Assembly: GCF_030817495.1 (NCBI RefSeq)
Contig: NZ_JAUSZK010000001.1
Location: 3,017,001 to 3,081,000, forward strand
Direction of reading: 5' to 3'
Source of the DNA: Streptomyces sp. V3I7
GTDB lineage: Bacteria > Actinomycetota > Actinomycetes > Streptomycetales > Streptomycetaceae
Length of the DNA stretch: 64,000 nt
A program made the translations under genes and the position numbers. Position 1 is the first letter of the stretch. Each line of letters begins with the position of its first letter. Of the stretch, positions 1 through 64,000 are shown piece by piece. Under the pieces are notes generated by a model, which was not told where the DNA came from, did no database searches, and saw only the letters and a program-made list of their open reading frames with translations.

Positions 1-530
1 AGTCGACGGCCTACCTGCTGTTCCGGCTGTGGGCGGCGGACACCCTGCCCGGCAGGGTCGGCGAGATCGTCGTCATGCCGTTCCACGAGATCATGCCCGC
101 CGTGCGCGACGGCAAGGTCGACGCCGGTCTCGTCATCCACGAGGCCCGCTTCACGTACCAGAACTACGGGCTGCACAAGCTCGCGGACATGGGCGAGCAC
201 TGGGAGCGCACCACCGGGCTGCCGATCCCGCTGGGCGCGATCATCGCCAAGCGGTCGCTGGGCGAGGAGACGCTGAACCGGCTGGCGGCGTCCATCCGTA
301 CGTCGGTGCACGCGGCCTGGGACGACCCCGAGGCCTCCCGCCCGTACGTCATGGAGCACGCCCAGGAGATGGACCCGGCCGTCGCCGACCAGCACATCGG
401 GCTGTACGTCAACGAGTTCACCTCGGCGCTCGGCGACGACGGCTACGCGGCGGTCCGGGGGCTGCTCACGCGTGCGGCGGCCGAGGGACTCGTTCCGCCC
501 CTCGGACCGCAGGCACTGGATTTCCCCTGA
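1..530 (+). CDS. mqnD: 1,4-dihydroxy-6-naphthoate synthase MqnD, 3' part
   Basis: The reading frame is already open at the window edge (first full codon at base 3) and runs 175 codons to a TGA. The protein belongs to the MqnD family, which converts cyclic dehypoxanthine futalosine to 1,4-dihydroxy-6-naphthoate in the futalosine route to menaquinone used by Streptomyces; it acts in the cytoplasm and has the fold of periplasmic binding proteins. Visible family signatures are 'DGKVDAGLVIHEARFTY' at about residues 37-53 of the fragment and 'WERTTGLPIPLGAI' soon after. The N-terminal part lies outside the window. Two direct copies of a 'gacgggggctt' decamer follow the stop codon. Confidence 0.9.
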   Translation, partial: STAYLLFRLWAADTLPGRVGEIVVMPFHEIMPAVRDGKVDAGLVIHEARFTYQNYGLHKLADMGEHWERTTGLPIPLGAIIAKRSLGEETLNRLAASIRTSVHAAWDDPEASRPYVMEHAQEMDPAVADQHIGLYVNEFTSALGDDGYAAVRGLLTRAAAEGLVPPLGPQALDFP

Positions 531-558
531 CGGGGGCTTGACGGGGGCTTGACAGGCC

Positions 559-942
559 CTAAACGTCCAGCTGGTCGGCGACCGCGCGGAGCAGTCCGGC
601 GATCTTCTTGCCCGAGGCCTTCTCGGGATAACGGCCCTTCTCGAGCATCGGCGTGATGTTCTCGAGGAGGGTCGTCAGATCCTGGACGATGGAAGCCAGT
701 TCGTCGGGCTTCTTGCGCTGCGCGGCGGCGACCGAGGGAGTCGGGTCGAGAATCGTCACGGAAAGCGCCTGATCACCGCGCTGACCCGCGACCACTCCGA
801 ACTCCACGCGCTGTCCCGGCTTGAGTACGTCGACTCCGGCGGGGAGAACCGAGGAATGGACGAAGACGTCACCGCCGTCGTCGCGGGAGAGAAAGCCGAA
901 GCCCTTCTCACTGTTGAACCACTTGACTTTGCCGGTGGGCAC
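559..942 (-). CDS. Cold-shock domain protein with C-terminal extension
   Basis: This 127-residue protein has a full cold-shock domain at residues 1-67, with RNP1 ('KGFGFL') and RNP2 ('VFVHSS') surfaces for single-stranded nucleic acid. About 60 further residues follow, rich in Leu and Lys ('LTTLLENITPMLEKGR'), probably a helical tail that ordinary 67-residue CspA proteins lack. The same architecture is conserved in Streptomyces next to mqnD. A likely role is RNA chaperone or transcription antiterminator. A 22-bp hairpin lies about 60 bases upstream of the start (1005-1026). It converges with mqnD with only 28 bases between, and no clear terminator was seen there. Confidence 0.88.
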   Translation of the reverse strand: MPTGKVKWFNSEKGFGFLSRDDGGDVFVHSSVLPAGVDVLKPGQRVEFGVVAGQRGDQALSVTILDPTPSVAAAQRKKPDELASIVQDLTTLLENITPMLEKGRYPEKASGKKIAGLLRAVADQLDV

Positions 943-1004
943 GTCTGTCCTCGTCCTCGTACTCGTCGGGAAAACTGCTCGGAAACCGCTCTGGATAGCA
1001 CTGG

Positions 1005-1026
1005 GGCGGGTCGAGCACGACCCGCC
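1005..1026. promoter_or_regulatory. 22-bp inverted repeat upstream of the cold-shock gene
   Basis: Arms GGCGGGTCG and CGACCCGCC are a perfect 9-bp match around a 4-base centre. The element lies between the cold-shock gene (minus) and the small membrane protein gene (plus), so it could be an operator or a 5'-UTR hairpin of the cold-shock transcript. Its function is not established by the sequence. Confidence 0.5.
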
Positions 1027-1106
1027 GGTACCAAGGCTAATGGTCTTGGGGCCGGTGACAAGACGTCGCCCGCTTGTTCCTTCGCGCAGGGAACTACCCT
1101 GGTCCG

Positions 1107-1358
1107 GTGCGTGACAAAACCCAAACGAATTCCGCCGCGCCCGGTGACGGACTGATCCGTGCCGGTGTCGTCGTCTTCTTCATCGGCGCCGTGGCCACTC
1201 TCGTCACGGTGACCCCGCTGTTTCTCGGGACGACGCCTTTTCCGACGTACATGTTCGGCCTGAGCATGTTGATGGGGATCGGCTTCCTCATCGCCGGCGC
1301 GGGTGTGCTGCGCCAGATCTCGGCCGGGCGCCGTCAGGCGCGCGAAGCGGTGCGGTAG
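1107..1358 (+). CDS. Small two-helix membrane protein
   Basis: The 83-residue product begins with a short polar N-terminus and then has two hydrophobic helices (about residues 18-40 and 47-68), ending in a basic tail 'RRQAREAVR'; it is an inner-membrane protein of unknown function. I start at GTG 1107, because TACCCT sits at 1095-1100, six bases before it, the spacing of a leaderless transcript. An upstream ATG at 1074 in the same frame would put the promoter inside the gene. The 3' end overlaps the convergent HAD hydrolase by 25 bases. Confidence 0.7.
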   Translation: MRDKTQTNSAAPGDGLIRAGVVVFFIGAVATLVTVTPLFLGTTPFPTYMFGLSMLMGIGFLIAGAGVLRQISAGRRQAREAVR

Positions 1359-1969
1359 CCGTCCAGCCAGGCGGGGAACGCGGAGAGGTCGTCGAGGACG
1401 ACGTCCGCGCCCGCGGCGCGCAGTTCGTCCGTGTCGCACGGGCCGGTGGCTACCGCCACGGACAGGGCGCCGGCGGTGCGGGCGCCGCGTACGTCGCCGA
1501 TGTGGTCGCCGACGTAGATCCCGGCCCCGTGCTCGCGCAGCGCCTCCGCCTTCTGCTCGGCCCACAGGTCGCCGACGACCGCGTCGGGCTCGATGCCGAG
1601 GTGGGCCAGGTGCAGCTTGGCGTTCGGCTCGTACTTGGCGGTGACGACGATCGCCCGCCCGCCGGCCTCCCGCACCGCGTCGACCGCCTCCCGGGCGCCG
1701 TGCATCGCGGGCGTCGCGGCGACGGCGTACGCCGGGTACATCTCGCGGTACTGGTCGGCCATGGCGGGGATGCGCTCGGCCGGGAACCAGTGCGCCAGCT
1801 CCTCGGCGAGCGGCGGCCCGAGCCGGGTCACCGCCAGGTCGGCGTCGATGTACGTCCCCGTCCGCGCGGACAGCTCCAGGTAGCAGGCGCGGATGCCGGG
1901 CCGGGAGTCGATCAGGGTCATGTCGAGATCGAACCCGACGGTCAGCGCACGAGGAGCCATATGGGCCAT
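1334..1969 (-). CDS. HAD-family phosphatase, phosphoglycolate phosphatase-like
   Basis: The 211-residue protein carries haloacid-dehalogenase motif I as 'GFDLDMTLIDS' (nucleophile Asp near residue 13), motif II as 'VVTAK', and motif IV as 'YVGDHIGDVRGA', with a helical cap between motifs I and II. This fits a Gph-like small-molecule phosphatase; the substrate cannot be read from the sequence. Two ATG codons lie close together (1969 and 1960); I take the first. A much longer frame upstream has no RBS or conservation signal. It converges on, and overlaps, the small membrane protein gene. Confidence 0.82.
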   Translation of the reverse strand: MAHMAPRALTVGFDLDMTLIDSRPGIRACYLELSARTGTYIDADLAVTRLGPPLAEELAHWFPAERIPAMADQYREMYPAYAVAATPAMHGAREAVDAVREAGGRAIVVTAKYEPNAKLHLAHLGIEPDAVVGDLWAEQKAEALREHGAGIYVGDHIGDVRGARTAGALSVAVATGPCDTDELRAAGADVVLDDLSAFPAWLDGYRTASRA

Positions 1970-2050
1970 TGTGCCCAGGGCGTACGCCGTCCAGCCCGGA
2001 CGGGGTTGTGACCTCGGCAACCCCGGCGCGCGGGGCGGGCTACCGCTGCA

Positions 2051-3001
2051 CTACCGCTGCCGCTGGGAGCGCCAGACCAGGAACAGCGCCGAGGCGACCG
2101 CGGCGCCGCGCACCATCCACGGCCAGGTCTCGGTGAGGGCGGCGCTCATGTGTCCGGCGGCGACGGGGTCGCCCCAGCGGCCCTCGGTCCTGCCCCACAG
2201 CCAGGTCACGCCGGTCGCGACGGCGAGGCCCGGGATGCCCATCACGGCCAGCTTGGTCTCCGCCTGGGTGAGCCGGCGGGAGCCGTACGCGATGAGCCAG
2301 CCGAGCAGCAGCGCGAACCAGTTGCCGAGCACGGCCCCGGCGACCAGGGCGGCGGCGGCGAGCAGGAGCAGCGGGTTGGTCCAGCCCGTGACGGGCCGGG
2401 GCAGGGAGAGGCGGCGGCGCCGGGTGGGGGCGTCGGGCTCCGGAGCGGCCTCGACCGGGGCCTCTTCGCGGCGGGGCTCCTCGGGGTCGCTCTTCGGCGG
2501 CGGCGGCTTGAGCAGGTCGGCGATCTCCACGCCGCCGACGAAGCCCGGCACGTTCTCGCCGGGGCCGAGCGGGGTGGTGTCCACGCGCCACCAGTCGCCG
2601 TGCGCGCCACCGAGTTCGTCCTGTCCGGCGAGGTGCGGCGGCGAGGGCGCGGGGGCGCTCGGCTCGGCGGGGCGCGGGCGCGGCACGAACCGCTGGAGCC
2701 CCTTCGCCGGCGCGGGGCGGGGCGGTTCGGGCTGTACGGGGACGGAGGCGGCCGGGGCCTGCGGGGCAGCGGCGGTGCCGCTCGCGGCCGCGACGACCTC
2801 GTCCGGGGTGCCGAGGCCCGCCAGGATGCGGCGGACGGCGGCTGGGCTGTCGACGGTGGCCTTGGCCCGGCTCCGGTCGATCTCGTTCCGCAGCTCCGAC
2901 ACCAGCCGCATCCGGGTGGCCGACGGCAGCTGCCGCTGCTGAGCCACGTCGCCGACGCGGCTCAGGTACTCGTAGACGACCTGGTCGCTCTCAATACCCA
3001 C
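2051..3001 (-). CDS. HAAS-like domain membrane protein
   Basis: The 316-residue protein has a helical N-terminal domain (about residues 5-75, 'VSELRNEIDRSRAKA' and 'LGTPDEVVAAA') that resembles HAAS/DUF1700 modules, then a Pro-rich linker of about 120 residues, and four hydrophobic segments at the C-terminus. HAAS domains often occur with PadR regulators, but no PadR gene is beside it. The start is GTG 3001, with GGAGGG six bases upstream. The function is unknown; a membrane scaffold or sensor is possible. Confidence 0.72.
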   Translation of the reverse strand: MGIESDQVVYEYLSRVGDVAQQRQLPSATRMRLVSELRNEIDRSRAKATVDSPAAVRRILAGLGTPDEVVAAASGTAAAPQAPAASVPVQPEPPRPAPAKGLQRFVPRPRPAEPSAPAPSPPHLAGQDELGGAHGDWWRVDTTPLGPGENVPGFVGGVEIADLLKPPPPKSDPEEPRREEAPVEAAPEPDAPTRRRRLSLPRPVTGWTNPLLLLAAAALVAGAVLGNWFALLLGWLIAYGSRRLTQAETKLAVMGIPGLAVATGVTWLWGRTEGRWGDPVAAGHMSAALTETWPWMVRGAAVASALFLVWRSQRQR

Positions 3002-3143
3002 GAAGTCCCCTCCGGGGCGCACGCGTTGTCACTCCGCCGCACGCTATCGCAGCCCACACCCACCTGTACCGCCCGCCGCCCGACGCAGACGCATGGGCGG
3101 CGGTGAACGATGCCCGGCGCGGCGGCCCCGGGCGGGAGGCCAC

Positions 3144-3533
3144 GGGCAGGAGACCACCGACCGGCGCCGCGCCGCGGGCCGCCGCAGGAGCGCCCCAGGG
3201 ACAAGGCCACGAACCGGAGGCGTCCCAGGCCGGGCGCCACGGGCAGGAGACCACCGACCGGCGCCGCGCCGCGGGCCGCCGTAGGAGCGCCCCAGGGACA
3301 AAGCCACGAACCGGCGGCGTCCCAGGCCGGGCGCCACGGGCAGGAGACCACCGACCGGCGCCGCGCCGCGGGCCGCCGTAGGAGCGCCCCAGGGACAAAG
3401 CCACGAACCCGGCGGCGTCCCGGGGCCGGGCGCCACGGGCGGGAAACCACCGACCGGTGCCGCGCCGCGGGCCGCCGTAGGAGCGCCCCAGGGACAAAGC
3501 CACGAACCGGCGGCGTCCCGGGGCCGGCGCGCG
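3144..3533. repeat. 97-bp tandem repeat array (four copies)
   Basis: Copies begin with 'gggcaggagaccaccgacc' at 3144, 3241 and 3338, and with a diverged form at 3437, giving periods of 97, 97 and 99 bp. Each contains 'gagcgccccagggacaa' and 'gccacgaacc'. Because 97 is not a multiple of three and the last interval changes by two bases, frames are not preserved from copy to copy. Long open frames on both strands here are therefore by-products of extreme GC content, not genes. Copy-to-copy identity looks well above 90 percent, so the array is young or homogenised. Confidence 0.85.
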
Positions 3534-3834
3534 GGCCCGGGCCGGCCCCGGCCCGGCAAGCGGGTCCGCGCCGGAGGGGCGCAGCCCGTGGACGGGCCGG
3601 AGGCAACGAACGGCAGGCCACCGGCCGAAGCCGCCCCGCCGGCCGCCGGTGGAGCGCCCCAGGGACAAAGCCACGAACCGGCGGCGTCCCGGGGCCAGCG
3701 CGCGGGCCCGGGCCGGCCCCGGCCCGGCAAGCGGGTCCGCGCCGGAGGGGCGCAAGCCCGTGGACGGGCCGGAGGCAACGAACGGCAGGCCACCGGCCGA
3801 AGCCGCCCCGCCGGCCGCCGGTGGAGCGCCCGGG
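3481..3834. repeat. 171-bp tandem repeat (two copies)
   Basis: A second, longer unit starts at 3481 and again at 3652, and its first bases recur at 3824. It opens with the same 'gagcgcccc' segment found in the 97-bp repeat and continues through 'gcgggtccgcgccggaggg' and 'aggcaacgaacggcaggcc'. The second copy has one extra base, so frame is again not kept. The array fills most of the otherwise gene-free 3002-4032 interval; apart from the -10 of the next gene I see nothing else there. Confidence 0.8.
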
Positions 3835-4032
3835 CCAGGGCGACGGACGCGCCGGCACAAGGCCACGGACGACGCACCCGGGCCGACCGGGACGGGCCCC
3901 GAAGCCGACGGGACCGCCGACGGCGCAAGCCGGCCACGAACCCCGGGCGTCGGACCCAGGCCGCATCCCAACCCGCAAGGGCCCGCGGCAGAAGGGCGCA
4001 GCCCTGGGAGGGGACCCGCTAACGTGGGTCAG

Positions 4033-6570
4033 ATGAGCACCGAGGACCGTCCGGCGCACCGTTCCCTCGCGGAGGCGCTTCGGGCCAGGGACGACGCCTC
4101 CCTGGCCGCGCTGCTGCGCAGCCGCCCCGACCTCGTCACGCCCGTCCCCACCGACCTCACCCAGCTCGCCACGCGCGCGGGCACGCGTGCCTCGGTGCTG
4201 CGGGCGATCGAGCGGCTGGACCGGTTCACGCTCCAGACGGCCGAGGCGCTGGCCGTGGCGGGGGACCCGGCGACGTACGACGAGCTGCTCGGTCTGATGG
4301 CGGGCGACCAGGGGGACGCGGCCGTCGCCGCGGCGCTCCCGGGCGCGCTGGCCGTCCTGCGCGAGCAGGCCCTGGTCTGGGGCGGCGACGACCGGCTGCG
4401 GCTGGTGCGCACCGCGCGTGAGCTGCTCTCGCCCTCCGCGCAGCACCCGTCGCCGACCGGGCTCGGCCCGACCGTGCGGGAGGCGACCGCGGGCATGTCG
4501 CCGGGCCGGATCCAGGAGATCGTCACCGCCGTCGGCCTGCCCTCCACCCACGACTCGGTCTCCGCCGTGGACGCGCTCACCGCGCTGTTCACGGACCGCG
4601 GACGCATGGCGGCCCTGCTCGCCGGGGTTCCCGAGGAGTCGCGGGAGGTGCTCACCCGGCTCGTGTGGGGGCCGCCGTACGGCCAGGTCACCGCCGAACC
4701 GGCCGCCCATCTGCGCCGGCTGCTGGACCGCGGCCTGCTGCTGCCGACGGCGCCGGGCACGGTCGTCCTCCCCCGCGAGGTCGCCCTGCACCTGCGCGAG
4801 GGCCGCGCCCACCGCACACCCGAGGCCGTACCGCCGCCGGTCGAGGCGGCGACCACGCACCGTCCGGACATGGTGGACGCGACGGCGGCCGGGCAGGCGC
4901 ACACCGCGCTGGCCACCGTCGAGGAGCTGCTGCGGGAGTGGGACGAGGGCGGGCCGGCGGTGCTGCGGGCCGGCGGGCTGAGCGTGCGGGACCTGAAGCG
5001 GACGGCCGTCGCCCTCGACGTACCGGAGCCGATCGCGGCCTTCTGGGTCGAACTCGCCTACGCGGGCGGCCTGCTGGCCGCCGACGCGGAAGCCGACGAG
5101 CGCTACGCCGCGACCCCGGCCTACGACGAGTGGCTGGAGCAGCCCCCGGCCGACCGCTGGGCGCGGCTGGCGCAGGCGTGGCTGACGGCGACCCGTACGC
5201 CCGGGCTGATCGGCGGGCGGGACGCGAAGGACCGCACGCTGTCGGCGCTGGGGCCCGGTCTGGACCGCTCGGCGGCGCCGGAGGTACGGCACCGGGTGCT
5301 GAGCCTGCTGGCCCTGCTGCCGGAGGGCGGCGCGCCGTCGGCCGAGGCCGTGCTGGCCCGGCTGCGCTGGGAGCGCCCGCTGCGCGGCCCGCGCCGGGAC
5401 GGCGAGGATCTGCGCTCGCGGCTGGCCCGTTGGACGCTGTCGGAGGCGGAGCTGCTCGGGGTGACCGGGCGCGGCGCGCTGTCCGCGCACGGGCGGGCGC
5501 TGCTGGGTGCGCCCGCCGAGCCGGTGGCCGCGCAGGCGGCCGAGTCCTCGGGGCCCGGTGACAAGCTCCCCGTGCACCACCGTCCGCACGGCCCGCTCGA
5601 ACCCCTCTCCCCGACCGAGCAGGCCGTCGCCACCGCCACGGCCGTCCGGCTGCTCGCCCCGCTGCTGCCGCCGCCCCTGGACCATGTGCTGCTCCAGGCC
5701 GACCTCACGGCGGTGGCGCCGGGCCCGCTGGAGCGCCCGCTGGCCGACATGCTGGGCGTGCTCGCCGATGTGGAGTCCAAGGGCGGCGCGACCGTCTACC
5801 GCTTCACGCCCACCTCGGTACGCCGGGCCCTGGACGCCGGCCGCAGCGCCGTGGACCTGCACGCCTTCCTCGCCGCGCACTCCCGGACCCCGGTGCCGCA
5901 GCCGCTGGCGTACCTGATCGACGACGTGGCCCGCAAGCACGGACACCTCCGGGTGGGCGCGGCCTCCGCCTACGTCCGCTGCGACGACGACGCCGTCCTG
6001 AACGAGATCCTCGCCGACAAGCGGGCCGCCGCCCTGCGCCTGCGCCGGCTGGCGCCGACCGTGCTCGCGACCCAGGCCGATCCGCCGACGTTGCTCGCGG
6101 GCCTGCGCGCGATGGGTTACGCGCCCGCGGCCGAGTCCGCCGAGGGTGACGTCGTGATCGCCCGGGCCCACGCCCACCGCACCCCGCCCCGCACGGCCCC
6201 CGAGCCCGTCCCGGAGGGCCCGCCCACCCCGGACGCCATGCTCCTGTCGGCCGCGGTCCGCGCGATCCGGGCCGGCGACCTGGCCGCCACGGCCCCGCGC
6301 AAGCCGTCCGGCGACGCGGCCCCCGCGGCGTACGGCGACCTCCCGCGCACCAGCGCCGCCGAGACGCTCGCCACGGTGCAGGCCGCCGTCCTGACCGGCG
6401 AGTCCCTGTGGATCGGCTACGTCAACGCCGACGGCGCCGCCAGCCAGCGCGTCATCGCCCCGATCCGCGTGGAGGGCGGCTTCGTGACGGCGTACGACCA
6501 CACGGCGGACGAGGTCCGCACCTATCCGCTGCACCGGGTGACGGGGGTCGCGGAGCTGGCGGACGACTGA
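4033..6570 (+). CDS. Helicase-associated protein, partner of XPB
   Basis: This 845-residue protein matches the actinobacterial family annotated as 'helicase conserved C-terminal domain / helicase-associated' (XPB/Ssl2-like domain near the C-terminus). It has no Walker motifs, so it is not itself a helicase. A possible winged-helix section lies near the N-terminus (about residues 20-75), and the final 60 residues resemble a WYL-like beta fold ('IGYVNADGAASQRVIAPI'). It is followed at once by the XPB helicase gene, an arrangement I recall also in mycobacteria, which suggests a repair complex. TAACGT at 4020-4025 ends seven bases before ATG 4033, so the mRNA is probably leaderless. Confidence 0.85.
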   Translation: MSTEDRPAHRSLAEALRARDDASLAALLRSRPDLVTPVPTDLTQLATRAGTRASVLRAIERLDRFTLQTAEALAVAGDPATYDELLGLMAGDQGDAAVAAALPGALAVLREQALVWGGDDRLRLVRTARELLSPSAQHPSPTGLGPTVREATAGMSPGRIQEIVTAVGLPSTHDSVSAVDALTALFTDRGRMAALLAGVPEESREVLTRLVWGPPYGQVTAEPAAHLRRLLDRGLLLPTAPGTVVLPREVALHLREGRAHRTPEAVPPPVEAATTHRPDMVDATAAGQAHTALATVEELLREWDEGGPAVLRAGGLSVRDLKRTAVALDVPEPIAAFWVELAYAGGLLAADAEADERYAATPAYDEWLEQPPADRWARLAQAWLTATRTPGLIGGRDAKDRTLSALGPGLDRSAAPEVRHRVLSLLALLPEGGAPSAEAVLARLRWERPLRGPRRDGEDLRSRLARWTLSEAELLGVTGRGALSAHGRALLGAPAEPVAAQAAESSGPGDKLPVHHRPHGPLEPLSPTEQAVATATAVRLLAPLLPPPLDHVLLQADLTAVAPGPLERPLADMLGVLADVESKGGATVYRFTPTSVRRALDAGRSAVDLHAFLAAHSRTPVPQPLAYLIDDVARKHGHLRVGAASAYVRCDDDAVLNEILADKRAAALRLRRLAPTVLATQADPPTLLAGLRAMGYAPAAESAEGDVVIARAHAHRTPPRTAPEPVPEGPPTPDAMLLSAAVRAIRAGDLAATAPRKPSGDAAPAAYGDLPRTSAAETLATVQAAVLTGESLWIGYVNADGAASQRVIAPIRVEGGFVTAYDHTADEVRTYPLHRVTGVAELADD

Positions 6571-6650
6571 CGGGCTGGGCCGGCGACGGGCCGTGATCAC
6601 CTCCCGGTAAGGCAGACTGGAGGTTTGGCCGAACGAAAGGGTGCCCGCGC

Positions 6651-8294
6651 GTGAATGGTCCGCTGATCGTCCAATCAGACAAGACCCTGCTCCTCGAGGT
6701 CGACCACGAGCGGGCCGACGACTGCCGTCGGGCCATCGCGCCGTTCGCCGAGCTGGAGCGGGCGCCGGAGCACATCCACACCTACCGGGTGTCGCCGCTC
6801 GGCCTGTGGAACGCGCGGGCCGCCGGGCACGACGCCGAGCAGGTCGTGGACGCGCTGGTGCAGTACAGCCGCTACCCGGTGCCGCACGCGCTGCTGGTCG
6901 ACATCGCCGAGACCATGGACCGGTACGGGCGGCTGACCCTGAGCAAGCACCCGGCGCACGGCCTCGTCCTGACCAGCACCGACCGGCCGGTGCTGGAGGA
7001 GATCCTGCGCTCCAAGCGGATCATCCCGCTCGTCGGCGCCCGGATCGACCCGGACACCGTGGCCGTGCACCCCTCCGAGCGCGGTCAGATCAAGCAGGTG
7101 CTGCTCAAGCTGGGCTGGCCGGCCGAGGACCTCGCCGGGTACGTCGACGGCGAGGCGCACCCGATCGAGCTGGCCGAGGACGGCTGGGCGCTGCGGCCGT
7201 ACCAGAAGCAGGCCGTGGAGAACTTCTGGCACGGCGGCAGCGGGGTCGTCGTGCTGCCGTGCGGCGCGGGCAAGACGCTGGTCGGCGCCGGGGCCATGGC
7301 CGAGGCCAAGTCGACCACCCTCATCCTGGTCACCAACACCGTCTCCGCCCGGCAGTGGAAGCACGAGCTGGTGAAGCGGACGTCGCTGACCGAGGACGAG
7401 ATCGGCGAGTACAGCGGGACGAAGAAGGAGATCCGCCCGGTCACCATCGCCACGTACCAGGTGCTGACGACCAAGCGGAAGGGCGTCTACCCGCACCTGG
7501 AGCTCTTCGACTCCCGCGACTGGGGTCTCGTCGTCTACGACGAGGTGCACCTGCTGCCGGCCCCCGTCTTCAAGTTCACCGCCGACCTCCAGGCCCGCCG
7601 CCGCCTCGGCCTGACCGCGACGCTGGTGCGTGAGGACGGCCGCGAGTCGGACGTGTTCTCCCTCATCGGCCCCAAGCGGTTCGACGCGCCCTGGAAGGAG
7701 ATCGAGGCGCAGGGCTACATCGCGCCCGCCGACTGCGTCGAGGTCCGCGTCAACCTCACCGACACCGAGCGGCTGGCGTACGCCACCGCCGAGGCGGAGG
7801 AGAAGTACCGCTACTGCGCGACCACCGCGACCAAGCGGAAGGTCACGGAGGCGCTGGTGCAGCGCTTCGCCGGGCAGCAGATCCTCGTCATCGGCCAGTA
7901 CATCGACCAGCTCGACGAGCTGGGCGAGCATCTGAACGCCCCGGTGATCAAGGGCGAGACGACCAACGCCCAGCGTGAGAAGCTCTTCGACGCCTTCCGC
8001 GAGGGCGAGATCAGCGTGCTGGTCGTCTCCAAGGTCGCCAACTTCTCCATCGACCTGCCGGAGGCGACGGTCGCCATCCAGGTCTCGGGCACCTTCGGCT
8101 CCCGCCAGGAGGAGGCCCAGCGCCTCGGCCGCGTGCTGCGCCCCAAGGCCGACGGCCACCAGGCCCACTTCTATTCGGTCGTCGCCCGCGACACCATCGA
8201 CCAGGACTTCGCCGCCCACCGCCAGCGGTTCCTGGCGGAACAGGGCTATGCGTACCGGATCGTGGACGCGGACGAACTCCTCGCGGAGAGCTGA
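6651..8294 (+). CDS. XPB/Rad25-type DNA repair helicase
   Basis: The 547-residue protein is a superfamily 2 helicase of the XPB class, a 3'-5' DNA translocase used in nucleotide excision repair. Motif I is 'LPCGAGKT' (about residues 201-208), motif II 'DEVH' (about 297-300), motif III 'LTAT' followed by the XPB-specific RED loop ('VREDGRE'), and motif VI 'QRLGRVLRPK' near residue 490. An N-terminal damage-recognition-like domain covers residues 1-170. GTG 6651 is the start, with GAAAGG about ten bases upstream. It lies 80 bases after the helicase-associated gene and is probably cotranscribed with it. Confidence 0.93.
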   Translation: MNGPLIVQSDKTLLLEVDHERADDCRRAIAPFAELERAPEHIHTYRVSPLGLWNARAAGHDAEQVVDALVQYSRYPVPHALLVDIAETMDRYGRLTLSKHPAHGLVLTSTDRPVLEEILRSKRIIPLVGARIDPDTVAVHPSERGQIKQVLLKLGWPAEDLAGYVDGEAHPIELAEDGWALRPYQKQAVENFWHGGSGVVVLPCGAGKTLVGAGAMAEAKSTTLILVTNTVSARQWKHELVKRTSLTEDEIGEYSGTKKEIRPVTIATYQVLTTKRKGVYPHLELFDSRDWGLVVYDEVHLLPAPVFKFTADLQARRRLGLTATLVREDGRESDVFSLIGPKRFDAPWKEIEAQGYIAPADCVEVRVNLTDTERLAYATAEAEEKYRYCATTATKRKVTEALVQRFAGQQILVIGQYIDQLDELGEHLNAPVIKGETTNAQREKLFDAFREGEISVLVVSKVANFSIDLPEATVAIQVSGTFGSRQEEAQRLGRVLRPKADGHQAHFYSVVARDTIDQDFAAHRQRFLAEQGYAYRIVDADELLAES

Positions 8295-8319
8295 GGAGCC
8301 ACCGGCGCCTGCACCGTAC

Positions 8320-8496
8320 TCACCTGCGGTGCAGGCCCACTTCCTCGCCGTACTCGCCGAGGATCACGACGTCGAACGCGGCGCAGGCGTACACCCTGAC
8401 GGCGCGGAGGGCGTCACCGAGGAGGTGGTGGTGGAGACCGCCGAGGGCTGTCGCGCCGGTCGGCCTCGCGCGGGGGCTGACGGTTGCTGCGCTCAT
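8320..8496 (-). CDS. Small hypothetical protein (58 aa)
   Basis: An ATG at 8496 opens a 58-codon frame ending in TGA at 8320. The product has a basic, Ala-rich start, then 'LGGLHHHLLGDALRAVRV' and a hydrophobic segment leading to 'VILGEYGEEVGLHRR'. GGAG lies just before the ATG. Codon third positions are G/C-rich. I believe I have seen related short Streptomyces proteins, but no function is known to me. It is convergent with the XPB gene and divergent from the HelD-like gene. Confidence 0.6.
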   Translation of the reverse strand: MSAATVSPRARPTGATALGGLHHHLLGDALRAVRVYACAAFDVVILGEYGEEVGLHRR

Positions 8497-8578
8497 GTCT
8501 CCATGATGGGACGCCGGGCACCGGACCGGAACGGATGAGAAATGCCAATCTCGGACATTTCCGCACGGTCGAAAACCA

Positions 8579-8608
8579 TTGGCGCCATCCCGGACTCCTC
8601 ACTAGAAT
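8579..8608 (+). promoter_or_regulatory. Vegetative-type promoter of the HelD-like gene
   Basis: TTGGCG (8579-8584) and TAGAAT (8603-8608) are separated by 18 bases and fit an HrdB/sigma-70 promoter. Transcription would begin near 8615, giving a leader of about 105 bases. Confidence 0.55.
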
Positions 8609-8641
8609 CCCCGCTCTTGCCCGCCTCCTCCGCGGAGTGCC

Positions 8642-8666
8642 GCCGTCCGGCCGGTAACCGGACGGC
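8642..8666 (+). promoter_or_regulatory. Hairpin in the leader of the HelD-like gene
   Basis: GCCGTCCGG and CCGGACGGC form a perfect 9-bp inverted repeat around a 7-base loop. It lies in the predicted 5' leader, between promoter and start codon. It could attenuate transcription or bind a regulator; there is no T-run after it. Confidence 0.5.
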
Positions 8667-8720
8667 ACCCCGGTTCACGTCTCGGCTCACGCCACAGCTC
8701 ACGTAAAGCGAGGCACTCCC

Positions 8721-10820
8721 TTGTCCACGCCGTCCGCGCCGTCCGCGCCGTCCGCACCCCTCGACGACCCCCTCGCCCGGGAACGCTCCCACCTCACCCG
8801 GTCCCGGGCCGCGCTGCGCGCCATGCGCGAGGACGCCGAGTCGCTCGACATCCGCGACGTCGCCGCGAACTGGGTGAACGCGCAGGTCCTCGCCCGCCAG
8901 ATCGACGAGCGCATCAAGGCGCTGGCCGACCTCAGCGACACGCCGCTGTTCTTCGGCCGGCTCGACTACCTGCACGCTCCGGGCGCCGACCAGGCGGAGG
9001 GCGCCGAGGGCGAGCGCCCGCGGCCGGAGGCCGCTTATCAAACACTGCACATCGGGCGACGGCACGTGCACGACGTCGAGGGCGACCCGATGGTCATCGA
9101 TTGGCGGGCGCCGGTCTCGCAGCCGTTCTACCGGGCGTCCAAGAAGGACCCGATGGACATCGCGCTGCGCCGCCGCTTCGGCTACACCGGCGGCGACCTC
9201 ACGGCGTACGAGGACGAGCACCTCTCCGACCCCGCCGAGGCCGCGGCCACCAGCAAGCTGCTCCAGCAGGAGATCGAGCGCCCGCGCGTCGGCCCGATGC
9301 GTGACATCGTCGCCACCATCCAGCCCGAGCAGGACGAGATCGTCCGCAGCGGGCTCGGCGGCACAGTGTGTGTGCAGGGCGGCCCCGGCACCGGGAAGAC
9401 CGCCGTCGGCCTGCACCGCGTCGCCTACCTCCTGTACGCCCACCGCGAGCGGCTCGCCCGCACTGGCACCCTGGTGATCGGGCCGAACAAGTCCTTCCTG
9501 CACTACATCGAGCAGGTGCTGCCCGCGCTCGGCGAGCTGACCGTGCGACAGGCCACTGTGGACGACCTGGTCGGCGGGCGGGTGGAGGTGCGCGGCACGG
9601 ACGAGGCGGACGCCGCGACCCTCAAGGGCGACGCGCGGCTGGCGGAGGTCCTCCGACGTGCCGTCTACGCCCACGTGACGATGCCGACCGAGCCGGTCGT
9701 GGTGGTGCGCGGCTCCCGGCGCTGGCGCGTACCGGCGTACGAACTCGAAGGCGCCGTACGGGAGTTGCTGGAGCGCGGCATCCGGTACGGCGCCGCCCGC
9801 GAGGCGCTGCCGCAGCGCGTCGCGCACGCCGTGCTGGTGCAGATGGAGCGGGCCGGCGAGGCGCCGGACGACCGGGTGCAGGACGCCGTCGCCCGCAACA
9901 GCGCGGTGAAGGCGGCGGTCAAGGAGATCTGGCCGGCGGTCGACCCGGCCAAGCTCGTACTGCGGCTGCTGACCGACGCCGACTTCCTCGCCGAGCACGC
10001 GGAGGGGATCCTCACCGGGGAGGAGCAGAAGACGATCCTGTGGGCGAAGCCGGTGCGCAGCGTCAGGTCGGCCAAGTGGTCGCCCGCGGACGCGGTGTTG
10101 ATCGACGAGGCGGCGGACCTCGTGGAGCGGACGCCGTCCCTCGGCCATGTGGTGCTGGACGAGGCGCAGGACCTCTCCCCCATGCAGTACCGCGCCGTCG
10201 GCCGCCGCTGCACGACCGGCAGCGCGACCGTCCTCGGTGACCTGGCGCAGGGCACCACGCCCTGGGCGACCCGTAGTTGGGACGAGGCGCTCACCCACCT
10301 CGGCAAGGCGGACGGCGTGGTGGAGGAGCTGACCGCCGGCTTCCGCGTCCCGACGGACGTCATCACGTACGCCTCCCGCCTCCTGCCCCACATCGCCCCC
10401 GGCCTCACCCCGGTCGCCTCGGTCCGTGAGAACCCGGGTTTCTTCGACCTCCGCCCGATCACAGATACCGCCGAAGTGGTCGCCGCCTGCGAGGAGTTGC
10501 TCCGCAACGAGGGCTCGACGGGTCTCATCGCCGCCGACGCACGGATCCCGGCCCTCGCCGAGGCCCTGACGGCGGCCGGGATCGCGCATCTCGCCCCGGG
10601 CGAGGAGACCACCGCGCGGACCCGGCTGACCCTGGTCCCCGCCTCGCTCGCCAAGGGCCTGGAGTACGACTACGTGGTCCTCGACGAACCGCAGGCGGTG
10701 GTCGACGGCGAACCGGACGAACGCACCGGCCTGCGCCGCCTGTACGTCGCCCTGACCCGAGCCGTCTCGGGCCTGATCGTGACGCACGCGACCGCGCTGC
10801 CGCCGCAGCTCGCGAAGTAG
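8721..10820 (+). CDS. HelD/HelR-like RNA polymerase-associated ATPase
   Basis: The 699-residue protein belongs to the UvrD/Rep-like HelD family, ATPases that enter the RNA polymerase channels and release stalled enzyme or rifamycins. Walker A is 'GGPGTGKT' (about residues 221-228), motif II 'LDEAQDLSP' (about 478-486), motif III 'DLAQGTTPW', and late motifs 'SLAKGLEYDYVVL' and 'LYVALTRAV' close the ATPase. The 200-residue N-terminal coiled region is typical of HelD. The start is TTG 8721 with GCGAGG eight bases upstream. Codons 4-12 are a 9-bp repeat encoding Pro-Ser-Ala. I did not find a rifamycin-associated element upstream, so HelR-type resistance is only possible. Confidence 0.88.
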   Translation: MSTPSAPSAPSAPLDDPLARERSHLTRSRAALRAMREDAESLDIRDVAANWVNAQVLARQIDERIKALADLSDTPLFFGRLDYLHAPGADQAEGAEGERPRPEAAYQTLHIGRRHVHDVEGDPMVIDWRAPVSQPFYRASKKDPMDIALRRRFGYTGGDLTAYEDEHLSDPAEAAATSKLLQQEIERPRVGPMRDIVATIQPEQDEIVRSGLGGTVCVQGGPGTGKTAVGLHRVAYLLYAHRERLARTGTLVIGPNKSFLHYIEQVLPALGELTVRQATVDDLVGGRVEVRGTDEADAATLKGDARLAEVLRRAVYAHVTMPTEPVVVVRGSRRWRVPAYELEGAVRELLERGIRYGAAREALPQRVAHAVLVQMERAGEAPDDRVQDAVARNSAVKAAVKEIWPAVDPAKLVLRLLTDADFLAEHAEGILTGEEQKTILWAKPVRSVRSAKWSPADAVLIDEAADLVERTPSLGHVVLDEAQDLSPMQYRAVGRRCTTGSATVLGDLAQGTTPWATRSWDEALTHLGKADGVVEELTAGFRVPTDVITYASRLLPHIAPGLTPVASVRENPGFFDLRPITDTAEVVAACEELLRNEGSTGLIAADARIPALAEALTAAGIAHLAPGEETTARTRLTLVPASLAKGLEYDYVVLDEPQAVVDGEPDERTGLRRLYVALTRAVSGLIVTHATALPPQLAK

Positions 10821-10856
10821 AAGTAGAAGTAGAAGTAAAAGTAGAAGTAGAAGTAG
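10815..10856. repeat. GAAGTA hexamer repeat (seven units)
   Basis: Seven consecutive 6-base units, six GAAGTA and one AAAGTA, begin at the penultimate codon of the HelD-like gene and run into the intergenic space. The stop TAG (10818-10820) is part of the first units, and each further unit repeats an in-frame TAG. Confidence 0.9.
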
Positions 10857-10879
10857 ACGACTGCGGCGCCGCGGGCACG

Positions 10880-11551
10880 CTAGGCGCCGCAGTCCAGTGT
10901 CGCCCGCCACCGCGCGACGGCCTGCGCGCAGACCGGTCCCGTCCAGCCGTCGGGACGGGCCGCCCCGCCGATGTGGAAGGCCTCGATCCCGCCGGCCCGC
11001 AGCCGCGGCACATGGCCGAGCCGCAGTCCCCCGCCCGCCACGATCCGCTGCTCGTACCCGGGTTCGCCGCCGCGCGCCGCCTCGGCGACCAGCGTGTCGA
11101 TCCCCAGCTCCACGCCGGACGCCGATCCCGCGGTGAGATAGGCGTCCAGGCCGGGCAGTCCGGCCAGTTGCCGTCGCAGGGCGTCGCGGTCGGCGGCCCG
11201 GTCGATCGCGCGGTGGAAGGTCCACCGGCACCCGTCCAGCGCCCCGACGACCCGCTCCACCGCTCCCAGGTCCACCTGGCCGCCGTCGTCCAGGAACCCG
11301 AGCACGAACTGATCGGCGCCCGCCTCCCTCAGCTCGCTCGCCACCCCCACCAGCCGCCCCACGTCCCCCGCCGCGAACCCGTCCCCGAGCCGCAGCATCA
11401 CGCGCAGGTCGATGTCCACGGCCGCCCGGATCGCGGCGACCGTCCGGACCGAGGGACTCAGCCCGTCGGCCGCCATGTCGCGGACGACTTCGAGCCGGTC
11501 CGCGCCTCCGGCCCGCGCGGCGACCGCGTCCTCGGCGTCGAGGGCGATCAC
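10880..11551 (-). CDS. cutC: CutC family protein
   Basis: The 223-residue product matches the CutC TIM-barrel family, once linked to copper tolerance but of uncertain activity. Family features are 'AGGADRLEVV' near the N-terminus, 'WTFHRAIDR', 'LTAGSASGVELGID' and 'IVAGGGLRLGHV'. The annotated start GTG 11551 has no spaced ribosome site, because GGAG abuts it. Residues that usually precede this point (Leu-Glu-Val) are encoded by CTG-GAG-GTG but an in-frame TAG lies four codons further up. The N-terminus may therefore be slightly short or use a non-standard start. Confidence 0.82.
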   Translation of the reverse strand: MIALDAEDAVAARAGGADRLEVVRDMAADGLSPSVRTVAAIRAAVDIDLRVMLRLGDGFAAGDVGRLVGVASELREAGADQFVLGFLDDGGQVDLGAVERVVGALDGCRWTFHRAIDRAADRDALRRQLAGLPGLDAYLTAGSASGVELGIDTLVAEAARGGEPGYEQRIVAGGGLRLGHVPRLRAGGIEAFHIGGAARPDGWTGPVCAQAVARWRATLDCGA

Positions 11552-11644
11552 CTCCAGGAGCGTCTACAGGTCTAGGCCAATTCGCCACCGTACGCCCGTA
11601 CCCACCGCGCCCGCGAGATCGCCTCGCCGCGCGACAATGACCCC

Positions 11645-12307
11645 ATGGCCGACCTCGACACGTTGCGCACCCGCTGGACCCGCGCCCTGGACGGAGCCCG
11701 CGGCTCCGCCGAAGGCCCGGACCCGGCGCCGTACGCCGACCACCTTCTCGACCGCTGGCAGGAGCCGCAGCGGCACTACCACTCGCTCGCGCACCTCACC
11801 GCCGTCCTCGACCACGTCGACGCGCTGGCGGAGTACGCGGACGACCCGGACCTCGTCCGGCTGGCCGCCTGGTTCCACGACGCCGTGTACCTTCCCGAGC
11901 GCTCCGAGAACGAGGAACGCTCCGCCCGCCTCGCCGAACGCGCCCTCACCGAAGCCGGCGTCCCGGCCGGGAAGGTCGCCGAGGTCGCCCGGCTCGTCCG
12001 GCTCACCCGCACCCACGACCCGGCCCCGGACGACCGCAACGGCCAGGTGCTGTGCGACGCCGATCTCGCGATCCTCGCCGCGCCCCCGTCGGCGTACGCG
12101 GCTTACACCGTGGCCGTCCGCGACGAGTACCACTTCGTCCCCAACGACGCCTTCCGCACCGGCCGTTCCGCCGTCCTGCGCGAACTCCTCGATCTCCCCC
12201 GGCTGTTCAGGACGCCGTATGGCGAGGAGAAGTGGGAGGCGACCGCCCGCTACAACATGAACGCCGAACTGGAAATGCTGTCGACCTCCGACGAGCCGTC
12301 CGCATAG
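11645..12307 (+). CDS. HD-domain metal-dependent phosphohydrolase
   Basis: The 220-residue protein is a predicted HD-superfamily hydrolase. Metal-binding residues are visible in 'HYHSLAHL' (about residues 44-51), 'WFHDAVY' (77-83) and 'DADLAILA' (about 138-145). The C-terminal 'KWEATARYNMNAEL' is also typical of this Streptomyces family. Its substrate is not known. GACAAT (11633-11638) lies six bases before ATG 11645, a leaderless arrangement. Its TAG stop is part of the -10 box of the next gene. Confidence 0.8.
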   Translation: MADLDTLRTRWTRALDGARGSAEGPDPAPYADHLLDRWQEPQRHYHSLAHLTAVLDHVDALAEYADDPDLVRLAAWFHDAVYLPERSENEERSARLAERALTEAGVPAGKVAEVARLVRLTRTHDPAPDDRNGQVLCDADLAILAAPPSAYAAYTVAVRDEYHFVPNDAFRTGRSAVLRELLDLPRLFRTPYGEEKWEATARYNMNAELEMLSTSDEPSA

Positions 12308-12317
12308 GGTGCGGGCC

Positions 12318-13415
12318 ATGCGTGCCATGGGCGGGGAACAGGTCGAAGAGGCGGTCGCGGACTGTACGGCGCTGCTGCGCACCGCGGTGGAGCGGGACTG
12401 GCGGGCGGTGAAGGCCGGGCGGCTGGACTGGAGTTGCCGCGAGACGGCCGAACACATCGCGAGCGACCTCATCGCCTACGCCGGCCAGCTCGCCGGGCGC
12501 CCCCAGGACGCCTACGTCCCCTTCGAGATCGCCCTCGACGAGGGCACCGGCAACGCGGGGCTGTTGCACGTGATCGAGACGACCGGCGCCCTGCTGGCCG
12601 CCGCCGTCCGCACCACCCCGCCCCTCGTCCGCGCCTTCCACCCGTACCCCTTCCGCAGCGCGGACCGCACCGGCTTCGCCGCGATGGGCGTCGCCGAGGC
12701 GCTGCTGCACACGCACGACATCGCCGAGGGCCTCGGCCTCTCCTACGCGCCCTCCGACGAGCTCGCCGAGTCCGTGCTCACCCATCTCTTCCCGCACGTC
12801 CGGCCCGGCCCGGCGCCCTGGCCGACCCTGCTGTGGGCCACCGGCCGCGGCGAACTGCCCTCCCGCGCCCCGGTCACCGAGTGGCGCTGGAACAACAACC
12901 TCGTCATCCCGGCCGAGCGCCTCACCCTGGTCGGGGTGCGCCCCGCCGCCGCGCGCGATCTGCGCATCGGCGGCGACGGCGGGTTCGACTGGATCGAGGA
13001 CGGGCCGTACGAGGGCACGCGCGACGCCGCCGGCATGACGGTGAAGGCGTACGAAGAGGGCGTCCACCGCCCCGAGTTCGGGATGTTCGCGCTCGTCCGG
13101 CACGAGGACGGCCGCGCGGTCGGCGGCATGGGCTTCCACTCGGCGCCGGACGAGGACGGCCGCGTCGAGATCGGCTACGACCTCGCCGAGACCGCCCGCG
13201 GCCAGGGCTACGCCACCGAGGGCCTGCGCGCCCTGGCCGACTGGGCGCTGGCGCGAGAGGACGTACGGCAGCTGTTCGCGGTCGTCGAGCGGGCCAACAT
13301 CCCCTCGCAGGCGGTCGTCCTGCGGGCGGGCTTCCGGCAGGTGGGCGCGGGCGAGGAGTTCCTGACGTACGAACTCCAGGGCGGCGGCGACCAGGTCGGC
13401 CAGGGCCTGTCCTAG
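12318..13415 (+). CDS. Fusion of DinB/MDMPI-like domain and GNAT acetyltransferase
   Basis: Of 365 residues, about 1-205 resemble the maleylpyruvate isomerase/DinB four-helix family (His residues in 'ETAEHIASDL' and 'LLHTHDIAEGL'), and about 210-350 form a RimJ/RimL-type GNAT domain with the acetyl-CoA loop region 'ETARGQGYATEGLRALADW'. The two-domain fusion suggests a thiol- or metal-binding module joined to an acyltransferase; the substrate is unknown. TAGGGT at 12305-12310 overlaps the stop of the preceding gene and ends seven bases before ATG 12318, again leaderless. The stop codon lies in a tandem 16-bp duplication. Confidence 0.78.
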   Translation: MRAMGGEQVEEAVADCTALLRTAVERDWRAVKAGRLDWSCRETAEHIASDLIAYAGQLAGRPQDAYVPFEIALDEGTGNAGLLHVIETTGALLAAAVRTTPPLVRAFHPYPFRSADRTGFAAMGVAEALLHTHDIAEGLGLSYAPSDELAESVLTHLFPHVRPGPAPWPTLLWATGRGELPSRAPVTEWRWNNNLVIPAERLTLVGVRPAAARDLRIGGDGGFDWIEDGPYEGTRDAAGMTVKAYEEGVHRPEFGMFALVRHEDGRAVGGMGFHSAPDEDGRVEIGYDLAETARGQGYATEGLRALADWALAREDVRQLFAVVERANIPSQAVVLRAGFRQVGAGEEFLTYELQGGGDQVGQGLS

Positions 13416-13431
13416 CCAGGGCCTGTCCTAG
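13400..13431. repeat. 16-bp tandem duplication carrying both stop codons
   Basis: CCAGGGCCTGTCCTAG occurs twice in direct succession. The plus-strand TAG in copy one ends the GNAT fusion gene, and the minus-strand TAG in copy two ends the DUF4031 gene. Confidence 0.9.
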
Positions 13432-13724
13432 GAGTCGCGGCCCGGCACCATCAGTCCCCGTCGGACCAGTCCCTTGGGGCGGCGCAGACCGGCGCGGCGC
13501 AACAGCCGTACCACCTCGCGGCTGCTGACCTCCACCGCGCCCGCGGCCACCGCGTCGGCGTACCGGCGTGCGGGGATGTCGTAGTGGTCGCGCTCGAAGG
13601 CGCGCCGGGGCACGTCCAAGGCGGCGGCGAACGCGTGCAGTTCGTCGTACGAGACGTCGCTCACGAGGTGCGACCACAGCCGTCCGTGGCCGGGCCAGGA
13701 GGGCGGGTCGATGTACACCGTCAC
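13428..13724 (-). CDS. DUF4031 domain protein
   Basis: The 98-residue protein has the DUF4031 opening 'MTVYIDPPSWPGHGRLWSHL' followed by 'SYDELHAFAAALDVP' and 'HYDIPARRY'. The conserved His and Asp positions suggest a metal site, but no activity is established. The start is GTG 13724 with GTGAGG about eight bases before it. The upstream gene ends seven bases away, so the two are cotranscribed. Confidence 0.82.
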   Translation of the reverse strand: MTVYIDPPSWPGHGRLWSHLVSDVSYDELHAFAAALDVPRRAFERDHYDIPARRYADAVAAGAVEVSSREVVRLLRRAGLRRPKGLVRRGLMVPGRDS

Positions 13725-13731
13725 GAGCGCC

Positions 13732-14127
13732 TCACGAGATCGCGCCCCCGCCCGGGGCGCGGCCCGTGGCCTGCCCCAACTCCCCCACCGGCGCGACCTT
13801 CACGCCCGCCTGGTGGCACACCCAGTGCGGGTCGGGTCCGAGCTCCGGTTCGACCTCCAGCGCGTGCGGGTCTCCGGAGCCGCACACCGGGCACAGCGGC
13901 CAGCGTCCGTACCGGTCGAGCAGCGCGTCCTGCACGTCCTGCGCGACCAGTCCGGCCAGGTACGCCGAACCGTCCGGCCACTGCTCGACCCACCACCGCC
14001 GCTGGACGACGGAGTCCTCGACCAGGGAGACGACGTCCGCCTCGGCGACATCACCCGCCATCAGATCGGCGAGTACGAGGGCGCGCGCGGCGTGCAGTGC
14101 CAGCTCCAGGGGACTTACGGGCTCCAT
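13732..14127 (-). CDS. Conserved hypothetical protein with CxxC
   Basis: The 131-residue protein has an acidic helical first half and a small 'CPVCGSGDPHALEVEPE' segment followed by 'WVCHQAG', which looks like a metal-binding knuckle of Cys and His residues. I do not recognise the family. ATG 14127 is chosen because CACAAT (14134-14139) precedes it by six bases, a leaderless pattern. It is divergent from the RpiR-type regulator and forms a two-gene unit with the DUF4031 gene. Confidence 0.65.
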   Translation of the reverse strand: MEPVSPLELALHAARALVLADLMAGDVAEADVVSLVEDSVVQRRWWVEQWPDGSAYLAGLVAQDVQDALLDRYGRWPLCPVCGSGDPHALEVEPELGPDPHWVCHQAGVKVAPVGELGQATGRAPGGGAIS

Positions 14128-14163
14128 GGTCCCATTGTGCGCGCTCTTGACCCCGGCACCGAG

Positions 14164-14211
14164 CCGAAAATATCTTTCACAGGTGACCCAGGACGTGAAG
14201 GAAATTTTCGG
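14164..14211. promoter_or_regulatory. Inverted-repeat operator over promoter and start of the RpiR-type gene
   Basis: Arms CCGAAAATATCTTTCAC (14164-14180) and GTGAAGGAAATTTTCGG (14195-14211) match at 15 of 17 positions, with a 14-base centre. The left arm contains the -10 box TATCTT (14171-14176), and the centre holds the GTG start. A/T-rich GAAA..TTTC half-sites of this kind suit RpiR/MurR regulators, so this is most likely the autoregulatory operator. Confidence 0.7.
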
Positions 14212-15139
14212 CACCCCGGGCGGTCCGAGCGCCCCGGGCGCCCCCGGCCCCCACAGCACGCCCCCGGCCCCGGCCGCCCTCGCCGCCAAGGTGCGCACGC
14301 TCGCGCCGTCCATGACCCGCTCCATGCAGCGCGTCGCCGAGGCCGTCGCGAAGGACCCGGCGGGCTGCTCCGCCCTGACGGTCACCGGCCTCGCCGAGCT
14401 CACCGGCACCAGCGAGGCCACCGTGGTCCGCACCGCCCGCCTGCTCGGGTACCCCGGCTACCGCGACCTGCGCCTGGCCCTGGCCGGTCTCGCCGCCCAG
14501 CAGCAGTCCGGCCGCGCGCCCGCCCTCACCACCGACATCGCCGTCGACGACCCGATCGCCGACGTGGTCGCCAAGCTCGCCTACGACGAGCAGCAGACCC
14601 TCGCCGACACGGCCGCCGGCCTCGACACCGCGCAGCTCGGCGCGGCCGTCACCGCGCTGACCGGCGCCCGGCGGACCGACGTGTACGGGATCGGGGCCTC
14701 GGGACTGGTCGCCCAGGACCTCACCCAGAAGCTGCTGCGGATAGGCCTGATAGCCCACGCGCACAGCGATCCCCACCTCGCCGTGACGAACGCGGTGCAG
14801 CTGCGGGCGGGCGACGTCGCCATCGCGATCACGCACTCCGGGTCGACCGGCGACGTCATCGAACCGCTCCGGGTCGCCTTCGAGCACGGGGCGACCACCG
14901 TCGCGATCACCGGCCGGCCCGACTCGCCGGTGACGCAGTACGCCGACCACGTGCTGACGACGTCCACCTCCCGCGAGAGCGAGCTGCGGCCCGCCGCGAT
15001 GTCCTCCCGGACGAGTCAGCTGCTCGTGGTGGACTGCCTGTTCATCGGGGTGGCGCAGCGGACGTACGAGTCGGCCGCGCCGGCTTTGGCCGCTTCTTAT
15101 GAAGCCTTGGCACACAGGCACCGGAGTTCGCCGCGATAG
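14183..15139 (+). CDS. murR: MurR/RpiR-family transcriptional regulator with SIS domain
   Basis: The 318-residue protein has an N-terminal RpiR helix-turn-helix domain (about residues 35-110; 'LTGTSEATVVRTARLLGY' is the recognition region) and a C-terminal SIS sugar-phosphate domain (about 150-300; 'DVYGIGASGLVAQDL', 'ITHSGSTGDVIEPL'). The ligand is probably MurNAc-6-phosphate, because murQ and a PTS permease follow. GTG 14183 is preceded by TATCTT with a six-base gap, so the transcript is probably leaderless. The operator covers this start. The gene is divergent from the CxxC hypothetical gene. Confidence 0.85.
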   Translation: MTQDVKEIFGTPGGPSAPGAPGPHSTPPAPAALAAKVRTLAPSMTRSMQRVAEAVAKDPAGCSALTVTGLAELTGTSEATVVRTARLLGYPGYRDLRLALAGLAAQQQSGRAPALTTDIAVDDPIADVVAKLAYDEQQTLADTAAGLDTAQLGAAVTALTGARRTDVYGIGASGLVAQDLTQKLLRIGLIAHAHSDPHLAVTNAVQLRAGDVAIAITHSGSTGDVIEPLRVAFEHGATTVAITGRPDSPVTQYADHVLTTSTSRESELRPAAMSSRTSQLLVVDCLFIGVAQRTYESAAPALAASYEALAHRHRSSPR

Positions 15140-15166
15140 ACCGTAGGGGTAACTGCTGTGTGGATC

Positions 15167-15230
15167 TGCGGGTCCGATGTGGCTGGTCGGGCAGTTCCCC
15201 GCGCCCCTGAGTTGGCTGCACCGACCCGCA
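15167..15230. repeat. Streptomyces intergenic repeat with 'gttccccgcgcccct' core
   Basis: Outer arms TGCGGGTC (15167-15174) and GACCCGCA (15223-15230) are perfect inverted repeats. Between them lies 'gcagttccccgcgcccctga', a core I recall from many intergenic copies in Streptomyces genomes. It sits between murR and murQ and would form a long hairpin in their mRNA. Its role is unknown. Confidence 0.6.
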
Positions 15231-15259
15231 CTTGAATGCCCACCCGAGAGAGCCGCCCC

Positions 15260-16195
15260 ATGACTTCCACGTCCCACCCTCATGGCCTCCGCGCCGAGTT
15301 GGAGTCGCTGACCACCGAGGCGTTCCGGCCCGAGCTCGCCGAGATCGACCGGCTGCCCACCGTCGAGATCGCGCGGCTGATGAACGGCGAGGACACGGGC
15401 GTCCCCGCCGCCGTCGCCGCGCGGCTTCCGCAGATCGCGGCCGCCATCGACGCCGTCGCCGCGCGCATGGCCCGCGGCGGGCGTCTGGTCTACGCGGGCG
15501 CGGGCACCGCGGGCCGGCTCGGTGTGCTGGACGCCTCCGAGTGCCCGCCCACCTTCAACACCGAGCCCGCCCAGGTCGTCGGCCTGATCGCGGGCGGCCC
15601 GCAGGCCCTGGTCACCTCGGTCGAGGGCGCGGAGGACTCCCCGGAGCTGGCCCGGAGGGACCTCGACGGGCTGGGCCTCGACCCCGACGACACGGTGGTC
15701 GGCGTCTCCGCGTCCGGCCGCACCCCCTACGCCGTCGGCGCCGTCGTGCACGCCCGCGCCCTCGGCGCCCTGACGATCGGCCTGTCCTGCAACGAGGGCA
15801 GCGCGCTCGCGGCGGCCGCCGAGCACGGCATCGAGGTGGTCGTCGGACCGGAGCTGCTCACCGGCTCCACCCGTCTGAAGGCCGGGACGGCGCAGAAGCT
15901 GGTGCTCAACATGCTGTCGACGATCACGATGATCCGCCTCGGCAAGACGTACGGGAACCTGATGGTCGACGTGCGCGCCTCGAACGACAAGCTCCGGGCC
16001 CGCTCGCGCCGGATCGTCGCCCTGGCCACCGGCGCGGCGGACGAGGAGATCGAGGCGGCCCTCACCGCGACGGGCGGCGAGGTGAAGAACGCGATCCTGA
16101 TCGTCCTGAGCGGGGTCGACGGCCCGACGGCCGCCCGCCTTCTGGAGGAGAGCGGCGGCCATCTGCGCGCCGCGCTGGCAGCGGCGACCGGCTGA
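15260..16195 (+). CDS. murQ: N-acetylmuramic acid 6-phosphate etherase
   Basis: The 311-residue enzyme splits MurNAc-6-phosphate to GlcNAc-6-phosphate and D-lactate, a step in cell-wall recycling in the cytoplasm. The SIS-fold signatures are 'GRLVYAGAGTAGRLGVLDA', 'VVGVSASGRTPY' and 'GSTRLKAGTAQK', all present in MurQ proteins. ATG 15260 has GAGAG nine bases upstream; an upstream in-frame ATG at 15236 lacks one. It lies 120 bases after murR and 16 bases before the PTS permease gene. GlcNAc-6-P formed here is the substrate of NagA, also in this window. Confidence 0.93.
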   Translation: MTSTSHPHGLRAELESLTTEAFRPELAEIDRLPTVEIARLMNGEDTGVPAAVAARLPQIAAAIDAVAARMARGGRLVYAGAGTAGRLGVLDASECPPTFNTEPAQVVGLIAGGPQALVTSVEGAEDSPELARRDLDGLGLDPDDTVVGVSASGRTPYAVGAVVHARALGALTIGLSCNEGSALAAAAEHGIEVVVGPELLTGSTRLKAGTAQKLVLNMLSTITMIRLGKTYGNLMVDVRASNDKLRARSRRIVALATGAADEEIEAALTATGGEVKNAILIVLSGVDGPTAARLLEESGGHLRAALAAATG

Positions 16196-16211
16196 ACCGC
16201 ACCCTCAGGGG

Positions 16212-17639
16212 GTGCGCACACCGGACAACATGGACAGCAACGACAGCAAGGACAGCCTCACTGCCGAGGCGATCCTCCCCCTCGTCGGCGGCCCCGCGAA
16301 CGTCGTCTCCGTCGCCCACTGCATGACCCGGCTGCGGCTGGGCCTGCGGGACAGGGGCCTGGTCCGGGAGGAGGCGCTGCGCGCACTACCCGCGGTGCTC
16401 GGCGTGGTCGCGGACGACGAGACGTACCAGATCGTGCTGGGCCCGGGGACGGTCGCCCGGGTCACCCCGGCCTTCGAGGCACTGCTCGCGGCGGAGCCGC
16501 CCGGGACGGCGGCCGAACTGGCCGCCAAAGGCGCGTACTTGCGAGCGTCCCAGCGTCAGCGCAACGCCACGCCCGGAAAGATCCTCCTCCGCCGCATCGC
16601 GAACATCTTCGTCCCGCTGATCCCGGCCCTGATCGGCTGCGGCGTGATCGCGGGCCTGAACGGCCTGCTGGTCAACCTGGGCTGGCTGCCGGGCGTCACC
16701 CCGGCCCTCGCCGCCATCGCCTCCGGTTTCATGGTGCTGATCCCGGTCTTCGTCGGCTACAACACGGCGAAGGAGTTCGGCGGGACGCCCGTGCTCGGCG
16801 GGGCGATCGCGGCCATCATCGTCTACGCCGGGGTGGCGAAGGTGACGGTGTTCGGCATGACCCCGGCACCCGGCCAGGGCGGCGCGCTCGGCGCACTGGC
16901 GGCGGCACTGCTCGGGACGTACGTGGAGCGGTGGATCCGCGGCCGCCTACCGGACGCGCTCGACGTCCTGGTCACCCCGACCGTCACGGTTCTCCTCACC
17001 GGCCTGGTCACGCTCTACGGCCTCATGTACGCGGCGGGCGAGCTCTCGGCGGCCATCGGCACGGGGGCGAACTGGCTGCTGGACAACACGGGTGTCCTGG
17101 CGGGCCTGATCCTGGGCGGCCTCTTCCTCCCCCTGGTGATGCTGGGCCTGCACCAGGCTCTCATCCCCATCCACACCACCCTCATCGAGCAGCAGGGCTA
17201 CACGGTTCTGCTGCCCATCCTGGCGATGGCGGGCGCGGGTCAGGTAGGCGCGGCTCTTGCCGTCTACGTCCGCCTGCGCCACGACACCTCGCTGCGTACG
17301 ACGATCAAGTCGGCGCTCCCCGCAGGGTTGCTGGGCGTCGGAGAACCCCTGATCTACGGCGTCTCGCTCCCCCTGGGCCGCCCCTTCGTCACGGCGTGCG
17401 CGGGCGGCGCGGCGGGCGGTGCCTTCGTCGGGTTCTTCTCGATGCTCGGCGACAAGGTCGGCTCCACCGCCATCGGCCCCTCGGGCTGGGCCCTGTTCCC
17501 GCTCCTGTCCGGAAACCAGGGCCCGGCCCTCGCCGTCGGGATCTACGCGGGCGGCCTGTTCACGGGGTACGCGGTCGGCTTCGCGGCCACGTACGTCCAC
17601 CTACAGCCGGGCACGCTCCACCCCTCGGAGCAGGGATGA
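16212..17639 (+). CDS. PTS sugar transporter EIIBC, probable MurNAc permease
   Basis: The 475-residue protein has an EIIB domain (about residues 18-95; phosphoryl-accepting Cys in 'VAHCMTRLRLGL') and an EIIC domain with about ten membrane segments (about 125-465; 'GLHQALIPIHTTLI', 'LLGVGEPLIYGVSLPLGRPF'). EIIA is absent, as in MurP, so a separate EIIA must supply phosphate. Cotranscription with murQ indicates MurNAc or a muropeptide-derived sugar as substrate. The start is uncertain: GTG 16212 has AGGGG directly before it, ATG 16230 has no ribosome site. Confidence 0.85.
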   Translation: MRTPDNMDSNDSKDSLTAEAILPLVGGPANVVSVAHCMTRLRLGLRDRGLVREEALRALPAVLGVVADDETYQIVLGPGTVARVTPAFEALLAAEPPGTAAELAAKGAYLRASQRQRNATPGKILLRRIANIFVPLIPALIGCGVIAGLNGLLVNLGWLPGVTPALAAIASGFMVLIPVFVGYNTAKEFGGTPVLGGAIAAIIVYAGVAKVTVFGMTPAPGQGGALGALAAALLGTYVERWIRGRLPDALDVLVTPTVTVLLTGLVTLYGLMYAAGELSAAIGTGANWLLDNTGVLAGLILGGLFLPLVMLGLHQALIPIHTTLIEQQGYTVLLPILAMAGAGQVGAALAVYVRLRHDTSLRTTIKSALPAGLLGVGEPLIYGVSLPLGRPFVTACAGGAAGGAFVGFFSMLGDKVGSTAIGPSGWALFPLLSGNQGPALAVGIYAGGLFTGYAVGFAATYVHLQPGTLHPSEQG

Positions 17640-17675
17640 AGCGCGGTGGCGTCTCAGCTTCTCGGAGACGGCGTC

Positions 17676-18746
17676 TCAGCCAAGCTGGAACGTGGCCTCG
17701 ACCGGGTAGTGGTCGCTGGGCGCGTTCGTGTCGGTCTGGCCCTCGGTCCAGCCGCTCTGCGGGTCGAAGTCGGCGACGACGCGGGGAAGCGCGGCCGGGG
17801 TGGGACGGCCCGGGGCGTTGAGGTAGCCGATGTAGTCGAGGCTGTCGTGGTAGTCGCGCGGGAAGGACTCGACGCCCGACATGTACTGGCACCACCCGGA
17901 AACCCGGCAGTCCATGGTCATCAGGGTCTGGGTCGGGTCGGTGGCCGGAGTGCCGAGCGGCCCGCCGACGGCGCTCTGCGCGTTGGCGTAGTCGCCGCGC
18001 GCCTGGCCGCCGTAGTACTCGACGTTGAGGTCGCCGCCGAGGAGAACCGGCGCGGACGTACCGGCGATCCCGTCGACCCAGCTTCGGATCTCACGCAGTT
18101 GGGCGAGGCGTGTGGCCTGGGTGGTATCGGTGGAGGCGCTCGACGTCTGGTCGGCCTGGAGGTGGGTGCCGACGACCCAGGACTTCGTGCCGTTCTTGTC
18201 GATCTGCGCCAGGACCCCGCCCTTGTTGGCGTTGTAGTCCCACGTTCCGGAGGTGGAGTTGGTGAAGACGTGGGCGTACTGGGCGGTGATCGGGTACTTG
18301 GACAGGATCATCGTCCCGCCGTTGAAGACGAGGGGGTTGTTGGAGCAGTCGCCGCTGATCCCGTTCCATCCGCCGCCCGAGCAGACCTGCCCCACGACGG
18401 GGGTGCGGTACGGGTAGAGGTCCGCCAGCTTTGCGTTGATGTCGTCGGTGGAGGTGTGGTTGAACAGCTCGTCCAGCACGACGACGTCGGCGTTGTGCTT
18501 ACGGACGATGTCCTCGATGACGGGTGTGCGCTCCGCGGCCTTCCCCTTGACCGCGGCGTCGACGGCCTCGGGCACGAGGTCGACGTTCCAGGCGAAGACG
18601 GAGAGTGAGGAGCCGGCGGTCGCGGCGGGTGCGGCGCCGGCCGTCTGCTGTAGGGGCTGGGCCTGGGCCGACTGGGCGGCGAAGCCGCCTACGAGCAGGG
18701 CTGTCGCCGCGAAAGCGGTGGCGAGCCTGAAGCGACGCGTGGTCAC
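17676..18746 (-). CDS. Secreted endonuclease/exonuclease/phosphatase-fold enzyme (sphingomyelinase C-like)
   Basis: The 356-residue protein begins with a signal peptide ('LATAFAATALLVGGFAAQS', cleavage near residue 29). The mature part carries EEP-fold motifs in order: 'VFAWNVDLV', 'VVLDELFNH' (metal Glu), 'VVGTHLQAD', 'LLGGDLNVEYYG', 'DSLDYIGYL' and the closing 'SDHYPVEATF'. This matches bacterial sphingomyelinase C/phospholipase C-like hydrolases; the exact lipid is not fixed. GTG 18746 has AGGAGG five bases upstream, an excellent site. It converges with the PTS permease gene, and a 36-bp palindrome lies in its upstream region. Confidence 0.85.
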   Translation of the reverse strand: MTTRRFRLATAFAATALLVGGFAAQSAQAQPLQQTAGAAPAATAGSSLSVFAWNVDLVPEAVDAAVKGKAAERTPVIEDIVRKHNADVVVLDELFNHTSTDDINAKLADLYPYRTPVVGQVCSGGGWNGISGDCSNNPLVFNGGTMILSKYPITAQYAHVFTNSTSGTWDYNANKGGVLAQIDKNGTKSWVVGTHLQADQTSSASTDTTQATRLAQLREIRSWVDGIAGTSAPVLLGGDLNVEYYGGQARGDYANAQSAVGGPLGTPATDPTQTLMTMDCRVSGWCQYMSGVESFPRDYHDSLDYIGYLNAPGRPTPAALPRVVADFDPQSGWTEGQTDTNAPSDHYPVEATFQLG

Positions 18747-18868
18747 ATCTGCCTCCTGGGGTGAGGGAAACCCGGGGCCGCGGGTGGGGGCCCACGGGTT
18801 TACGGCATACGGACGGTAGCTACGAGTCGGTACGTCGGGGTGAACACCAGGGTGTCGCCGGGCACCGA

Positions 18869-18904
18869 CATGCCCATGACTTGTTCAAACAAGTCATGGG
18901 CATG
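18869..18904. promoter_or_regulatory. 36-bp perfect palindrome in a divergent promoter region
   Basis: CATGCCCATGACTTGTT and AACAAGTCATGGGCATG are perfect 17-bp arms around a central CA. It lies midway in the 220-bp gap between the EEP-fold gene (minus) and a hypothetical gene (plus). Length, symmetry and A/T-rich centre suggest an operator for a dimeric repressor rather than a terminator. Confidence 0.7.
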
Positions 18905-18966
18905 GCGAGTATAGGGAGGGGCAGCGGGGTGGCGGTACTGTCGGTGCCCCATGCGATCGTGGACCC

Positions 18967-19545
18967 ATGAACCACGCACAGCTGACCGCCCTCGGCCGGG
19001 CCCTGCGCCTACTCGGCGAGCACGGGGAGACCCTGACCGCCGAGACCCCCGACGCGAAGCTGCACGAGGTCAAGGCGGACCTCAAGCGCGCCCTGGACCT
19101 GCTCGACGAAACGGTGACCACGGCCGCACCCACGACCCGCTGCCCCGAGCACCCGGGCGGACCGGTGGACAAGGACGCCCCGGACCTGTGCCTCCTCTGC
19201 GAGACCCGCCGCCGCTCCGCCCGCCGCAGCGAGGTCAACGACACCTACGCCCGCCCCCGCGCCCCCGAGTCGGCCGAGCGCACCCAGTCCCGCTACGGCC
19301 TCAGCGCCGACCGCCCCCAGCCCCAGCAGCGCTGGCTCCCGGAGGTGTGGAACGGCCAGTCCTGGCAGCTCTGCGGCACCCCCCGCCGAGACCGCCAGGA
19401 GGCCGAGCGCTACCTCACCGCCGAGCGCAGAACCCCCCGCTCAGGCATGGCCTACCGGCTGGTCCACGAGTTCACCGACTACGAGGTACTCCGCGTCTGG
19501 GGGACGCCGGTGAAGGTGGACATCGAACCGATGGGGAATATGTAG
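18967..19545 (+). CDS. Hypothetical protein with zinc-knuckle-like segment
   Basis: The 192-residue product has a helical first 55 residues, then 'CPEHPGGPVDKDAPDLCLLC' (a Cys-x2-His...Cys-x2-Cys pattern), a basic stretch, and a C-terminal globular part 'WNGQSWQLCGTPRRDRQEAE'. The last part resembles short repeat domains found in actinophage-associated and mobile-region proteins. I do not recognise a function. TACTGT at 18936-18941 could be its -10 element. It opens an accessory-looking block. Confidence 0.6.
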   Translation: MNHAQLTALGRALRLLGEHGETLTAETPDAKLHEVKADLKRALDLLDETVTTAAPTTRCPEHPGGPVDKDAPDLCLLCETRRRSARRSEVNDTYARPRAPESAERTQSRYGLSADRPQPQQRWLPEVWNGQSWQLCGTPRRDRQEAERYLTAERRTPRSGMAYRLVHEFTDYEVLRVWGTPVKVDIEPMGNM

Positions 19546-19560
19546 CCGCCCGCCCGGCGG

Positions 19561-19761
19561 TCACGGCAGCCTGCCCTCCCAGTTGACCCGCCGCACCCGC
19601 GCCCGCAGCACGTCCCCCGGCGACGCCTCGCCGAGCGCCTCCGGGGGACAGTCCCACTCACACCCGCCCCCGACGGGCCGCAGTTGCACGTATCCGCCCT
19701 CGCGCCCCATGACCTGGCCAAGCCGCCCGTCCCGTACGTCGATCACGTACTCCTCGGTCAC
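19561..19761 (-). CDS. Small conserved Streptomyces hypothetical
   Basis: The 66-residue protein looks like a compact beta domain ('VIDVRDGRLGQVMGREGGYV', then 'EWDCPPEALGEASPGD'). Families like this occur as pairs with the gene upstream and near XRE/DUF397 regulators in Streptomyces accessory regions. Its ATG overlaps the stop of the upstream gene by four bases (ATGA), which indicates translational coupling. The function is unknown. Confidence 0.7.
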   Translation of the reverse strand: MTEEYVIDVRDGRLGQVMGREGGYVQLRPVGGGCEWDCPPEALGEASPGDVLRARVRRVNWEGRLP

Positions 19762-19982
19762 GCCTCACCGCCCGCGAGGCCGCGCAGCACGGCGGTCAGT
19801 CTCTGCGCGGTGCCGACATTGCAGCGCCCGAGAGAGACCAGGGCGAACGGCTCGTCGCTCGCGCCTGTGACCGGGTCCACGGTCAGCGACGGCAGTACGA
19901 CGCCGACCCCGGTGAGTGCCGCCCGCAACTCCTCGACCACCTCCTCGGTGGGCCGTACTCGCTTACTCGACGTCATCTCCAT
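19758..19982 (-). CDS. Small conserved Streptomyces hypothetical, coupled pair
   Basis: The 74-residue product ('LRAALTGVGVVLPSLTVDPV' then 'VSLGRCNVGTAQRLTAVLRG') is a typical partner of the following 66-residue protein. ATG 19982 is preferred because AGGTGG lies six bases upstream; ATG codons at 19997 and 19976 are in the same frame. The pair is divergent from the XRE regulator gene and may share its control. No activity can be assigned. Confidence 0.65.
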   Translation of the reverse strand: MEMTSSKRVRPTEEVVEELRAALTGVGVVLPSLTVDPVTGASDEPFALVSLGRCNVGTAQRLTAVLRGLAGGEA

Positions 19983-20096
19983 CCGCGACCACCTCAACGC
20001 TGAGTATTGAAATTCACCACCCAGCGTGTCCGACCCGGCTCTAACCTGGCCAGATACGGCGTTCCAACAACCCTTCCTGTGTGACTGGGAGTTGCC

Positions 20097-20939
20097 ATGC
20101 CAGGACCGAAGGACCTCGATCCGTCGTCATCACCGCGCGCCCTGCTGGGTGCCGAATTGCGCCACGCTCGCGAACGGAAGGGGCTCAGCCAGGCCGAACT
20201 GGGCGAACCGCTCTTCGTGAGCGGGTCGTTCATCGGTCAGCTGGAGACCGGGACGCGGCGACTCCAGCTCGAACTCGCGGTCCAGATAGACGAGATCCTC
20301 GACACGGGCGGCTTCTTCGAGCGCAACTGTCGGGCTCTCGCCAAGAGCAAGTACCCCGACCACTTCGCGGAAGCGGCGGAAGCCGAGGCGGTCGCCACTT
20401 CGATCAGGCAGTACGCGCAGCTCCTGATCCCGGGGCTACTACAGACGCGGGCGTACGCGGAGGCGGTGTTCCGCGCGTATCAGCCGACAGCGCCGGACGC
20501 CGTCATCGAGACCCTCGTGGTGACCCGACTCGAACGCACACACCTCCTCGACGATCCAACAACCCCCTTGTTGTGGGCGGTCCTGGACGAGGCCGTGCTC
20601 CGACGGGAGGTCGGTGGCGGTGCGGTGATGGCGGAAGCCTTGTATCACGTGGCGGACCTGGCGCGCCGGCACCGGATCATCATGCAGGTGCTGTCATTCG
20701 GCGCCGGGGCGCACGCAGCAATGCACGGCACTCTGAAACTCATGGAGTTCGAGGATGCGCCCCCGCTTTCCTTCGCCGAGGCGCCTGACATGGGGAAGCT
20801 GCTGGACGACCCGGCCACGGTTGCACGTCACCATCTGATGTTCAGCCTCCTCCAGGCAGCCGCCCTTTCACCGCCAGACTCCCTGGCCCTGATCGAGTCG
20901 GTGGCGCAGGATTACGAGCATGGAGAACACCACCCATGA
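20097..20939 (+). CDS. XRE-family regulator with DUF5753 domain
   Basis: The 280-residue protein has an N-terminal lambda-repressor-like helix-turn-helix (about residues 16-65; 'RERKGLSQAELGEPLFVSGS') and the DUF5753 domain typical of WhiJ-like Streptomyces regulators (about 95-270; 'LIPGLLQTRAYAEAVF'). These proteins pair with small DUF397 proteins, and such a gene follows, overlapping by 20 bases. GGGAG lies before ATG 20097. The regulated targets cannot be read from the sequence; the divergent small-gene pair is a natural candidate. Confidence 0.88.
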   Translation: MPGPKDLDPSSSPRALLGAELRHARERKGLSQAELGEPLFVSGSFIGQLETGTRRLQLELAVQIDEILDTGGFFERNCRALAKSKYPDHFAEAAEAEAVATSIRQYAQLLIPGLLQTRAYAEAVFRAYQPTAPDAVIETLVVTRLERTHLLDDPTTPLLWAVLDEAVLRREVGGGAVMAEALYHVADLARRHRIIMQVLSFGAGAHAAMHGTLKLMEFEDAPPLSFAEAPDMGKLLDDPATVARHHLMFSLLQAAALSPPDSLALIESVAQDYEHGEHHP

Positions 20940-21129
20940 ATACGAGCTGAGCACGGCCACTTGGTACAAGTCGACGTACAGCGGCGGCGACGGCGGCGAC
21001 TGCCTGGAAGTCGGCTCCGGCCACCCCACCCTCGTCCCCGTCCGCGACTCCAAGAACCCCCTCGGCCCGAAGCTCGCGTTCCGGGCCGAGGTGTGGACGG
21101 CCTTCGTCGAGAACCTCAAGCACGGCTGA
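20920..21129 (+). CDS. DUF397 protein (WhiJ-system partner)
   Basis: The 69-residue protein shows the DUF397 signature: 'WYKSTYSGGDGGDCLEVG', then 'VPVRDSKNPLGPKLAF' and a C-terminal 'WTAFVENLKHG'. DUF397 proteins act with XRE/DUF5753 regulators, in known Streptomyces cases affecting development and antibiotic production. Its ATG lies inside the end of the regulator gene, so the two are translated together. Confidence 0.9.
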   Translation: MENTTHEYELSTATWYKSTYSGGDGGDCLEVGSGHPTLVPVRDSKNPLGPKLAFRAEVWTAFVENLKHG

Positions 21130-21240
21130 CCGACCACCGCCCCGAAGCTCAAGCCCCAAGCCCCGAGCCCTCTTTGTTTGGAATGGGCGGTGGGCTTCAA
21201 CCCACCCACCCTCCCGGCGAGTTGACTTGACGCGACCGGC

Positions 21241-21270
21241 TTGCCACGCACAGTCACTAGCGGCTAGCGT
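21241..21270 (+). promoter_or_regulatory. Promoter of the winged-helix/zinc-ribbon gene
   Basis: TTGCCA (21241-21246) and TAGCGT (21265-21270) are 18 bases apart, a good vegetative promoter. The start site would be near 21277, just before the hairpin. Confidence 0.5.
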
Positions 21271-21283
21271 GCCGCACAAGAAC

Positions 21284-21317
21284 GCCCCCGTCAGGTGCTA
21301 GCAACACCTGCGGGGGC
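21284..21317 (+). promoter_or_regulatory. Strong hairpin in a 5' leader
   Basis: GCCCCCG (21284-21290) pairs with CGGGGGC (21311-21317), and inside it AGGTG pairs with CACCT, around the loop 'ctagcaa'. It begins only a few bases after the predicted transcription start, so it could stabilise or attenuate the leader of the following gene. There is no T-run. Confidence 0.5.
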
Positions 21318-21350
21318 TCACCGACAAGATCGAAGGACAATTTCGATCCC

Positions 21351-22226
21351 ATGGCTGTTACCCAGCTTAGTGCTGCCGTCCCTTCCGCGCACGCCCTCCC
21401 GCACCCGATGGCCAACCCCGGCTACGGAAAGCGCACGGCACCCGGCCAACTCCCCGGCACCGCGACCGACTTCGCGCACCTCCCACCCCGCGAAGCCGCC
21501 ATCGCTGCGTACATCGACCGCCTCCCCAACGGCGCCGACGTATCCGTGAAGACGCTGGCCAAGCACCTCCCGTACGGCCAATGCGCCCTGCGCACCGCCC
21601 TCAACAACCTTCAGCGGGCAGGCCACTTGCGCCGAGGTCGCGAGCACCTGGCCGACTCGGGCAGCCAGCACTGGATCACCCGAACGTGGTGGTCCCGCAC
21701 CGCACGCGACGACGGCTGGTGGGCGGCGTTCACCCGGGGCGCCGTACCGCAGGAGCCGCCACCTACCCGGAGGCCCCCTACCCGGTCCCGCGCCTACGTC
21801 CTCCTCGCGGCCCTCGGCCGCAGCGCCCCGGTGCTGTCGCTGTCCCATGCCTCCTGCTCGGAACTCGCACCTCTCGTGGTCGAGTGGTTCACCCGAGGTG
21901 CCACCGAGGACGACGTACTACGCGCCCTGACCGCCGGCCTGCCCACCCCAGTCCACAGCCCAGCCGCCCTCGTGGCCCGCCGCCTGAAGGACAAGCTCCC
22001 ACCCGAACCAGAGCCCACCCCACCCCCACCCCTCCGCGTACTGGAGTGCGCGAAGTGCGGAACCCCGGGCCGTCCGGAGGCCCTGCCGGGCGGCATCTGC
22101 GGCGTATGCCGGGGCGATACCGCCGCCCTGCCCCGCCCTTCCGCTCTGTCCTCCAAAGCCGTTCGCTCCCACGCCGCCGCGGCCCGCGCAGCCATGGTCG
22201 ACCGCCGAGAAAGGCCACGCCTATGA
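21351..22226 (+). CDS. Winged-helix DNA-binding protein with zinc ribbon
   Basis: The 291-residue protein contains a winged-helix-like region at about residues 45-105 ('VSVKTLAKHLPYGQCALRTA', 'LQRAGHLRRGREHL'), a Pro-rich middle, and a C-terminal zinc ribbon ('CAKCGTPGRPEALPGGICGVC'). Related proteins are common in Streptomyces accessory regions near XRE/DUF397 genes. A transcription-factor role is inferred. ATG 21351 follows GAAGGA at a long spacing of about 14 bases. The Uma2 remnant follows directly, so they may once have formed an operon. Confidence 0.68.
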   Translation: MAVTQLSAAVPSAHALPHPMANPGYGKRTAPGQLPGTATDFAHLPPREAAIAAYIDRLPNGADVSVKTLAKHLPYGQCALRTALNNLQRAGHLRRGREHLADSGSQHWITRTWWSRTARDDGWWAAFTRGAVPQEPPPTRRPPTRSRAYVLLAALGRSAPVLSLSHASCSELAPLVVEWFTRGATEDDVLRALTAGLPTPVHSPAALVARRLKDKLPPEPEPTPPPPLRVLECAKCGTPGRPEALPGGICGVCRGDTAALPRPSALSSKAVRSHAAAARAAMVDRRERPRL

Positions 22227-22288
22227 CCGCTCCAACGGTCGGGAAGCAAACAGCCGGGGCACGATGGTGGGAAGGAGGCGAGCCCACC

Positions 22289-22659
22289 ATGACCTTTGGC
22301 ACCCGGCACCCGCAGATGTCCCGAGAGGACTTCGAAGAGCAGCGCCACTCGATCACTTCATCGCCCAGGGCGGCGAGTGGGCCGACCCGGATGGCGTTCT
22401 CATGGTCGTCGAAGTCACGTCGCGCGACCGCGACACCGACCGGCGCGACCGCGTCGACAAGCCCATCGGCTACGCGGAGGCCGACATCCCGGTGTACCTC
22501 CTCATCGACCGGGACCACCTCGCGGTCACCGTGTACAGCGAGCCGAAGGACGGCCGGTACCAGCAGGCCCTCACCTACACCTGGGGCGCGATCGTCGAAC
22601 TCCCCACCCCCGTGAACATCACCCTCGAAACCGAGACGCTCAAGAAGTACGCCGGCTGA
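22289..22659 (+). pseudogene. Uma2 family endonuclease, internally deleted and frameshifted
   Basis: From ATG 22289 (strong site GAAGGAGG at 22271-22278) one frame encodes an Uma2-like start, 'MTFGTRHPQMSREDFEE'. It then loses homology, while the frame one base over encodes the Uma2 second half, 'GEWADPDGVLMVVEVTSRD' through 'DKPIGYAEADIPVYLLIDRD', to a stop at 22659. An intact Uma2 protein has about 190 residues; some 70 codons between the halves are missing, together with the frame. The PD-(D/E)xK catalytic Glu and following residues survive, but the leading part of the active site does not. Confidence 0.72.
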
Positions 22660-22676
22660 CACCCCGAGCACCACAG

Positions 22677-22708
22677 GGGCGGCGCCCACCGGTCCCGGGG
22701 CGCCGCCC
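22677..22708. terminator. Terminator-like hairpin between the Uma2 remnant and the oxidoreductase
   Basis: GGGCGGCGCC and GGCGCCGCCC form a perfect 10-bp stem with a short C/G inner extension. It separates convergent genes and can serve both. Confidence 0.6.
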
Positions 22709-22725
22709 ACGTACACACAGCACAC

Positions 22726-23856
22726 TCAGCTCAGCGAGCGCAGCGCCCCCGCGTCGTACGCCGCCAGTTCGTCGAAGCGGCCGGACAGGACCTTCGCGGC
22801 CCACTCCGGGTCCTGGAGGAGCGCGCGGCCGACCGCGACCATGTCGAACTCGTCGCGCTCCAGGCGGTCCAGGAGGTTGTCGATGTTCGCCGCCGGGGCG
22901 CCCTCGCCCACGAAGGCCTTGATGAAGTCGCCGTCGAGGCCGACCGAGCCGACGGTGATGGTGGGCTTGCCGGTCAGCTTCTTGGTCCAGCCTGCCAGGT
23001 TGAGGTCGGAGCCCTCGAACTCGGGGACCCAGTAGCGGCGCGTGGAGGCGTGGAAGGCGTCGACGCCGGCGGCGGCGAGCGGGGTGAGGATGGCCTCCAG
23101 CTCCTCCGGGGTCTCGGCGAGCCGGGCGTCGTAGTCCTGCTGCTTCCACTGCGAGAAGCGGAAGAGGATCGGGAAGTCGGGGGAGACCGCGGCGCGGACG
23201 GCGGCCGTGATCTCCGCGGCGAACTTCGTGCGGGCCACCGGGTCGCCGCCGTAGGCGTCGGTGCGGCGGTTGGTGCCCTCCCACAGGAACTGGTCGAGGA
23301 GGTAGCCGTGGGCGCCGTGGAGTTCGACGCCGTCCATGCCGATGCGCTCGGCGGCGGCGGCGGACTCGGCGAACGCGGCGACGACGTCGTCCAGGTCCGC
23401 TTGCGTCATGGCCTTGCCGGTCACCTCGGCGCCCGCCTTGAACAGGCCGGAGGGACCGACCGCGGGAGCCTCGGCGAACGGCGGTTCGCCCGCCCTGCGC
23501 ACCATGCCGACGTGCCACAGCTGCGGCATGATCGTGCCGCCCGCGGCGTGCACCGCGTCGGCGACCTTCGCCCAGCCCGCGAGCTGCTCCTCGCCGTGGA
23601 AGCGAGGGACGCGGTCGCTCTGGCCGGCCGAGTCGTGGCCGACGTACGTGCCCTCGGTGATGACCAGGCCGACACCGGCGGCGGAGCGGCGGGAGTAGTA
23701 CGAGACCACGTCCTCGCCCGGGACGCCGCCCGGGGAGAACTGACGGGTCATCGGGGCCATCGCGATGCGGTTGGGGACCGTGAGTCCGTTGAGCGCTATC
23801 GGGCGGGACAGGATCTCCGCGGCGCGGGACGCGGCGGCGGGCGTGGTGACGGTCAC
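22726..23856 (-). CDS. NADH:flavin oxidoreductase (old yellow enzyme family)
   Basis: The 376-residue protein is an FMN-dependent ene-reductase. Signatures are 'NRIAMAPMTRQFSPGGVPG', 'HVGMVRRAGE', 'GMDGVELHGAHGYLLDQFL' (His-x2-His-like substrate site), 'RTDAYGGD' and the C-terminal phosphate loop 'MVAVGRALLQDPEW'. It reduces activated alkenes with NAD(P)H; the natural substrate is unknown. GTG 23856 has AGGAG nine bases upstream and gives the usual family length. The 150 bases upstream are relatively A/T-rich and hold its promoter; I saw no perfect operator. Confidence 0.9.
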   Translation of the reverse strand: MTVTTPAAASRAAEILSRPIALNGLTVPNRIAMAPMTRQFSPGGVPGEDVVSYYSRRSAAGVGLVITEGTYVGHDSAGQSDRVPRFHGEEQLAGWAKVADAVHAAGGTIMPQLWHVGMVRRAGEPPFAEAPAVGPSGLFKAGAEVTGKAMTQADLDDVVAAFAESAAAAERIGMDGVELHGAHGYLLDQFLWEGTNRRTDAYGGDPVARTKFAAEITAAVRAAVSPDFPILFRFSQWKQQDYDARLAETPEELEAILTPLAAAGVDAFHASTRRYWVPEFEGSDLNLAGWTKKLTGKPTITVGSVGLDGDFIKAFVGEGAPAANIDNLLDRLERDEFDMVAVGRALLQDPEWAAKVLSGRFDELAAYDAGALRSLS

Positions 23857-24029
23857 GTGGGGGCTCCTCGTGAGTGCGGGGGTTGCGGAGTTAACCGGCG
23901 GGTATGTGCGTGCGCATTGTTGCACCCTCTTAAACAAGTTCAACCGCCGGTGCGGTCCCACGCATTCCGCGGCCCGCGCACGTCCCCGTGTGATGCCGGA
24001 CACGACCCTGACACGACCCCGGACACGCC

Positions 24030-24079
24030 CGAGGGCGGCACCCCCTGTCCTGTTGGACAGTCAGGGGGTGCCGCCCTCG
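24030..24079 (-). terminator. Terminator after groEL
   Basis: CGAGGGCGGCACCCCCTG and CAGGGGGTGCCGCCCTCG make a perfect 18-bp stem with a 14-base loop, 34 bases beyond the groEL stop. Confidence 0.8.
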
Positions 24080-24113
24080 AAGCGATAAGGACGCCGATCA
24101 ACCCTCAGGTCGA

Positions 24114-25766
<1,653 letters not shown>

Positions 25767-25863
25767 TTACTTCGGACCGCGCCCGCGCCCGCGACGGACG
25801 GCTCGCATGCCGCGTGGTTCCTTGCCCCACCCGGCCTGCGGGCCTCACCGACCCGGTCCTTCG

Positions 25864-25890
25864 TTGTCACTCTCACCTTCAGAGTGCTAA
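25864..25890 (-). promoter_or_regulatory. CIRCE operator 1 (HrcA site)
   Basis: TTGTCACTC, nine bases, GAGTGCTAA: one half is perfect and the other differs from TTAGCACTC at two positions. It lies just downstream of the predicted groEL transcription start. Confidence 0.85.
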
Positions 25891-25895
25891 CGCAA

Positions 25896-25924
25896 TGATT
25901 AGCACTCGGCATGGTCGAGTGCAA
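25896..25924 (-). promoter_or_regulatory. groEL promoter
   Basis: On the minus strand TTGCAC (25919-25924) and TAATCA (25896-25901) are 17 bases apart. The -35 box lies inside CIRCE operator 2 and the -10 box between the operators, so HrcA binding would block RNA polymerase. Confidence 0.6.
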
Positions 25925-25925
25925 G
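25899..25925 (-). promoter_or_regulatory. CIRCE operator 2 (HrcA site)
   Basis: TTAGCACTC, nine bases, GAGTGCAAG: one half is perfect and the other carries two changes from GAGTGCTAA. It covers the -35 region of groEL. Confidence 0.85.
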
Positions 25926-25982
25926 CGGCTATCGGTGTTTGAGGCGCACTCAGTCACGCACCCCGGCGCGTCGGCCGACGGC

Positions 25983-26053
25983 GGCACGGCAGGGCGGGCA
26001 CGACGAGGTGGGCACGAGGCGGGCACGAGGCAGGTACGACGAGGCGGGCACGA
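25983..26053. repeat. Short degenerate tandem repeats 'gcgggcacgacgag'
   Basis: About five head-to-tail units of 11 or 14 bases (variants 'gcgggcacgag', 'gtgggcacgag', 'gcaggtacgacgag') fill the space between the groEL control region and the terminator of the cold-shock gene. Mixed unit lengths argue against coding. Confidence 0.7.
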
Positions 26054-26089
26054 CGAAGGGCCCGCACCCACCCGGGTGCGGGCCCTTCG
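26054..26089 (-). terminator. Terminator of the cold-shock gene
   Basis: CGAAGGGCCCGCACCC and GGGTGCGGGCCCTTCG form a perfect 16-bp stem with a 4-base loop, 12 bases after the cold-shock stop codon. Confidence 0.82.
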
Positions 26090-26101
26090 CGACAAGAATG
26101 T

Positions 26102-26305
26102 TCAGGCGGTGACGCGAACCATGTCGGCCTGCGGACCCTTCTGGCCCTGCGAGATCTCGAACTCGACCCGCTGGCCCTCTTCCAGGGTGCGGTAACCGTC
26201 CATCTGAATGGCGCTGTAATGGACGAAGACGTCCGCACCACCGTCGACCGCGATGAAGCCGTAGCCCTTCTCCGCGTTGAACCACTTGACGGTGCCCTGA
26301 GCCAT
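26102..26305 (-). CDS. Cold-shock protein, CspA family
   Basis: The 67-residue protein is a canonical single-domain cold-shock protein with 'KGYGFI' (RNP1) and 'VFVHYS' (RNP2). It binds single-stranded RNA/DNA and acts as an RNA chaperone in the cytoplasm. ATG 26305 has GGGGAG six bases upstream; the ten codons upstream in the open frame are not part of the family. A long leader region precedes it, as is usual for csp genes. Confidence 0.95.
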
Positions 26306-26660
26306 GCCTAACTCCCCTATTACTGGCCCTTGCACAGATCCACCCTTCGCGGACCCGGGTCAGACCTCGCCCCCCAATCGGTCGGGGGCGTGCGCCGGAA
26401 CGCGTCGACCGCGGCTGAATGTATCTGCCCAACTGCCGTCTGCAACAGGTCAATCGGACGAGAATTCTGGACGGACTCGATCCGGAATATGGCGAGAATT
26501 CCCTGGAATTCAGGGCAAGTCGGACCCCGCGAAAGTCACAAATGCCGCGAAGAGTAAGTGCAGTTTGGCTGCTTCTTGTCGGGTGTGCGGCAAGAATCCG
26601 GGGCTTCTGCCCCGGGCGGGCGGGAGTGCGTTCCCCAACTGTACCGCGCTCAATCACGCG
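26306..26660 (-). promoter_or_regulatory. Long A/T-richer control region before the cold-shock gene
   Basis: This 355-base gap has no credible gene. It is clearly less GC-rich than its surroundings around 26410-26580 and includes repeated 'gaattc'-type words, plus one strong hairpin, CCGGGGC-TTCT-GCCCCGG, at 26598-26615. A promoter and a structured 5' leader for the csp gene are the simplest reading; exact boxes were not assigned. Confidence 0.45.
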
Positions 26661-26699
26661 GAATTGCCCCCTCCGTTTCTCTCACGGAGGGGGCAATTC
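26661..26699 (-). terminator. Terminator of the thrC-like/sulfur-carrier operon
   Basis: GAATTGCCCCCTCCGT and ACGGAGGGGGCAATTC make a perfect 16-bp stem with a 7-base loop, 22 bases after the operon's last stop codon. Confidence 0.82.
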
Positions 26700-26720
26700 G
26701 CCGCACGGCCGGTAACCGGA

Positions 26721-26996
26721 TCAGCCTCCGGCGACGGCGGGAATGATGGACACTCCCGCACCCTCCGGGGTCACCGTCTGAAGGCCCTGCTCGAAGCGCA
26801 CGTCGTCGTCGTTGACGTACACGTTGACGAAACGGCGCAGCTTGCCCTGGTCGTCCAGGACGCGGGCGGCGATGCCGGTGTGGTTCTTCTCCAGGTCGGC
26901 GATGACGTCGCCGAGGGTGGCGCCCTCGGCGGCGACCTCGGCCGCGCCACCCGTGTAGGTGCGCAGGATGGTGGGGATGCGAACGGTCACGCTCAT
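26721..26996 (-). CDS. MoaD/ThiS-like sulfur carrier protein
   Basis: The 91-residue protein has the beta-grasp fold of ubiquitin-like sulfur carriers and ends in Gly-Gly ('SIIPAVAGG'), the residue pair that is adenylated and turned into a thiocarboxylate. Its ATG overlaps the stop of the thrC-like gene by four bases (ATGA), so the two are translationally coupled. With a SAM riboswitch in front, it most likely hands sulfur to the PLP enzyme for homocysteine synthesis. I recall a Streptomyces MetM/MetO system of this type, and this would be MetO; I have not verified it. Confidence 0.85.
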   Translation of the reverse strand: MSVTVRIPTILRTYTGGAAEVAAEGATLGDVIADLEKNHTGIAARVLDDQGKLRRFVNVYVNDDDVRFEQGLQTVTPEGAGVSIIPAVAGG

Positions 26997-28273
26997 ACGA
27001 GGCCAGCCTCTCGGAAGGAGTCCAGGTCAGGACGGATCGTCGCGGTGAGCCCCGTGCCGGCCACCGCGTCCAGGGTCTTCAGTCCGTCGCCCGTGTTGAG
27101 CACGACGGTGGTCTTCGCCGGGTCCAGCAGGCCGGCCTCGATCAGCTTGCGGGTCACGCCGACCGTGACGCCGCCCGCCGTCTCGGCGAAGATGCCCTCG
27201 GTCCGGGCGAGCAGCCGGATCGCGTCGACGACCTGCTCGTCCGTCACGTCCTCCACGCCGCCGCCGGTGCGCCGCACGATGTCGAGGACGTAGGGGCCGT
27301 CGGCCGGGTTGCCGATGGCGAGGGACTTGGCGATGGTGTCCGGCTTCTGCGGCCGGACCACGTCGTGGCCCGCCTTGTAGGCGGTGGACACCGGTGAGCA
27401 GCCCTCGGCCTGCGCCCCGAAGATCTTGTACGGCCGGTCCTCGACCAGCCCGAGCGCGATCAGCTCCTTCAGCCCCTTGTCGATCTTCGTGAGCTGGGAG
27501 CCGGAGGCCACGGGGACGACGATCTGGTCGGGCAGCCGCCAGCCGAGCTGCTCGCAGATCTCGTACGCCAACGTCTTGGAGCCCTCGGCGTAGTACGGCC
27601 GCAGGTTGACGTTGACGAAGCCCCAGCCCTCGCCGGCCGGGTCGCCGATCAGTTCCGAGCAGAAGCGGTTGACGTCGTCGTAGTTGCCCTCGATGCCGAC
27701 GAGGTCGCCGCCGTAGACCGCGGCCATGACGATCTTGCCCTGCTCCAGGTCGTGCGGGATGAACACGCAGGAGCGCAGGCCCGCGCGGGCGGCGGCGGCG
27801 CCGACGGCACCGGCGAGGTTGCCCGTGGAGGAGCAGGACAGGGTGGTGAAGCCGAAGGCGCGGGCGGCCTCCAGGGCCTGGGCGACGACGCGGTCCTTGA
27901 AGGAGTGCGTCGGGTTGCCGGAGTCGTCCTTGACGTACAGCCCGCCGGTCACGCCGAGTTCGCGCGCCAGGTTGTCGGCGCGGACGAGCTTGGTCCAGCC
28001 GGGGTTGATGTTGGGCTTGCCGGCCACGTCGGCGGGGACGGGCAGCAGGGGGGCGTAGCGCCAGATGTCGGCGGGGCCGGACTCGATACGGGCGCGGAGT
28101 TCCTCGGTGTCGTACGCCGAGAAGTCGTAGGCGATCTCCAGCGGGCCGAAACACTCCTCGCAGGCGAATACCGATCCGAGCGGTACCCGGTGGCCGCATT
28201 CGCGGCAGCTCAGCGCTTCGGCGGGACCGAGGTCGACGGACGATGTGGTGGTCGCGACGGTCTGCACAGCCAT
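26993..28273 (-). CDS. thrC: Threonine synthase-family PLP enzyme, probable homocysteine synthase
   Basis: The 426-residue protein has a zinc-ribbon-like N-terminus ('CRECGHRVPLGSVFACEEC') and a threonine-synthase PLP domain; the Schiff-base Lys is in 'GNPTHSFKDR' and the phosphate-binding loop region in 'SCSSTGNLAGAVGA'. By fold it acts on O-phosphohomoserine. Coupling to a sulfur carrier and a SAM-I riboswitch points to replacement of phosphate by sulfide, giving homocysteine, rather than threonine formation; Streptomyces has another thrC beside hom and thrB. ATG 28273 lies after AAAGGG; the longer upstream frame runs into the riboswitch. Confidence 0.85.
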   Translation of the reverse strand: MAVQTVATTTSSVDLGPAEALSCRECGHRVPLGSVFACEECFGPLEIAYDFSAYDTEELRARIESGPADIWRYAPLLPVPADVAGKPNINPGWTKLVRADNLARELGVTGGLYVKDDSGNPTHSFKDRVVAQALEAARAFGFTTLSCSSTGNLAGAVGAAAARAGLRSCVFIPHDLEQGKIVMAAVYGGDLVGIEGNYDDVNRFCSELIGDPAGEGWGFVNVNLRPYYAEGSKTLAYEICEQLGWRLPDQIVVPVASGSQLTKIDKGLKELIALGLVEDRPYKIFGAQAEGCSPVSTAYKAGHDVVRPQKPDTIAKSLAIGNPADGPYVLDIVRRTGGGVEDVTDEQVVDAIRLLARTEGIFAETAGGVTVGVTRKLIEAGLLDPAKTTVVLNTGDGLKTLDAVAGTGLTATIRPDLDSFREAGLV

Positions 28274-28290
28274 AAAGGCGAGGCCCTTTC

Positions 28291-28433
28291 TCCTCATCTT
28301 CCTCACGACGCATCTCGCCGTGAGACGGATTTGGCACCTTCCCTAGCCGGGAGCCTCGCCGCATGAGACGAGTACCGACTGGAGGGTTGCCGGGGCTTCA
28401 TCGGGCCGTGTCCCTCTGCCCCTCTGGATGAGC
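28291..28433 (-). ncRNA. SAM-I riboswitch (S-box)
   Basis: On the minus strand the conserved S-box parts appear in order: P1 5' strand CTCATCC with CAGAGG, 'GATGAAGCCCCGGCAACC' (28385-28402), a stem, 'GGTGCCAAATCC' (28327-28338), the P4 stem CGTCTCACGGCGAGATGCG region, and P1 3' strand GATGAGGA (28291-28298). The ribosome site GAGGAG (28290-28295) overlaps the P1 3' strand, so SAM binding should hide it and block translation. A small AAAGG/CCTTT hairpin directly before the ATG completes the expression platform. S-box RNAs respond to S-adenosylmethionine and control methionine genes. Confidence 0.9.
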
Positions 28434-28563
28434 TGTATGCGGTTGTGAACGGCGGAGACCCCCGACATGCGATGGTCATCCGCGTTGTTCAAGACTGTAA
28501 CCGAAGGCCAGGACAGTTGAGATAGTCGTCCGAACCGCGAGATGGATCGCTATGGATCAATGA

Positions 28564-28581
28564 GATCACCAGGGGGTGATC
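28564..28581. promoter_or_regulatory. 18-bp interrupted palindrome before gpgS
   Basis: GATCACC, four bases, GGTGATC. It lies ten bases upstream of the gpgS ribosome site and could be an operator or a leader hairpin. Confidence 0.45.
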
Positions 28582-28604
28582 ACGAAAGTGAGGAGGCGCG
28601 CACC

Positions 28605-29549
28605 GTGCTGGAAGAAGTCGAGCGCTGGCTGAGCACCCGCTCCTGGGCCGCGAGCGACCGCCCGCTCCGCCACCTCCTGGCGGCGAAGCAGCGCACGGGC
28701 CAGACGGTGTCCGTCGTGCTGCCCGCGCTCAACGAGGAGGAGACGGTCGGCGACATCGTCGCCGTGATCCGGCACGACCTCATGGAACAGGTCCCGCTCG
28801 TCGACGAGATCGTCGTCGTGGACTCGGGGTCGACCGACCGCACCTCGGAGGTGGCGGCCGAGGCCGGGGCCCGGGTCGTGCACCGCGACGAGATCCTGCC
28901 GCGCATACCCGCCGTCCCGGGCAAGGGCGAGGTGCTGTGGCGCTCCCTGCTGGTCACCGGCGGGGACATCGTCTGCTTCATCGACGCCGACCTGAAGGAG
29001 TTCTCCTCCGAGTTCGTCTCGGGGATCGTGGGCCCGCTGCTGACCGAGCCGGACGTGGGCCTGGTCAAGGCGATGTACGACCGTCCGCTCGGCTCGGCTG
29101 CCGGGCAGGGCGGCCGGGTCACCGAGCTGATGGCCCGTCCGCTGCTGAACCTGCACTGGCCGCAGCTGGCCGGTTTCGTGCAGCCGCTCGGCGGCGAGTA
29201 CGCGGCGCGCCGCTCGCTGCTCGAACAGCTGCCGTTCCCCGTGGGGTACGGGGTGGAGCTGGGCATGCTGGTCGACGCCCTGCACCTGGCCGGCCTCGAC
29301 GCGCTGGCCCAGGTGGACGTCGGGGTGCGCAAGCACCGGCACCAGGACGGGCAGGCGCTGGGCCGGATGGCCGCCGCGATCTACCGGACCGCGCAGCTGC
29401 GGCTGGCCCGCGGGCATCTCGTCCGTCCCGCGCTCACCCAGTTCGAGCGGGGCGAGGAGGGCTTCGAGCCGCGCACCTACTCGGTGGACACCGAGGAGCG
29501 GCCGCCGATGGTGGAGATCGCGGAGTACGCCTCGCGCCAGGTGGCCTGA
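28605..29549 (+). CDS. gpgS: Glucosyl-3-phosphoglycerate synthase
   Basis: The 314-residue GT81/GT2-like glycosyltransferase has 'VVLPALNEEETVGDIV' at the N-terminus, the sugar-nucleotide metal motif in 'CFIDADLKEF', and 'QPLGGEYAARRSLLEQLPF'. GpgS joins glucose from UDP- or ADP-glucose to 3-phosphoglycerate, the first step toward glucosylglycerate or methylglucose polysaccharide. GTG 28605 has a perfect AGGAGG eight bases upstream; in-frame ATG codons further up are before that site. The trehalose gene otsA follows 60 bases later, so this is a compatible-solute/storage-sugar neighbourhood. Confidence 0.9.
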   Translation: MLEEVERWLSTRSWAASDRPLRHLLAAKQRTGQTVSVVLPALNEEETVGDIVAVIRHDLMEQVPLVDEIVVVDSGSTDRTSEVAAEAGARVVHRDEILPRIPAVPGKGEVLWRSLLVTGGDIVCFIDADLKEFSSEFVSGIVGPLLTEPDVGLVKAMYDRPLGSAAGQGGRVTELMARPLLNLHWPQLAGFVQPLGGEYAARRSLLEQLPFPVGYGVELGMLVDALHLAGLDALAQVDVGVRKHRHQDGQALGRMAAAIYRTAQLRLARGHLVRPALTQFERGEEGFEPRTYSVDTEERPPMVEIAEYASRQVA

Positions 29550-29609
29550 TCGCCGACGAGCGGCCGTATACGAGTTTGAGGGTTTACGGGCCGGGCTAGG
29601 TTGACGCGT

Positions 29610-31019
29610 ATGGCTTCAACGCACGGTGCCGAGGTGCTGGTCGCGTCCAACCGCGGCCCGGTTTCGTACACGCTCGAGGAGGACGGCTCGCTGCGGGCCA
29701 GGCGGGGCGGGGGCGGACTGGTCTCCGGCCTCTCCACGATCGGGCCGGACGCGGACGCGCTGTGGGTGTGCGCCGCGCTGAGCGAGGGCGACCGCGAGGC
29801 GGTGCGGCGCGGGGTGTCCGAACCCGGCGTACGGATGCTGGACATCGACGCGGCGGTGTACGACGACGCGTACAACGGCATCGCCAACTCGGTGCTGTGG
29901 TTCGTGCACCACATGCTCTACCAGACCCCGCTGGAGCCCGTCTTCGACGCGGAGTTCCGGCGGCAGTGGGCGTCGTACGAGGCCTACAACCGGGCGTTCG
30001 CCGAGGCGCTGGCCGAGGAGGCGGCCGAGGGGGCGGCGGTCCTCGTGCAGGACTACCACCTGGCGCTGGTCCCCCGGATGCTGCGGCGGCTGCGTCCCGA
30101 TCTGCGCATCGGCCACTTCTCGCACACCCCGTGGGCGCCGCCGGACTACTTCCGGATGCTGCCCGACGACATCGCGGCCGAGCTGCTCGGCGGGATCCTC
30201 GGCGCGGACCGGGCCGCCTTCCTCACGCACCGCTGGGCGGACGCGTTCACCGACTGCTGCCACGCCGTCCTCGGCCCCGGCATCCCCTCGGGCACCCGGA
30301 TCGGAGTGCATGGGCTGGGCGCGGACGCGGAGTTCCTGCGCGAGCGGGCGCACCGGCCGGACGTGATCGAGCGGATGGCGGCGCTGCGGGCGGAGATCGG
30401 CGAGGGGCGGAAGGCGATCGTCCGGGTGGACCGGACCGAGCTGTCGAAGAACATCGTGCGCGGGCTGCTGGCGTACCGGCGGCTGCTGGAGGACCACCCC
30501 GAGTGGCGCGGGCGGGTGGTGCACGTCGCCTTCGCCTACCCCTCGCGGCAGGACCTGGCGGTGTACCGCAGGTACACGGACGAGGTGCAGCGGGTCGCGG
30601 ACGAGATCAACGCCGAGTACGGGACGCCGGGTTGGACCCCGGTCGTGCTGCACGTCAAGGACGACTTCGCGCGCTCGCTGGCCGCGTACCGGATGGCGGA
30701 CGTGGCGCTGGTGAACCCGATCCGGGACGGCATGAACCTGGTCGCCAAGGAGGTGCCGGTCGTCTCCGACGAGGGGTGCGTGCTGGTGCTGTCGCGGGAG
30801 GCCGGGGCGCACGAGGAACTGGGCGAGGACGCGATCACCGTCAACCCGTACGACGTCCAGGGCACGGCGGACGCGCTGCACCGGGCGCTCGGCATGCCGG
30901 CCGGCGAGCGGGCGGAGCGGACCAAGCGGCTGGCCGCCGCGGCGACCGCACTGCCGCCGGCCCAGTGGTTCCTGGACCAGCTGCAGGCGCTGCAGGACGA
31001 CGGCAGTCAGCCCAGCTGA
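29610..31019 (+). CDS. otsA: Trehalose-6-phosphate synthase
   Basis: The 469-residue GT20 enzyme makes trehalose-6-phosphate from a nucleotide-glucose and glucose-6-phosphate. Recognisable sites are 'VASNRGPVSY' near the N-terminus, 'VQDYHLALVPRMLRR', 'VDRTELSKNI' (phosphate/donor contact) and 'LVNPIRDGMNLVAKE'. TAGGTT at 29597-29602 ends seven bases before ATG 29610, so the message is probably leaderless and separate from gpgS. OtsB lies 240 bases downstream on the opposite strand, convergent rather than in an operon. Confidence 0.95.
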   Translation: MASTHGAEVLVASNRGPVSYTLEEDGSLRARRGGGGLVSGLSTIGPDADALWVCAALSEGDREAVRRGVSEPGVRMLDIDAAVYDDAYNGIANSVLWFVHHMLYQTPLEPVFDAEFRRQWASYEAYNRAFAEALAEEAAEGAAVLVQDYHLALVPRMLRRLRPDLRIGHFSHTPWAPPDYFRMLPDDIAAELLGGILGADRAAFLTHRWADAFTDCCHAVLGPGIPSGTRIGVHGLGADAEFLRERAHRPDVIERMAALRAEIGEGRKAIVRVDRTELSKNIVRGLLAYRRLLEDHPEWRGRVVHVAFAYPSRQDLAVYRRYTDEVQRVADEINAEYGTPGWTPVVLHVKDDFARSLAAYRMADVALVNPIRDGMNLVAKEVPVVSDEGCVLVLSREAGAHEELGEDAITVNPYDVQGTADALHRALGMPAGERAERTKRLAAAATALPPAQWFLDQLQALQDDGSQPS

Positions 31020-31031
31020 CCGGCGAGCGGC

Positions 31032-31108
31032 TGCGGCTTGCGGATTGCGGATTGCGGATTGCGGATTGCGGCTTGCGGCTTGCGGCTTGCGGCTTGCGGC
31101 TTGCGGCT
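31032..31108. repeat. Heptamer tandem repeat (11 units)
   Basis: One TGCGGCT, four TGCGGAT and six TGCGGCT follow each other without a gap (77 bp), 12 bases after the otsA stop. Grouping of the two variants shows expansion by slippage. Confidence 0.92.
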
Positions 31109-31149
31109 TGCGCAGGCGTACGCCACGCATGCCCTCGACGCCGGGCCGG

Positions 31150-31209
31150 TCAGCCCAGCTCATCCACCAGCGCCTTGAGCAGGCGTACGTCCCTTTCCGG
31201 CCAGAGCCC
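31150..31209 (-). pseudogene. Diverged duplicate of the otsB 3' end
   Basis: About 20 codons ending in TGA at 31150 read '..WPERDVRLLKALVDELG', close to the true OtsB end 'GVVRLLAALADQLS'. The DNA 'gagcaggcgtacg' occurs in both. The rest of the gene is not found here, so this looks like a leftover of a partial duplication. Confidence 0.45.
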
Positions 31210-31261
31210 CCACGGGTCGACGGCCGGCGGCCACCCCACCTGCCGCATGCCTCGCCGCCGG

Positions 31262-32128
31262 TCAGCTCAACTGATCCGCCAGCGCCGCGAGCAGGCGTAC
31301 GACTCCTGCCGGGCCGTCCACCACCAGGTCGGCGCGTTCGGCGAGTTCGGCCACCTCGGAGCTGCCGCTGCACACGAGCAGTCCGGGGACGCCGTCGGAG
31401 CGGAGCTTGTCGACGGCGGCGTAGGCGGGGAGGTCGCCGAGGTCGTCGCCGGCGTACAGGACGCACTCGGCGCCGATCTCGCGGGCGTACTCCAGCAGGG
31501 CGACGCCCTTGTCCATGCCGGGCGGGCGCAGTTCGAGGACCATACGGCCCGGCTCGACGATCAGGCCGTGCCGGGCGGCGAGGTCGGCGAGCGGTCCGCG
31601 CAGCGCCTCGAAGGCTGCCTGCGGGTCCTCGGCGCGGCGGGTGTGGACGGCGACGGCGCGCCCCTTCTCCTCGATCCAGGTGCCGTGCCAGGCGCCGATG
31701 CGGTCGAGGAAGCCGGGCAGTTCGGCGCGCACGGAGGCGACGCCGGGGTGCGGGGCGGGGGCGCTGACGGTGCTGGTGACGGCGTCCCAGCGCTCGGCGC
31801 CGTAGTGGCCGAGGACGACGAGGTGCTCCAGGCCCGGCACGCCCGCGAAGCCGCCGTTGCGCACGGCGACCCCGGCCGGGCGGCCGGTGACCACGGCGAC
31901 GGAGGCCACCTTCGGGGCGAGCGCGGCGAGTGCTGGTACGGCGTCGGGGTGGGCGCGGGCCTGGTCGGGGTCGGCCACGATCGGCGCCAGCGTCCCGTCG
32001 AAGTCGAGCCCGATCACCGCGCGCCGCGGCCTGGCGAGCAGGGCCGCGAGGCCCTCCCGCCCTGCCTGGGTCACCGGTGTGGGCAACGGGTCCTTGCGGC
32101 CGGTCGAGTCCGTCGTATGGCTACCCAT
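31262..32128 (-). CDS. otsB: Trehalose-6-phosphate phosphatase
   Basis: The 288-residue HAD enzyme removes phosphate from trehalose-6-phosphate. Motif I is 'GLDFDGTLAPI' (nucleophile Asp near residue 42), motif II 'VVTGR', and motif IV 'LYAGDDLGDLPAY'. It completes the OtsA pathway. TAGGGT on the minus strand (32135-32140) stands six bases before ATG 32128, giving a leaderless transcript. The 270 bases upstream to the next gene hold no recognised gene; they contain two copies of 'cgggccgagtgacgc' (32190 and 32354 regions). Confidence 0.93.
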   Translation of the reverse strand: MGSHTTDSTGRKDPLPTPVTQAGREGLAALLARPRRAVIGLDFDGTLAPIVADPDQARAHPDAVPALAALAPKVASVAVVTGRPAGVAVRNGGFAGVPGLEHLVVLGHYGAERWDAVTSTVSAPAPHPGVASVRAELPGFLDRIGAWHGTWIEEKGRAVAVHTRRAEDPQAAFEALRGPLADLAARHGLIVEPGRMVLELRPPGMDKGVALLEYAREIGAECVLYAGDDLGDLPAYAAVDKLRSDGVPGLLVCSGSSEVAELAERADLVVDGPAGVVRLLAALADQLS

Positions 32129-32398
32129 ACGCCGACCCTATCCACCCCGAGCCCCACACACGCATGCCACGACGGGACTGGCCCGTGCCGGGCCGAGTGA
32201 CGCCTGCCCGGCTGCGGCACCTCTGCCGGGAGGCGGCTTCCGCGCTGCGCGATCCGCACCGGCGGTCTGCCCTCGGCGTCCGGGCCGGGCGGGAGACTTC
32301 CGGACGCGAGGACCCGGGATCGCGGCGCGCGTCGGCGCTCGGGGCGGTGGGGCGGGCCGAGTGACGCGGACCCGGCTCCGCGCTGCACGCGTCCCGCG

Positions 32399-32650
32399 TC
32401 AGCGTTCCTCGCGGCGCTTGTGGCGGATGCGGCGTAGGCGGTTGATCGTGACCGGGTCGTGGGCGAGGGCGCGTTCGTCGTCCAGGAGGGCGTTGAGGAG
32501 TTGGTAGTAGCGGACCGGGGCCAGGCCCAGTTCCTCGCGTATCGCCCGCTCCTTGGCGCCGGGGCCCGCGAAGCCCCGGCGTTCCAGGGCGAGGATGTCC
32601 CGTTCGCGCCGGGGGAGGTCCCGCGGCCGGTGCCCTTCGTCCCGTTCCAT
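32399..32650 (-). CDS. DUF3263 protein
   Basis: The 83-residue protein matches DUF3263, small actinobacterial proteins that look like a helix-turn-helix: 'LPRRERDILALERRGF', 'GAKERAIREELGLAPVRYYQLLNALL' in two pieces, and a basic tail. A DNA-binding role is plausible. ATG 32650 is preceded by TACCGT (32658-32663) at seven bases, another leaderless pattern. Confidence 0.82.
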   Translation of the reverse strand: MERDEGHRPRDLPRRERDILALERRGFAGPGAKERAIREELGLAPVRYYQLLNALLDDERALAHDPVTINRLRRIRHKRREER

Positions 32651-32685
32651 GTCCTGAACGGTAACGCCGGGCACCGACAGCCGGC

Positions 32686-33981
32686 TCAGGACGCCGGGGC
32701 CGAGGCGCCGCGCGAGCGGCTGTCCGCGGCGGACGCGTCCGCCTGGAGGTCGCTGAGGACGGCGGCCGGGCCGGCCTTCGGGCCGACCGCGCGGCCGATG
32801 TTCTTCTTGATCTCGGCGCTGGTGTCCGCCCAGCTGGTCTTGCCCGCCGGGTAGAACGCGGCGATGGAGAGCTGGTCGAGGAAGGGGCGCAGGGCCTTGT
32901 CCTGAGGGGCGACGGACATGGCGTCGGAGCCCGCGATGGTGACCGGCAGCAGGCCGGAGCGGCGGGAGAAGTCCAGGACGTTCTTCTCGCTGTAGACGAA
33001 GTCCAGGAAGTCGCCGACCTGCGCGGTGTGGTCGTCCTCCTGCTTGAAGGCCATCATCCAGTCGCAGACGCCCAGCGTCGCCGCGGCCTTCCCGGTGCGC
33101 CCCGGCATGGGCACGGTGCCGAACTTCACGCCGTGCGCGGCGGCCTGCCGCATCAGCCCGGGGTGTCCGTCGATCATGCCGACCTGGCCCTTGGCGAAGG
33201 CGGCGAAGGCGTCGGCGCGGTTGAGCTCGCCCGGCGCGACGGGACCGGTCAGCCCCTTGCCGACCAGGTTGTCCTTGAGCCAGGTGAGGGTCCGGACGTT
33301 CTGCGGGGCGTCGATCGCGTAGGTGCCGATGTCGTTGGTGTAGCCCGGGCTGCCGCCGCCGAGCAGCCACTGGAGGGTCTCGGCCTGGGCCTCCTCGGGG
33401 CCGAGCGGCAGCGCGTACGGGTAGGGCACACCCTGGCCCTTGAGCGCCTCGGCGTCGGCGGCCAGGTCGTTCCAGTCGGTGGGCGGGGTGATGCCGGCCT
33501 TGCTGAAGAGGGACTTGTTGTAGAAGAGCACGCGGGTGGAGGCGGCGAACGGGAGGCCGTACTGCGCGTGGTCCACCTCACCCGCCGCGGCGAGCTGGGG
33601 CAGGAAGTCGGCCTGCACGGGGATGGACAGCAGGTCGGAGACGGGGTACAGCTTGCCCGTGGCCGCGTAGTCCGCGTACGAGCCGATCTGTGCGAGGTCG
33701 GGGGCCTCGCCGGCGTCGACCATCTCCCGGACCTTGCGGTCGACCTCGTTCCAGGAGTAGACGCTCACATCGACCGTGACGCCGGGGTGCTTGGCCTGGT
33801 ACTCACGGGCCAGGTGGTCCCAGTACTTCCTGGTGCTGTTGGCGGGCGAGTCGCCATAGTCGGCGGCGACCAGTCTGAGGGTCACATCGGACGACGCGTC
33901 CGCGCTGCCGCAGCCCGTGAGGCCCACCGTCATGCCGAGCGCGGACACCGCCGCGATCATTCCTGCCCTGCGTCGAGCCAC
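32686..33981 (-). CDS. Sugar ABC transporter substrate-binding lipoprotein
   Basis: The 431-residue protein starts with a basic region, a hydrophobic segment and a lipobox 'LTGCGS' (lipidated Cys about residue 22), then a family 1 solute-binding protein. The mature part has 'YADYAATGKLYPVSDL', 'LPFAASTRVLFYNKSLF' and 'MIDGHPGLMRQAAA'. It would sit outside the membrane and deliver a sugar to permeases that are not in this window; MsiK, encoded at 61.3 kb, is the usual ATPase for such systems. GTG 33981 gives a normal signal peptide. It is divergent from nagK and may share the dre site. Confidence 0.88.
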   Translation of the reverse strand: MARRRAGMIAAVSALGMTVGLTGCGSADASSDVTLRLVAADYGDSPANSTRKYWDHLAREYQAKHPGVTVDVSVYSWNEVDRKVREMVDAGEAPDLAQIGSYADYAATGKLYPVSDLLSIPVQADFLPQLAAAGEVDHAQYGLPFAASTRVLFYNKSLFSKAGITPPTDWNDLAADAEALKGQGVPYPYALPLGPEEAQAETLQWLLGGGSPGYTNDIGTYAIDAPQNVRTLTWLKDNLVGKGLTGPVAPGELNRADAFAAFAKGQVGMIDGHPGLMRQAAAHGVKFGTVPMPGRTGKAAATLGVCDWMMAFKQEDDHTAQVGDFLDFVYSEKNVLDFSRRSGLLPVTIAGSDAMSVAPQDKALRPFLDQLSIAAFYPAGKTSWADTSAEIKKNIGRAVGPKAGPAAVLSDLQADASAADSRSRGASAPAS

Positions 33982-34057
33982 CGTTGCCGCCCCACCCTGC
34001 TTTTCTTTACGACTAAACCAAAGGCACTCTAAAGGTCTGCACCAAGAACGCCAAGAA

Positions 34058-34073
34058 AGTGGACTAGACCTCT
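34058..34073. promoter_or_regulatory. dre-like DasR operator
   Basis: AGTGGACTAGACCTCT differs from the palindromic DasR element AGTGGTCTAGACCACT at two of 16 positions. It lies 15 bases before the probable nagK -10 box (CACACT, 34088-34093), where a repressor would block the -35 region, and could also act on the divergent lipoprotein gene. DasR responds to GlcN-6-P and GlcNAc-6-P. Confidence 0.75.
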
Positions 34074-34099
34074 TCGGGTCGGCGGTCCACACTGTCCCC

Positions 34100-35044
34100 G
34101 TGAGACATGTCATCGCTCTCGACGTGGGCGGCACGGGGACGAAGGCCGCCCTGATCGGTCCGGGCGGCGAACCGCTGCACCAGGACCGGCGGCCGACCGG
34201 ACGCGAGCACGGACCCGACGCGGTGGTCGACGGCATCCTCCAATTCGCCGGTGACCTGAGCGCGTTGGGCGCGGAGCGGTTCGGCGAGCCACCGGCCGCC
34301 GTCGGCGCGGCGGTGCCCGGCATCGTCGACGAGGTCCGCGGCGTCGCCGTCTACTCGGCCAACCTGGGCTGGCGCGACGTCCCCCTGCGCGACCTGCTCG
34401 GCGAGCGGCTCGGCGTGCCGGTGGCCCTCGGCCACGACGTACGCACCGGCGGGCTCGCCGAGGGCCGCATCGGCGCCGCCAGGGACGCGAGCCGCTTCCT
34501 GTTCGTCGCGCTCGGCACCGGGATCGCCGGCGCCATCGGCGTGGACGCCCGGGTCGAGGCGGGCGCGCACGGCTTCGCGGGCGAGATCGGCCACATCGTC
34601 GTACGCCCCCGGGGCGCCCCGTGCCCGTGCGGTCAGCGCGGCTGCCTGGAGCGGTACGCGTCCGCCGCCGCGGTCGGCGAGGCGTGGGCGCGGGCCTGCG
34701 GGGACCCGGAGGCGGACGCGGCCGACTGCGCGCGGGCCGCCGCCTCCGGCGACGCCGACGCCGTACGGGTCTGGGGCGAGGCCGTCGACGCGCTCGCCGA
34801 CGGGCTGGTCACCGCGCTCACCCTGCTGGACCCGGGCACGCTCGTGATCGGCGGCGGGCTGGCCGAGGCGGGCGAGACCCTGTTCACCCCGCTGCGCGAA
34901 GCCGTCCGGCGGCGCGTCACCTTCCAGCGGGTCCCGTCGATCGTCCCCGCGGCCCTCGGGGACGGCGCCGGCTGTCTGGGCGCGGGCCTCCTCGCCCGGG
35001 ATCTCCTGACCCGTACTTCTACGACCGCGGAGGTAACCCCCTGA
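34100..35044 (+). CDS. nagK: N-acetylglucosamine kinase, ROK family
   Basis: The 314-residue ROK kinase has the ATP-binding 'ALDVGGTGTKAALIG' at the N-terminus, 'FVALGTGIAGAIG', the catalytic-region 'GEIGHI', and the ROK zinc motif 'CPCGQRGCLE'. With nagA downstream and a DasR site upstream, it is the GlcNAc kinase of the nagKA operon. GTG 34100 follows CACACT by six bases, so the message may be leaderless. Its TGA overlaps the nagA ATG by one base. Confidence 0.88.
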   Translation: MRHVIALDVGGTGTKAALIGPGGEPLHQDRRPTGREHGPDAVVDGILQFAGDLSALGAERFGEPPAAVGAAVPGIVDEVRGVAVYSANLGWRDVPLRDLLGERLGVPVALGHDVRTGGLAEGRIGAARDASRFLFVALGTGIAGAIGVDARVEAGAHGFAGEIGHIVVRPRGAPCPCGQRGCLERYASAAAVGEAWARACGDPEADAADCARAAASGDADAVRVWGEAVDALADGLVTALTLLDPGTLVIGGGLAEAGETLFTPLREAVRRRVTFQRVPSIVPAALGDGAGCLGAGLLARDLLTRTSTTAEVTP

Positions 35045-36222
35045 TGGCCATCGAGCGAGAGCGCCGCACCCCGGGCGAGGACGCCCCGTGGATCCTGACC
35101 GGCGCTCAGGTGGTGCTGCCCACGGGGGTCGTGCCGGGCGGGCAGGTGATCGTCGACGGCAGCCGCATCGCGGACAGCGCCCCGCCGGGCGCCGCGACCC
35201 TCGACGTCAGCGGGCACTGGCTGGTCCCCGGCTTCGTCGACCTGCACAACCACGGCGGGGGCGGGGCCTCGTTCAGCTCGGGCACCGCCGAGGAGGTCCT
35301 GCACGGCATCCGCACCCACCGCCGTCACGGCACCACCACCCTGGTCGCCTCCACCGTCACCGACGACATGGACATCCTGGCCGCCCAGGCGGGCCTGCTC
35401 TCCGAACTGGCCGAGCAGGGAGACCTCGCCGGCATCCACTTCGAGGGGCCGTTCATCTCCCCGTGCCGCAAGGGCGCGCACGCCGAGCGCCTGCTGCGCG
35501 ACCCGGACCCGGCGCTGGTGCGCAAGCTGATCGACGCGGCGCGCGGCCAGGCCCGGATGGTCACCCTCGCCACCGAACTGCCGGGCGGCATCGACTCCGT
35601 ACGGCTGCTGGCGGAGCTCGGGGTCATCGCCGCCGTCGGGCACACGGACGCGACGTACGAGCAGACGGTGGCGGCGATCGACGCGGGCGCGACGGTGGCG
35701 ACGCACCTGTTCAACGCCATGCCGCCGCTCGGCCACCGCTCCCCCGGCCCGATCGCCGCCCTCCTCCAGGACGAGCGGGTCACCGTCGAGCTGATCAACG
35801 ACGGCACCCATCTGCACCCGGCCGCGCTGGAGCTGGCGTTCCGTCACAAGGGCGCGGAGCGGGTCGCGTTCATCACCGACGCGATGGACGCGGCCGGCGC
35901 CGGGGACGGCCGCTATCTGCTCGGCCCGCTGGAGGTCGAGGTCCGAGGCGGCGTGGCGCGGCTGGTGGACGGCGGCTCCATCGCGGGCTCGACGCTGACG
36001 CTGGACCGCGCCTTCCAGCGGGCGGTGACCGTCGACGGGCTCGCGGTCGAGGAGGCGGTGGCCGCGCTCTCCGCCACCCCGGCCCGGCTGCTGGGACTGG
36101 ACGACCGCGTGGGCTCGCTGGAGCCCGGCAAGGACGCCGACCTGGTGCTCCTCGACGAGCACTTCGGCCTCAAGGGCGTGCTGCGGCACGGGAGATGGGT
36201 GGTCGATCCCCAACTGACCTGA
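35044..36222 (+). CDS. nagA: N-acetylglucosamine-6-phosphate deacetylase
   Basis: The 392-residue amidohydrolase removes acetate from GlcNAc-6-phosphate, giving glucosamine-6-phosphate. Metal and substrate residues are in 'GFVDLHNHGGGG', 'GIHFEGPFISP', 'VGHTDATYEQT', 'THLFNAMPPLGHR' and 'AFITDAMDAAG'. GGAGGT lies nine bases before ATG 35044, and the start overlaps the nagK stop. It would also process GlcNAc-6-P produced by MurQ in this same window. Confidence 0.95.
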   Translation: MAIERERRTPGEDAPWILTGAQVVLPTGVVPGGQVIVDGSRIADSAPPGAATLDVSGHWLVPGFVDLHNHGGGGASFSSGTAEEVLHGIRTHRRHGTTTLVASTVTDDMDILAAQAGLLSELAEQGDLAGIHFEGPFISPCRKGAHAERLLRDPDPALVRKLIDAARGQARMVTLATELPGGIDSVRLLAELGVIAAVGHTDATYEQTVAAIDAGATVATHLFNAMPPLGHRSPGPIAALLQDERVTVELINDGTHLHPAALELAFRHKGAERVAFITDAMDAAGAGDGRYLLGPLEVEVRGGVARLVDGGSIAGSTLTLDRAFQRAVTVDGLAVEEAVAALSATPARLLGLDDRVGSLEPGKDADLVLLDEHFGLKGVLRHGRWVVDPQLT

Positions 36223-36238
36223 TCCGTACCCCTTCCGG

Positions 36239-36279
36239 GACACGGTGGCCGATCCTGGGTCTGGGCCGGTCGCCGTGTC
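36239..36279 (+). terminator. Terminator of the nagKA operon
   Basis: GACACGG and CCGTGTC close a stem with further inner G/C pairing, and TTT follows directly. It lies 16 bases after the nagA stop. Confidence 0.7.
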
Positions 36280-36341
36280 TTTGGCATGATCGGGGCCCGA
36301 ACGCGCGGCAAAGCGCACGCAATCCAGGGAGGTCGGACCGG

Positions 36342-37271
36342 GTGATCCTCACGGTCACACTGAACACCGCTCTCGACCTCACCTATCGGGTGCGCGCCCT
36401 GCGGCCCCACACCACGCACCGCGTCACCGAGGTCGTCGAGCGGCCGGGCGGCAAGGGCGTGAACGTGGCCCGGGTGCTCGCGGCGCTCGGCCACGCGGTG
36501 ACCGTCACCGGGTTCGCGGGCGGCGGCACGGGCCGGGCGCTGCGGGAGGGTCTGAGCGGGATCTCCGGAGTGGTCGACGCGCTGGTGCCGGTCGTCGGCG
36601 CGACGCGGCGGACGGTGGCGATCGTGGACGAGCGCACCGGCGACACCACCCAGCTCAACGAGCCCGGACCGCAGATCGCCCCGGCCGAGTGGGCCGCCTT
36701 CCAGCGGACGTACGAGGATCTCCTCGGCCCGGCCTCGGCGGTGGCGCTGTGCGGCAGCCTGCCGCCGGGCGTGCCGGTCGGCGCGTACGCGGGACTGGTG
36801 CGGACCGCGCGGGCGGCCGGGGTCCCGGTGCTGCTGGACACCAGTGGGGAGCCGCTGCGGCGCGGGGTCGCTGCGCGCCCGGACATCGTGAAGCCGAACG
36901 CCGGGGAACTGGCCGAACTCACCGGATCCCACGAGCCGTTGGGCGCGACGCAGGACGCGCGGCGCCGGGGTGCGCACGCCGTGGTGGCGTCGCTGGGCGC
37001 GGAGGGTCTGGTGGCCCGTACCCCGGAGGGCCGCTGGCGGGCCGTCCCGCCCGGCCGGGTGCGCGGCAACCCGACGGGGGCCGGCGACTCGGCGGTGGCG
37101 GGACTGCTGTCGGGCCTGGTGGAACGCCTGTCCTGGCCCGACCGGCTGATCCGCGCGGTCGCGCTGTCGGCGGCGACCGTGCTGACGCCCACGGCGGGCG
37201 AGTTCGACCAGGCGGCCTACGAGGAACTGCTGGGCCGGGTCGCGGTGACCGGCGAGGTCAGCGCGGCCTGA
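36342..37271 (+). CDS. PfkB-family hexose kinase, 1-phosphofructokinase-like
   Basis: The 309-residue protein starts 'VILTVTLNTALDLTYRV', the FruK/LacC type of PfkB kinases, with PfkB signature 1 in 'ERPGGKGVNVARVLAALGH' and the ATP-site 'GNPTGAGDSAVAGLL' carrying the catalytic Asp. It phosphorylates a sugar phosphate, such as fructose-1-phosphate or tagatose-6-phosphate; the sequence does not decide. GTG 36342 has GGGAGG nine bases upstream. It lies 119 bases behind nagA but a terminator separates them. Confidence 0.85.
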   Translation: MILTVTLNTALDLTYRVRALRPHTTHRVTEVVERPGGKGVNVARVLAALGHAVTVTGFAGGGTGRALREGLSGISGVVDALVPVVGATRRTVAIVDERTGDTTQLNEPGPQIAPAEWAAFQRTYEDLLGPASAVALCGSLPPGVPVGAYAGLVRTARAAGVPVLLDTSGEPLRRGVAARPDIVKPNAGELAELTGSHEPLGATQDARRRGAHAVVASLGAEGLVARTPEGRWRAVPPGRVRGNPTGAGDSAVAGLLSGLVERLSWPDRLIRAVALSAATVLTPTAGEFDQAAYEELLGRVAVTGEVSAA

Positions 37272-37288
37272 CCCCGCCCGGGGTCAGG
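37267..37288. terminator. Compact hairpin containing both convergent stop codons
   Basis: CCTGACCCCG and CGGGGTCAGG are perfect 10-bp arms around CC. The TGA of the PfkB gene and the TGA of the opposite gene both lie inside the arms, so the element must serve both strands. Confidence 0.6.
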
Positions 37289-38201
37289 ACTTGGGCCAGC
37301 CCTTCACCAGCCAGAGCCGGTCGATGAGGGCGTCGCACTGGTTGCCCTGCTCGCAGGAGAGCTTGATGGTGTTGGTGCCCTTGTTGAGCTGGACGTAGTT
37401 GTAGGTCTTCGTCCAGCCCTTGGCGTAGTCGCCCGCGGGGGCCTGCGCCCAGTTCTTCAGGTTGACCGGCGTGGTGGAGGGCGTGCCGTTGACCGAGAGG
37501 GTGGCGGTGGCGTCCGTGCCGGGGACGCTGTAGCCGACGTACACCGTGTACTTGCCGGACTTGGGGATGCCGTTGACGTTCCAGGTGAGCGAGGCGCCGG
37601 GCGCGTTGAAGCCGTTGACATAGGTGCCGCCCTCGGCCTGGGCGCCCTTGACGTCGGAGGCGGGGACCGCGCCGCCGCCCAGGGTCAGCGCCTTGGCGTC
37701 GGCCTTCGGCAGCTTGTCGGGCGCCTTGGCGCCGGTGGGATCGCTCGGCTCGTCGCTCTGCGACTGCGCCGCCGGCGTGGTCGGCTGGTCGCCGGCATCG
37801 TCGCTGTCGGAGTTGCCGTTGAGCATGGCCACGCTGATGCCGATGACGACCGCGGCGACCACCGCGATGGCGCCGATCAGCAGACCCTTGGTGTTGGGGC
37901 CGCGGCCACGGCCGGCGCCCCGCCCGCCGCCCGGCATCGGCTGGTGGGCCGTCGGGGCGCCACCCGGCATCGTCTCCGGAGCCTGGTAGTGCGCGTTCGG
38001 CTGGCCGAAGGCGCCCTGCTGCTGCGGGACGGACTGCTGGCCGTACTGGCGCTCGCCGACCGCCCGCACCCTGCTGACCGCGTTCGGGTAGCCGTAGCCG
38101 CTGGACGGCGGCTGGGCTCCTCTGGCCTGCCCGTCGGCGTACAGATAGCCGAACGGGTCCTCGTCCTCGGGCGTGCTCGCGCCGTTGTTGCCGGGCGTCA
38201 T
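37284..38201 (-). CDS. Membrane-anchored protein with CBM6/35-like C-terminal domain
   Basis: The 305-residue protein has a disordered cytoplasmic N-terminus (about 100 residues rich in Gly, Pro and Gln), a single membrane helix near 107-127 ('GLLIGAIAVVAAVVIGISV'), an acidic Thr/Ser linker, and a C-terminal beta-sandwich ('GTYVNGFNAPGASLTWNVNG', 'NLKNWAQAPAGDYAKGWTKT') resembling CBM35 carbohydrate-binding modules. Two Cys ('SCEQGNQC') probably form a disulfide outside. It may bind wall or extracellular glycans. ATG 38201 has GAGGAG nine bases upstream. Confidence 0.78.
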   Translation of the reverse strand: MTPGNNGASTPEDEDPFGYLYADGQARGAQPPSSGYGYPNAVSRVRAVGERQYGQQSVPQQQGAFGQPNAHYQAPETMPGGAPTAHQPMPGGGRGAGRGRGPNTKGLLIGAIAVVAAVVIGISVAMLNGNSDSDDAGDQPTTPAAQSQSDEPSDPTGAKAPDKLPKADAKALTLGGGAVPASDVKGAQAEGGTYVNGFNAPGASLTWNVNGIPKSGKYTVYVGYSVPGTDATATLSVNGTPSTTPVNLKNWAQAPAGDYAKGWTKTYNYVQLNKGTNTIKLSCEQGNQCDALIDRLWLVKGWPKS

Positions 38202-38318
38202 CCCTAGGTACTCCTCAACAGTGCGGGCCGATGCGTTGTACGTGCGGAAGGGCGAGCCTACCCGCTCTCCGTGGCCCAAACGGGTGACCCAGATCGCTTC
38301 AGCCCGCTGACCTGCGGA

Positions 38319-39980
38319 TCATCCGGCGCGACGATGTTGTTTGGGACGAGATCGTTTCTCGACGTACATCCGCTCGTCAGCGGATTTCAACACTTCGTCG
38401 GCCGTCATGCCGCAGTGCGCCCAGCCGATGCCGAAGCTGGCGCCCACCCGGACGGCCCGGCCCTCGGCCTGGATCGGCTGGATGATCTCGCCGCGCAGCC
38501 GTACGGCGAGATCCTGGGCGTCGGCCTTGCCGAGCCCGTCGGCGAGGATCACGAACTCGTCGCCGCCGAGCCGGGCGACCGTGTCGCCGTCCCGTACGGC
38601 CCGCGACAGGCGCCGGGCCACCTCGATGAGGACCGCGTCGCCCGCGTTGTGCCCGAAGCGGTCGTTGATCGACTTGAAGCCGTCGAGGTCGCAGAAGAGC
38701 ACCGCGAGGCCCTTGGTGCCGTCGTCGCGGTCGCCCGCGGGGGCGACCACGTGCACATGGTGGTCGAAAGTGTCGTACGTCTCCGGGCCGGACGCGAAGT
38801 CGAAGCCGTGGCCGTCGGCGGTGTGGACGGGATGGACGGGGTGCCCGTAGGCGGCGTCCAGGGTGTCGACCGCGCCGGCGAGGGCAGCGCGGCGGCAGAT
38901 GCGGCCCGACAGGCGCGCGCGCAGTTCGGCGGAGTTCGGCAGGCCGGTGAGGGAGTCGTGGGAGGCGCGGTGGGCGAGCTGGAGCTCGCGGCGCTTGCGC
39001 TCCTCTATGTCCTCGACGTGGGTGAGCAGGAAGCGGGGCCCGTCGGCGGCGTCGGCGACGACGCTGTTGCGCAGGGAGACCCAGACGTAGCTGCCGTCGC
39101 GGCGGGCGAGGCGCAGCTCGGCGCGGCCGCCCTCGGCGGAGGTACGGAGCAGGGTGCTCACGTCCTCGGGGTGGACCAGGTCGGAGAAGGAGTAGCGGCG
39201 CATCGCGGCGGCGGGGCGGCCGAGGAGCCGGCACAGGGCGTCGTTGGTCCTCAGGATCCGGCCGTGCTGGTCGCCGCCCATCTCGGCGATCGCCATGCCG
39301 GAGGGGGCGTACTCGAAGGCCTGGCGGAAGCTTTCCTCGCTGGCACGCAGGGCCTGCTGGTCCCGCTCCAGGCGGACCAGGGCGCGCTGCATGTTGGCGC
39401 GCAGACGGGCGTTGCTGATCGCGATCGCGGCCTGGAAGGCGTACATCTGGAGCGCCTCGCGCCCCCAGGCGCCGGGGCGCCGGCCGTTGCGCGGGCGGTC
39501 CACGGACAGCACGCCGAGCAGTTCGCCGCAGGTGCCGCCCTGGCCACCCGGGGTGTACATGGGTGCGTAGAGCCGGTCGGCGGGGTGCCACTCGTCCTCG
39601 AAGCGGGGCGCGGGCCCGTCGGTGTACCACTGGGGGACGTCGTCCTCGGCGAGCACCCAGCCCTCGGTGTGCGGGATGAACCGCAGGTCGCCCCAGGCCT
39701 CGCCCATGGTCAGGCGGCGCTCCCAGGAGGCGCGGGAGCCGACCCGGCCGGTGATGAGGGACTCGGCGGCGGAGTTGCCGGCGAACGCGGCGACGACGAG
39801 GTCGCCGTCGTGGCGGACGAGGTTGACGCAGGCGATCTCGTAGCCGAGGGCGTCGACGACGCCGTTGGCGACGGTCTGCAGCGTGTCCGCCAGGCTGCGT
39901 GCCGTGTTCATGTCCGCCATGACCTGGTGCAGCTGCCGCAGGGAATCAAGACGGACGTAGGGCTCCGACTCGGTCTCCAT
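38319..39980 (-). CDS. cdgB: Diguanylate cyclase CdgB (GAF-PAS-GGDEF)
   Basis: The 553-residue protein has an N-terminal GAF domain (about residues 20-185), a short coiled link, a PAS/PAC unit (about 205-325) and a GGDEF domain with an insertion (about 335-540). The active site 'RLGGDEF' is intact and an inhibitory RxxD motif ('RDGD') lies five residues before it, so it should make c-di-GMP with product inhibition. Order and neighbourhood match S. coelicolor CdgB, a developmental enzyme under BldD. A BldD-like box lies upstream. It is cytoplasmic, without membrane segments. Confidence 0.92.
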   Translation of the reverse strand: METESEPYVRLDSLRQLHQVMADMNTARSLADTLQTVANGVVDALGYEIACVNLVRHDGDLVVAAFAGNSAAESLITGRVGSRASWERRLTMGEAWGDLRFIPHTEGWVLAEDDVPQWYTDGPAPRFEDEWHPADRLYAPMYTPGGQGGTCGELLGVLSVDRPRNGRRPGAWGREALQMYAFQAAIAISNARLRANMQRALVRLERDQQALRASEESFRQAFEYAPSGMAIAEMGGDQHGRILRTNDALCRLLGRPAAAMRRYSFSDLVHPEDVSTLLRTSAEGGRAELRLARRDGSYVWVSLRNSVVADAADGPRFLLTHVEDIEERKRRELQLAHRASHDSLTGLPNSAELRARLSGRICRRAALAGAVDTLDAAYGHPVHPVHTADGHGFDFASGPETYDTFDHHVHVVAPAGDRDDGTKGLAVLFCDLDGFKSINDRFGHNAGDAVLIEVARRLSRAVRDGDTVARLGGDEFVILADGLGKADAQDLAVRLRGEIIQPIQAEGRAVRVGASFGIGWAHCGMTADEVLKSADERMYVEKRSRPKQHRRAG

Positions 39981-40098
39981 GCTCGCCCTCCCCCCGAGAC
40001 CTCGCAGCGAATCAAGGGTTCTCTTCGGCGCTGGTGTCCGGTGGTGCAGTCGCGGTGTTCAGGTTCCCCGCCACTGAATCACAGCGCGCTGCCCACTC

Positions 40099-40113
40099 GG
40101 TACACAGGGTCAA
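40099..40113. promoter_or_regulatory. BldD-like binding site upstream of cdgB
   Basis: The 15-mer around 'ACACAGGGTCA' fits the BldD consensus nTnACnCWGnGTnAn at every fixed position except the second (G instead of T). BldD with c-di-GMP represses cdgB in S. coelicolor, so this is a likely feedback site. Confidence 0.6.
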
Positions 40114-40127
40114 CAATTCATGGCTCT

Positions 40128-40143
40128 TGTGACTCAAGTCACA
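40128..40143. promoter_or_regulatory. 16-bp palindrome TGTGACT-CA-AGTCACA
   Basis: Perfect 7-bp arms around CA, 15 bases from the BldD-like box, in the 329-base gap between cdgB and the flavin reductase gene. It does not fit the BldD pattern and probably serves another dimeric regulator. Outside these two sites and the -10 of the reductase gene I see nothing else in the gap. Confidence 0.5.
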
Positions 40144-40309
40144 GCAGAACATGAACAATTGAGGGGAGATTCTGCATTTTCCTGCCCATTCTCCGAACGC
40201 AGAATTTGCGCGTGTGCGGACTTTCCGTGCGCTCGTTCCCTGGGCCTAGGACCCGTCTCGGCCAGAGGCCCGATGCGGTTCCCTCGGCCCGGGGATTAGC
40301 GTTTTCGGC

Positions 40310-40921
40310 GTGCTGAACCCTTCCGCTTCCCTCCCCGCTCCCCCTGCCGTGGCCTCCCTCGCGCAGGGGGACGCGCCCTCCGGGCATGCTGTGGGGGTGA
40401 GCAACGACAAGTTCCGGGCCGCCATGTCCCGGCTGGCCGGGGGCGTGGTCCTGGTGACCGCGCAGGAGCCGCCGCTGGACCCGGACGACCCGGGGGCACC
40501 GGCCGGCGAGGACGCCGGCATGACCGCGACCGCCTTCATGTCGGTCTCGCTGGACCCGCCCCTGGTCCTGGTCAGCCTGCGGGAGGGCTCCCGCATGGAC
40601 GATCTGCTCGCCGAGCAGCCCCTGTGGGCCGTCTCCGTCCTGTCCGAGAACCAGCGCCAGATCGCGGGCCGCTTCGCCATGAAGGGCCGCATCAGCGACC
40701 GCCTGCTCTTCGCGGACATCCCCTACGTCCGCGGCGAGGCCTCCGGCGCCCCTCTGGTGGACGGCGCGCTGGCCACCCTGGAGTGCCGCACGGAACAGCG
40801 GGTGCCGGCGGGCGACCACACCCTGGTCATCGGCCACGTCCTCACCGCCGGCCTGCCGAGCGGCAGCGCGGATGGTGGCCCGCTGCTGTACTTCCGCGGG
40901 CGCTACCGGCAGTTGAGCTGA
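40310..40921 (+). CDS. Flavin reductase domain protein
   Basis: The 203-residue protein has the split-barrel flavin reductase fold: 'FRAAMSRLAGGVVLVTA', 'MTATAFMSVSLDPPLVLVSL' and 'GDHTLVIGHVLTAG'. It would reduce FMN or FAD with NAD(P)H, often for a partner monooxygenase; none is adjacent. TAGCGT (40297-40302) ends seven bases before GTG 40310, so I use this start; GTG 40397 is an alternative that would remove a low-complexity N-terminus. Confidence 0.82.
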   Translation: MLNPSASLPAPPAVASLAQGDAPSGHAVGVSNDKFRAAMSRLAGGVVLVTAQEPPLDPDDPGAPAGEDAGMTATAFMSVSLDPPLVLVSLREGSRMDDLLAEQPLWAVSVLSENQRQIAGRFAMKGRISDRLLFADIPYVRGEASGAPLVDGALATLECRTEQRVPAGDHTLVIGHVLTAGLPSGSADGGPLLYFRGRYRQLS

Positions 40922-40946
40922 GCCCCCGCCTGAGCAGTCACCGGGC

Positions 40947-41384
40947 TCAGCCCCAGTCCCGGCCCGAGCGGCCCCTCTTGGTGTCGGAGCGCTGCTTCTT
41001 CTCGCGCAGGCGGCGCTCGTTGATGCCGCGGGGGATGCGGGTGGCCCGGCGCGGCTTGGGTGGGGGCGCGGTCGCCTCGGCGAGCAGCGCCGCGAGGCGT
41101 ACGGCGGCGGTCTCGCGGTTGCGCCACTGGGAGCGGTGCTCGGAGGCGCGGACGGTGACGACGCCGTCGACGAGCCGCCCGCTCAGCCGCTCCAGCGCGC
41201 GCCGCTTCCACACCTCGGGCAGCGCCTCGCTCCGCGCGAGGTCGAACCGCAGCTCCACCTGCGAGTCACTGGTGTTGACGTGCTGTCCGCCGGGCCCGGA
41301 GGACCGGGAGAAGCGCCACATGAGCTCGGCCTCGGGGAGCGAGACGGAGCCGCGGATGACGTGGGGACCGGACATGTCGTCCAT
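40947..41384 (-). CDS. arfB: Alternative ribosome-rescue factor ArfB
   Basis: The 145-residue protein carries the GGQ peptidyl-tRNA hydrolysis motif in 'SSGPGGQHVNTSDSQVELR' and a basic C-terminal tail ('RGINERRLREKKQRS') that enters the empty mRNA channel. It rescues ribosomes stalled at mRNA ends. The length and order match YaeJ/ICT1 proteins. Start ATG 41384; ATG 41372 is a possible alternative. Confidence 0.93.
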   Translation of the reverse strand: MDDMSGPHVIRGSVSLPEAELMWRFSRSSGPGGQHVNTSDSQVELRFDLARSEALPEVWKRRALERLSGRLVDGVVTVRASEHRSQWRNRETAAVRLAALLAEATAPPPKPRRATRIPRGINERRLREKKQRSDTKRGRSGRDWG

Positions 41385-41575
41385 GGTCCCGCATCACCGT
41401 GTCCCGTGTCGCCCCGTTATCCACCCGGGAGCCGCACGGGTAAAAAAGGTAAAGGAACCCGGAACCCGAAGGACCCCCGTCGGCGTTGTGCCGGGTGAAG
41501 GTAGCTTCGTCCCCAGTGCGAAGCCCGTACGTATCGAACGATGTGCGTACACAACGAGGGAAGGAACTCCCAACA

Positions 41576-42151
41576 ATGGCTGTAAGCCTGTCCAAGGGTG
41601 GCAACGTCTCGCTCACCAAGGAGGCTCCGGGCCTGACCGCCGTCACCGTGGGCCTCGGCTGGGACGTCCGCTCCACCACCGGCACGGACTTCGACCTCGA
41701 CGCCTCCGCCATCGCGGTCAACGGTCAGGGCAAGGTCGCCTCGGACGCCCACTTCGTCTTCTTCAACAACAAGCAGACCCCGGACAGCACGATCGTCCAC
41801 ACCGGCGACAACCGCACCGGCGAGGGCGCCGGCGACGACGAGGCGATCAACGTCAACCTCGCCGCCCTGCCCGCCGACATCGAGAAGGTCGTCTTCCCGG
41901 TCTCCATCTACGACGCCGAGAACCGCGGCCAGAACTTCGGCCAGGTCCGCAACGCCTACATCCGCATCGTCAACCAGGCCGGCGGCTCCGAGATCGCCCG
42001 CTACGACCTCTCCGAGGACGCCGCCACCGAGACCGCCATGATCTTCGGCGAGCTCTACCGCAACGGCGCCGAGTGGAAGTTCCGCGCGGTCGGCCAGGGC
42101 TACGCCTCCGGCCTGGTCGGCATCGCCCAGGACTTCGGCGTCAACGTCTGA
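41576..42151 (+). CDS. terD: TerD-family stress protein
   Basis: The 191-residue protein matches TerD throughout: N-terminal '[18 protein letters not shown]', the calcium-binding '[11 protein letters not shown]' and '[19 protein letters not shown]', and C-terminal '[16 protein letters not shown]'. TerD proteins bind Ca2+ and belong to the tellurite/phage/stress ter systems; Streptomyces has several single copies that influence differentiation. GGAAGGAA before ATG 41576 is a strong ribosome site, and TAGCTT at 41502-41507 may be its -10. It stands alone, without other ter genes. Confidence 0.93.
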
Positions 42152-42171
42152 GTCGCCGTATGACGCCCGCA

Positions 42172-42199
42172 CCCCCGGCCACCGGGAACCGGCCGGGGG
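42172..42199 (+). terminator. Terminator after terD
   Basis: CCCCCGGCC and GGCCGGGGG form a 9-bp stem with a 10-base loop, 20 bases after the terD stop. Confidence 0.65.
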
Positions 42200-42283
42200 C
42201 TTCGGGCCGCCCGAGGCGGAGCGGACCGCCCGCAGGACGTCAGCTCCCGTCCGAAGAACGGGTGTTCGCCTTACCGTGCCCCC

Positions 42284-42808
42284 GTGATTCTCCAGCCCCT
42301 CACCGTCGCCCCCGGTCACGACATCCCGGCCCCGCTCCTCACCGAGCTCACCGCCCTCTACGCCTCCAACCGGGCCTTCCATGCCCTCAGCGGCGACTTC
42401 CCGGACCCGGACGACGTGACGCCCCAGCAGGTGGCCGTGGCGCTGGCCGGCGAACTGGCGCACCCCGGCGCGGAGGTGCTGCTGGCGCGCAGCATGGGCA
42501 TGAGGCGGCTGGTCGGCGTGGTGATCACGCTGAGCCGGCATCCCGATCCCGCCGACCCCGATCCCTGGATCGGGCTGCTGATGGTGGACACGGCCGTGCA
42601 GCGGCAGGGATACGGACGGCGCATCGCCGAGGCCGTCGAGGACCGCTTCCGCGCGCAGGGCCGCAGCGCCGTACGCCTCGCCGTGCTCGACGACAACACC
42701 CAGGGTCTCGCCTTCTGGACCGCCCTCGGCTACGAGGCCATCGGCCATCGCACGGACCGTCAGCTCGGCCGCCCCTGCTCCGTGTTGCGCAAGACCACGA
42801 TCATGTAA
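42284..42808 (+). CDS. GNAT acetyltransferase
   Basis: The 174-residue protein shows the GNAT core: 'WIGLLMVDTAVQRQGYGRRI' (acetyl-CoA loop Q-x-x-G-Y-G) and 'RLAVLDDNTQGLAFWTALGY'. The substrate is unknown. TACCGT (42272-42277) ends six bases before GTG 42284, so it is probably leaderless. It lies between terD and a secreted protease and has no clear operon partner. Confidence 0.83.
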   Translation: MILQPLTVAPGHDIPAPLLTELTALYASNRAFHALSGDFPDPDDVTPQQVAVALAGELAHPGAEVLLARSMGMRRLVGVVITLSRHPDPADPDPWIGLLMVDTAVQRQGYGRRIAEAVEDRFRAQGRSAVRLAVLDDNTQGLAFWTALGYEAIGHRTDRQLGRPCSVLRKTTIM

Positions 42809-42930
42809 ATTCTTGACGACGCTCTGTCAAACTCCGGTCGTGGATGCCACTCTCTTCTCGCTCGCCGCAACCTGTGCATCCCCTTTGCCCGTCTGAGCCT
42901 CACCCAAGAGGCCAGTCAAGAGGAGACCGA

Positions 42931-44568
42931 GTGAGACAGCAGGCCCGCTCCACCCGCACTTCCCGCACGACCGCCGTACGCGCCGCCGCGCTCGTCGGCT
43001 CGGCGGCGATGGTCGTCCTGGCGCTCCAGAGCGGCGCTGCCGCCACCGCCGCCCCCGAGCGCAGCCCCGGCGCCATCGCCGCCCCGCTCTCCGCCTCCGC
43101 CCGCGCCGCCGCCCTCAAGTCCGCCCAGGACGAGGCCGGTTCGACAGCCGCGAAGCTCGGGCTCGGCGCGCAGGAGAAGCTGGTCGTCCGGGACGTCGTG
43201 AAGGACGCGGACGGCACCGTGCACACCCGCTACGAGCGGACGTACGCCGGACTGCCCGTCCTCGGCGGCGACCTGGTCACCCACTTGTCCAAGAGCGGCG
43301 CGCTCAAGGGCGTGACCAAGGCGGCCAAGGCCCGGATATCCGTGGCGTCGACCGACGCCGCCGTCTCGTCCGCGGCCGCCCGGAAGAGCGCCCTCGGGGC
43401 CGCCGACTCCACCAAGGCGACCGTCACCAGCGCCCGCAAGGTCGTCTGGGCGGCCGGCGCCAAGCCGGTCCTCGCCTACGAGTCCGTCGTCAAGGGCGTC
43501 CAGAAGGACGGCACCCCGAGCGAACTGCACGTCATCACCGACGCCACCACCGGCAAGCAGCTCTACTCGTACGAGGGCATCGACACCGGCACGGGCGCCA
43601 GCGAGTACAGCGGCACCGTCACCCTCGGCACCACCGCCTCCGCGGGCGGCGGCTTCGACCTGATCGACGGCGGCCGCGGTGGCCACAAGACGTACGACCT
43701 GAACGGCGGTACGTCCGGCACCGGCGCCCTCTTCCACGACGCCGACGACGCCTGGGGCGACGGCACCCCGGCCAACCGCCAGACCGCCGGCGTCGACGCC
43801 GCCTACGGCGCCGCCGTCACCTGGGACTTCTACAAGTCCGCCTTCAACCGCAACGGCATCGCGGGCGACGGCAAGGCCGCCTACTCCCGTGTCCACTACG
43901 GCAACGCGTACGTCAACGCGTTCTGGTCGGACAGCTGCTTCTGCATGACGTACGGCGACGGCAACGGCAACGCCCACCCCCTCACCTCGCTCGACGTCGC
44001 CGGACACGAGATGAGCCATGGTCTGACCGCCGCCACGGCCGGCCTCAACTACCGCCGTGAGTCGGGAGGTCTGAACGAAGCGACCTCCGACATCCTCGGG
44101 ACCTCGGTGGAGTTCTACGCCAACAACACCGCCGACCCCGGTGACTACCTCATCGGCGAGAAGATCGACATCTACGGCAACGGCAAGCCCCTGCGCTACA
44201 TGGACCAGCCCAGCAAGGACGGCAACTCCGCCGACTACTGGTCCAAGACGGTCGGAAGCCTCGACGTGCACTACTCCTCGGGCGTCGCCAACCACTTCTT
44301 CTACCTGCTGAGCGAGGGCAGCGGCGCGAAGACGGTCAACGGGGTGGCGTACAACTCCCCGACGTACGACGGCTCCACGGTCACCGGCATCGGCCGGACC
44401 AAGGCGTACCAGATCTGGTACAAGGCCCTGACCACGTACTTCACCTCGTCGACCGACTACGCGGGCGCGCGCACCGGGACGCTCCAGGCGGCGAGCGACC
44501 TGTACGGAGCGGGCAGCGCGGAGTACAACGCGGTGGCGGCGGCCTGGAAGGCCGTGAACGTCAACTGA
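42931..44568 (+). CDS. Secreted M4-family (thermolysin-like) metalloprotease
   Basis: The 545-residue preproprotein has a signal peptide (about residues 1-45), an FTP/PepSY-like propeptide (about 60-215) and the M4 catalytic domain. The zinc site is 'VAGHEMSHGLTAATAG' with the third ligand in 'GGLNEATSDILG'; the second catalytic His is in 'SLDVHYSSGVANHFFYLL'. It is exported and self-processed to a neutral protease. GTG 42931 has AGGAG six bases upstream. TTGAC-8-GTCAA (42813-42830) upstream may be an operator or part of the promoter. Confidence 0.93.
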   Translation: MRQQARSTRTSRTTAVRAAALVGSAAMVVLALQSGAAATAAPERSPGAIAAPLSASARAAALKSAQDEAGSTAAKLGLGAQEKLVVRDVVKDADGTVHTRYERTYAGLPVLGGDLVTHLSKSGALKGVTKAAKARISVASTDAAVSSAAARKSALGAADSTKATVTSARKVVWAAGAKPVLAYESVVKGVQKDGTPSELHVITDATTGKQLYSYEGIDTGTGASEYSGTVTLGTTASAGGGFDLIDGGRGGHKTYDLNGGTSGTGALFHDADDAWGDGTPANRQTAGVDAAYGAAVTWDFYKSAFNRNGIAGDGKAAYSRVHYGNAYVNAFWSDSCFCMTYGDGNGNAHPLTSLDVAGHEMSHGLTAATAGLNYRRESGGLNEATSDILGTSVEFYANNTADPGDYLIGEKIDIYGNGKPLRYMDQPSKDGNSADYWSKTVGSLDVHYSSGVANHFFYLLSEGSGAKTVNGVAYNSPTYDGSTVTGIGRTKAYQIWYKALTTYFTSSTDYAGARTGTLQAASDLYGAGSAEYNAVAAAWKAVNVN

Positions 44569-44591
44569 CCGTACCCGTAAGACATTCGGCC

Positions 44592-44621
44592 GGGCCGTCC
44601 GTGATCCGTCACGGGCGGTCC
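44592..44621. terminator. Bidirectional terminator between the two protease genes
   Basis: GGGCCGTCCGTGA pairs with TCACGGGCGGTCC through 13 positions (two G-U) around TCCG. The right arm includes the last codons of the minus-strand gene. Confidence 0.65.
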
Positions 44622-46003
44622 GGTCTGCCGTCGCCGTACAGCCAGTCGTCCCAGATCCCGCGGAAGTCCTTGTCGGGCGCCGACTTCTCGACGTACGCGG
44701 TGAACTCGGCGGTGCTCGCGTTGCCGTAGCGGTGCTCGGCGACCCAGCCGCGGGCGATGCGGAAGAAGGCGTCGTCGCCGGTCTTCTGCCGGATCTTGTG
44801 CAGGACCATGGCGCCCCGGTGGTAGACGGGATCGTCGGAGATGTGCGCCGCGTCGGTCGGCTCAGCGGGCGGGAAGGCCCACAGGTCGCCGTAGTTCCGC
44901 TCGCCGTGGTCGTAGTACGCCTGGAACGTCTGCTCGGCGCTGCGCCCGCCGTGGTCCTCCCGCCACAGCCACTCCGCGTACGTCGCGAAGCCCTCGCTGA
45001 GCCAGATGTCCCGCCAGGTCCTGGGGGTGACCGAGTCGCCGTACCACTCGTGGGCGAGTTCGTGGACGACGAGGAGGGTGTCGGGGGCGCCGGGGAAGAC
45101 AGGGCGGCTCTGGGTCTCCAGCGCGTAGTCCGCGTCCCCGCCGCGCTCGACGATCGCGCCGGTGGAGGCGAAGGGATAGGGGCCGAACTTCTTCTCCGAC
45201 CAGGCGAGGATCTCGGGGATCCGCGCCAGCGCCGTCCTGCTCGCGCTGCTCTGCGTCGGGTCGACGGCCGTGTACACCGGCAGCCCGTCGGGCGTCCTGG
45301 AGCGCGTGACGTCGAAGCGGCCGACGGCGACCGTGGCGAGGTAACTGGCCATCGGCCGGCCGGTGTGCCAGGTGAAGGACGTCCGCCCGCCGGAGTCGGT
45401 CCGCCGCGTCAACTCCCCGTTGGACACGGCCTCCAGACCCTTGGGCACGCTCACCGTGATGTCGTACGTCGCCTTGTCGGAGGGGTGGTTGTTGCCCGGG
45501 AACCAGGCCATCGACCCGACGGGCTGCCCGAGGGCCACCGCCCCGTCCGCCGTGCGCAGCCAGCCCTCGCGGGAGCCGTCGGTGTCGGTGATCGTCCTCG
45601 GCACACCGGCGTAGCGCACGGTGGTGCGGAAGGTCTGCCCTGTGTCCAGGTCGCGTTTCGGGCGGACGGTCAGTTCCTGCCCGGCCCGGTTCCAGCGCGC
45701 GTCGTCGCCGTCGACACGGACCGACTCGACGTCCAGGCCCTCGAGGTCGAGGTCGAAGGCGGACATGTCCTGGGTGGCACGGGCGGTGATCACCGCCTCG
45801 CCGGTGAGGTGGTGGGTGTCCGGGGTGTAGGAGAGGTCCAGGTCGTAGTGGGTGACGTCGTAGCCGCCGTTGCCCGCCTTGGGGAAGTACGGATCGTGCA
45901 CGCCCGCACCGCCGGGAGTCCCGTACACCCCCGAGGCGCACCCCGTGAGCGTGAACGCGAGCAGCAGGGCCGCGGGCGGCACAAGGCGCGCGGATCTGGA
46001 CAT
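44609..46003 (-). CDS. M1-family metallopeptidase lipoprotein
   Basis: The 464-residue protein starts with a lipoprotein signal ('LLLAFTLTGCAS'), so it is anchored outside the membrane. It has the M1 beta-domain and the gluzincin site 'HELAHEWYGD' (about residues 302-311) with the third zinc ligand in 'SEGFATYAEW'. The usual GAMEN exopeptidase motif is replaced by 'ALETQ', a variant of a sub-branch of M1, so cleavage of N-terminal residues is likely but not certain. TAGGAT on the minus strand (46011-46016) lies seven bases before ATG 46003, again leaderless. Confidence 0.87.
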   Translation of the reverse strand: MSRSARLVPPAALLLAFTLTGCASGVYGTPGGAGVHDPYFPKAGNGGYDVTHYDLDLSYTPDTHHLTGEAVITARATQDMSAFDLDLEGLDVESVRVDGDDARWNRAGQELTVRPKRDLDTGQTFRTTVRYAGVPRTITDTDGSREGWLRTADGAVALGQPVGSMAWFPGNNHPSDKATYDITVSVPKGLEAVSNGELTRRTDSGGRTSFTWHTGRPMASYLATVAVGRFDVTRSRTPDGLPVYTAVDPTQSSASRTALARIPEILAWSEKKFGPYPFASTGAIVERGGDADYALETQSRPVFPGAPDTLLVVHELAHEWYGDSVTPRTWRDIWLSEGFATYAEWLWREDHGGRSAEQTFQAYYDHGERNYGDLWAFPPAEPTDAAHISDDPVYHRGAMVLHKIRQKTGDDAFFRIARGWVAEHRYGNASTAEFTAYVEKSAPDKDFRGIWDDWLYGDGRPDRP

Positions 46004-46016
46004 GTCAGCAATCCTA

Positions 46017-46082
46017 GGGCGCGGGCCCGGCCACCGCGCGGGAGCGAGAGGGCGCGGGCCCGGCCACCGCGCGGGAGCGAGG
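46017..46082. repeat. 33-bp tandem duplication
   Basis: The unit starting 'gggcgcgggcccggccaccg' is repeated once at 46050 with almost no change. It sits in the divergent promoter region of two genes. Confidence 0.85.
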
Positions 46083-46110
46083 GCCCCCCGCGCGTGACAC
46101 CATCTCGTAC

Positions 46111-46611
46111 GTGCTCGACATCGGTTACGCCCTCTCCAACCGCTTCCCGGACCCGCCGCAGACGGACTACCGGCGTGCGGACGTGCGTGCCCTGCGGCAC
46201 GACCTGTTCTGCGGGGACGTCTACCTCGCGGAGACCAAGTCCGACCGGGAGTTGTCCACAGCCTGGGGATGGGTGCCGGTGCTCGACTTCGCGTGGGCGC
46301 TGTGCGACATCGTGGAACAGCTGGACCAGGACCCGGCGGGCTCCCGCGCCTCCCGGCCGCAGCGGGCGGAGCTGGACTTCACCGAGTCGACCGACCGCAT
46401 GCTCTTCGAGCGCCGCTTCGGGTGGGTGGACGTCGAGGCCGACTGGATGCCCGCCGAGGAGCCCCCGCTCACCTTCTCCCACGCCGAGCTGCGCCGCGAG
46501 GCGCGGGACTTCCTGCACGACGTGATCGCCGACCTGACCGACATGCACGAGGGCCTCGCGGACAACCCGGCGATCTGGGCCCTCCAGGCCCGCTTCCCGC
46601 GCGTGCCGTGA
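46111..46611 (+). CDS. Conserved hypothetical protein
   Basis: The 166-residue acidic protein ('SNRFPDPPQTDYRRADVRAL', 'VPVLDFAWALCDIVEQLDQD') has no signal peptide or membrane helix and resembles small immunity-like or uncharacterised Streptomyces proteins. I do not recognise a domain. GTG 46111 follows CACCAT (46098-46103) by seven bases. Downstream, bases about 46655-46700 encode 'ARLTFRNARPADA', the look of a GNAT N-terminus, which then runs into the opposite gene; it may be a remnant. Confidence 0.65.
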   Translation: MLDIGYALSNRFPDPPQTDYRRADVRALRHDLFCGDVYLAETKSDRELSTAWGWVPVLDFAWALCDIVEQLDQDPAGSRASRPQRAELDFTESTDRMLFERRFGWVDVEADWMPAEEPPLTFSHAELRREARDFLHDVIADLTDMHEGLADNPAIWALQARFPRVP

Positions 46612-46707
46612 CGGAGGGCGCGCCGGCGGTTCGCGGCCGGGCAGGCCCGCGTCCTGGGCGCGCGGCTGACCTTCCGCAACGCCCGGCCCGCCGACGCCCC
46701 CAGCGCC

Positions 46708-47397
46708 TCACTCCACCCGGATCCCCAGCGCGCCCGCCAGCGCCGGGGCCAGGTCGAGCAGTTGGGCGGGGCTGACCACCGCCCCCGCCAGCCGCTCCAC
46801 GCCCCGTGCGATCTCCAGCGGCGCGGCGCCTCGCAGGTCCACGTCCGTGAGCGTCGCCCCGCCGAGGTCCGCCCCCTTCACCGCGCAGTCGGCGAACTCG
46901 ACCCGCTCCAGGCGCGCGCCCGCGAAGTCCGGCTCGAGAAGGACGCAGCCCTCGAAGACGACGTCCTTCAGCCGCGCCTTGCGCAGGTTCAGGTAGTCGA
47001 TCTTGCCGCCGCGGATGAGCACCCGCTCCAGCACGGCCCCGTGCAACTGCGTGCCGCCGAGGCGGGCGTCGGTCAGCTCGACATCGCGCAGGGTGGCCCC
47101 GGCGAGGTCGGTGCCGACGCCGCGTACGCCGGTGAGCACGGTGTCGAGGAAGCGCGCGTCGCGCAGCCGGGTCTCGTCCAGCACGCAGTCCACCAGCGCG
47201 CAGTCCATGAAGCGCGCGCCCGCCCCGCCCTGCCCGGCGAGGTCCGCGTCCCGGAACTCCACGCCGTCGTAGTCCCCGTCCGGCTCCAGTTCCCGCCCGC
47301 CGTACGGCTCCAGCGCGGGCAGCCGCACCTCCGGTCGCCGTGCCGCCCGCCGCGTCCTGGCCCCTCCGGCTGCGCCGGTCCGTGTCGTCCTCACCAT
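46708..47397 (-). CDS. Pentapeptide-repeat protein
   Basis: The 229-residue protein has about 20 consecutive pentapeptide repeats of the A(D/N)LXX type ('FRDADLAGQG', 'TDLAGATLRDVELTDARLGG', 'VKGADLGGATLTDVDLRGA'), which fold as a right-handed square beta-helix. Some such proteins mimic DNA and protect gyrase from quinolones, but most have no known role. ATG 47397 is preceded by CAGCAT at six bases; a longer frame to 47454 lacks a ribosome site. It is divergent from the MFS exporter, which makes a shared function in drug tolerance conceivable. Confidence 0.85.
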   Translation of the reverse strand: MVRTTRTGAAGGARTRRAARRPEVRLPALEPYGGRELEPDGDYDGVEFRDADLAGQGGAGARFMDCALVDCVLDETRLRDARFLDTVLTGVRGVGTDLAGATLRDVELTDARLGGTQLHGAVLERVLIRGGKIDYLNLRKARLKDVVFEGCVLLEPDFAGARLERVEFADCAVKGADLGGATLTDVDLRGAAPLEIARGVERLAGAVVSPAQLLDLAPALAGALGIRVE

Positions 47398-47468
47398 GCC
47401 GTCATGCTGCACCCCGGCACTGACAGTCCCGGGATGCGATGCCTGCCGATCCATGGTCTTCTGACCGA

Positions 47469-48974
47469 ATGAGTCTCACCCGAAAAGGTGAACCCTCTGT
47501 GCCCTGCGCAACGGCCGGACACCGCCGCTGGTGGGGACTGGTGATCATCGCCCTCGCCCAGCTGATGGTGGTCCTGGACGCGACGATCGTGAACATCGCG
47601 CTCCCCTCCGCCCAACGCGCCCTCGGCATGACGGACGGCAACCGGCAGTGGGTGATCACGGCCTACACACTCGCCTTCGGCGGCCTGCTCCTGCTCGGCG
47701 GCCGGGTCGCCGACCTGGTGGGCCGAAAACGCACCTTCGTCTTCGGACTGATCGGCTTCGCGGCCGCCTCCGCGCTGGGCGGCGCGGCCACCGGCCCGGC
47801 GATGCTGTTCGGCGCCCGCGCCCTGCAGGGCGCCTTCGCCGCCGTCCTCGCGCCCTCCGCCCTGAGTCTGCTGACCACGACCTTCACCGACCCGCGGGAG
47901 CGCGGGAAGGCCTTCGGTGTCTACGGCGCCCTCGCGGGCAGCGGTTCGGCGATCGGCTTCGTCCTCGGCGGCCTGCTCACCGAATACCTCAACTGGCGCT
48001 GGTGCCTGTACGTCAACGTCCCCATCGCGGCCGTCGCGGTGTGCGGTGCCTTCGCCCTGCTCCACGACCGGCCCGGCCACGCGGACGCGCGACTCGACGC
48101 ACGCGGCGCGGTGCTCGGCTGCGGCGGACTCGTCGCGATCGTCTACGGCTTCAGCGAGGCGGAGCCGCGCGGCTGGACCGACCCCGCGGTGCTGGCGCTG
48201 CTCGCCGCTGGCGTACTGCTGCTCGCCGCCTTCGCCCGGTGGCAGGCCCGCGCTCCGATGCCGCTGCTCCCGCCGCACATCGTCCGGGACCGCACCCGCG
48301 CGGGCTGCTTCCTGACCATGGGGCTCGCCGTCATGGGCATGTTCGGCCTGTTCCTGTTCCTGACCTATTACCTCCAGGTCGTCCTGGGCTACTCGCCGGT
48401 GCGCACGGGGCTGGCCTTCCTCCCCCTCACCGCGTCGATCATCATCGGCTCGACCCAGATATCCGCCCGGCTGCTGCGACGCGTCGCCCCGCGCGTGCTC
48501 ATGGTCCCCGGCCTGCTCCTCGCGGCGACCGGCATGCTGATCCTCACCGGCATGACGGTGCACTCCTCGTACGCCTCCGACATCCTGCCCGGCCTGATCC
48601 TGCTGGGCCTCGGCATGGGGACGACGTTCATGCCGGTCTTCGCCACGGCCACCGCGGGCATCGCCCCGCGCGACTCCGGTGTCACCTCGGCGACCGTGAA
48701 CACGGCGCAGCAGGTGGGCGCCTCGATCGGTACGGCCCTGCTCAACACGATCGCCACCACCAGCAGCACCGCCTACATCGCCGCCCACCTGCACTCCCCC
48801 GCCCAGCGGGCGGCCGTGGTCCCGGTCGGCGTCGTGCACGGCTACACGGTCGCGATGTGGTGGGCGGCCGGCCTGCTGCTCCTCGCGGCCCTGACCGCGG
48901 CGCTGCTGGTCCGGGCGAAGGCGCCGGGCCCCAGCGCCCCGGCCGAGGCCCCGGTGCCCGAGTCAGTGGGCTGA
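47469..48974 (+). CDS. MFS drug-type exporter, DHA2 (14 TM) family
   Basis: The 501-residue membrane protein has the DHA2/EmrB-QacA pattern: motif D-like 'LDATIVNIALPSAQRALG', motif A 'GGRVADLVGRKRTF', and motif C 'GALAGSGSAIGFVLGG'. Fourteen hydrophobic segments are visible. It would export hydrophobic compounds or antibiotics by proton antiport. ATG 47469 lies 13 residues before a basic pre-TM1 region; the ribosome site is weak. The 3' end overlaps the convergent acetyltransferase gene by 12 bases. Confidence 0.9.
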   Translation: MSLTRKGEPSVPCATAGHRRWWGLVIIALAQLMVVLDATIVNIALPSAQRALGMTDGNRQWVITAYTLAFGGLLLLGGRVADLVGRKRTFVFGLIGFAAASALGGAATGPAMLFGARALQGAFAAVLAPSALSLLTTTFTDPRERGKAFGVYGALAGSGSAIGFVLGGLLTEYLNWRWCLYVNVPIAAVAVCGAFALLHDRPGHADARLDARGAVLGCGGLVAIVYGFSEAEPRGWTDPAVLALLAAGVLLLAAFARWQARAPMPLLPPHIVRDRTRAGCFLTMGLAVMGMFGLFLFLTYYLQVVLGYSPVRTGLAFLPLTASIIIGSTQISARLLRRVAPRVLMVPGLLLAATGMLILTGMTVHSSYASDILPGLILLGLGMGTTFMPVFATATAGIAPRDSGVTSATVNTAQQVGASIGTALLNTIATTSSTAYIAAHLHSPAQRAAVVPVGVVHGYTVAMWWAAGLLLLAALTAALLVRAKAPGPSAPAEAPVPESVG

Positions 48975-49445
48975 GCGGCCCAGCTCCGCCAGCGGCCCGT
49001 CGGTGAGCCGGTACACCGTCCACTCGTCCTGCGGGCGGGCGCCGAGGGACTCGTAGAAGCCGATCGCGGGCCGGTTCCAGTTCAGCACCGACCACTCCAG
49101 CCGCTCGTACCCGCGCTCGACGCAGATCCGCGCCAGCCCGGCGAGCAGCGCCCGCCCGTGCCCGCCGCCGCGCGCCTCGGGCCGGACGTACAGGTCCTCC
49201 AGATAGATCCCGTGCACCCCGCGCCAGGTGGAGAAGTTAAGGAACCACAGCGCGAACCCGACCGGCTCCCCGCTCCCCTCCTCCACCGCCAGGTGCGCGA
49301 AAGCCGCCGGCCGCGTGCCGAACAGCGCCTCCCGCAACTGCTCCTCGCCCGCCCGGGCCTCGTCCAAGGCCTTCTCGTACTCGGCCAGTTCACGGATCAG
49401 GGCATGGATGACGGGAACGTCGACGGGCGTCGCGGCACGAATCAT
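48963..49445 (-). CDS. GNAT acetyltransferase, SSAT/thialysine type
   Basis: The 160-residue protein resembles diamine/thialysine acetyltransferases: 'IHALIRELAEYEKA' near the N-terminus, 'WFLNFSTWRGVHGIYLEDLY', 'GRALLAGLARIC' and 'WSVLNWNRPAIGFYESLGA'. It would acetylate small amines. TACCCT (49453-49458, minus strand) ends seven bases before ATG 49445, so it is probably leaderless; ATG 49484 upstream would include the promoter. Confidence 0.85.
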   Translation of the reverse strand: MIRAATPVDVPVIHALIRELAEYEKALDEARAGEEQLREALFGTRPAAFAHLAVEEGSGEPVGFALWFLNFSTWRGVHGIYLEDLYVRPEARGGGHGRALLAGLARICVERGYERLEWSVLNWNRPAIGFYESLGARPQDEWTVYRLTDGPLAELGRSAH

Positions 49446-49500
49446 GAGGGGGAGGGTAGCCAGTGGCTCCCCTCCCCCTGTCACCCGGTGTCCGGCCGGA

Positions 49501-49888
49501 TCAGGCGACGACCACGCCGGTCGGCGCGCTCAGCGCGAAGCCCTCCTTGTAGCCGGTGCGATGGGCGGTCACCTTCACGGTGATCTTCTTGCCCTTCTGG
49601 GCCGTCGTCAGCGCCACCGCGGACTTCGAGGCGCGGGGGATGGCCTTGCCGTCCGCGTACCACTGGTACGAGTACCAGCTACGGCGCGAGGGCGAGCGGG
49701 GCACACGGCGGATCGTCGGCGCGCGCCGGCGCGGCCCCGGTCAGGGATGTCAGTGAGGTGAGCAGCGAGACGAGTACGGCGACTGCGGTGAGCCGCCCGG
49801 GTCTCGCCGCCGTACTGGAGTCGCCGGACAACGGATCCCCCTGGATCAACGGACGTTGGTGCGATGTTCGCACACAGGTGGGACACAT
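49501..49888 (-). pseudogene. Remnant of a secreted protein with Ig-like repeat
   Basis: One frame (49679-49888) encodes a signal peptide, 'LTAVAVLVSLLTSLTSLTG' and a signal-peptidase-like 'ARADDP', and stops at 49679. The neighbouring frame (from about 49704 to the TGA at 49501) encodes the C-terminal piece of a repeat common in Streptomyces extracellular proteins: 'YSYQWYADGKAIPRASKS' then 'AQKGKKITVKVTAHRTGYK'. The central body is missing and the frames do not join. The gene has suffered a large internal deletion. Confidence 0.65.
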
Positions 49889-49922
49889 GACCCGCGAGTT
49901 CGGTTGTCGTCCGCCGTCCGTC

Positions 49923-50120
49923 TCAGTGCCGTCCCGTCACCCGGTCCGCGATCCGCGCCAGCCGGGAGGGCTCCGCGCTCGGGTGGAGGTGTTCGCGGTG
50001 GTCGGCGGTGCGGTAGGCGGCGTAGAGGGCGTGGACGCCCAGCCAGCGCAGCGGTTCGGGCTCCCACTTGCGGACCTTGGAGATGCCGCCGTTGACGACC
50101 CCGCTCACCGCGCTGCTCAT
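49923..50120 (-). CDS. Small hypothetical protein
   Basis: The 65-residue basic protein ('KVRKWEPEPLRWLGVHALYA', then 'LARIADRVTGRH') begins nine bases after the rhomboid-like gene ends, so it is probably the second gene of that unit. No domain is recognised. Confidence 0.55.
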   Translation of the reverse strand: MSSAVSGVVNGGISKVRKWEPEPLRWLGVHALYAAYRTADHREHLHPSAEPSRLARIADRVTGRH

Positions 50121-50129
50121 GCGCGGACG

Positions 50130-50798
50130 TCAACCCCTGAGCGCGGCCAGTGTCTCTCTCGGGTCCCAGGTTCTTCCCCGCCCGCGGACCAGCGGCAGGC
50201 AGGCGAGTCCGATCAGCACCGAGATGAAGTGCCCGAAGTCGGTGAAGGTGGGCCCGCTGGTGAGCGGCAGCCCGAACAGCACCAGCACCACGGCGAGATA
50301 CGGATAGCGCCAGGGCGCCGCGATCCGGTAGGCGAGCACCCCGACCACGCCACCGAGCGCATAACTCACGCCGATGTCGAGGGAGTTGACCGCCGAGGGC
50401 GGCGCCATCCCGTCCTGGATCGCGAGCAGCAGCGCGAGTTCGCTGATCAGCGTGGCCAGCACATGCGCGGCCGCGCACACCGCGAGCCAGCGCACCGTGC
50501 CCATCCAGCGCTCGGCCTGGGCATGGAAGACGCTGTACAGCACGGCGTACGGCAGCCAGCGCCCGCCGTCCGTCCACATCGCGCTGGTGATGAGCACCCG
50601 CACCGGGTTCTGCGACAGCTCGTGGATGTTGGTCGACCGCTGCCGCAGGAACTCCCGCTCGAACCCGGGCGACATGTGGTGCAGGGCGACGGTCGTGACG
50701 AAGAGGATCAGCAGCCAGACGTACGTCCCCGGCGCGCTGCGCACATAACCGGCCGCGGCCCTGAGCAAGCGCCGGCCACCTCGGATGACCCCGTTCAC
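50130..50798 (-). CDS. Rhomboid-like membrane protein
   Basis: The 222-residue protein has six hydrophobic segments in a rhomboid-like layout with an 'LISELALLLA' helix and 'DIGVSYALGGVVGVLAYR' where rhomboids have GxSx; the Ser is present ('GVSYALGG'), and a His lies in the last membrane region ('DFGHFISVLIG'). It could be an active intramembrane protease or an inactive relative. GTG 50798 follows CATACT (minus strand 50806-50811) by seven bases. The frame upstream is a shadow of the next gene. Confidence 0.75.
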   Translation of the reverse strand: MNGVIRGGRRLLRAAAGYVRSAPGTYVWLLILFVTTVALHHMSPGFEREFLRQRSTNIHELSQNPVRVLITSAMWTDGGRWLPYAVLYSVFHAQAERWMGTVRWLAVCAAAHVLATLISELALLLAIQDGMAPPSAVNSLDIGVSYALGGVVGVLAYRIAAPWRYPYLAVVLVLFGLPLTSGPTFTDFGHFISVLIGLACLPLVRGRGRTWDPRETLAALRG

Positions 50799-50906
50799 AT
50801 CCGCCAGTATGGTCGGAAAGCTGATCAAAGTGCCCGGCGAACTGGCCGCCTCACAGGAAAGGTGGGGCGGGGCGGCGGGCACGGCGCGTGCGCGTTGCTC
50901 CGGAAG

Positions 50907-50932
50907 CCCGGGACTCCCGGGACTCCCGGGAC
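50907..50932. repeat. Triple CCCGGGACT repeat
   Basis: Three direct 9-bp units, the last ending in ACA, each with the palindrome CCCGGG. They lie in the divergent space between the rhomboid-like gene and the beta-helix gene. Confidence 0.8.
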
Positions 50933-50991
50933 ACGCCACCGAACGGACCATCCGGGCGGTGCGCGGCCCTTCGGGCCGTAGCGTACAGAAT

Positions 50992-52056
50992 ATGACGAAA
51001 TGCCATATCGCGTACCTCGCGTGCACCGCGGTGGTCCTCGGGGCGGGGCTGGGGGCCGCGCCGCCGGTCGCCGCCCACCACCACACCCATCTCGTCCGTC
51101 CCGGGCAGTCGATCCAGAAGGCGGTGGACGCGGCGAAGGCCGGTGACACCGTGCTCCTGGCGGCCGGCACCTTCCGCGAGAGCGTGAAGGTGACCACCCC
51201 CGGGCTGACCCTGCGCGGCGCGGGATCGCGCACCGTGCTCAAGCCGAGCACCAAGAAGGTCACCGGCAGCTGCGCCAAGAACGGCAACGGCATCTGCGTG
51301 CTCGGGACCAAGAAGCGCGACATCAAGGACGTCACCGTCGCCGATCTGAAGGTCACCGGGTTCAGCCACGCCGGCGTGTTCGGCATGGCCACCGACCGGA
51401 TGACCGTGCGGGGCGTGACCGCCGCGAAGAACGGGGTCTGGGGCATCGCCCAGGAGCGCTCCGTGCGGGGCGTGATCAAGTCCAACCACGCCCGGAACAA
51501 CGGTGACGCGGGCATCTTCCTCGCCAACACCATCACGGAGGAGGCGGGCGCCCAGGACACGCGGGGCACCCTCGTCGCGAAGAACCGCCTGGAAGGCAAC
51601 CGGACCGGCGTCACCGTACGGCGCCTGCGCGGGCTCACCGTCGACGACAACTACCTCACCGGCAACTGCGCCGCCGTGTTCGTCGTCGGCGACGAGAACA
51701 AGCCGAAGGCCGGCGCGCTGACCGTCCGCGACAACTGGATGGACCGCAACAACAAGTACTGCCCGAAGACCGCCCGGCTGCCCGCGATCCAGGGCTCCGG
51801 CATCGTGCTGACCGGCGCCGAGGACACCCTGGTGACCCGCAACCTCGTCACCGGCAACGCGGGCAAGTCGCCGCTGTCGGGCGGGATCGTCCTGTTCAAG
51901 AGCATGGTGGGCGCCACCAGCGAGCGGAACAGGATCACCGGCAACGTGCTGCGCGACAACGCCCCCGCCGACCTCGTGAACAACGAGAAGGCCAAGAGCG
52001 CCAACACGTTCACCCACAACAGCTGCCGCACCTCCAAGCCCGCGGGACTGTGCTGA
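50992..52056 (+). CDS. Secreted right-handed beta-helix protein (pectate lyase-like fold)
   Basis: The 354-residue protein has a signal peptide (cleavage near residue 27, 'APPVAAHHH') and then parallel beta-helix coils with repeated 'N-x-G-V/I' and 'V-x-x-N-x-x' steps ('VTGFSHAGVFGMATDRMTVR', 'ARNNGDAGIFLANT', 'RLEGNRTGVTVRRLRG'). The fold is shared by polysaccharide lyases and epimerases, but no catalytic Lys/Arg set could be assigned. TAGCGT (50979-50984) ends seven bases before ATG 50992, so it is probably leaderless. Confidence 0.85.
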   Translation: MTKCHIAYLACTAVVLGAGLGAAPPVAAHHHTHLVRPGQSIQKAVDAAKAGDTVLLAAGTFRESVKVTTPGLTLRGAGSRTVLKPSTKKVTGSCAKNGNGICVLGTKKRDIKDVTVADLKVTGFSHAGVFGMATDRMTVRGVTAAKNGVWGIAQERSVRGVIKSNHARNNGDAGIFLANTITEEAGAQDTRGTLVAKNRLEGNRTGVTVRRLRGLTVDDNYLTGNCAAVFVVGDENKPKAGALTVRDNWMDRNNKYCPKTARLPAIQGSGIVLTGAEDTLVTRNLVTGNAGKSPLSGGIVLFKSMVGATSERNRITGNVLRDNAPADLVNNEKAKSANTFTHNSCRTSKPAGLC

Positions 52057-52102
52057 CCCGCACGCGGACCGAGAAGGCCAACGTCAGGAAGGAAGGCGGG
52101 AC

Positions 52103-53131
52103 ATGACGACCGCACCTACTGCCCCACCGCCGTCCATGCGGCTGCGCGAGCTCGTGTTCGGCGCGGCATGTGCCGCCGCCGTCCGGGCCGCCGCCCGGCT
52201 CGGCGTCGCCGACGCCCTCGGGGACGCCCCCATGGCCGCGGAGGACCTCGCGGCCGCGGTGAAGACCGAGCCCAAGCCGCTGCGCCGGCTGCTGCGGGCC
52301 CTGTCCTGCTACGGCGTCTTCGCCGAGGAGGGCGACGGCACCTTCACCCACACCGACATGTCCCGGCTGCTGCGCGAGGACGACCCCCACAGCCTGCGCG
52401 ACATCGCGCTGTGGTGCACCGAGCCCTGGACCTGGGACGCCTGGCCCCGGCTGGACGAGGCCGTGCGCACCGGCCGCAACGTCGTCCAGGACCTGTACGG
52501 CAAGGAGTTCTTCGAGTACCTCAACGAGGACGCCCCTCAGTCGGCCGACGTCTTCAACCGGGCCATGACCACCTCCAGCGAGCAGTCGGCGCGCGACGTC
52601 GCGGCCCTGCTCGACCTGTCCGGCTGCGCCTCGGTCGCCGACCTCGGCGGCGGCCAGGGGCACGTGGTGGCCTGCCTGCTGGACAAGTACCCGCGGATGC
52701 ACGGCAGTCTGCTCGACCTGCCCCGCGTCGTGGAGAACGCCCTGCCGCGGCTGCGCGAGGGCGGCGACCTCGCCGACCGCGCCCGGATCGTGCCCGGCGA
52801 CGTCCGCGCCGCCGTACCGGTCAAGGCCGACGCCTACGTCATCAAGAACATCCTGGAGTGGGACGACGAGAGCACGGCACGGCTGCTGGGCAACGTCATC
52901 GCCGCAGGCGGTCCGGGCACCCGGGTCGTCGTCATCGAGAACCTCGTCGACGACACCCCGTCCATGCGCTTCAGCACCGCCATGGACCTGCTGCTCCTCC
53001 TCAACGTCGGCGGCGCCAAACACACCACCGACTCCATGGTGAGCCGGCTGACCGGCGCCGGACTCGTCGTCGACGACATCCGCCCGGTCAACCCCTACCT
53101 GCACGCGTTCGACTGCCACGTACCGCAGTGA
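52103..53131 (+). CDS. O-methyltransferase of the pigment cluster
   Basis: The 342-residue protein is an AdoMet-dependent plant-type/actinobacterial polyketide O-methyltransferase: a dimerisation N-domain (about 1-90), then 'VADLGGGQGHVVACLLDKYP' (SAM site), 'LLDLPRVVENA', 'YVIKNILEWDDESTARLL' (position of the catalytic His/Asp region; here Asn-Ile replaces the usual His) and 'LVVDDIRPVNPYLHAFDC'. AAGGAAGG precedes the ATG by several bases. It converges with the PKS genes and ends at a shared terminator. In the family, substrates are aromatic polyketide phenols. Confidence 0.83.
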   Translation: MTTAPTAPPPSMRLRELVFGAACAAAVRAAARLGVADALGDAPMAAEDLAAAVKTEPKPLRRLLRALSCYGVFAEEGDGTFTHTDMSRLLREDDPHSLRDIALWCTEPWTWDAWPRLDEAVRTGRNVVQDLYGKEFFEYLNEDAPQSADVFNRAMTTSSEQSARDVAALLDLSGCASVADLGGGQGHVVACLLDKYPRMHGSLLDLPRVVENALPRLREGGDLADRARIVPGDVRAAVPVKADAYVIKNILEWDDESTARLLGNVIAAGGPGTRVVVIENLVDDTPSMRFSTAMDLLLLLNVGGAKHTTDSMVSRLTGAGLVVDDIRPVNPYLHAFDCHVPQ

Positions 53132-53166
53132 CGCGCAACGACGGGTGAGGCGAAGTCACCCCGAAC

Positions 53167-53211
53167 GCCACCGGTCGCCGGACCCGCAGTACGGGAACGG
53201 CGACCGGTGGC
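53167..53211. terminator. Bidirectional terminator between methyltransferase and PKS operon
   Basis: GCCACCGGTCGCCG and CGGCGACCGGTGGC form a perfect 14-bp stem with a 17-base loop. Confidence 0.78.
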
Positions 53212-53232
53212 ATGTGCGGCGCGCGTCGGTGC

Positions 53233-53556
53233 TCAGCCGCGCTCCCAGAGGTAGAAGCGCTGCGCCATGGCGTCCTTCGGGGAGCGCCACGTCTCGGGGT
53301 CGTACGCGCTGACGTACGCCGACAGACGCTCGCTGATGCCACGGAACTCGGGGTGGTCCGTGACCCTGGCGATGGCCGGGCCGGGGTCCTGCTCGGACTC
53401 GACGAGGTGCATGTACACATCGCCGAACTGAAACAGGCTGCGCCGGGTGACCCCGACGAGGTGCGGCAGCTCTCCCCGGTCGGACTCCGCGAAGATCTTC
53501 GCGATGTCCTGGGCCGAGCCGGGGGCCATACGGGCGACGATCAGGGCCTGGTGCAT
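53233..53556 (-). CDS. TcmI-family polyketide cyclase (WhiE ORFVII-like)
   Basis: The 107-residue protein matches TcmI-type cyclases: 'MHQALIVARMAPGSAQDIA', 'SLFQFGDVYMHLVES' and 'TWRSPKDAMAQRFYLWERG'. It folds as a ferredoxin-like dimer and directs late ring closure of the polyketide. GGAGGAGGT lies six bases upstream of ATG 53556. It is the last gene of the minus-strand PKS operon. Confidence 0.92.
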   Translation of the reverse strand: MHQALIVARMAPGSAQDIAKIFAESDRGELPHLVGVTRRSLFQFGDVYMHLVESEQDPGPAIARVTDHPEFRGISERLSAYVSAYDPETWRSPKDAMAQRFYLWERG

Positions 53557-53579
53557 CGGGCTGACCTCCTCCGCCCGGC

Positions 53580-54386
<807 letters not shown>

Positions 54387-55631
54387 CTACGCCGCTGCGT
54401 GCCGCAGCACGAGCGCCGAGTTCGACCCCATGAGGCCCCGGCTGAGGACCAGCGCGGTCCGCGTCTCGGCGGCGCGGGCGCGGCCGGTCACGAGGTCGAG
54501 GTCGTGGCAGATGTCGAAGACGTTGGGGGTGGGGGGAATCAGGCCGTGCTCCATCGCGAGGACCGCCGCGGCGACGTCCAGCACGGGCGCCGCGCAGTAG
54601 CCCCGGCCGATCCCGGTCTTCGGGGCCGTGACCGGCACCCGCCTGCCGTGCGCGCCGAACGCGTCGGCGATCGCCAGCGCCTCGGCACGGTCCGCCTCCG
54701 GCACGCCCAGGGCGTCGGCGAAGACGACGTCGATGTCCTCGGGGGCGCAGCCGGCCTCGTCGAGAGCCCCCTGGATCGCCCGGGCCAGTCCCGCACGCGA
54801 GGCCTCCCACCGGGAGGCCCCGGTGAAGGTGGCCGCGTGTCCCGCGATCACGGCCCGCACCGGCGCGCCCCGCTCCCGGGCCGCCTCCTCGGCCTCGACG
54901 ACCACCATGGCCCCGCCCTCGGCAGGCACGAAACCGCAGGCCGCCGAGGTGAAGGGACGGTACGCCCGCTCCGGGTCGGCCTCGCGGCTCAGCTCCTGGT
55001 AGCCGAGCTGGCAGACCATCGAGTACGGGGCCAGCGGCGCCTCGGTCGAGCCCGCGACGATGACGCCCGTACCGCGATGCACGGCCCGGGCGGCGTGCGC
55101 CAGGGCGTCGAGACCGCCGGCCTCGTCCGCCGCGACCACCGAGCAGGGGCCCTTCAGCCCGCGCCGGATGGAGATCTGGCCGGTGGAGGCGGCGTAGAAC
55201 CAGGCGATGGACTGGTACGGGCCGACGTACCGGCTGCCCTTGCCCCACAGCCGCTGCAGCTCCCGCTGCCCGAACTCGCCGCCTCCGGAACCGGCCGCGG
55301 TGACCACGCCGATGGAGAACGGATCGCCCTCCACGTCGGCCTGACCGAGCCGGGCGTCGTCCAGCGCGAGGTCGGCCGCGGCCATCGCGTAGTGCGTGAA
55401 CCGGTCGGTCTGGACGAGGTAGCGCTCCTCGACCGCCGCCGCCGGATCGAAGGAACGGACCTCGCCGGCCACCTTCAGCGGCAGGTGCTCACAGCCCTCG
55501 CGGGTGATCCGGTCGAGGACGCTGAGCCCCTCCTGGGTGGCCTTCCAGAAGGTGTCGGTGGTGGTTCCGTTGGGTGCGACCACACCGATGCCGGTAAGGG
55601 CCGCGCGCCGTTCGTGGGGTGCTGCGCTCAT
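54387..55631 (-). CDS. Ketosynthase beta / chain length factor
   Basis: The 414-residue protein pairs with KS-alpha and sets chain length. It has the KS fold but no active-site Cys: the region reads 'CSVVAADEAGGLDALAHA', with Glu170 where most chain length factors have Gln. ATG 55631 lies 11 bases after the KS-alpha stop. Overall similarity to WhiE ORFIV-type factors suggests a C24 pigment chain; this is inferred from family, not from residues I can prove. Confidence 0.93.
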   Translation of the reverse strand: MSAAPHERRAALTGIGVVAPNGTTTDTFWKATQEGLSVLDRITREGCEHLPLKVAGEVRSFDPAAAVEERYLVQTDRFTHYAMAAADLALDDARLGQADVEGDPFSIGVVTAAGSGGGEFGQRELQRLWGKGSRYVGPYQSIAWFYAASTGQISIRRGLKGPCSVVAADEAGGLDALAHAARAVHRGTGVIVAGSTEAPLAPYSMVCQLGYQELSREADPERAYRPFTSAACGFVPAEGGAMVVVEAEEAARERGAPVRAVIAGHAATFTGASRWEASRAGLARAIQGALDEAGCAPEDIDVVFADALGVPEADRAEALAIADAFGAHGRRVPVTAPKTGIGRGYCAAPVLDVAAAVLAMEHGLIPPTPNVFDICHDLDLVTGRARAAETRTALVLSRGLMGSNSALVLRHAAA

Positions 55632-55642
55632 GTGTCCTCTCC

Positions 55643-56902
55643 CTATTCCCTTGGCCGGGTCAGGATCACGGCGGACTGGAAACCGCCGAAGCCGCTGCCC
55701 ACCGAGAGCACGCTGTTCAGCCTGCGCTCGCGGGCGGCACGCGGGACGTAGTCCAGGTCGCACTCGGGGTCGGGGGTCTCGTAGTTGGCGGTCGGCGGTA
55801 CGACCTGGTGGGCGAGGGCCAGCACACAGGCCACCACCTCGATGGCACCGATCGCGCCGAGGGAGTGCCCCACCATCGACTTGATGGAGCTCATGGGGAT
55901 GTCGTACGCGTGATGCCCCAGGGCCCGCTTGACGGCGGCCGTCTCGTGACGGTCGTTCTGCCGGGTGCCGGAGCCGTGGGCGTTGACGTAGTCGATGGCA
56001 CTGCCGTCGAGCCGGGCGTGGCCGAGGGCGTACTCGATGGCCCGCGCCATCTCCAGGCCCTCACTGGTCAGTCCGGTCATGTGGTAGGCGTTGCCATAGG
56101 TGGCGTAGCCGCTGAGCTCGCAGTACACATGGGCGCCGCGGGCCCGGGCGTGCTCCAGCTCCTCCAGGACGAGCACCGCTCCGCCCTCACCCATGACGAA
56201 GCCGTCACGGTCGTTGTCGAAGGGCCGGGAGGCGTGCGCGGGGTCGTCGTTGTTCGGGGACGTCGCCTTGATCGCGTCGAAACAGGCCATGGTGATCGGA
56301 GAGATCGGCGAGTCCGACGCGCCGGCTATACAGACGTCGGCCCGGCCCTCCTCGACGGTGTGGAAGGCGTACCCGACCGCGTCGAGCCCGGAAGTACAAC
56401 CGGTCGAGACGGTCTGCACCGGACCGCACGCACCGAACCGCTCCGCCACCGCGGACGCCAGCGTGCTGGGCGAGAACGCCCGGTGCAACTGCGGCTCGGC
56501 CTCGCGGTGATCCACGTCCCAGCGCTCGCCCTGGTGACTGACCAGCACGTAGTCGTGCTCCAGACGGGTGGTGCCGCCGACCGCGGTCCCCAGCGAGACC
56601 CCGACCCGCCACGGGTCCTCCCGGGCGAGGTCGAGACCCGAGTCCCGGACCGCCTCGTCCCCGGCGACCAGCGCGAACTGTATGTACCGGTCCGCCCGCT
56701 CGACCTGCTCCGCGTCCAGCCCGTACGCCGCCGGGTCGAAGTCGCACTCGGCGGCTATCCGGGAGCGCAGCCCCGAGGGATCGAAGAACGTGATCCCCCG
56801 GGTCGCCGTACGACCCGCCGCCAGCAGGTCCCAGAACGCTCCCGTCCCGATGCCGCCCGGGGCGACGATGCCTATGCCCGTGACCGCCACCCGCCGGCTC
56901 AT
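55643..56902 (-). CDS. Ketosynthase alpha of the type II PKS
   Basis: The 419-residue protein is the condensing enzyme. The nucleophile is Cys169 ('[12 protein letters not shown]'), with catalytic His residues in '[14 protein letters not shown]' and '[12 protein letters not shown]'. It extends the chain with malonyl-ACP together with KS-beta. The start overlaps the stop of the cupin gene by four bases (ATGA). Confidence 0.96.
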
Positions 56903-57342
56903 GACGGCACCTGGTCCTTCTCGGCCTCCGTGGTCACCGCCGCGGCACCGATCACCTCGGTCTCCTCCGTGTCGACGTGCCCCAGCTGAGGGCGCGGCGC
57001 GAGCGGTCCGAGATGGAACACCAGGCGGGCCTCGGTGTCCCCGACGTTGCGGAAGCGGTGGCGGACGTACGCGGGGATCATCAGCCCCTGCTCGGGCCGC
57101 AGCTCGTGCGCCTCACCGTCGAGATCCACCTCCAGCTCGCCGCAGACGACGTACACGAACTCCTCGGAGTACGGGTGGTAGTGCTCGCCGATACGGTCGC
57201 CGGGCTGGACCAGGGCCAGCCCCATGAAGCCGCTGGTGGAACCCACCGTGGCCGGGGTGAGCATGGCGCGCAGATCGCCGCCGCGCCGGGTGTTGGGCTC
57301 GGTCTCGCTGAGGTTCACGATTCTGGGACGCGGTTTGATCAC
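56899..57342 (-). CDS. Cupin protein of the pigment cluster (WhiE ORFII-like)
   Basis: The 147-residue protein has one cupin barrel: '[20 protein letters not shown]' contains the metal His-x-His and Glu, and '[13 protein letters not shown]' the later His. Cupins at this place in whiE-type clusters are thought to modify or stabilise the polyketide; the activity is unproven. It overlaps the KS-alpha gene by four bases. Confidence 0.88.
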
Positions 57343-57391
57343 GACGTTCCTCCGTTGATGTGCTGCGTCGTCAGGTGAGCGGGCCGCCGGA

Positions 57392-58459
57392 TCAGGCGTC
57401 CGGCGAACGGCGGTCGGTGATGAGGTCCATGCGCACGGCCTCGCCGTCCAGCAGGGCCGTCAGCTCCGGCGTGACGGGGACGGCCCCCAGGTCGCCACGT
57501 ACGTCGACCAGCCGCACGACGACGTCGTCGCGCTGGAAGATCGTGCTGCGCAGGACCGGGCTCCTCGGGTCCTCGGCGGCCGCCTCGTCCTGCTGGGCGA
57601 GCAACTCCGCCAGGCGCATCCCCTGGCCGGGGCGGGCCGGGTAGCACAGCGCGTGCCGCTCGCCCTCCTGGAGCTCGTCCGTCGTCACGTGGTGCACCGC
57701 GGGCAGCGCCGCCCGGGTGAAGAACATCCGTGCCGACTCCTGGTCGTTCAGGTCCCGCTCCTGCTCCAGGTACGGGTTGATGGCCTCCTCGACGGCCCGC
57801 ACCTCCGGCTGGCGGGCCACGTGCCGCAGAGCCGCCAGCAGGTCGCCGCGCACCTCGATCGCCCGCACGACCCGGTTGCCGTGCATGAACAGCGAGGTAC
57901 GGCACAGCCGCGTGGTGTCGTCGACACGAGGCTCGGGCGACGCGTAGTCCGCGAGGATCTTCGCGACCTCCGGCTCACTGCCGGGCCGGACCGTGAACGT
58001 CAGCGCGTGCCGCAGCACACCGTCACCGATCCGCGGCTGGGACTGGAGCCGGCGCTGAGCGGCCTGCGCGCCCGCGGCCTCGCCACCCGTCTCCCGCACG
58101 ACGTGGAAGCGCAGCGAACGCGTGTCACGGACGCAGCTGTGCAGCGGCTCCACCATCCGTACGTGCTCCTCGCTGTTCACCCAGGCGAGGAACGGCGGGG
58201 CGCTCTCCCACTCACTGGTGATCAGCCACTGCGAAGGGTTCTCGATCGACTGGCACAGCTGGTCGCTCACATGCCCGGGCACCGAAGCCACCTGCTTGCC
58301 CAGCCGCTCGTACGCCTCCAGGAACTGCTGCTGGGCGCCGTCGTAGACGTCGACCAGCAGGACGACCCGGAGCCGGGACCCGTCGAACACGGACTGGGAG
58401 ACACGTTTCGACACCTGTCGCGTCTGCGATTCTGAAACACGCTCAGAGGTAGTGGTCAT
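57392..58459 (-). CDS. SchA/CurD-like protein (WhiE ORFI-like)
   Basis: The 355-residue protein has an ABM-like ferredoxin-fold domain (about residues 28-125; '[17 protein letters not shown]', '[19 protein letters not shown]') and two further related repeats ('[15 protein letters not shown]...', '[17 protein letters not shown]'). Such proteins occur only in spore-pigment clusters (SchA, CurD, WhiE ORFI) and probably help oxygenation or cyclisation. It is the first gene of the minus-strand operon, with AAGGAG upstream of ATG 58459. Confidence 0.88.
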
Positions 58460-58567
58460 CCTGCGAACAACTCCTTCACGGGGCAGAGGCGGACATCGGC
58501 CGCGAATGACGCGACGTCAGCGTTCCTTGATCCTGCGGCGGTCCCCAGGAGTCCGCGACTCGTATGA

Positions 58568-58606
58568 ACCACGTGGGTGATTGGGCCCTCACGGGGGTGA
58601 TTGGGC
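58568..58606. promoter_or_regulatory. Direct repeats in the divergent PKS promoter
   Basis: GGGTGATTGGGC occurs at 58575-58586 and 58595-58606, exactly 20 bp apart (two helical turns), with a CCACGTGG-type palindrome touching the first copy. They lie in the 231-bp gap between the SchA-like gene and the FAD hydroxylase gene and probably bind a developmental regulator. Nothing else clear is in the gap except ribosome sites. Confidence 0.55.
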
Positions 58607-58690
58607 GCACCGAGCCGGTCCCGGAAGACCCAGCCGGGCATGGAAGGTCACAGGTGCCCCACGCGCTCACCCCTGCCACTGGAGGCTTCG

Positions 58691-60346
58691 ATGCATCAGA
58701 AAGCCGACCACCGGGTTCCCGTCCTCATCGTGGGCGGCTCACTCGTGGGCCTGTCCATGTCCCTGTTCCTGGGCCGTCTCGGTGTGCGGCACATGCTCGT
58801 CGAGCGACACTCCGGCACCTCCGTCCACCCACGCGGACGCGGCAACAACGTCCGCACCATGGAACTCTTCCGGGTGGCCGGCATCGAACCGGACATCAAG
58901 GAAGCCGCCTCACTCCTCGCCGACAACCACGGCATCCTCCAGACACCGACCCTCGTCGGCGACGCCGGCGAATGGCTGTTCAAGAACATCGACCCCGGCG
59001 GCGGACTGGCCCGGTTCAGCCCCACGGCCTGGTGCCTGTGCAGCCAGAACGACCTCGAACCCGTCCTCCTCGACGGCGCCCGCCGGCTCGGCGGCGACCT
59101 GCGCTACTCCCACCACATGGAATCCTTCGAACAGGACCACGAAGGAGTGACCGCGCTCGTACGCGACCGCGTCACGGAGGAGCGGTACACCGTCCGCGCC
59201 GACTACCTCGTCGCCGCCGACGGCCCCCGCAGCCCGGTCCGCGAACACCTCGGCATCGGCCAGAGCGGCCCCGGCGAACTCTTCGCCAACGTCAGCGCCA
59301 CCTTCCGCTCCAAACTCCTCGCCGAGACCGTCGGCGACCGCCGCTTCATCTGCTGCTACCTCACCGACCCCGAGGCCGACGGCGCACTGCTCCCCGTCGA
59401 CAACGAGGAACGCTGGGTCTTCCACGCCCCCTGGCACCCGGAGCGCGGCGAGACACTGGAGGAGTTCACCGAGGAACGCCTCGCCCGGCACATCCGCCGG
59501 GCCGTCGGCGTCCCCGACCTCGACGTCGAGATCACCGGCAAGGCGTCCTGGCGCGCCGCCGAACGCGTCGCCGACCGCTACGCCGACGGACGGGTCTTCC
59601 TCGCCGGCGACTCCGCGCACGAGATGTCCCCGACCGGCGCGTTCGGCTCCAACACCGGCATCCAGGACGCCCACAACCTCGCCTGGAAGCTCGCCGCCGT
59701 CCTCGACGGCTGGGCCGGCCCGGACCTCCTCCACTCCTACGACACCGAACGCCGCCCCGTCGCCGTCGCCACCAGCGCCCGCGCCTCCGCCCGCTCCGTC
59801 GAACACAGCCACCCCGGCTTCGCCCCCGCCCCCGGCGTCGGCGGCGGCAGACGCGGCGGCATCCTCAACGTCGTCCTCGGCTACCGCTACCCCCAGGGCG
59901 CCGTCATCGGAGCCGACGGAGCCGACCTCGACCAGCCGGTCGTGCCCGACGGCCTCGGCCTCGACGGACGGCCCGGCAGCCGCGCCCCCCACATGTGGCT
60001 GCGCCGCGGCACCGAACGCGTCTCCACCCTCGACCTGTACGAGCGCTCCCTCGTCCTGCTCACCGACGCGCCCGACGACGCCGGCTGGCACGCCGCCGCC
60101 CGCACCATCGCCGAGCGGGACGGCGTACGCCTCGACGCGTACCGCATCGGCCCCAGCCCCGACGCCGACCTCACCTACACGGAGGACCAGCCCTCGGCCG
60201 ACTGGGCGCAGGTCCACGGCATCACCCCCGACGGCGCGGTCCTCGTCCGCCCCGACGGCTTCGTGGCCTGGCGCGCCTCCGGCGCCGTACCGGACCCGGA
60301 GGCGGCACTGCGCAAGGTGCTGACGGCACTGCTGCGGACCGGGTGA
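58691..60346 (+). CDS. FAD-dependent aromatic hydroxylase (WhiE ORFVIII-like)
   Basis: The 551-residue class A flavoprotein monooxygenase has the N-terminal FAD site 'PVLIVGGSLVGLSMSLFLG', the 'ADYLVAADGPRSPVREHLG' DG motif, and 'GRVFLAGDSAHEMSPTGAFG' (second FAD contact). It hydroxylates the pigment polyketide, as WhiE ORFVIII does. GGAGG lies six bases before ATG 58691. It is transcribed away from the PKS operon, the same split as in S. coelicolor whiE. Confidence 0.93.
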   Translation: MHQKADHRVPVLIVGGSLVGLSMSLFLGRLGVRHMLVERHSGTSVHPRGRGNNVRTMELFRVAGIEPDIKEAASLLADNHGILQTPTLVGDAGEWLFKNIDPGGGLARFSPTAWCLCSQNDLEPVLLDGARRLGGDLRYSHHMESFEQDHEGVTALVRDRVTEERYTVRADYLVAADGPRSPVREHLGIGQSGPGELFANVSATFRSKLLAETVGDRRFICCYLTDPEADGALLPVDNEERWVFHAPWHPERGETLEEFTEERLARHIRRAVGVPDLDVEITGKASWRAAERVADRYADGRVFLAGDSAHEMSPTGAFGSNTGIQDAHNLAWKLAAVLDGWAGPDLLHSYDTERRPVAVATSARASARSVEHSHPGFAPAPGVGGGRRGGILNVVLGYRYPQGAVIGADGADLDQPVVPDGLGLDGRPGSRAPHMWLRRGTERVSTLDLYERSLVLLTDAPDDAGWHAAARTIAERDGVRLDAYRIGPSPDADLTYTEDQPSADWAQVHGITPDGAVLVRPDGFVAWRASGAVPDPEAALRKVLTALLRTG

Positions 60347-60360
60347 CTCCCCGCCCGTTC

Positions 60361-60398
60361 ACGACGAAGGCCGCCCGGACACGGGCGGCCTTCGTCGT
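60361..60398. terminator. Bidirectional terminator after the hydroxylase
   Basis: ACGACGAAGGCCGCCC and GGGCGGCCTTCGTCGT form a perfect 16-bp stem with a 6-base loop, between convergent genes. Confidence 0.85.
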
Positions 60399-60414
60399 AC
60401 GGGGAGTGCCCCCG

Positions 60415-60888
60415 TCAGCCGAACTGTCCGGGCTGGTAGGAGCCGGCGGGCTGCTGGACCATGACGTTCATACGATTGAAGGCGTTGATGAGCGCGATGG
60501 TCCACACGAGGGCCTCCAGCTGCTCCTCGTCGTAGTACTTGGCGGCGTTGGTCCAGGCCTCGTCGGTGATGCCACCGGCCGCGTCGGCGATGCGGGTGCC
60601 CTGCTCGGCGAGCTCCAGGGCGGCCCGCTCGGCCTCCGTGAACACGGTGGCCTCGCGCCAGGCGGCGACGAGGTTGAGGCGCTCCCAGCTCTCCCCGGCG
60701 TGCACGGCGTCCTTGCTGTGCATGTCGGTGCAGAAGCCGCAGCCGTTGATCTGACTGGCGCGAAGTTTCACCAGCTCCGCGGTCGCGGCGGGCAGGGACG
60801 ACTCGTCGACCGCCTTGCCGGCGGCGACGAGGTGCTTGAGGGTCTTGCCGGTGAGGGGGCTGCCGAACAGGTTCAGACGGGGTTCCAT
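60415..60888 (-). CDS. AhpD/carboxymuconolactone decarboxylase-family protein
   Basis: The 157-residue all-helical protein has the AhpD redox motif 'INGCGFCTDMHSKDA' (Cys-x2-Cys and His two turns later), so it probably acts as a peroxidase or peroxidase reductant. GAGAG precedes ATG 60888; the 40-codon upstream extension is not family-like. It stands alone between the pigment cluster and a tRNA gene. Confidence 0.88.
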   Translation of the reverse strand: MEPRLNLFGSPLTGKTLKHLVAAGKAVDESSLPAATAELVKLRASQINGCGFCTDMHSKDAVHAGESWERLNLVAAWREATVFTEAERAALELAEQGTRIADAAGGITDEAWTNAAKYYDEEQLEALVWTIALINAFNRMNVMVQQPAGSYQPGQFG

Positions 60889-61002
60889 GGTGCTCTCCTC
60901 GGTGCCGTTGCTGGCGGGTACACCTGGGTGACGGATCGGACCGCCCAGATGTGACACGAGGACGCGCCCCCACGCGCGTGACCTGGACCACACGCAGCAA
61001 AA

Positions 61003-61033
61003 GGCCACCCGTACCGGTGAGGTGCGGGTGGCC
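61003..61033 (-). terminator. Rho-independent terminator of the tRNA
   Basis: On the minus strand GGCCACCCG pairs with CGGGTGGCC, and TTTT follows directly. It lies 12 bases beyond the tRNA 3' end. Confidence 0.8.
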
Positions 61034-61045
61034 TGTCTCGCTCAG

Positions 61046-61119
61046 AGCCCCCTGTCGGATTCGAACCGACGACCTTCGCTTTACAAGAGCGGCGCTCTGA
61101 CCAGCTGAGCTAAGGAGGC
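61046..61119 (-). tRNA. tRNA-Thr (anticodon UGU)
   Basis: The 74-nt minus-strand sequence folds as a tRNA: acceptor GCCTCCT pairs with AGGGGGC (one G-U) and T73 follows; the D arm is AGCTCAGCTGGTCAGAGC, the anticodon loop CTTGTAA with anticodon TGT, and the T arm contains GGTTCGAATCC. CCA is not encoded. The 3' end points towards the pigment cluster, the side on which an element integrated at a tRNA would lie. Confidence 0.93.
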
Positions 61120-61322
61120 GTGCGCAGGACGCTCGTGCAGTGTACCCAGGCGCGGCCCGCGGCCTGTCGAAAATCCCGGCGAAGTTCGCCCTCGCCAGGT
61201 ACTGACAGACCCCGACCCGCCAGGTACCGTCCTGACCCAGTCCACCCGCGTGGACTACACCACCACCTTCCTACAACGGATCGTCCGGCACGTTCCTGCC
61301 GGTAGAAGGGGGCCCATCCAGC

Positions 61323-62459
<1,137 letters not shown>

Positions 62460-62502
62460 TCCGGAGCCGAATCGGCGATACCGGGTAATTCACCCAGGTT
62501 GA

Positions 62503-62540
62503 CGAAACGGGCCTCGCGGGCTGCCGCGGGGCCCGTTTCG
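62503..62540 (+). terminator. Terminator of msiK
   Basis: CGAAACGGGCC pairs with GGCCCGTTTCG, with more G/C pairing inside, followed by TTGT. It lies 44 bases after the stop. Confidence 0.8.
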
Positions 62541-62678
62541 TTGTCGACAAATACCCCGGCAAACGAGGGCATTTCACTCCCGGGGCGTCAACCCCTTACC
62601 CAGAAAAAGCCACTTCCCCATCCCCCGATCAGGTGACCAAATGTCGCCATATCATTACCGGGCGCTACCCTCACAGGC

Positions 62679-63137
62679 GTGAAGCACTCCACCACCCCTC
62701 AGACGCGACGCGGCCACCGGGGCCCTGCCCGCCGGATCGGCCGCACCCTCGCTCTCGTCCTGCCCGTCGTCCTGGTGCTCTCCGGGACCCTCGCGGTCAC
62801 CCGAGTCAACTGGTCGGGGAATTCCTCGAACTCGGTGCTCACCGCGTCGGACGTCGCCCCGGCTGGCGTCACCTCCCGGGCCGCCTCGCGCGCCCCGCAG
62901 ACGGTGCTGCGCGACCAGCTGCTGGCCGAACTCCAGGAGCGGAACCCGGGCGTCGCCCTCACCCACCTCCAGCAGGCCGTGAACGGCCACCCCTCGCTGG
63001 CGAAGCACTGCGGCTCCATCGCGCGCGCCCTCGGCCGTGCGGCGGTCCGCGTGTACGGCGCCTCGCGCGCGCAGGCGTACGCGCGCCCCGTCTGCGACAC
63101 CTCCTTCGCCTCCGGAGTGCTGGCCGCACACAGCTGA
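62679..63137 (+). CDS. Small exported or membrane-anchored hypothetical protein
   Basis: The 152-residue protein has a twin-Arg-rich basic start, one hydrophobic segment (about 23-42, 'LALVLPVVLVLSGTLAVT') and a short external domain with two Cys ('AKHCGSIARALGR', 'ARPVCDTSFASG') that could form a disulfide. The function is unknown. TACCCT (62666-62671) ends seven bases before GTG 62679, so it is probably leaderless. Confidence 0.72.
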   Translation: MKHSTTPQTRRGHRGPARRIGRTLALVLPVVLVLSGTLAVTRVNWSGNSSNSVLTASDVAPAGVTSRAASRAPQTVLRDQLLAELQERNPGVALTHLQQAVNGHPSLAKHCGSIARALGRAAVRVYGASRAQAYARPVCDTSFASGVLAAHS

Positions 63138-63193
63138 CCGGAGGCACGCTCACGGTCGAAGGCCCCGAGTGGGGCGCGACGTACAGTTCGGGC

Positions 63194-63925
63194 ATGACCC
63201 ATCCGAACGCCGCGTCGCGCCCCACTCAAGCCGTGATCCTGGCCGGCGGCCAGGGCTCCCGGCTGCGCCCGTACACCGACGACCGGCCCAAGCCGATGGT
63301 CGAGATCCCCGGCACGGGCACTCCGATCATCGGCCACCAGTTGCTCTGGCTCGCCGAGGAGGGCGTCACGGACGTGGTGGTCTCCTGCGGCCACCTCGCC
63401 GAGGTCCTGCAGAAGTGGCTGGACTCGGTCGAGCTGCCTCTCGCCGTCACCACCGTCGTGGAGAACGAGCCGCTCGGCCGCGGCGGCGGACTGAAGTACG
63501 CCGCCGCGCACCTCCCGGACCCGGACCAGCCCTGGTACGCCACCAACGGCGACATCTGGACCCGCTTCTCGCTGCGCGACATGGCGGACTTCCACACCGA
63601 GCGCGACGCGGTCGCCACCCTCGCGCTGGCCCGCCCCCGTCTGCCCTGGGGCGCCGTCCGCACGGACGGCTTCGGCCACATCACGGACTTCATCGAGGCC
63701 CCGCCGTCGACCTTCGAGGTCAACGCGGGCGTCTACGTCTTCTCGCCGGACTTCGCCGGCCTGCTCCCCGAGCGCGGCGACCACGAGCGGACCACGTTCC
63801 CCCGTCTGGCGCGCGAACGCCGACTGTCCGGCTTCCCCCTCCCGCAGGGCGCCTACTGGCGCGCCATCGACACCGCCAAGGACCTGACGGAGGCGGCCAA
63901 GGAGCTTGCGGCACTGGGGCGTTGA
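63194..63925 (+). CDS. Sugar-phosphate nucleotidyltransferase
   Basis: The 243-residue protein is a NTP_transferase enzyme: 'AVILAGGQGSRLRPYTDDRPKPMVEI' in two contiguous motifs (G-x-G-x-R-L and K-P-M), 'ENEPLGRGGGLKYAA' and 'YATNGDIWTRF' (metal Asp). It would activate a sugar phosphate such as mannose- or glucose-1-P; the nucleotide and sugar are not resolved. TACAGT (63182-63187) ends six bases before ATG 63194, so it is probably leaderless. Confidence 0.87.
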   Translation: MTHPNAASRPTQAVILAGGQGSRLRPYTDDRPKPMVEIPGTGTPIIGHQLLWLAEEGVTDVVVSCGHLAEVLQKWLDSVELPLAVTTVVENEPLGRGGGLKYAAAHLPDPDQPWYATNGDIWTRFSLRDMADFHTERDAVATLALARPRLPWGAVRTDGFGHITDFIEAPPSTFEVNAGVYVFSPDFAGLLPERGDHERTTFPRLARERRLSGFPLPQGAYWRAIDTAKDLTEAAKELAALGR

Positions 63926-63945
63926 GCGCTCCCTGTCCGGTACGA

Positions 63946-63986
63946 CGACGAGGTCCCGCACCCGTGAAGGGCGCGGGACCTCGTCG
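63946..63986. terminator. Terminator after the nucleotidyltransferase gene
   Basis: CGACGAGGTCCCGC and GCGGGACCTCGTCG form a perfect 14-bp stem with a 13-base loop, 21 bases after the stop. A 'tca' at 63995 could be the stop of a minus-strand gene beyond the window. Confidence 0.8.
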
Positions 63987-64000
63987 CGTCGGGTCAGCCG

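What the first reader, a model, noticed from the sequence alone, without database searches (positions are those of the whole stretch)
26721..28433. SAM riboswitch controls a threonine-synthase paralogue coupled to a Gly-Gly sulfur carrier: a likely thiocarboxylate route to homocysteine
Seen: all conserved S-box segments in order on the minus strand, a PLP enzyme of the threonine synthase family, and a MoaD/ThiS-like protein ending in Gly-Gly whose start overlaps the enzyme's stop. Known: S-box RNAs turn off methionine genes; Gly-Gly sulfur carriers donate sulfide as thiocarboxylate; threonine synthase binds O-phosphohomoserine. Inference: the enzyme swaps phosphate for sulfide and makes homocysteine, so 'threonine synthase' would be a misannotation. 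I recall a recently described MetM/MetO pathway of this kind in Streptomyces but cannot confirm it here.
Basis: partly seen in the sequence, partly recalled or inferred. Interest (0 to 1): 0.75.

Follow-up and report, generated by a model that had tools for sequence, protein, structure and literature searches.

The report
Methionine-making switch, enzyme and sulfur carrier
A soil bacterium's gene of the "threonine synthase" family looks like the recently published enzyme MetM, which makes the methionine precursor homocysteine with a small sulfur-carrying protein under an RNA switch that senses S-adenosylmethionine; it is a known system, although some relatives appear to lack the carrier.

Summary
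Rfam SAM (S-box) matches window 28434-28291, minus strand, at 78.8 bits (cut-off 44.4), the genome's only match. Downstream lie a 426-aa threonine-synthase paralogue (28273-26993) and a 91-aa CysO-like carrier ending in Gly-Gly (26996-26721), overlapping as ATGA. The likely true thrC lies elsewhere.

That paper was not held; I saw it through passages of PMC12172450, which says S. albulus metM has an upstream SAM riboswitch.

Added here: in 100 genomes, 89 of 91 SAM riboswitches sit just upstream of metM. The P1 helix abuts the likely ribosome-binding site, so translational control is inferred. Six genomes have riboswitch and metM but no metO found; each has CysO beside cysM and mec, as does the window's genome, which has MetO too. 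A shared carrier or free sulfide is therefore possible. In 19 of 124 MetO proteins read in full, one residue follows the Gly-Gly.

The parts
28291..28434 (-). SAM-I (S-box) riboswitch aptamer; P1 helix from 28432-28427 (CUCAUC) and 28298-28293 (GAUGAG)
   Evidence: Rfam RF00162 78.8 bits, gathering 44.4; the strings CTCATC and GATGAG both occur within 330 nt upstream of the MetM match in 131 of 131 loci scanned (a string search, not a covariance test)
28285..28291 (-). likely Shine-Dalgarno AGAAAGG, one base after P1 ends, 11 nt before the ATG
   Evidence: longest match to the 16S 3'-end complement in the spacer (the 16S tail is recalled); AGAAAGG in this register is the best match in 104 of 131 loci
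26993..28273 (-). metM: threonine-synthase-family PLP enzyme, 426 aa, predicted homocysteine synthase using O-phosphohomoserine
   Evidence: TIGR00260 268.9 bits, PALP 233.2 bits; 37% identical to the genome's other ThrC; homologues at E <= 1e-60 in 92 of 100 genomes, own included, one of them (G082, 39%) judged a different enzyme
26721..26996 (-). metO: 91-aa ThiS/CysO-like sulfur carrier ending in Gly-Gly
   Evidence: Pfam ThiS 59.2 bits, CysO 3dwg_C E 9.5e-30, 62% identical to the genome's own CysO over 87 aa

Best explanation
This is the Streptomyces metM-metO operon under a SAM-I riboswitch. When S-adenosylmethionine is scarce the aptamer's P1 helix opens, the ribosome-binding site next to it is free and both proteins are made; when SAM is plentiful P1 closes beside that site and blocks it (inferred). 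MoeZ, encoded elsewhere, would adenylate the Gly-Gly end of MetO and load sulfur as a thiocarboxylate (inferred from mycobacterial CysO). MetM, a PLP enzyme, takes O-phosphohomoserine from the threonine pathway, releases phosphate and adds the carrier-borne sulfur to give homocysteine (MetM activity published for Streptomyces, seen second-hand; role of the MetO thiocarboxylate recalled), which is then methylated to methionine (inferred; those genes were not searched).
For: Riboswitch over its gathering score, unique in the genome. Of 100 genomes (own included) 91 have one SAM match each and 89 of the 91 lie directly upstream of a metM homologue. MetM is a paralogue: another ThrC (TIGR00260 321 bits) lies between hom- and thrB-like ORFs. 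In 131 MetM loci SFKDR, STGNLA and [TS]G[DE]GLKT are invariant and VN.N.RP..[AG]EG.KT is in 130, the exception L078 having TN for VN; the four ThrCs compared (own, 2zsj, 6cgq, 1uim) have NS.NP.R.EGQKT there. metO follows metM in 125 of 133 loci that contain metM. No MetY at E 1e-130 and only a 23-bit MetX fragment in the genome. MoeZ over its cut-off, with rhodanese domain. MetM activity, auxotrophy and riboswitch reported for S. albulus (PMC12172450 passages).
Against: No assay here. The genome also holds a cystathionine gamma-synthase-family enzyme over its cut-off (PRK07811, 677 against 513 bits) and a cystathionine gamma-lyase (532 against 440), so another route is not excluded; MetA was not searched. 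MetM and the MetX+MetY pair co-occur in 27 of 100 genomes and the pair is not significantly rarer with MetM (Fisher p 0.14). In the cyanobacterium Microcystis a protein 51.6% identical to MetM, with a metO-like neighbour, deaminated threonine and made threonine weakly in vitro, and its authors saw no methionine increase and conclude that it does not function fully as MetM in the cell (PMC12172450). Six genomes have riboswitch plus metM with no metO found.
Confidence: 0.93

Rival explanations
1. MetM takes its sulfur mainly from free sulfide or from the cysteine-pathway carrier CysO, and MetO is an aid that is dispensable.
For: Six genomes (G081, G083, G087, G092, G095, G096) have riboswitch and metM but no metO next to it; their ThiS-domain proteins are one CysO beside cysM and mec plus others that look ThiS- or MoaD-like, with two further types in G087. 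On the MetM tree absence needs 5 changes, at least 4 forced by starred branches. Four of the six lack both MetX and MetY.
Against: metO follows metM in 125 of 133 loci. CysO beside cysM and mec is not special to the six: it is also in the window's genome and in the two other genomes searched, G082 and G085. G095 is 75% complete; G087 has a further CysO-like protein (L205) that could serve. Five of the six rows are named in the tree's long-branch warning, so their places are unsure.
Confidence: 0.25
2. The enzyme is a second, SAM-regulated threonine synthase and MetO serves an unrelated sulfur transfer.
For: The best NCBIfam match is thrC over its cut-off; of the 120 relatives listed (7998 scored) those that bear a name are called threonine synthase; the cyanobacterial homologue has weak threonine synthase activity.
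Against: Another thrC is present in what reads as a hom-thrC-thrB cluster; SAM control fits methionine, not threonine; 89 of 91 SAM riboswitches in 100 genomes serve this gene; residues around the ThrC phosphate site differ; published MetM activity.
Confidence: 0.04
3. The riboswitch acts by transcription termination rather than on translation.
For: SAM-I switches often act so in Firmicutes (recalled). The minimum-energy fold pairs the P1 3' strand GAGG with a downstream CCUC, an alternative helix.
Against: Only 17 nt separate aptamer and ATG here, and 11-99 nt (once an overlap of 41) separate aptamer and MetM match in 89 pairs; TTTT occurs in the spacer of 1 of 131 loci; the terminator scan of 26300-28800 found two sites, both on the plus strand.
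Confidence: 0.1

Closest known systems
MetM/MetO homocysteine synthesis of Streptomyces (Hasebe et al. 2024, Appl Environ Microbiol 90:e01247-24, PMC11497804; not held; known here through passages of PMC12172450)
   Same: Threonine-synthase-like PLP enzyme, sulfur-carrier gene, upstream SAM riboswitch, genus Streptomyces.
   Different: No difference found in the window, but the S. albulus sequences were not compared; the metO-less relatives and the GG+1-residue forms may or may not be in that paper.
CysM/CysO/Mec+/MoeZ cysteine pathway of mycobacteria (PMC3227635, passages read)
   Same: Phosphorylated amino acid plus protein thiocarboxylate, PLP enzyme, carrier with AVAGG end; the own genome has mec-cysO-cysM and MoeZ.
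   Different: CysM uses O-phosphoserine and makes cysteine; MetO and CysO are separate genes, 62% identical.
Protein-thiocarboxylate methionine pathway of Wolinella succinogenes (Krishnamoorthy and Begley 2011; only the citation and its title seen; details recalled)
   Same: Sulfur for homocysteine comes from a protein thiocarboxylate.
   Different: That pathway uses a MetY-type enzyme and an acyl-homoserine (recalled).
Threonine synthase ThrC
   Same: Sequence family, and substrate O-phosphohomoserine.
   Different: Another ThrC, 37% identical, is elsewhere in the genome; the motif at the phosphate site differs.

Membership tests
SAM-I riboswitch (RF00162) | Covariance-model score over the gathering cut-off, whole model matched | tested here: met
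   78.8 against 44.4 bits, model 1-108
SAM-I riboswitch (RF00162) | SAM binding and SAM-dependent gene control | not testable with these tools
   needs in-line probing and a reporter
MetM/MetO system | ThrC-like PLP enzyme distinct from the cell's ThrC | tested here: met
   other ThrC at L003 between hom- and thrB-like ORFs (named by eye), 37% identical
MetM/MetO system | Adjacent Gly-Gly sulfur carrier | tested here: met
   26996-26721, ends AVAGG, ATGA overlap
MetM/MetO system | Upstream SAM riboswitch | tested here: met
   reported for S. albulus in PMC12172450
MetM/MetO system | Sequence similarity to the published S. albulus MetM | not tested
   no direct comparison; 60 same-genus genomes each have a match of 82-94% identity, that of G001 partial
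MetM/MetO system | Homocysteine from O-phosphohomoserine and carrier thiocarboxylate | not testable with these tools
   needs purified proteins
Threonine synthase (ThrC function) | thrC family score over cut-off | tested here: met
   TIGR00260 268.9 against 167.1 bits
Threonine synthase (ThrC function) | ThrC phosphate-site motif NS.NP.R.EGQKT (role recalled) | tested here: not met
   MetM has VNVNLRPYYAEGSKT; the ThrC Arg (160 in T. thermophilus by my count) aligns with Tyr
CysO carrier | Lies with cysM and mec | tested here: not met
   the genome's CysO is a different gene in mec-cysO-cysM at L014

The most novel reading that the evidence does not exclude
In several actinobacterial lineages the dedicated carrier MetO is absent while the SAM-riboswitch-controlled MetM stays, so one carrier, CysO, delivers protein-bound sulfur to both cysteine (CysM) and homocysteine (MetM); cysteine and methionine synthesis would then compete for one thiocarboxylated protein, with SAM gating only the methionine branch.
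Probability: 0.35. Interest if true: 0.5.

Novelty: already known. Interest (0 to 1): 0.3.

Why it matters
It corrects a family label: a gene that databases call threonine synthase is very probably the homocysteine synthase MetM. Such a gene is in 91 of the 100 genomes searched, own included, and in 62 of the 100 it is present while neither MetX (at E 1e-80) nor MetY (at E 1e-130) was found (three of those 62, G061, G068 and G093, have weaker MetX-like matches). These bacteria could otherwise be read as having a gap in methionine synthesis. The metO-less relatives offer a natural test of how specific sulfur carriers are.

Tried and rejected
Second threonine synthase: rejected because another thrC lies in a hom-thrC-thrB-like cluster and because of the SAM control. 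Mutual exclusion of MetM and MetX+MetY as evidence: not significant (64 of 91 genomes with MetM lack the complete pair, against 4 of 9 without MetM; p 0.14). The MetX model's cut-off of 500 bits was reached by none of 100 genomes and none of 14 control genomes, so I counted matches at E <= 1e-80 instead (33 genomes; 36 at 1e-30). G082's 39% match: treated as a different enzyme (no riboswitch found, joins ThrC on the tree) and left out of the MetM count. G077's SAM match (41.1 bits) is below the cut-off and lies by an acetyl-CoA-synthetase-like ORF (by eye); taken as chance. A first motif search for the aptamer core found 0 of 131 by a wrong pattern, a second 86 of 131; the P1-strand string search then covered 131 of 131. 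Structure prediction and fold search were not used: the sequence match to solved ThrC already indicates the fold. Papers: searches listed no full text of the MetM paper and nothing that I recognised on metO-less metM; since that paper could not be opened, it may already describe them. MetA, MetE, MetH and MetF were not searched.

Row notes: one search examined 135 loci, two without metM (L182, L183); 133 remain, 125 with metO (124 read in full by the script plus L181, whose GG end I read by eye) and 8 without: the six discussed, L186 (G082) and L187 (G090, a 78%-complete genome whose metM is cut at the contig end and whose other carriers were not searched). Searches used 131 loci, leaving out L182, L183, L186 and L187. 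Some loci are the same strain twice (for example L055 and L087); the tree used 126 distinct rows of 131. That tree is a quick one and warns of long branches among the non-Streptomyces rows. Of the 24 ThiS-domain matches the script could not read one (L207, in G082).

Full report
What is there. On the minus strand Rfam's SAM family matches 28434-28291 over its whole length at 78.8 bits (cut-off 44.4, E 7.1e-17). Then follow an ATG at 28273, an ORF of 426 codons ending at 26993, and an ORF of 91 codons from 26996 to 26721. Stop and start overlap as ATGA. The first protein matches NCBIfam thrC (268.9 bits, cut-off 167.1) and Pfam PALP; the second matches Pfam ThiS (59.2 bits), falls just under the SAMP1 cut-off (59.4 against 60) and by sequence is closest among solved structures to M. 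tuberculosis CysO 3dwg_C (E 9.5e-30). It ends in AVAGG.

Genome setting. The window lies at 3,017,001-3,081,000 of a 6.49-Mb contig of a genome 99.84% complete. A second threonine synthase (TIGR00260 321 bits), 37% identical to MetM, sits between ORFs that read by eye as homoserine dehydrogenase and homoserine kinase (L003). The SAM riboswitch is the only one. TIGR01392 (MetX) gives only a 23-bit fragment. Of three Cys_Met_Meta_PP enzymes over the Pfam cut-off, one is cystathionine gamma-synthase-like (PRK07811, 677 against 513 bits), one cystathionine gamma-lyase-like (PRK07582, 532 against 440) and one methionine-gamma-lyase-like under its cut-off; the genome has no MetY match at E 1e-130. 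MetA was not searched. Five ThiS-domain proteins exist: by eye one ThiS-like, two MoaD-like, MetO, and a CysO in a mec-cysO-cysM cluster (JAB and PALP domains, cysteine synthase over a cut-off). A MoeZ with ThiF and rhodanese domains is over its equivalog cut-off (754 against 647 bits). The parts for loading MetO with sulfur are thus present; that MoeZ does so is inferred from CysO, where MoeZ forms the thiocarboxylate (PMC3227635, passages read).

Conservation. Of 100 genomes (own included) 91 have a SAM match at E <= 0.001 (90 over the cut-off), one each; 89 of the 91 lie on the same strand directly upstream of a metM homologue, with gaps of 11-99 nt and one of -41. The other two are G077 (41.1 bits, below cut-off) and G099 (60.5 bits, before what reads as an ABC-transporter operon and divergent from MetY). 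Of the metM matches without a riboswitch, those of G001 and G090 are cut by contig ends and G082 is judged a different enzyme. Six genomes have neither (G075, G078, G080, G085, G089, G097). MetY over cut-off occurs in 33 of 100 and MetX matches at E <= 1e-80 in 33 (36 at E <= 1e-30; no genome or control reached that model's own cut-off). MetM alone: 62; MetM with both: 27; MetM with one of the two: 2; both without MetM: 5; none of the three: 4. The association is not significant (p 0.14). So MetM is often, but not always, the only one of these routes found.

The enzyme. In 131 loci the motifs SFKDR, STGNLA, [TS]G[DE]GLKT and an N-terminal pair of C..C are found in all, and VN.N.RP..[AG]EG.KT in 130, the last (L078) having TN for VN. 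Solved ThrCs 2zsj, 6cgq and 1uim and the own ThrC read NS.NP.R.EGQKT there. In the alignments the Arg of ThrC (160 in T. thermophilus by my count; its phosphate role is recalled) faces a Tyr of MetM. This is a consistent difference, not proof of altered chemistry.

The switch. The P1 strings CTCATC and GATGAG occur within 330 nt upstream of the MetM match in 131 of 131 loci, with GATGAGG in 130. The best match to the 16S tail (recalled) in the spacer is AGAAAGG starting one base after the helix in 104 of 131 loci, and AGGAG overlapping the helix by two bases in 9; the other 18 have other or shifted matches. With 17 nt to the ATG, no minus-strand terminator in the scan and TTTT in 1 of 131 spacers, control of translation is the likely mode. 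The minimum-energy fold without ligand does not form P1 but pairs part of its 3' strand with a downstream CCUC, a possible ON state; this is a suggestion only.

Carrier variants. metO follows metM in 125 of 133 loci with metM. Of 124 read in full, 105 end in GG, 18 in GGC and 1 in GGA. On the MetM tree the extension needs 13 changes, at least 9 forced by starred branches, so it came or went repeatedly. Such an end would have to be trimmed before loading; the own genome's mec-cysO-cysM cluster holds a JAMM-type protease, but whether such a protease trims MetO is unknown. In six genomes with riboswitch and metM (G081, G083, G087, G092, G095, G096) groEL, cspA or other genes follow metM with no metO. 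A whole-genome search for ThiS-domain proteins in these six and two others finds in each of the eight one CysO beside cysM and mec; the rest look ThiS- or MoaD-like, except that G087 also has a CysO-like protein of another type (L205) and a short one (L212), and G082's L207 and G085's L201 and L210 were not assigned. The window's genome has the CysO cluster too, so CysO is a candidate donor, not a trait of the metO-less. Absence of metO needs 5 changes on the tree, at least 4 forced, but five of the six rows are in the tree's long-branch warning. G081 and G087 have MetX and MetY; the other four have neither. G095 is only 75% complete.

What is known. PMC12172450 (passages read) reports that Hasebe et al. 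identified MetM as a homocysteine synthase in Streptomyces, with homologues in cyanobacteria; that S. albulus metM carries an upstream SAM riboswitch and prevents methionine auxotrophy; and that a Microcystis gene similar to S. albulus metO, of the sulfur carrier family, lies next to the Microcystis thrC. The Hasebe paper itself is not held. My memory of its abstract (recalled) is that thiocarboxylated MetO donates the sulfur and MetM takes O-phosphohomoserine. The window is therefore a member of a known system. A caution comes from the same source: the Microcystis homologue, 51.6% identical to MetM, shows threonine deaminase and weak threonine synthase activity in vitro, and its authors find that it does not function fully as MetM in the cell.

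Verdict. Observation confirmed, interpretation supported, system already known. What may be new is the absence of MetO in several lineages that keep MetM and its riboswitch.

Noticed in passing
L169, L170, L173, L176, L179, L180: metM with its SAM riboswitch but no metO found; CysO (with cysM and mec) is present in each genome.
   Followed up: partly
L057, L068, L073, L079, L080, L088, L096, L145, L154, L156, L158-L161, L163, L166, L167, L177, L185: MetO carries one residue (Cys, once Ala) after the Gly-Gly, scattered over the MetM tree.
   Followed up: partly
L182 2883-2970 (-): A SAM riboswitch (60.5 bits) before what reads as an ABC-transporter operon, divergent from a MetY gene, in a 1.3-Mb genome of the same class without a metM match at E 1e-60.
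   Followed up: no
window 25882-25925: CIRCE-like inverted repeats (GAGTGCTAA / TTAGCACTC; by eye and string search) upstream of groEL (24114-25736, minus strand), next to a cold-shock-like ORF at 26102-26335.
   Followed up: no
window 61258-61317 (+) and 61046-61119 (-): msiK RNA (RF01747, 59.6 bits) and a tRNA gene.
   Followed up: no
window 28542-29549 (+): Divergently read glycosyltransferase-like ORF (looks like glucosyl-3-phosphoglycerate synthase), followed by trehalose-phosphate synthase- and phosphatase-like ORFs; names by eye.
   Followed up: no
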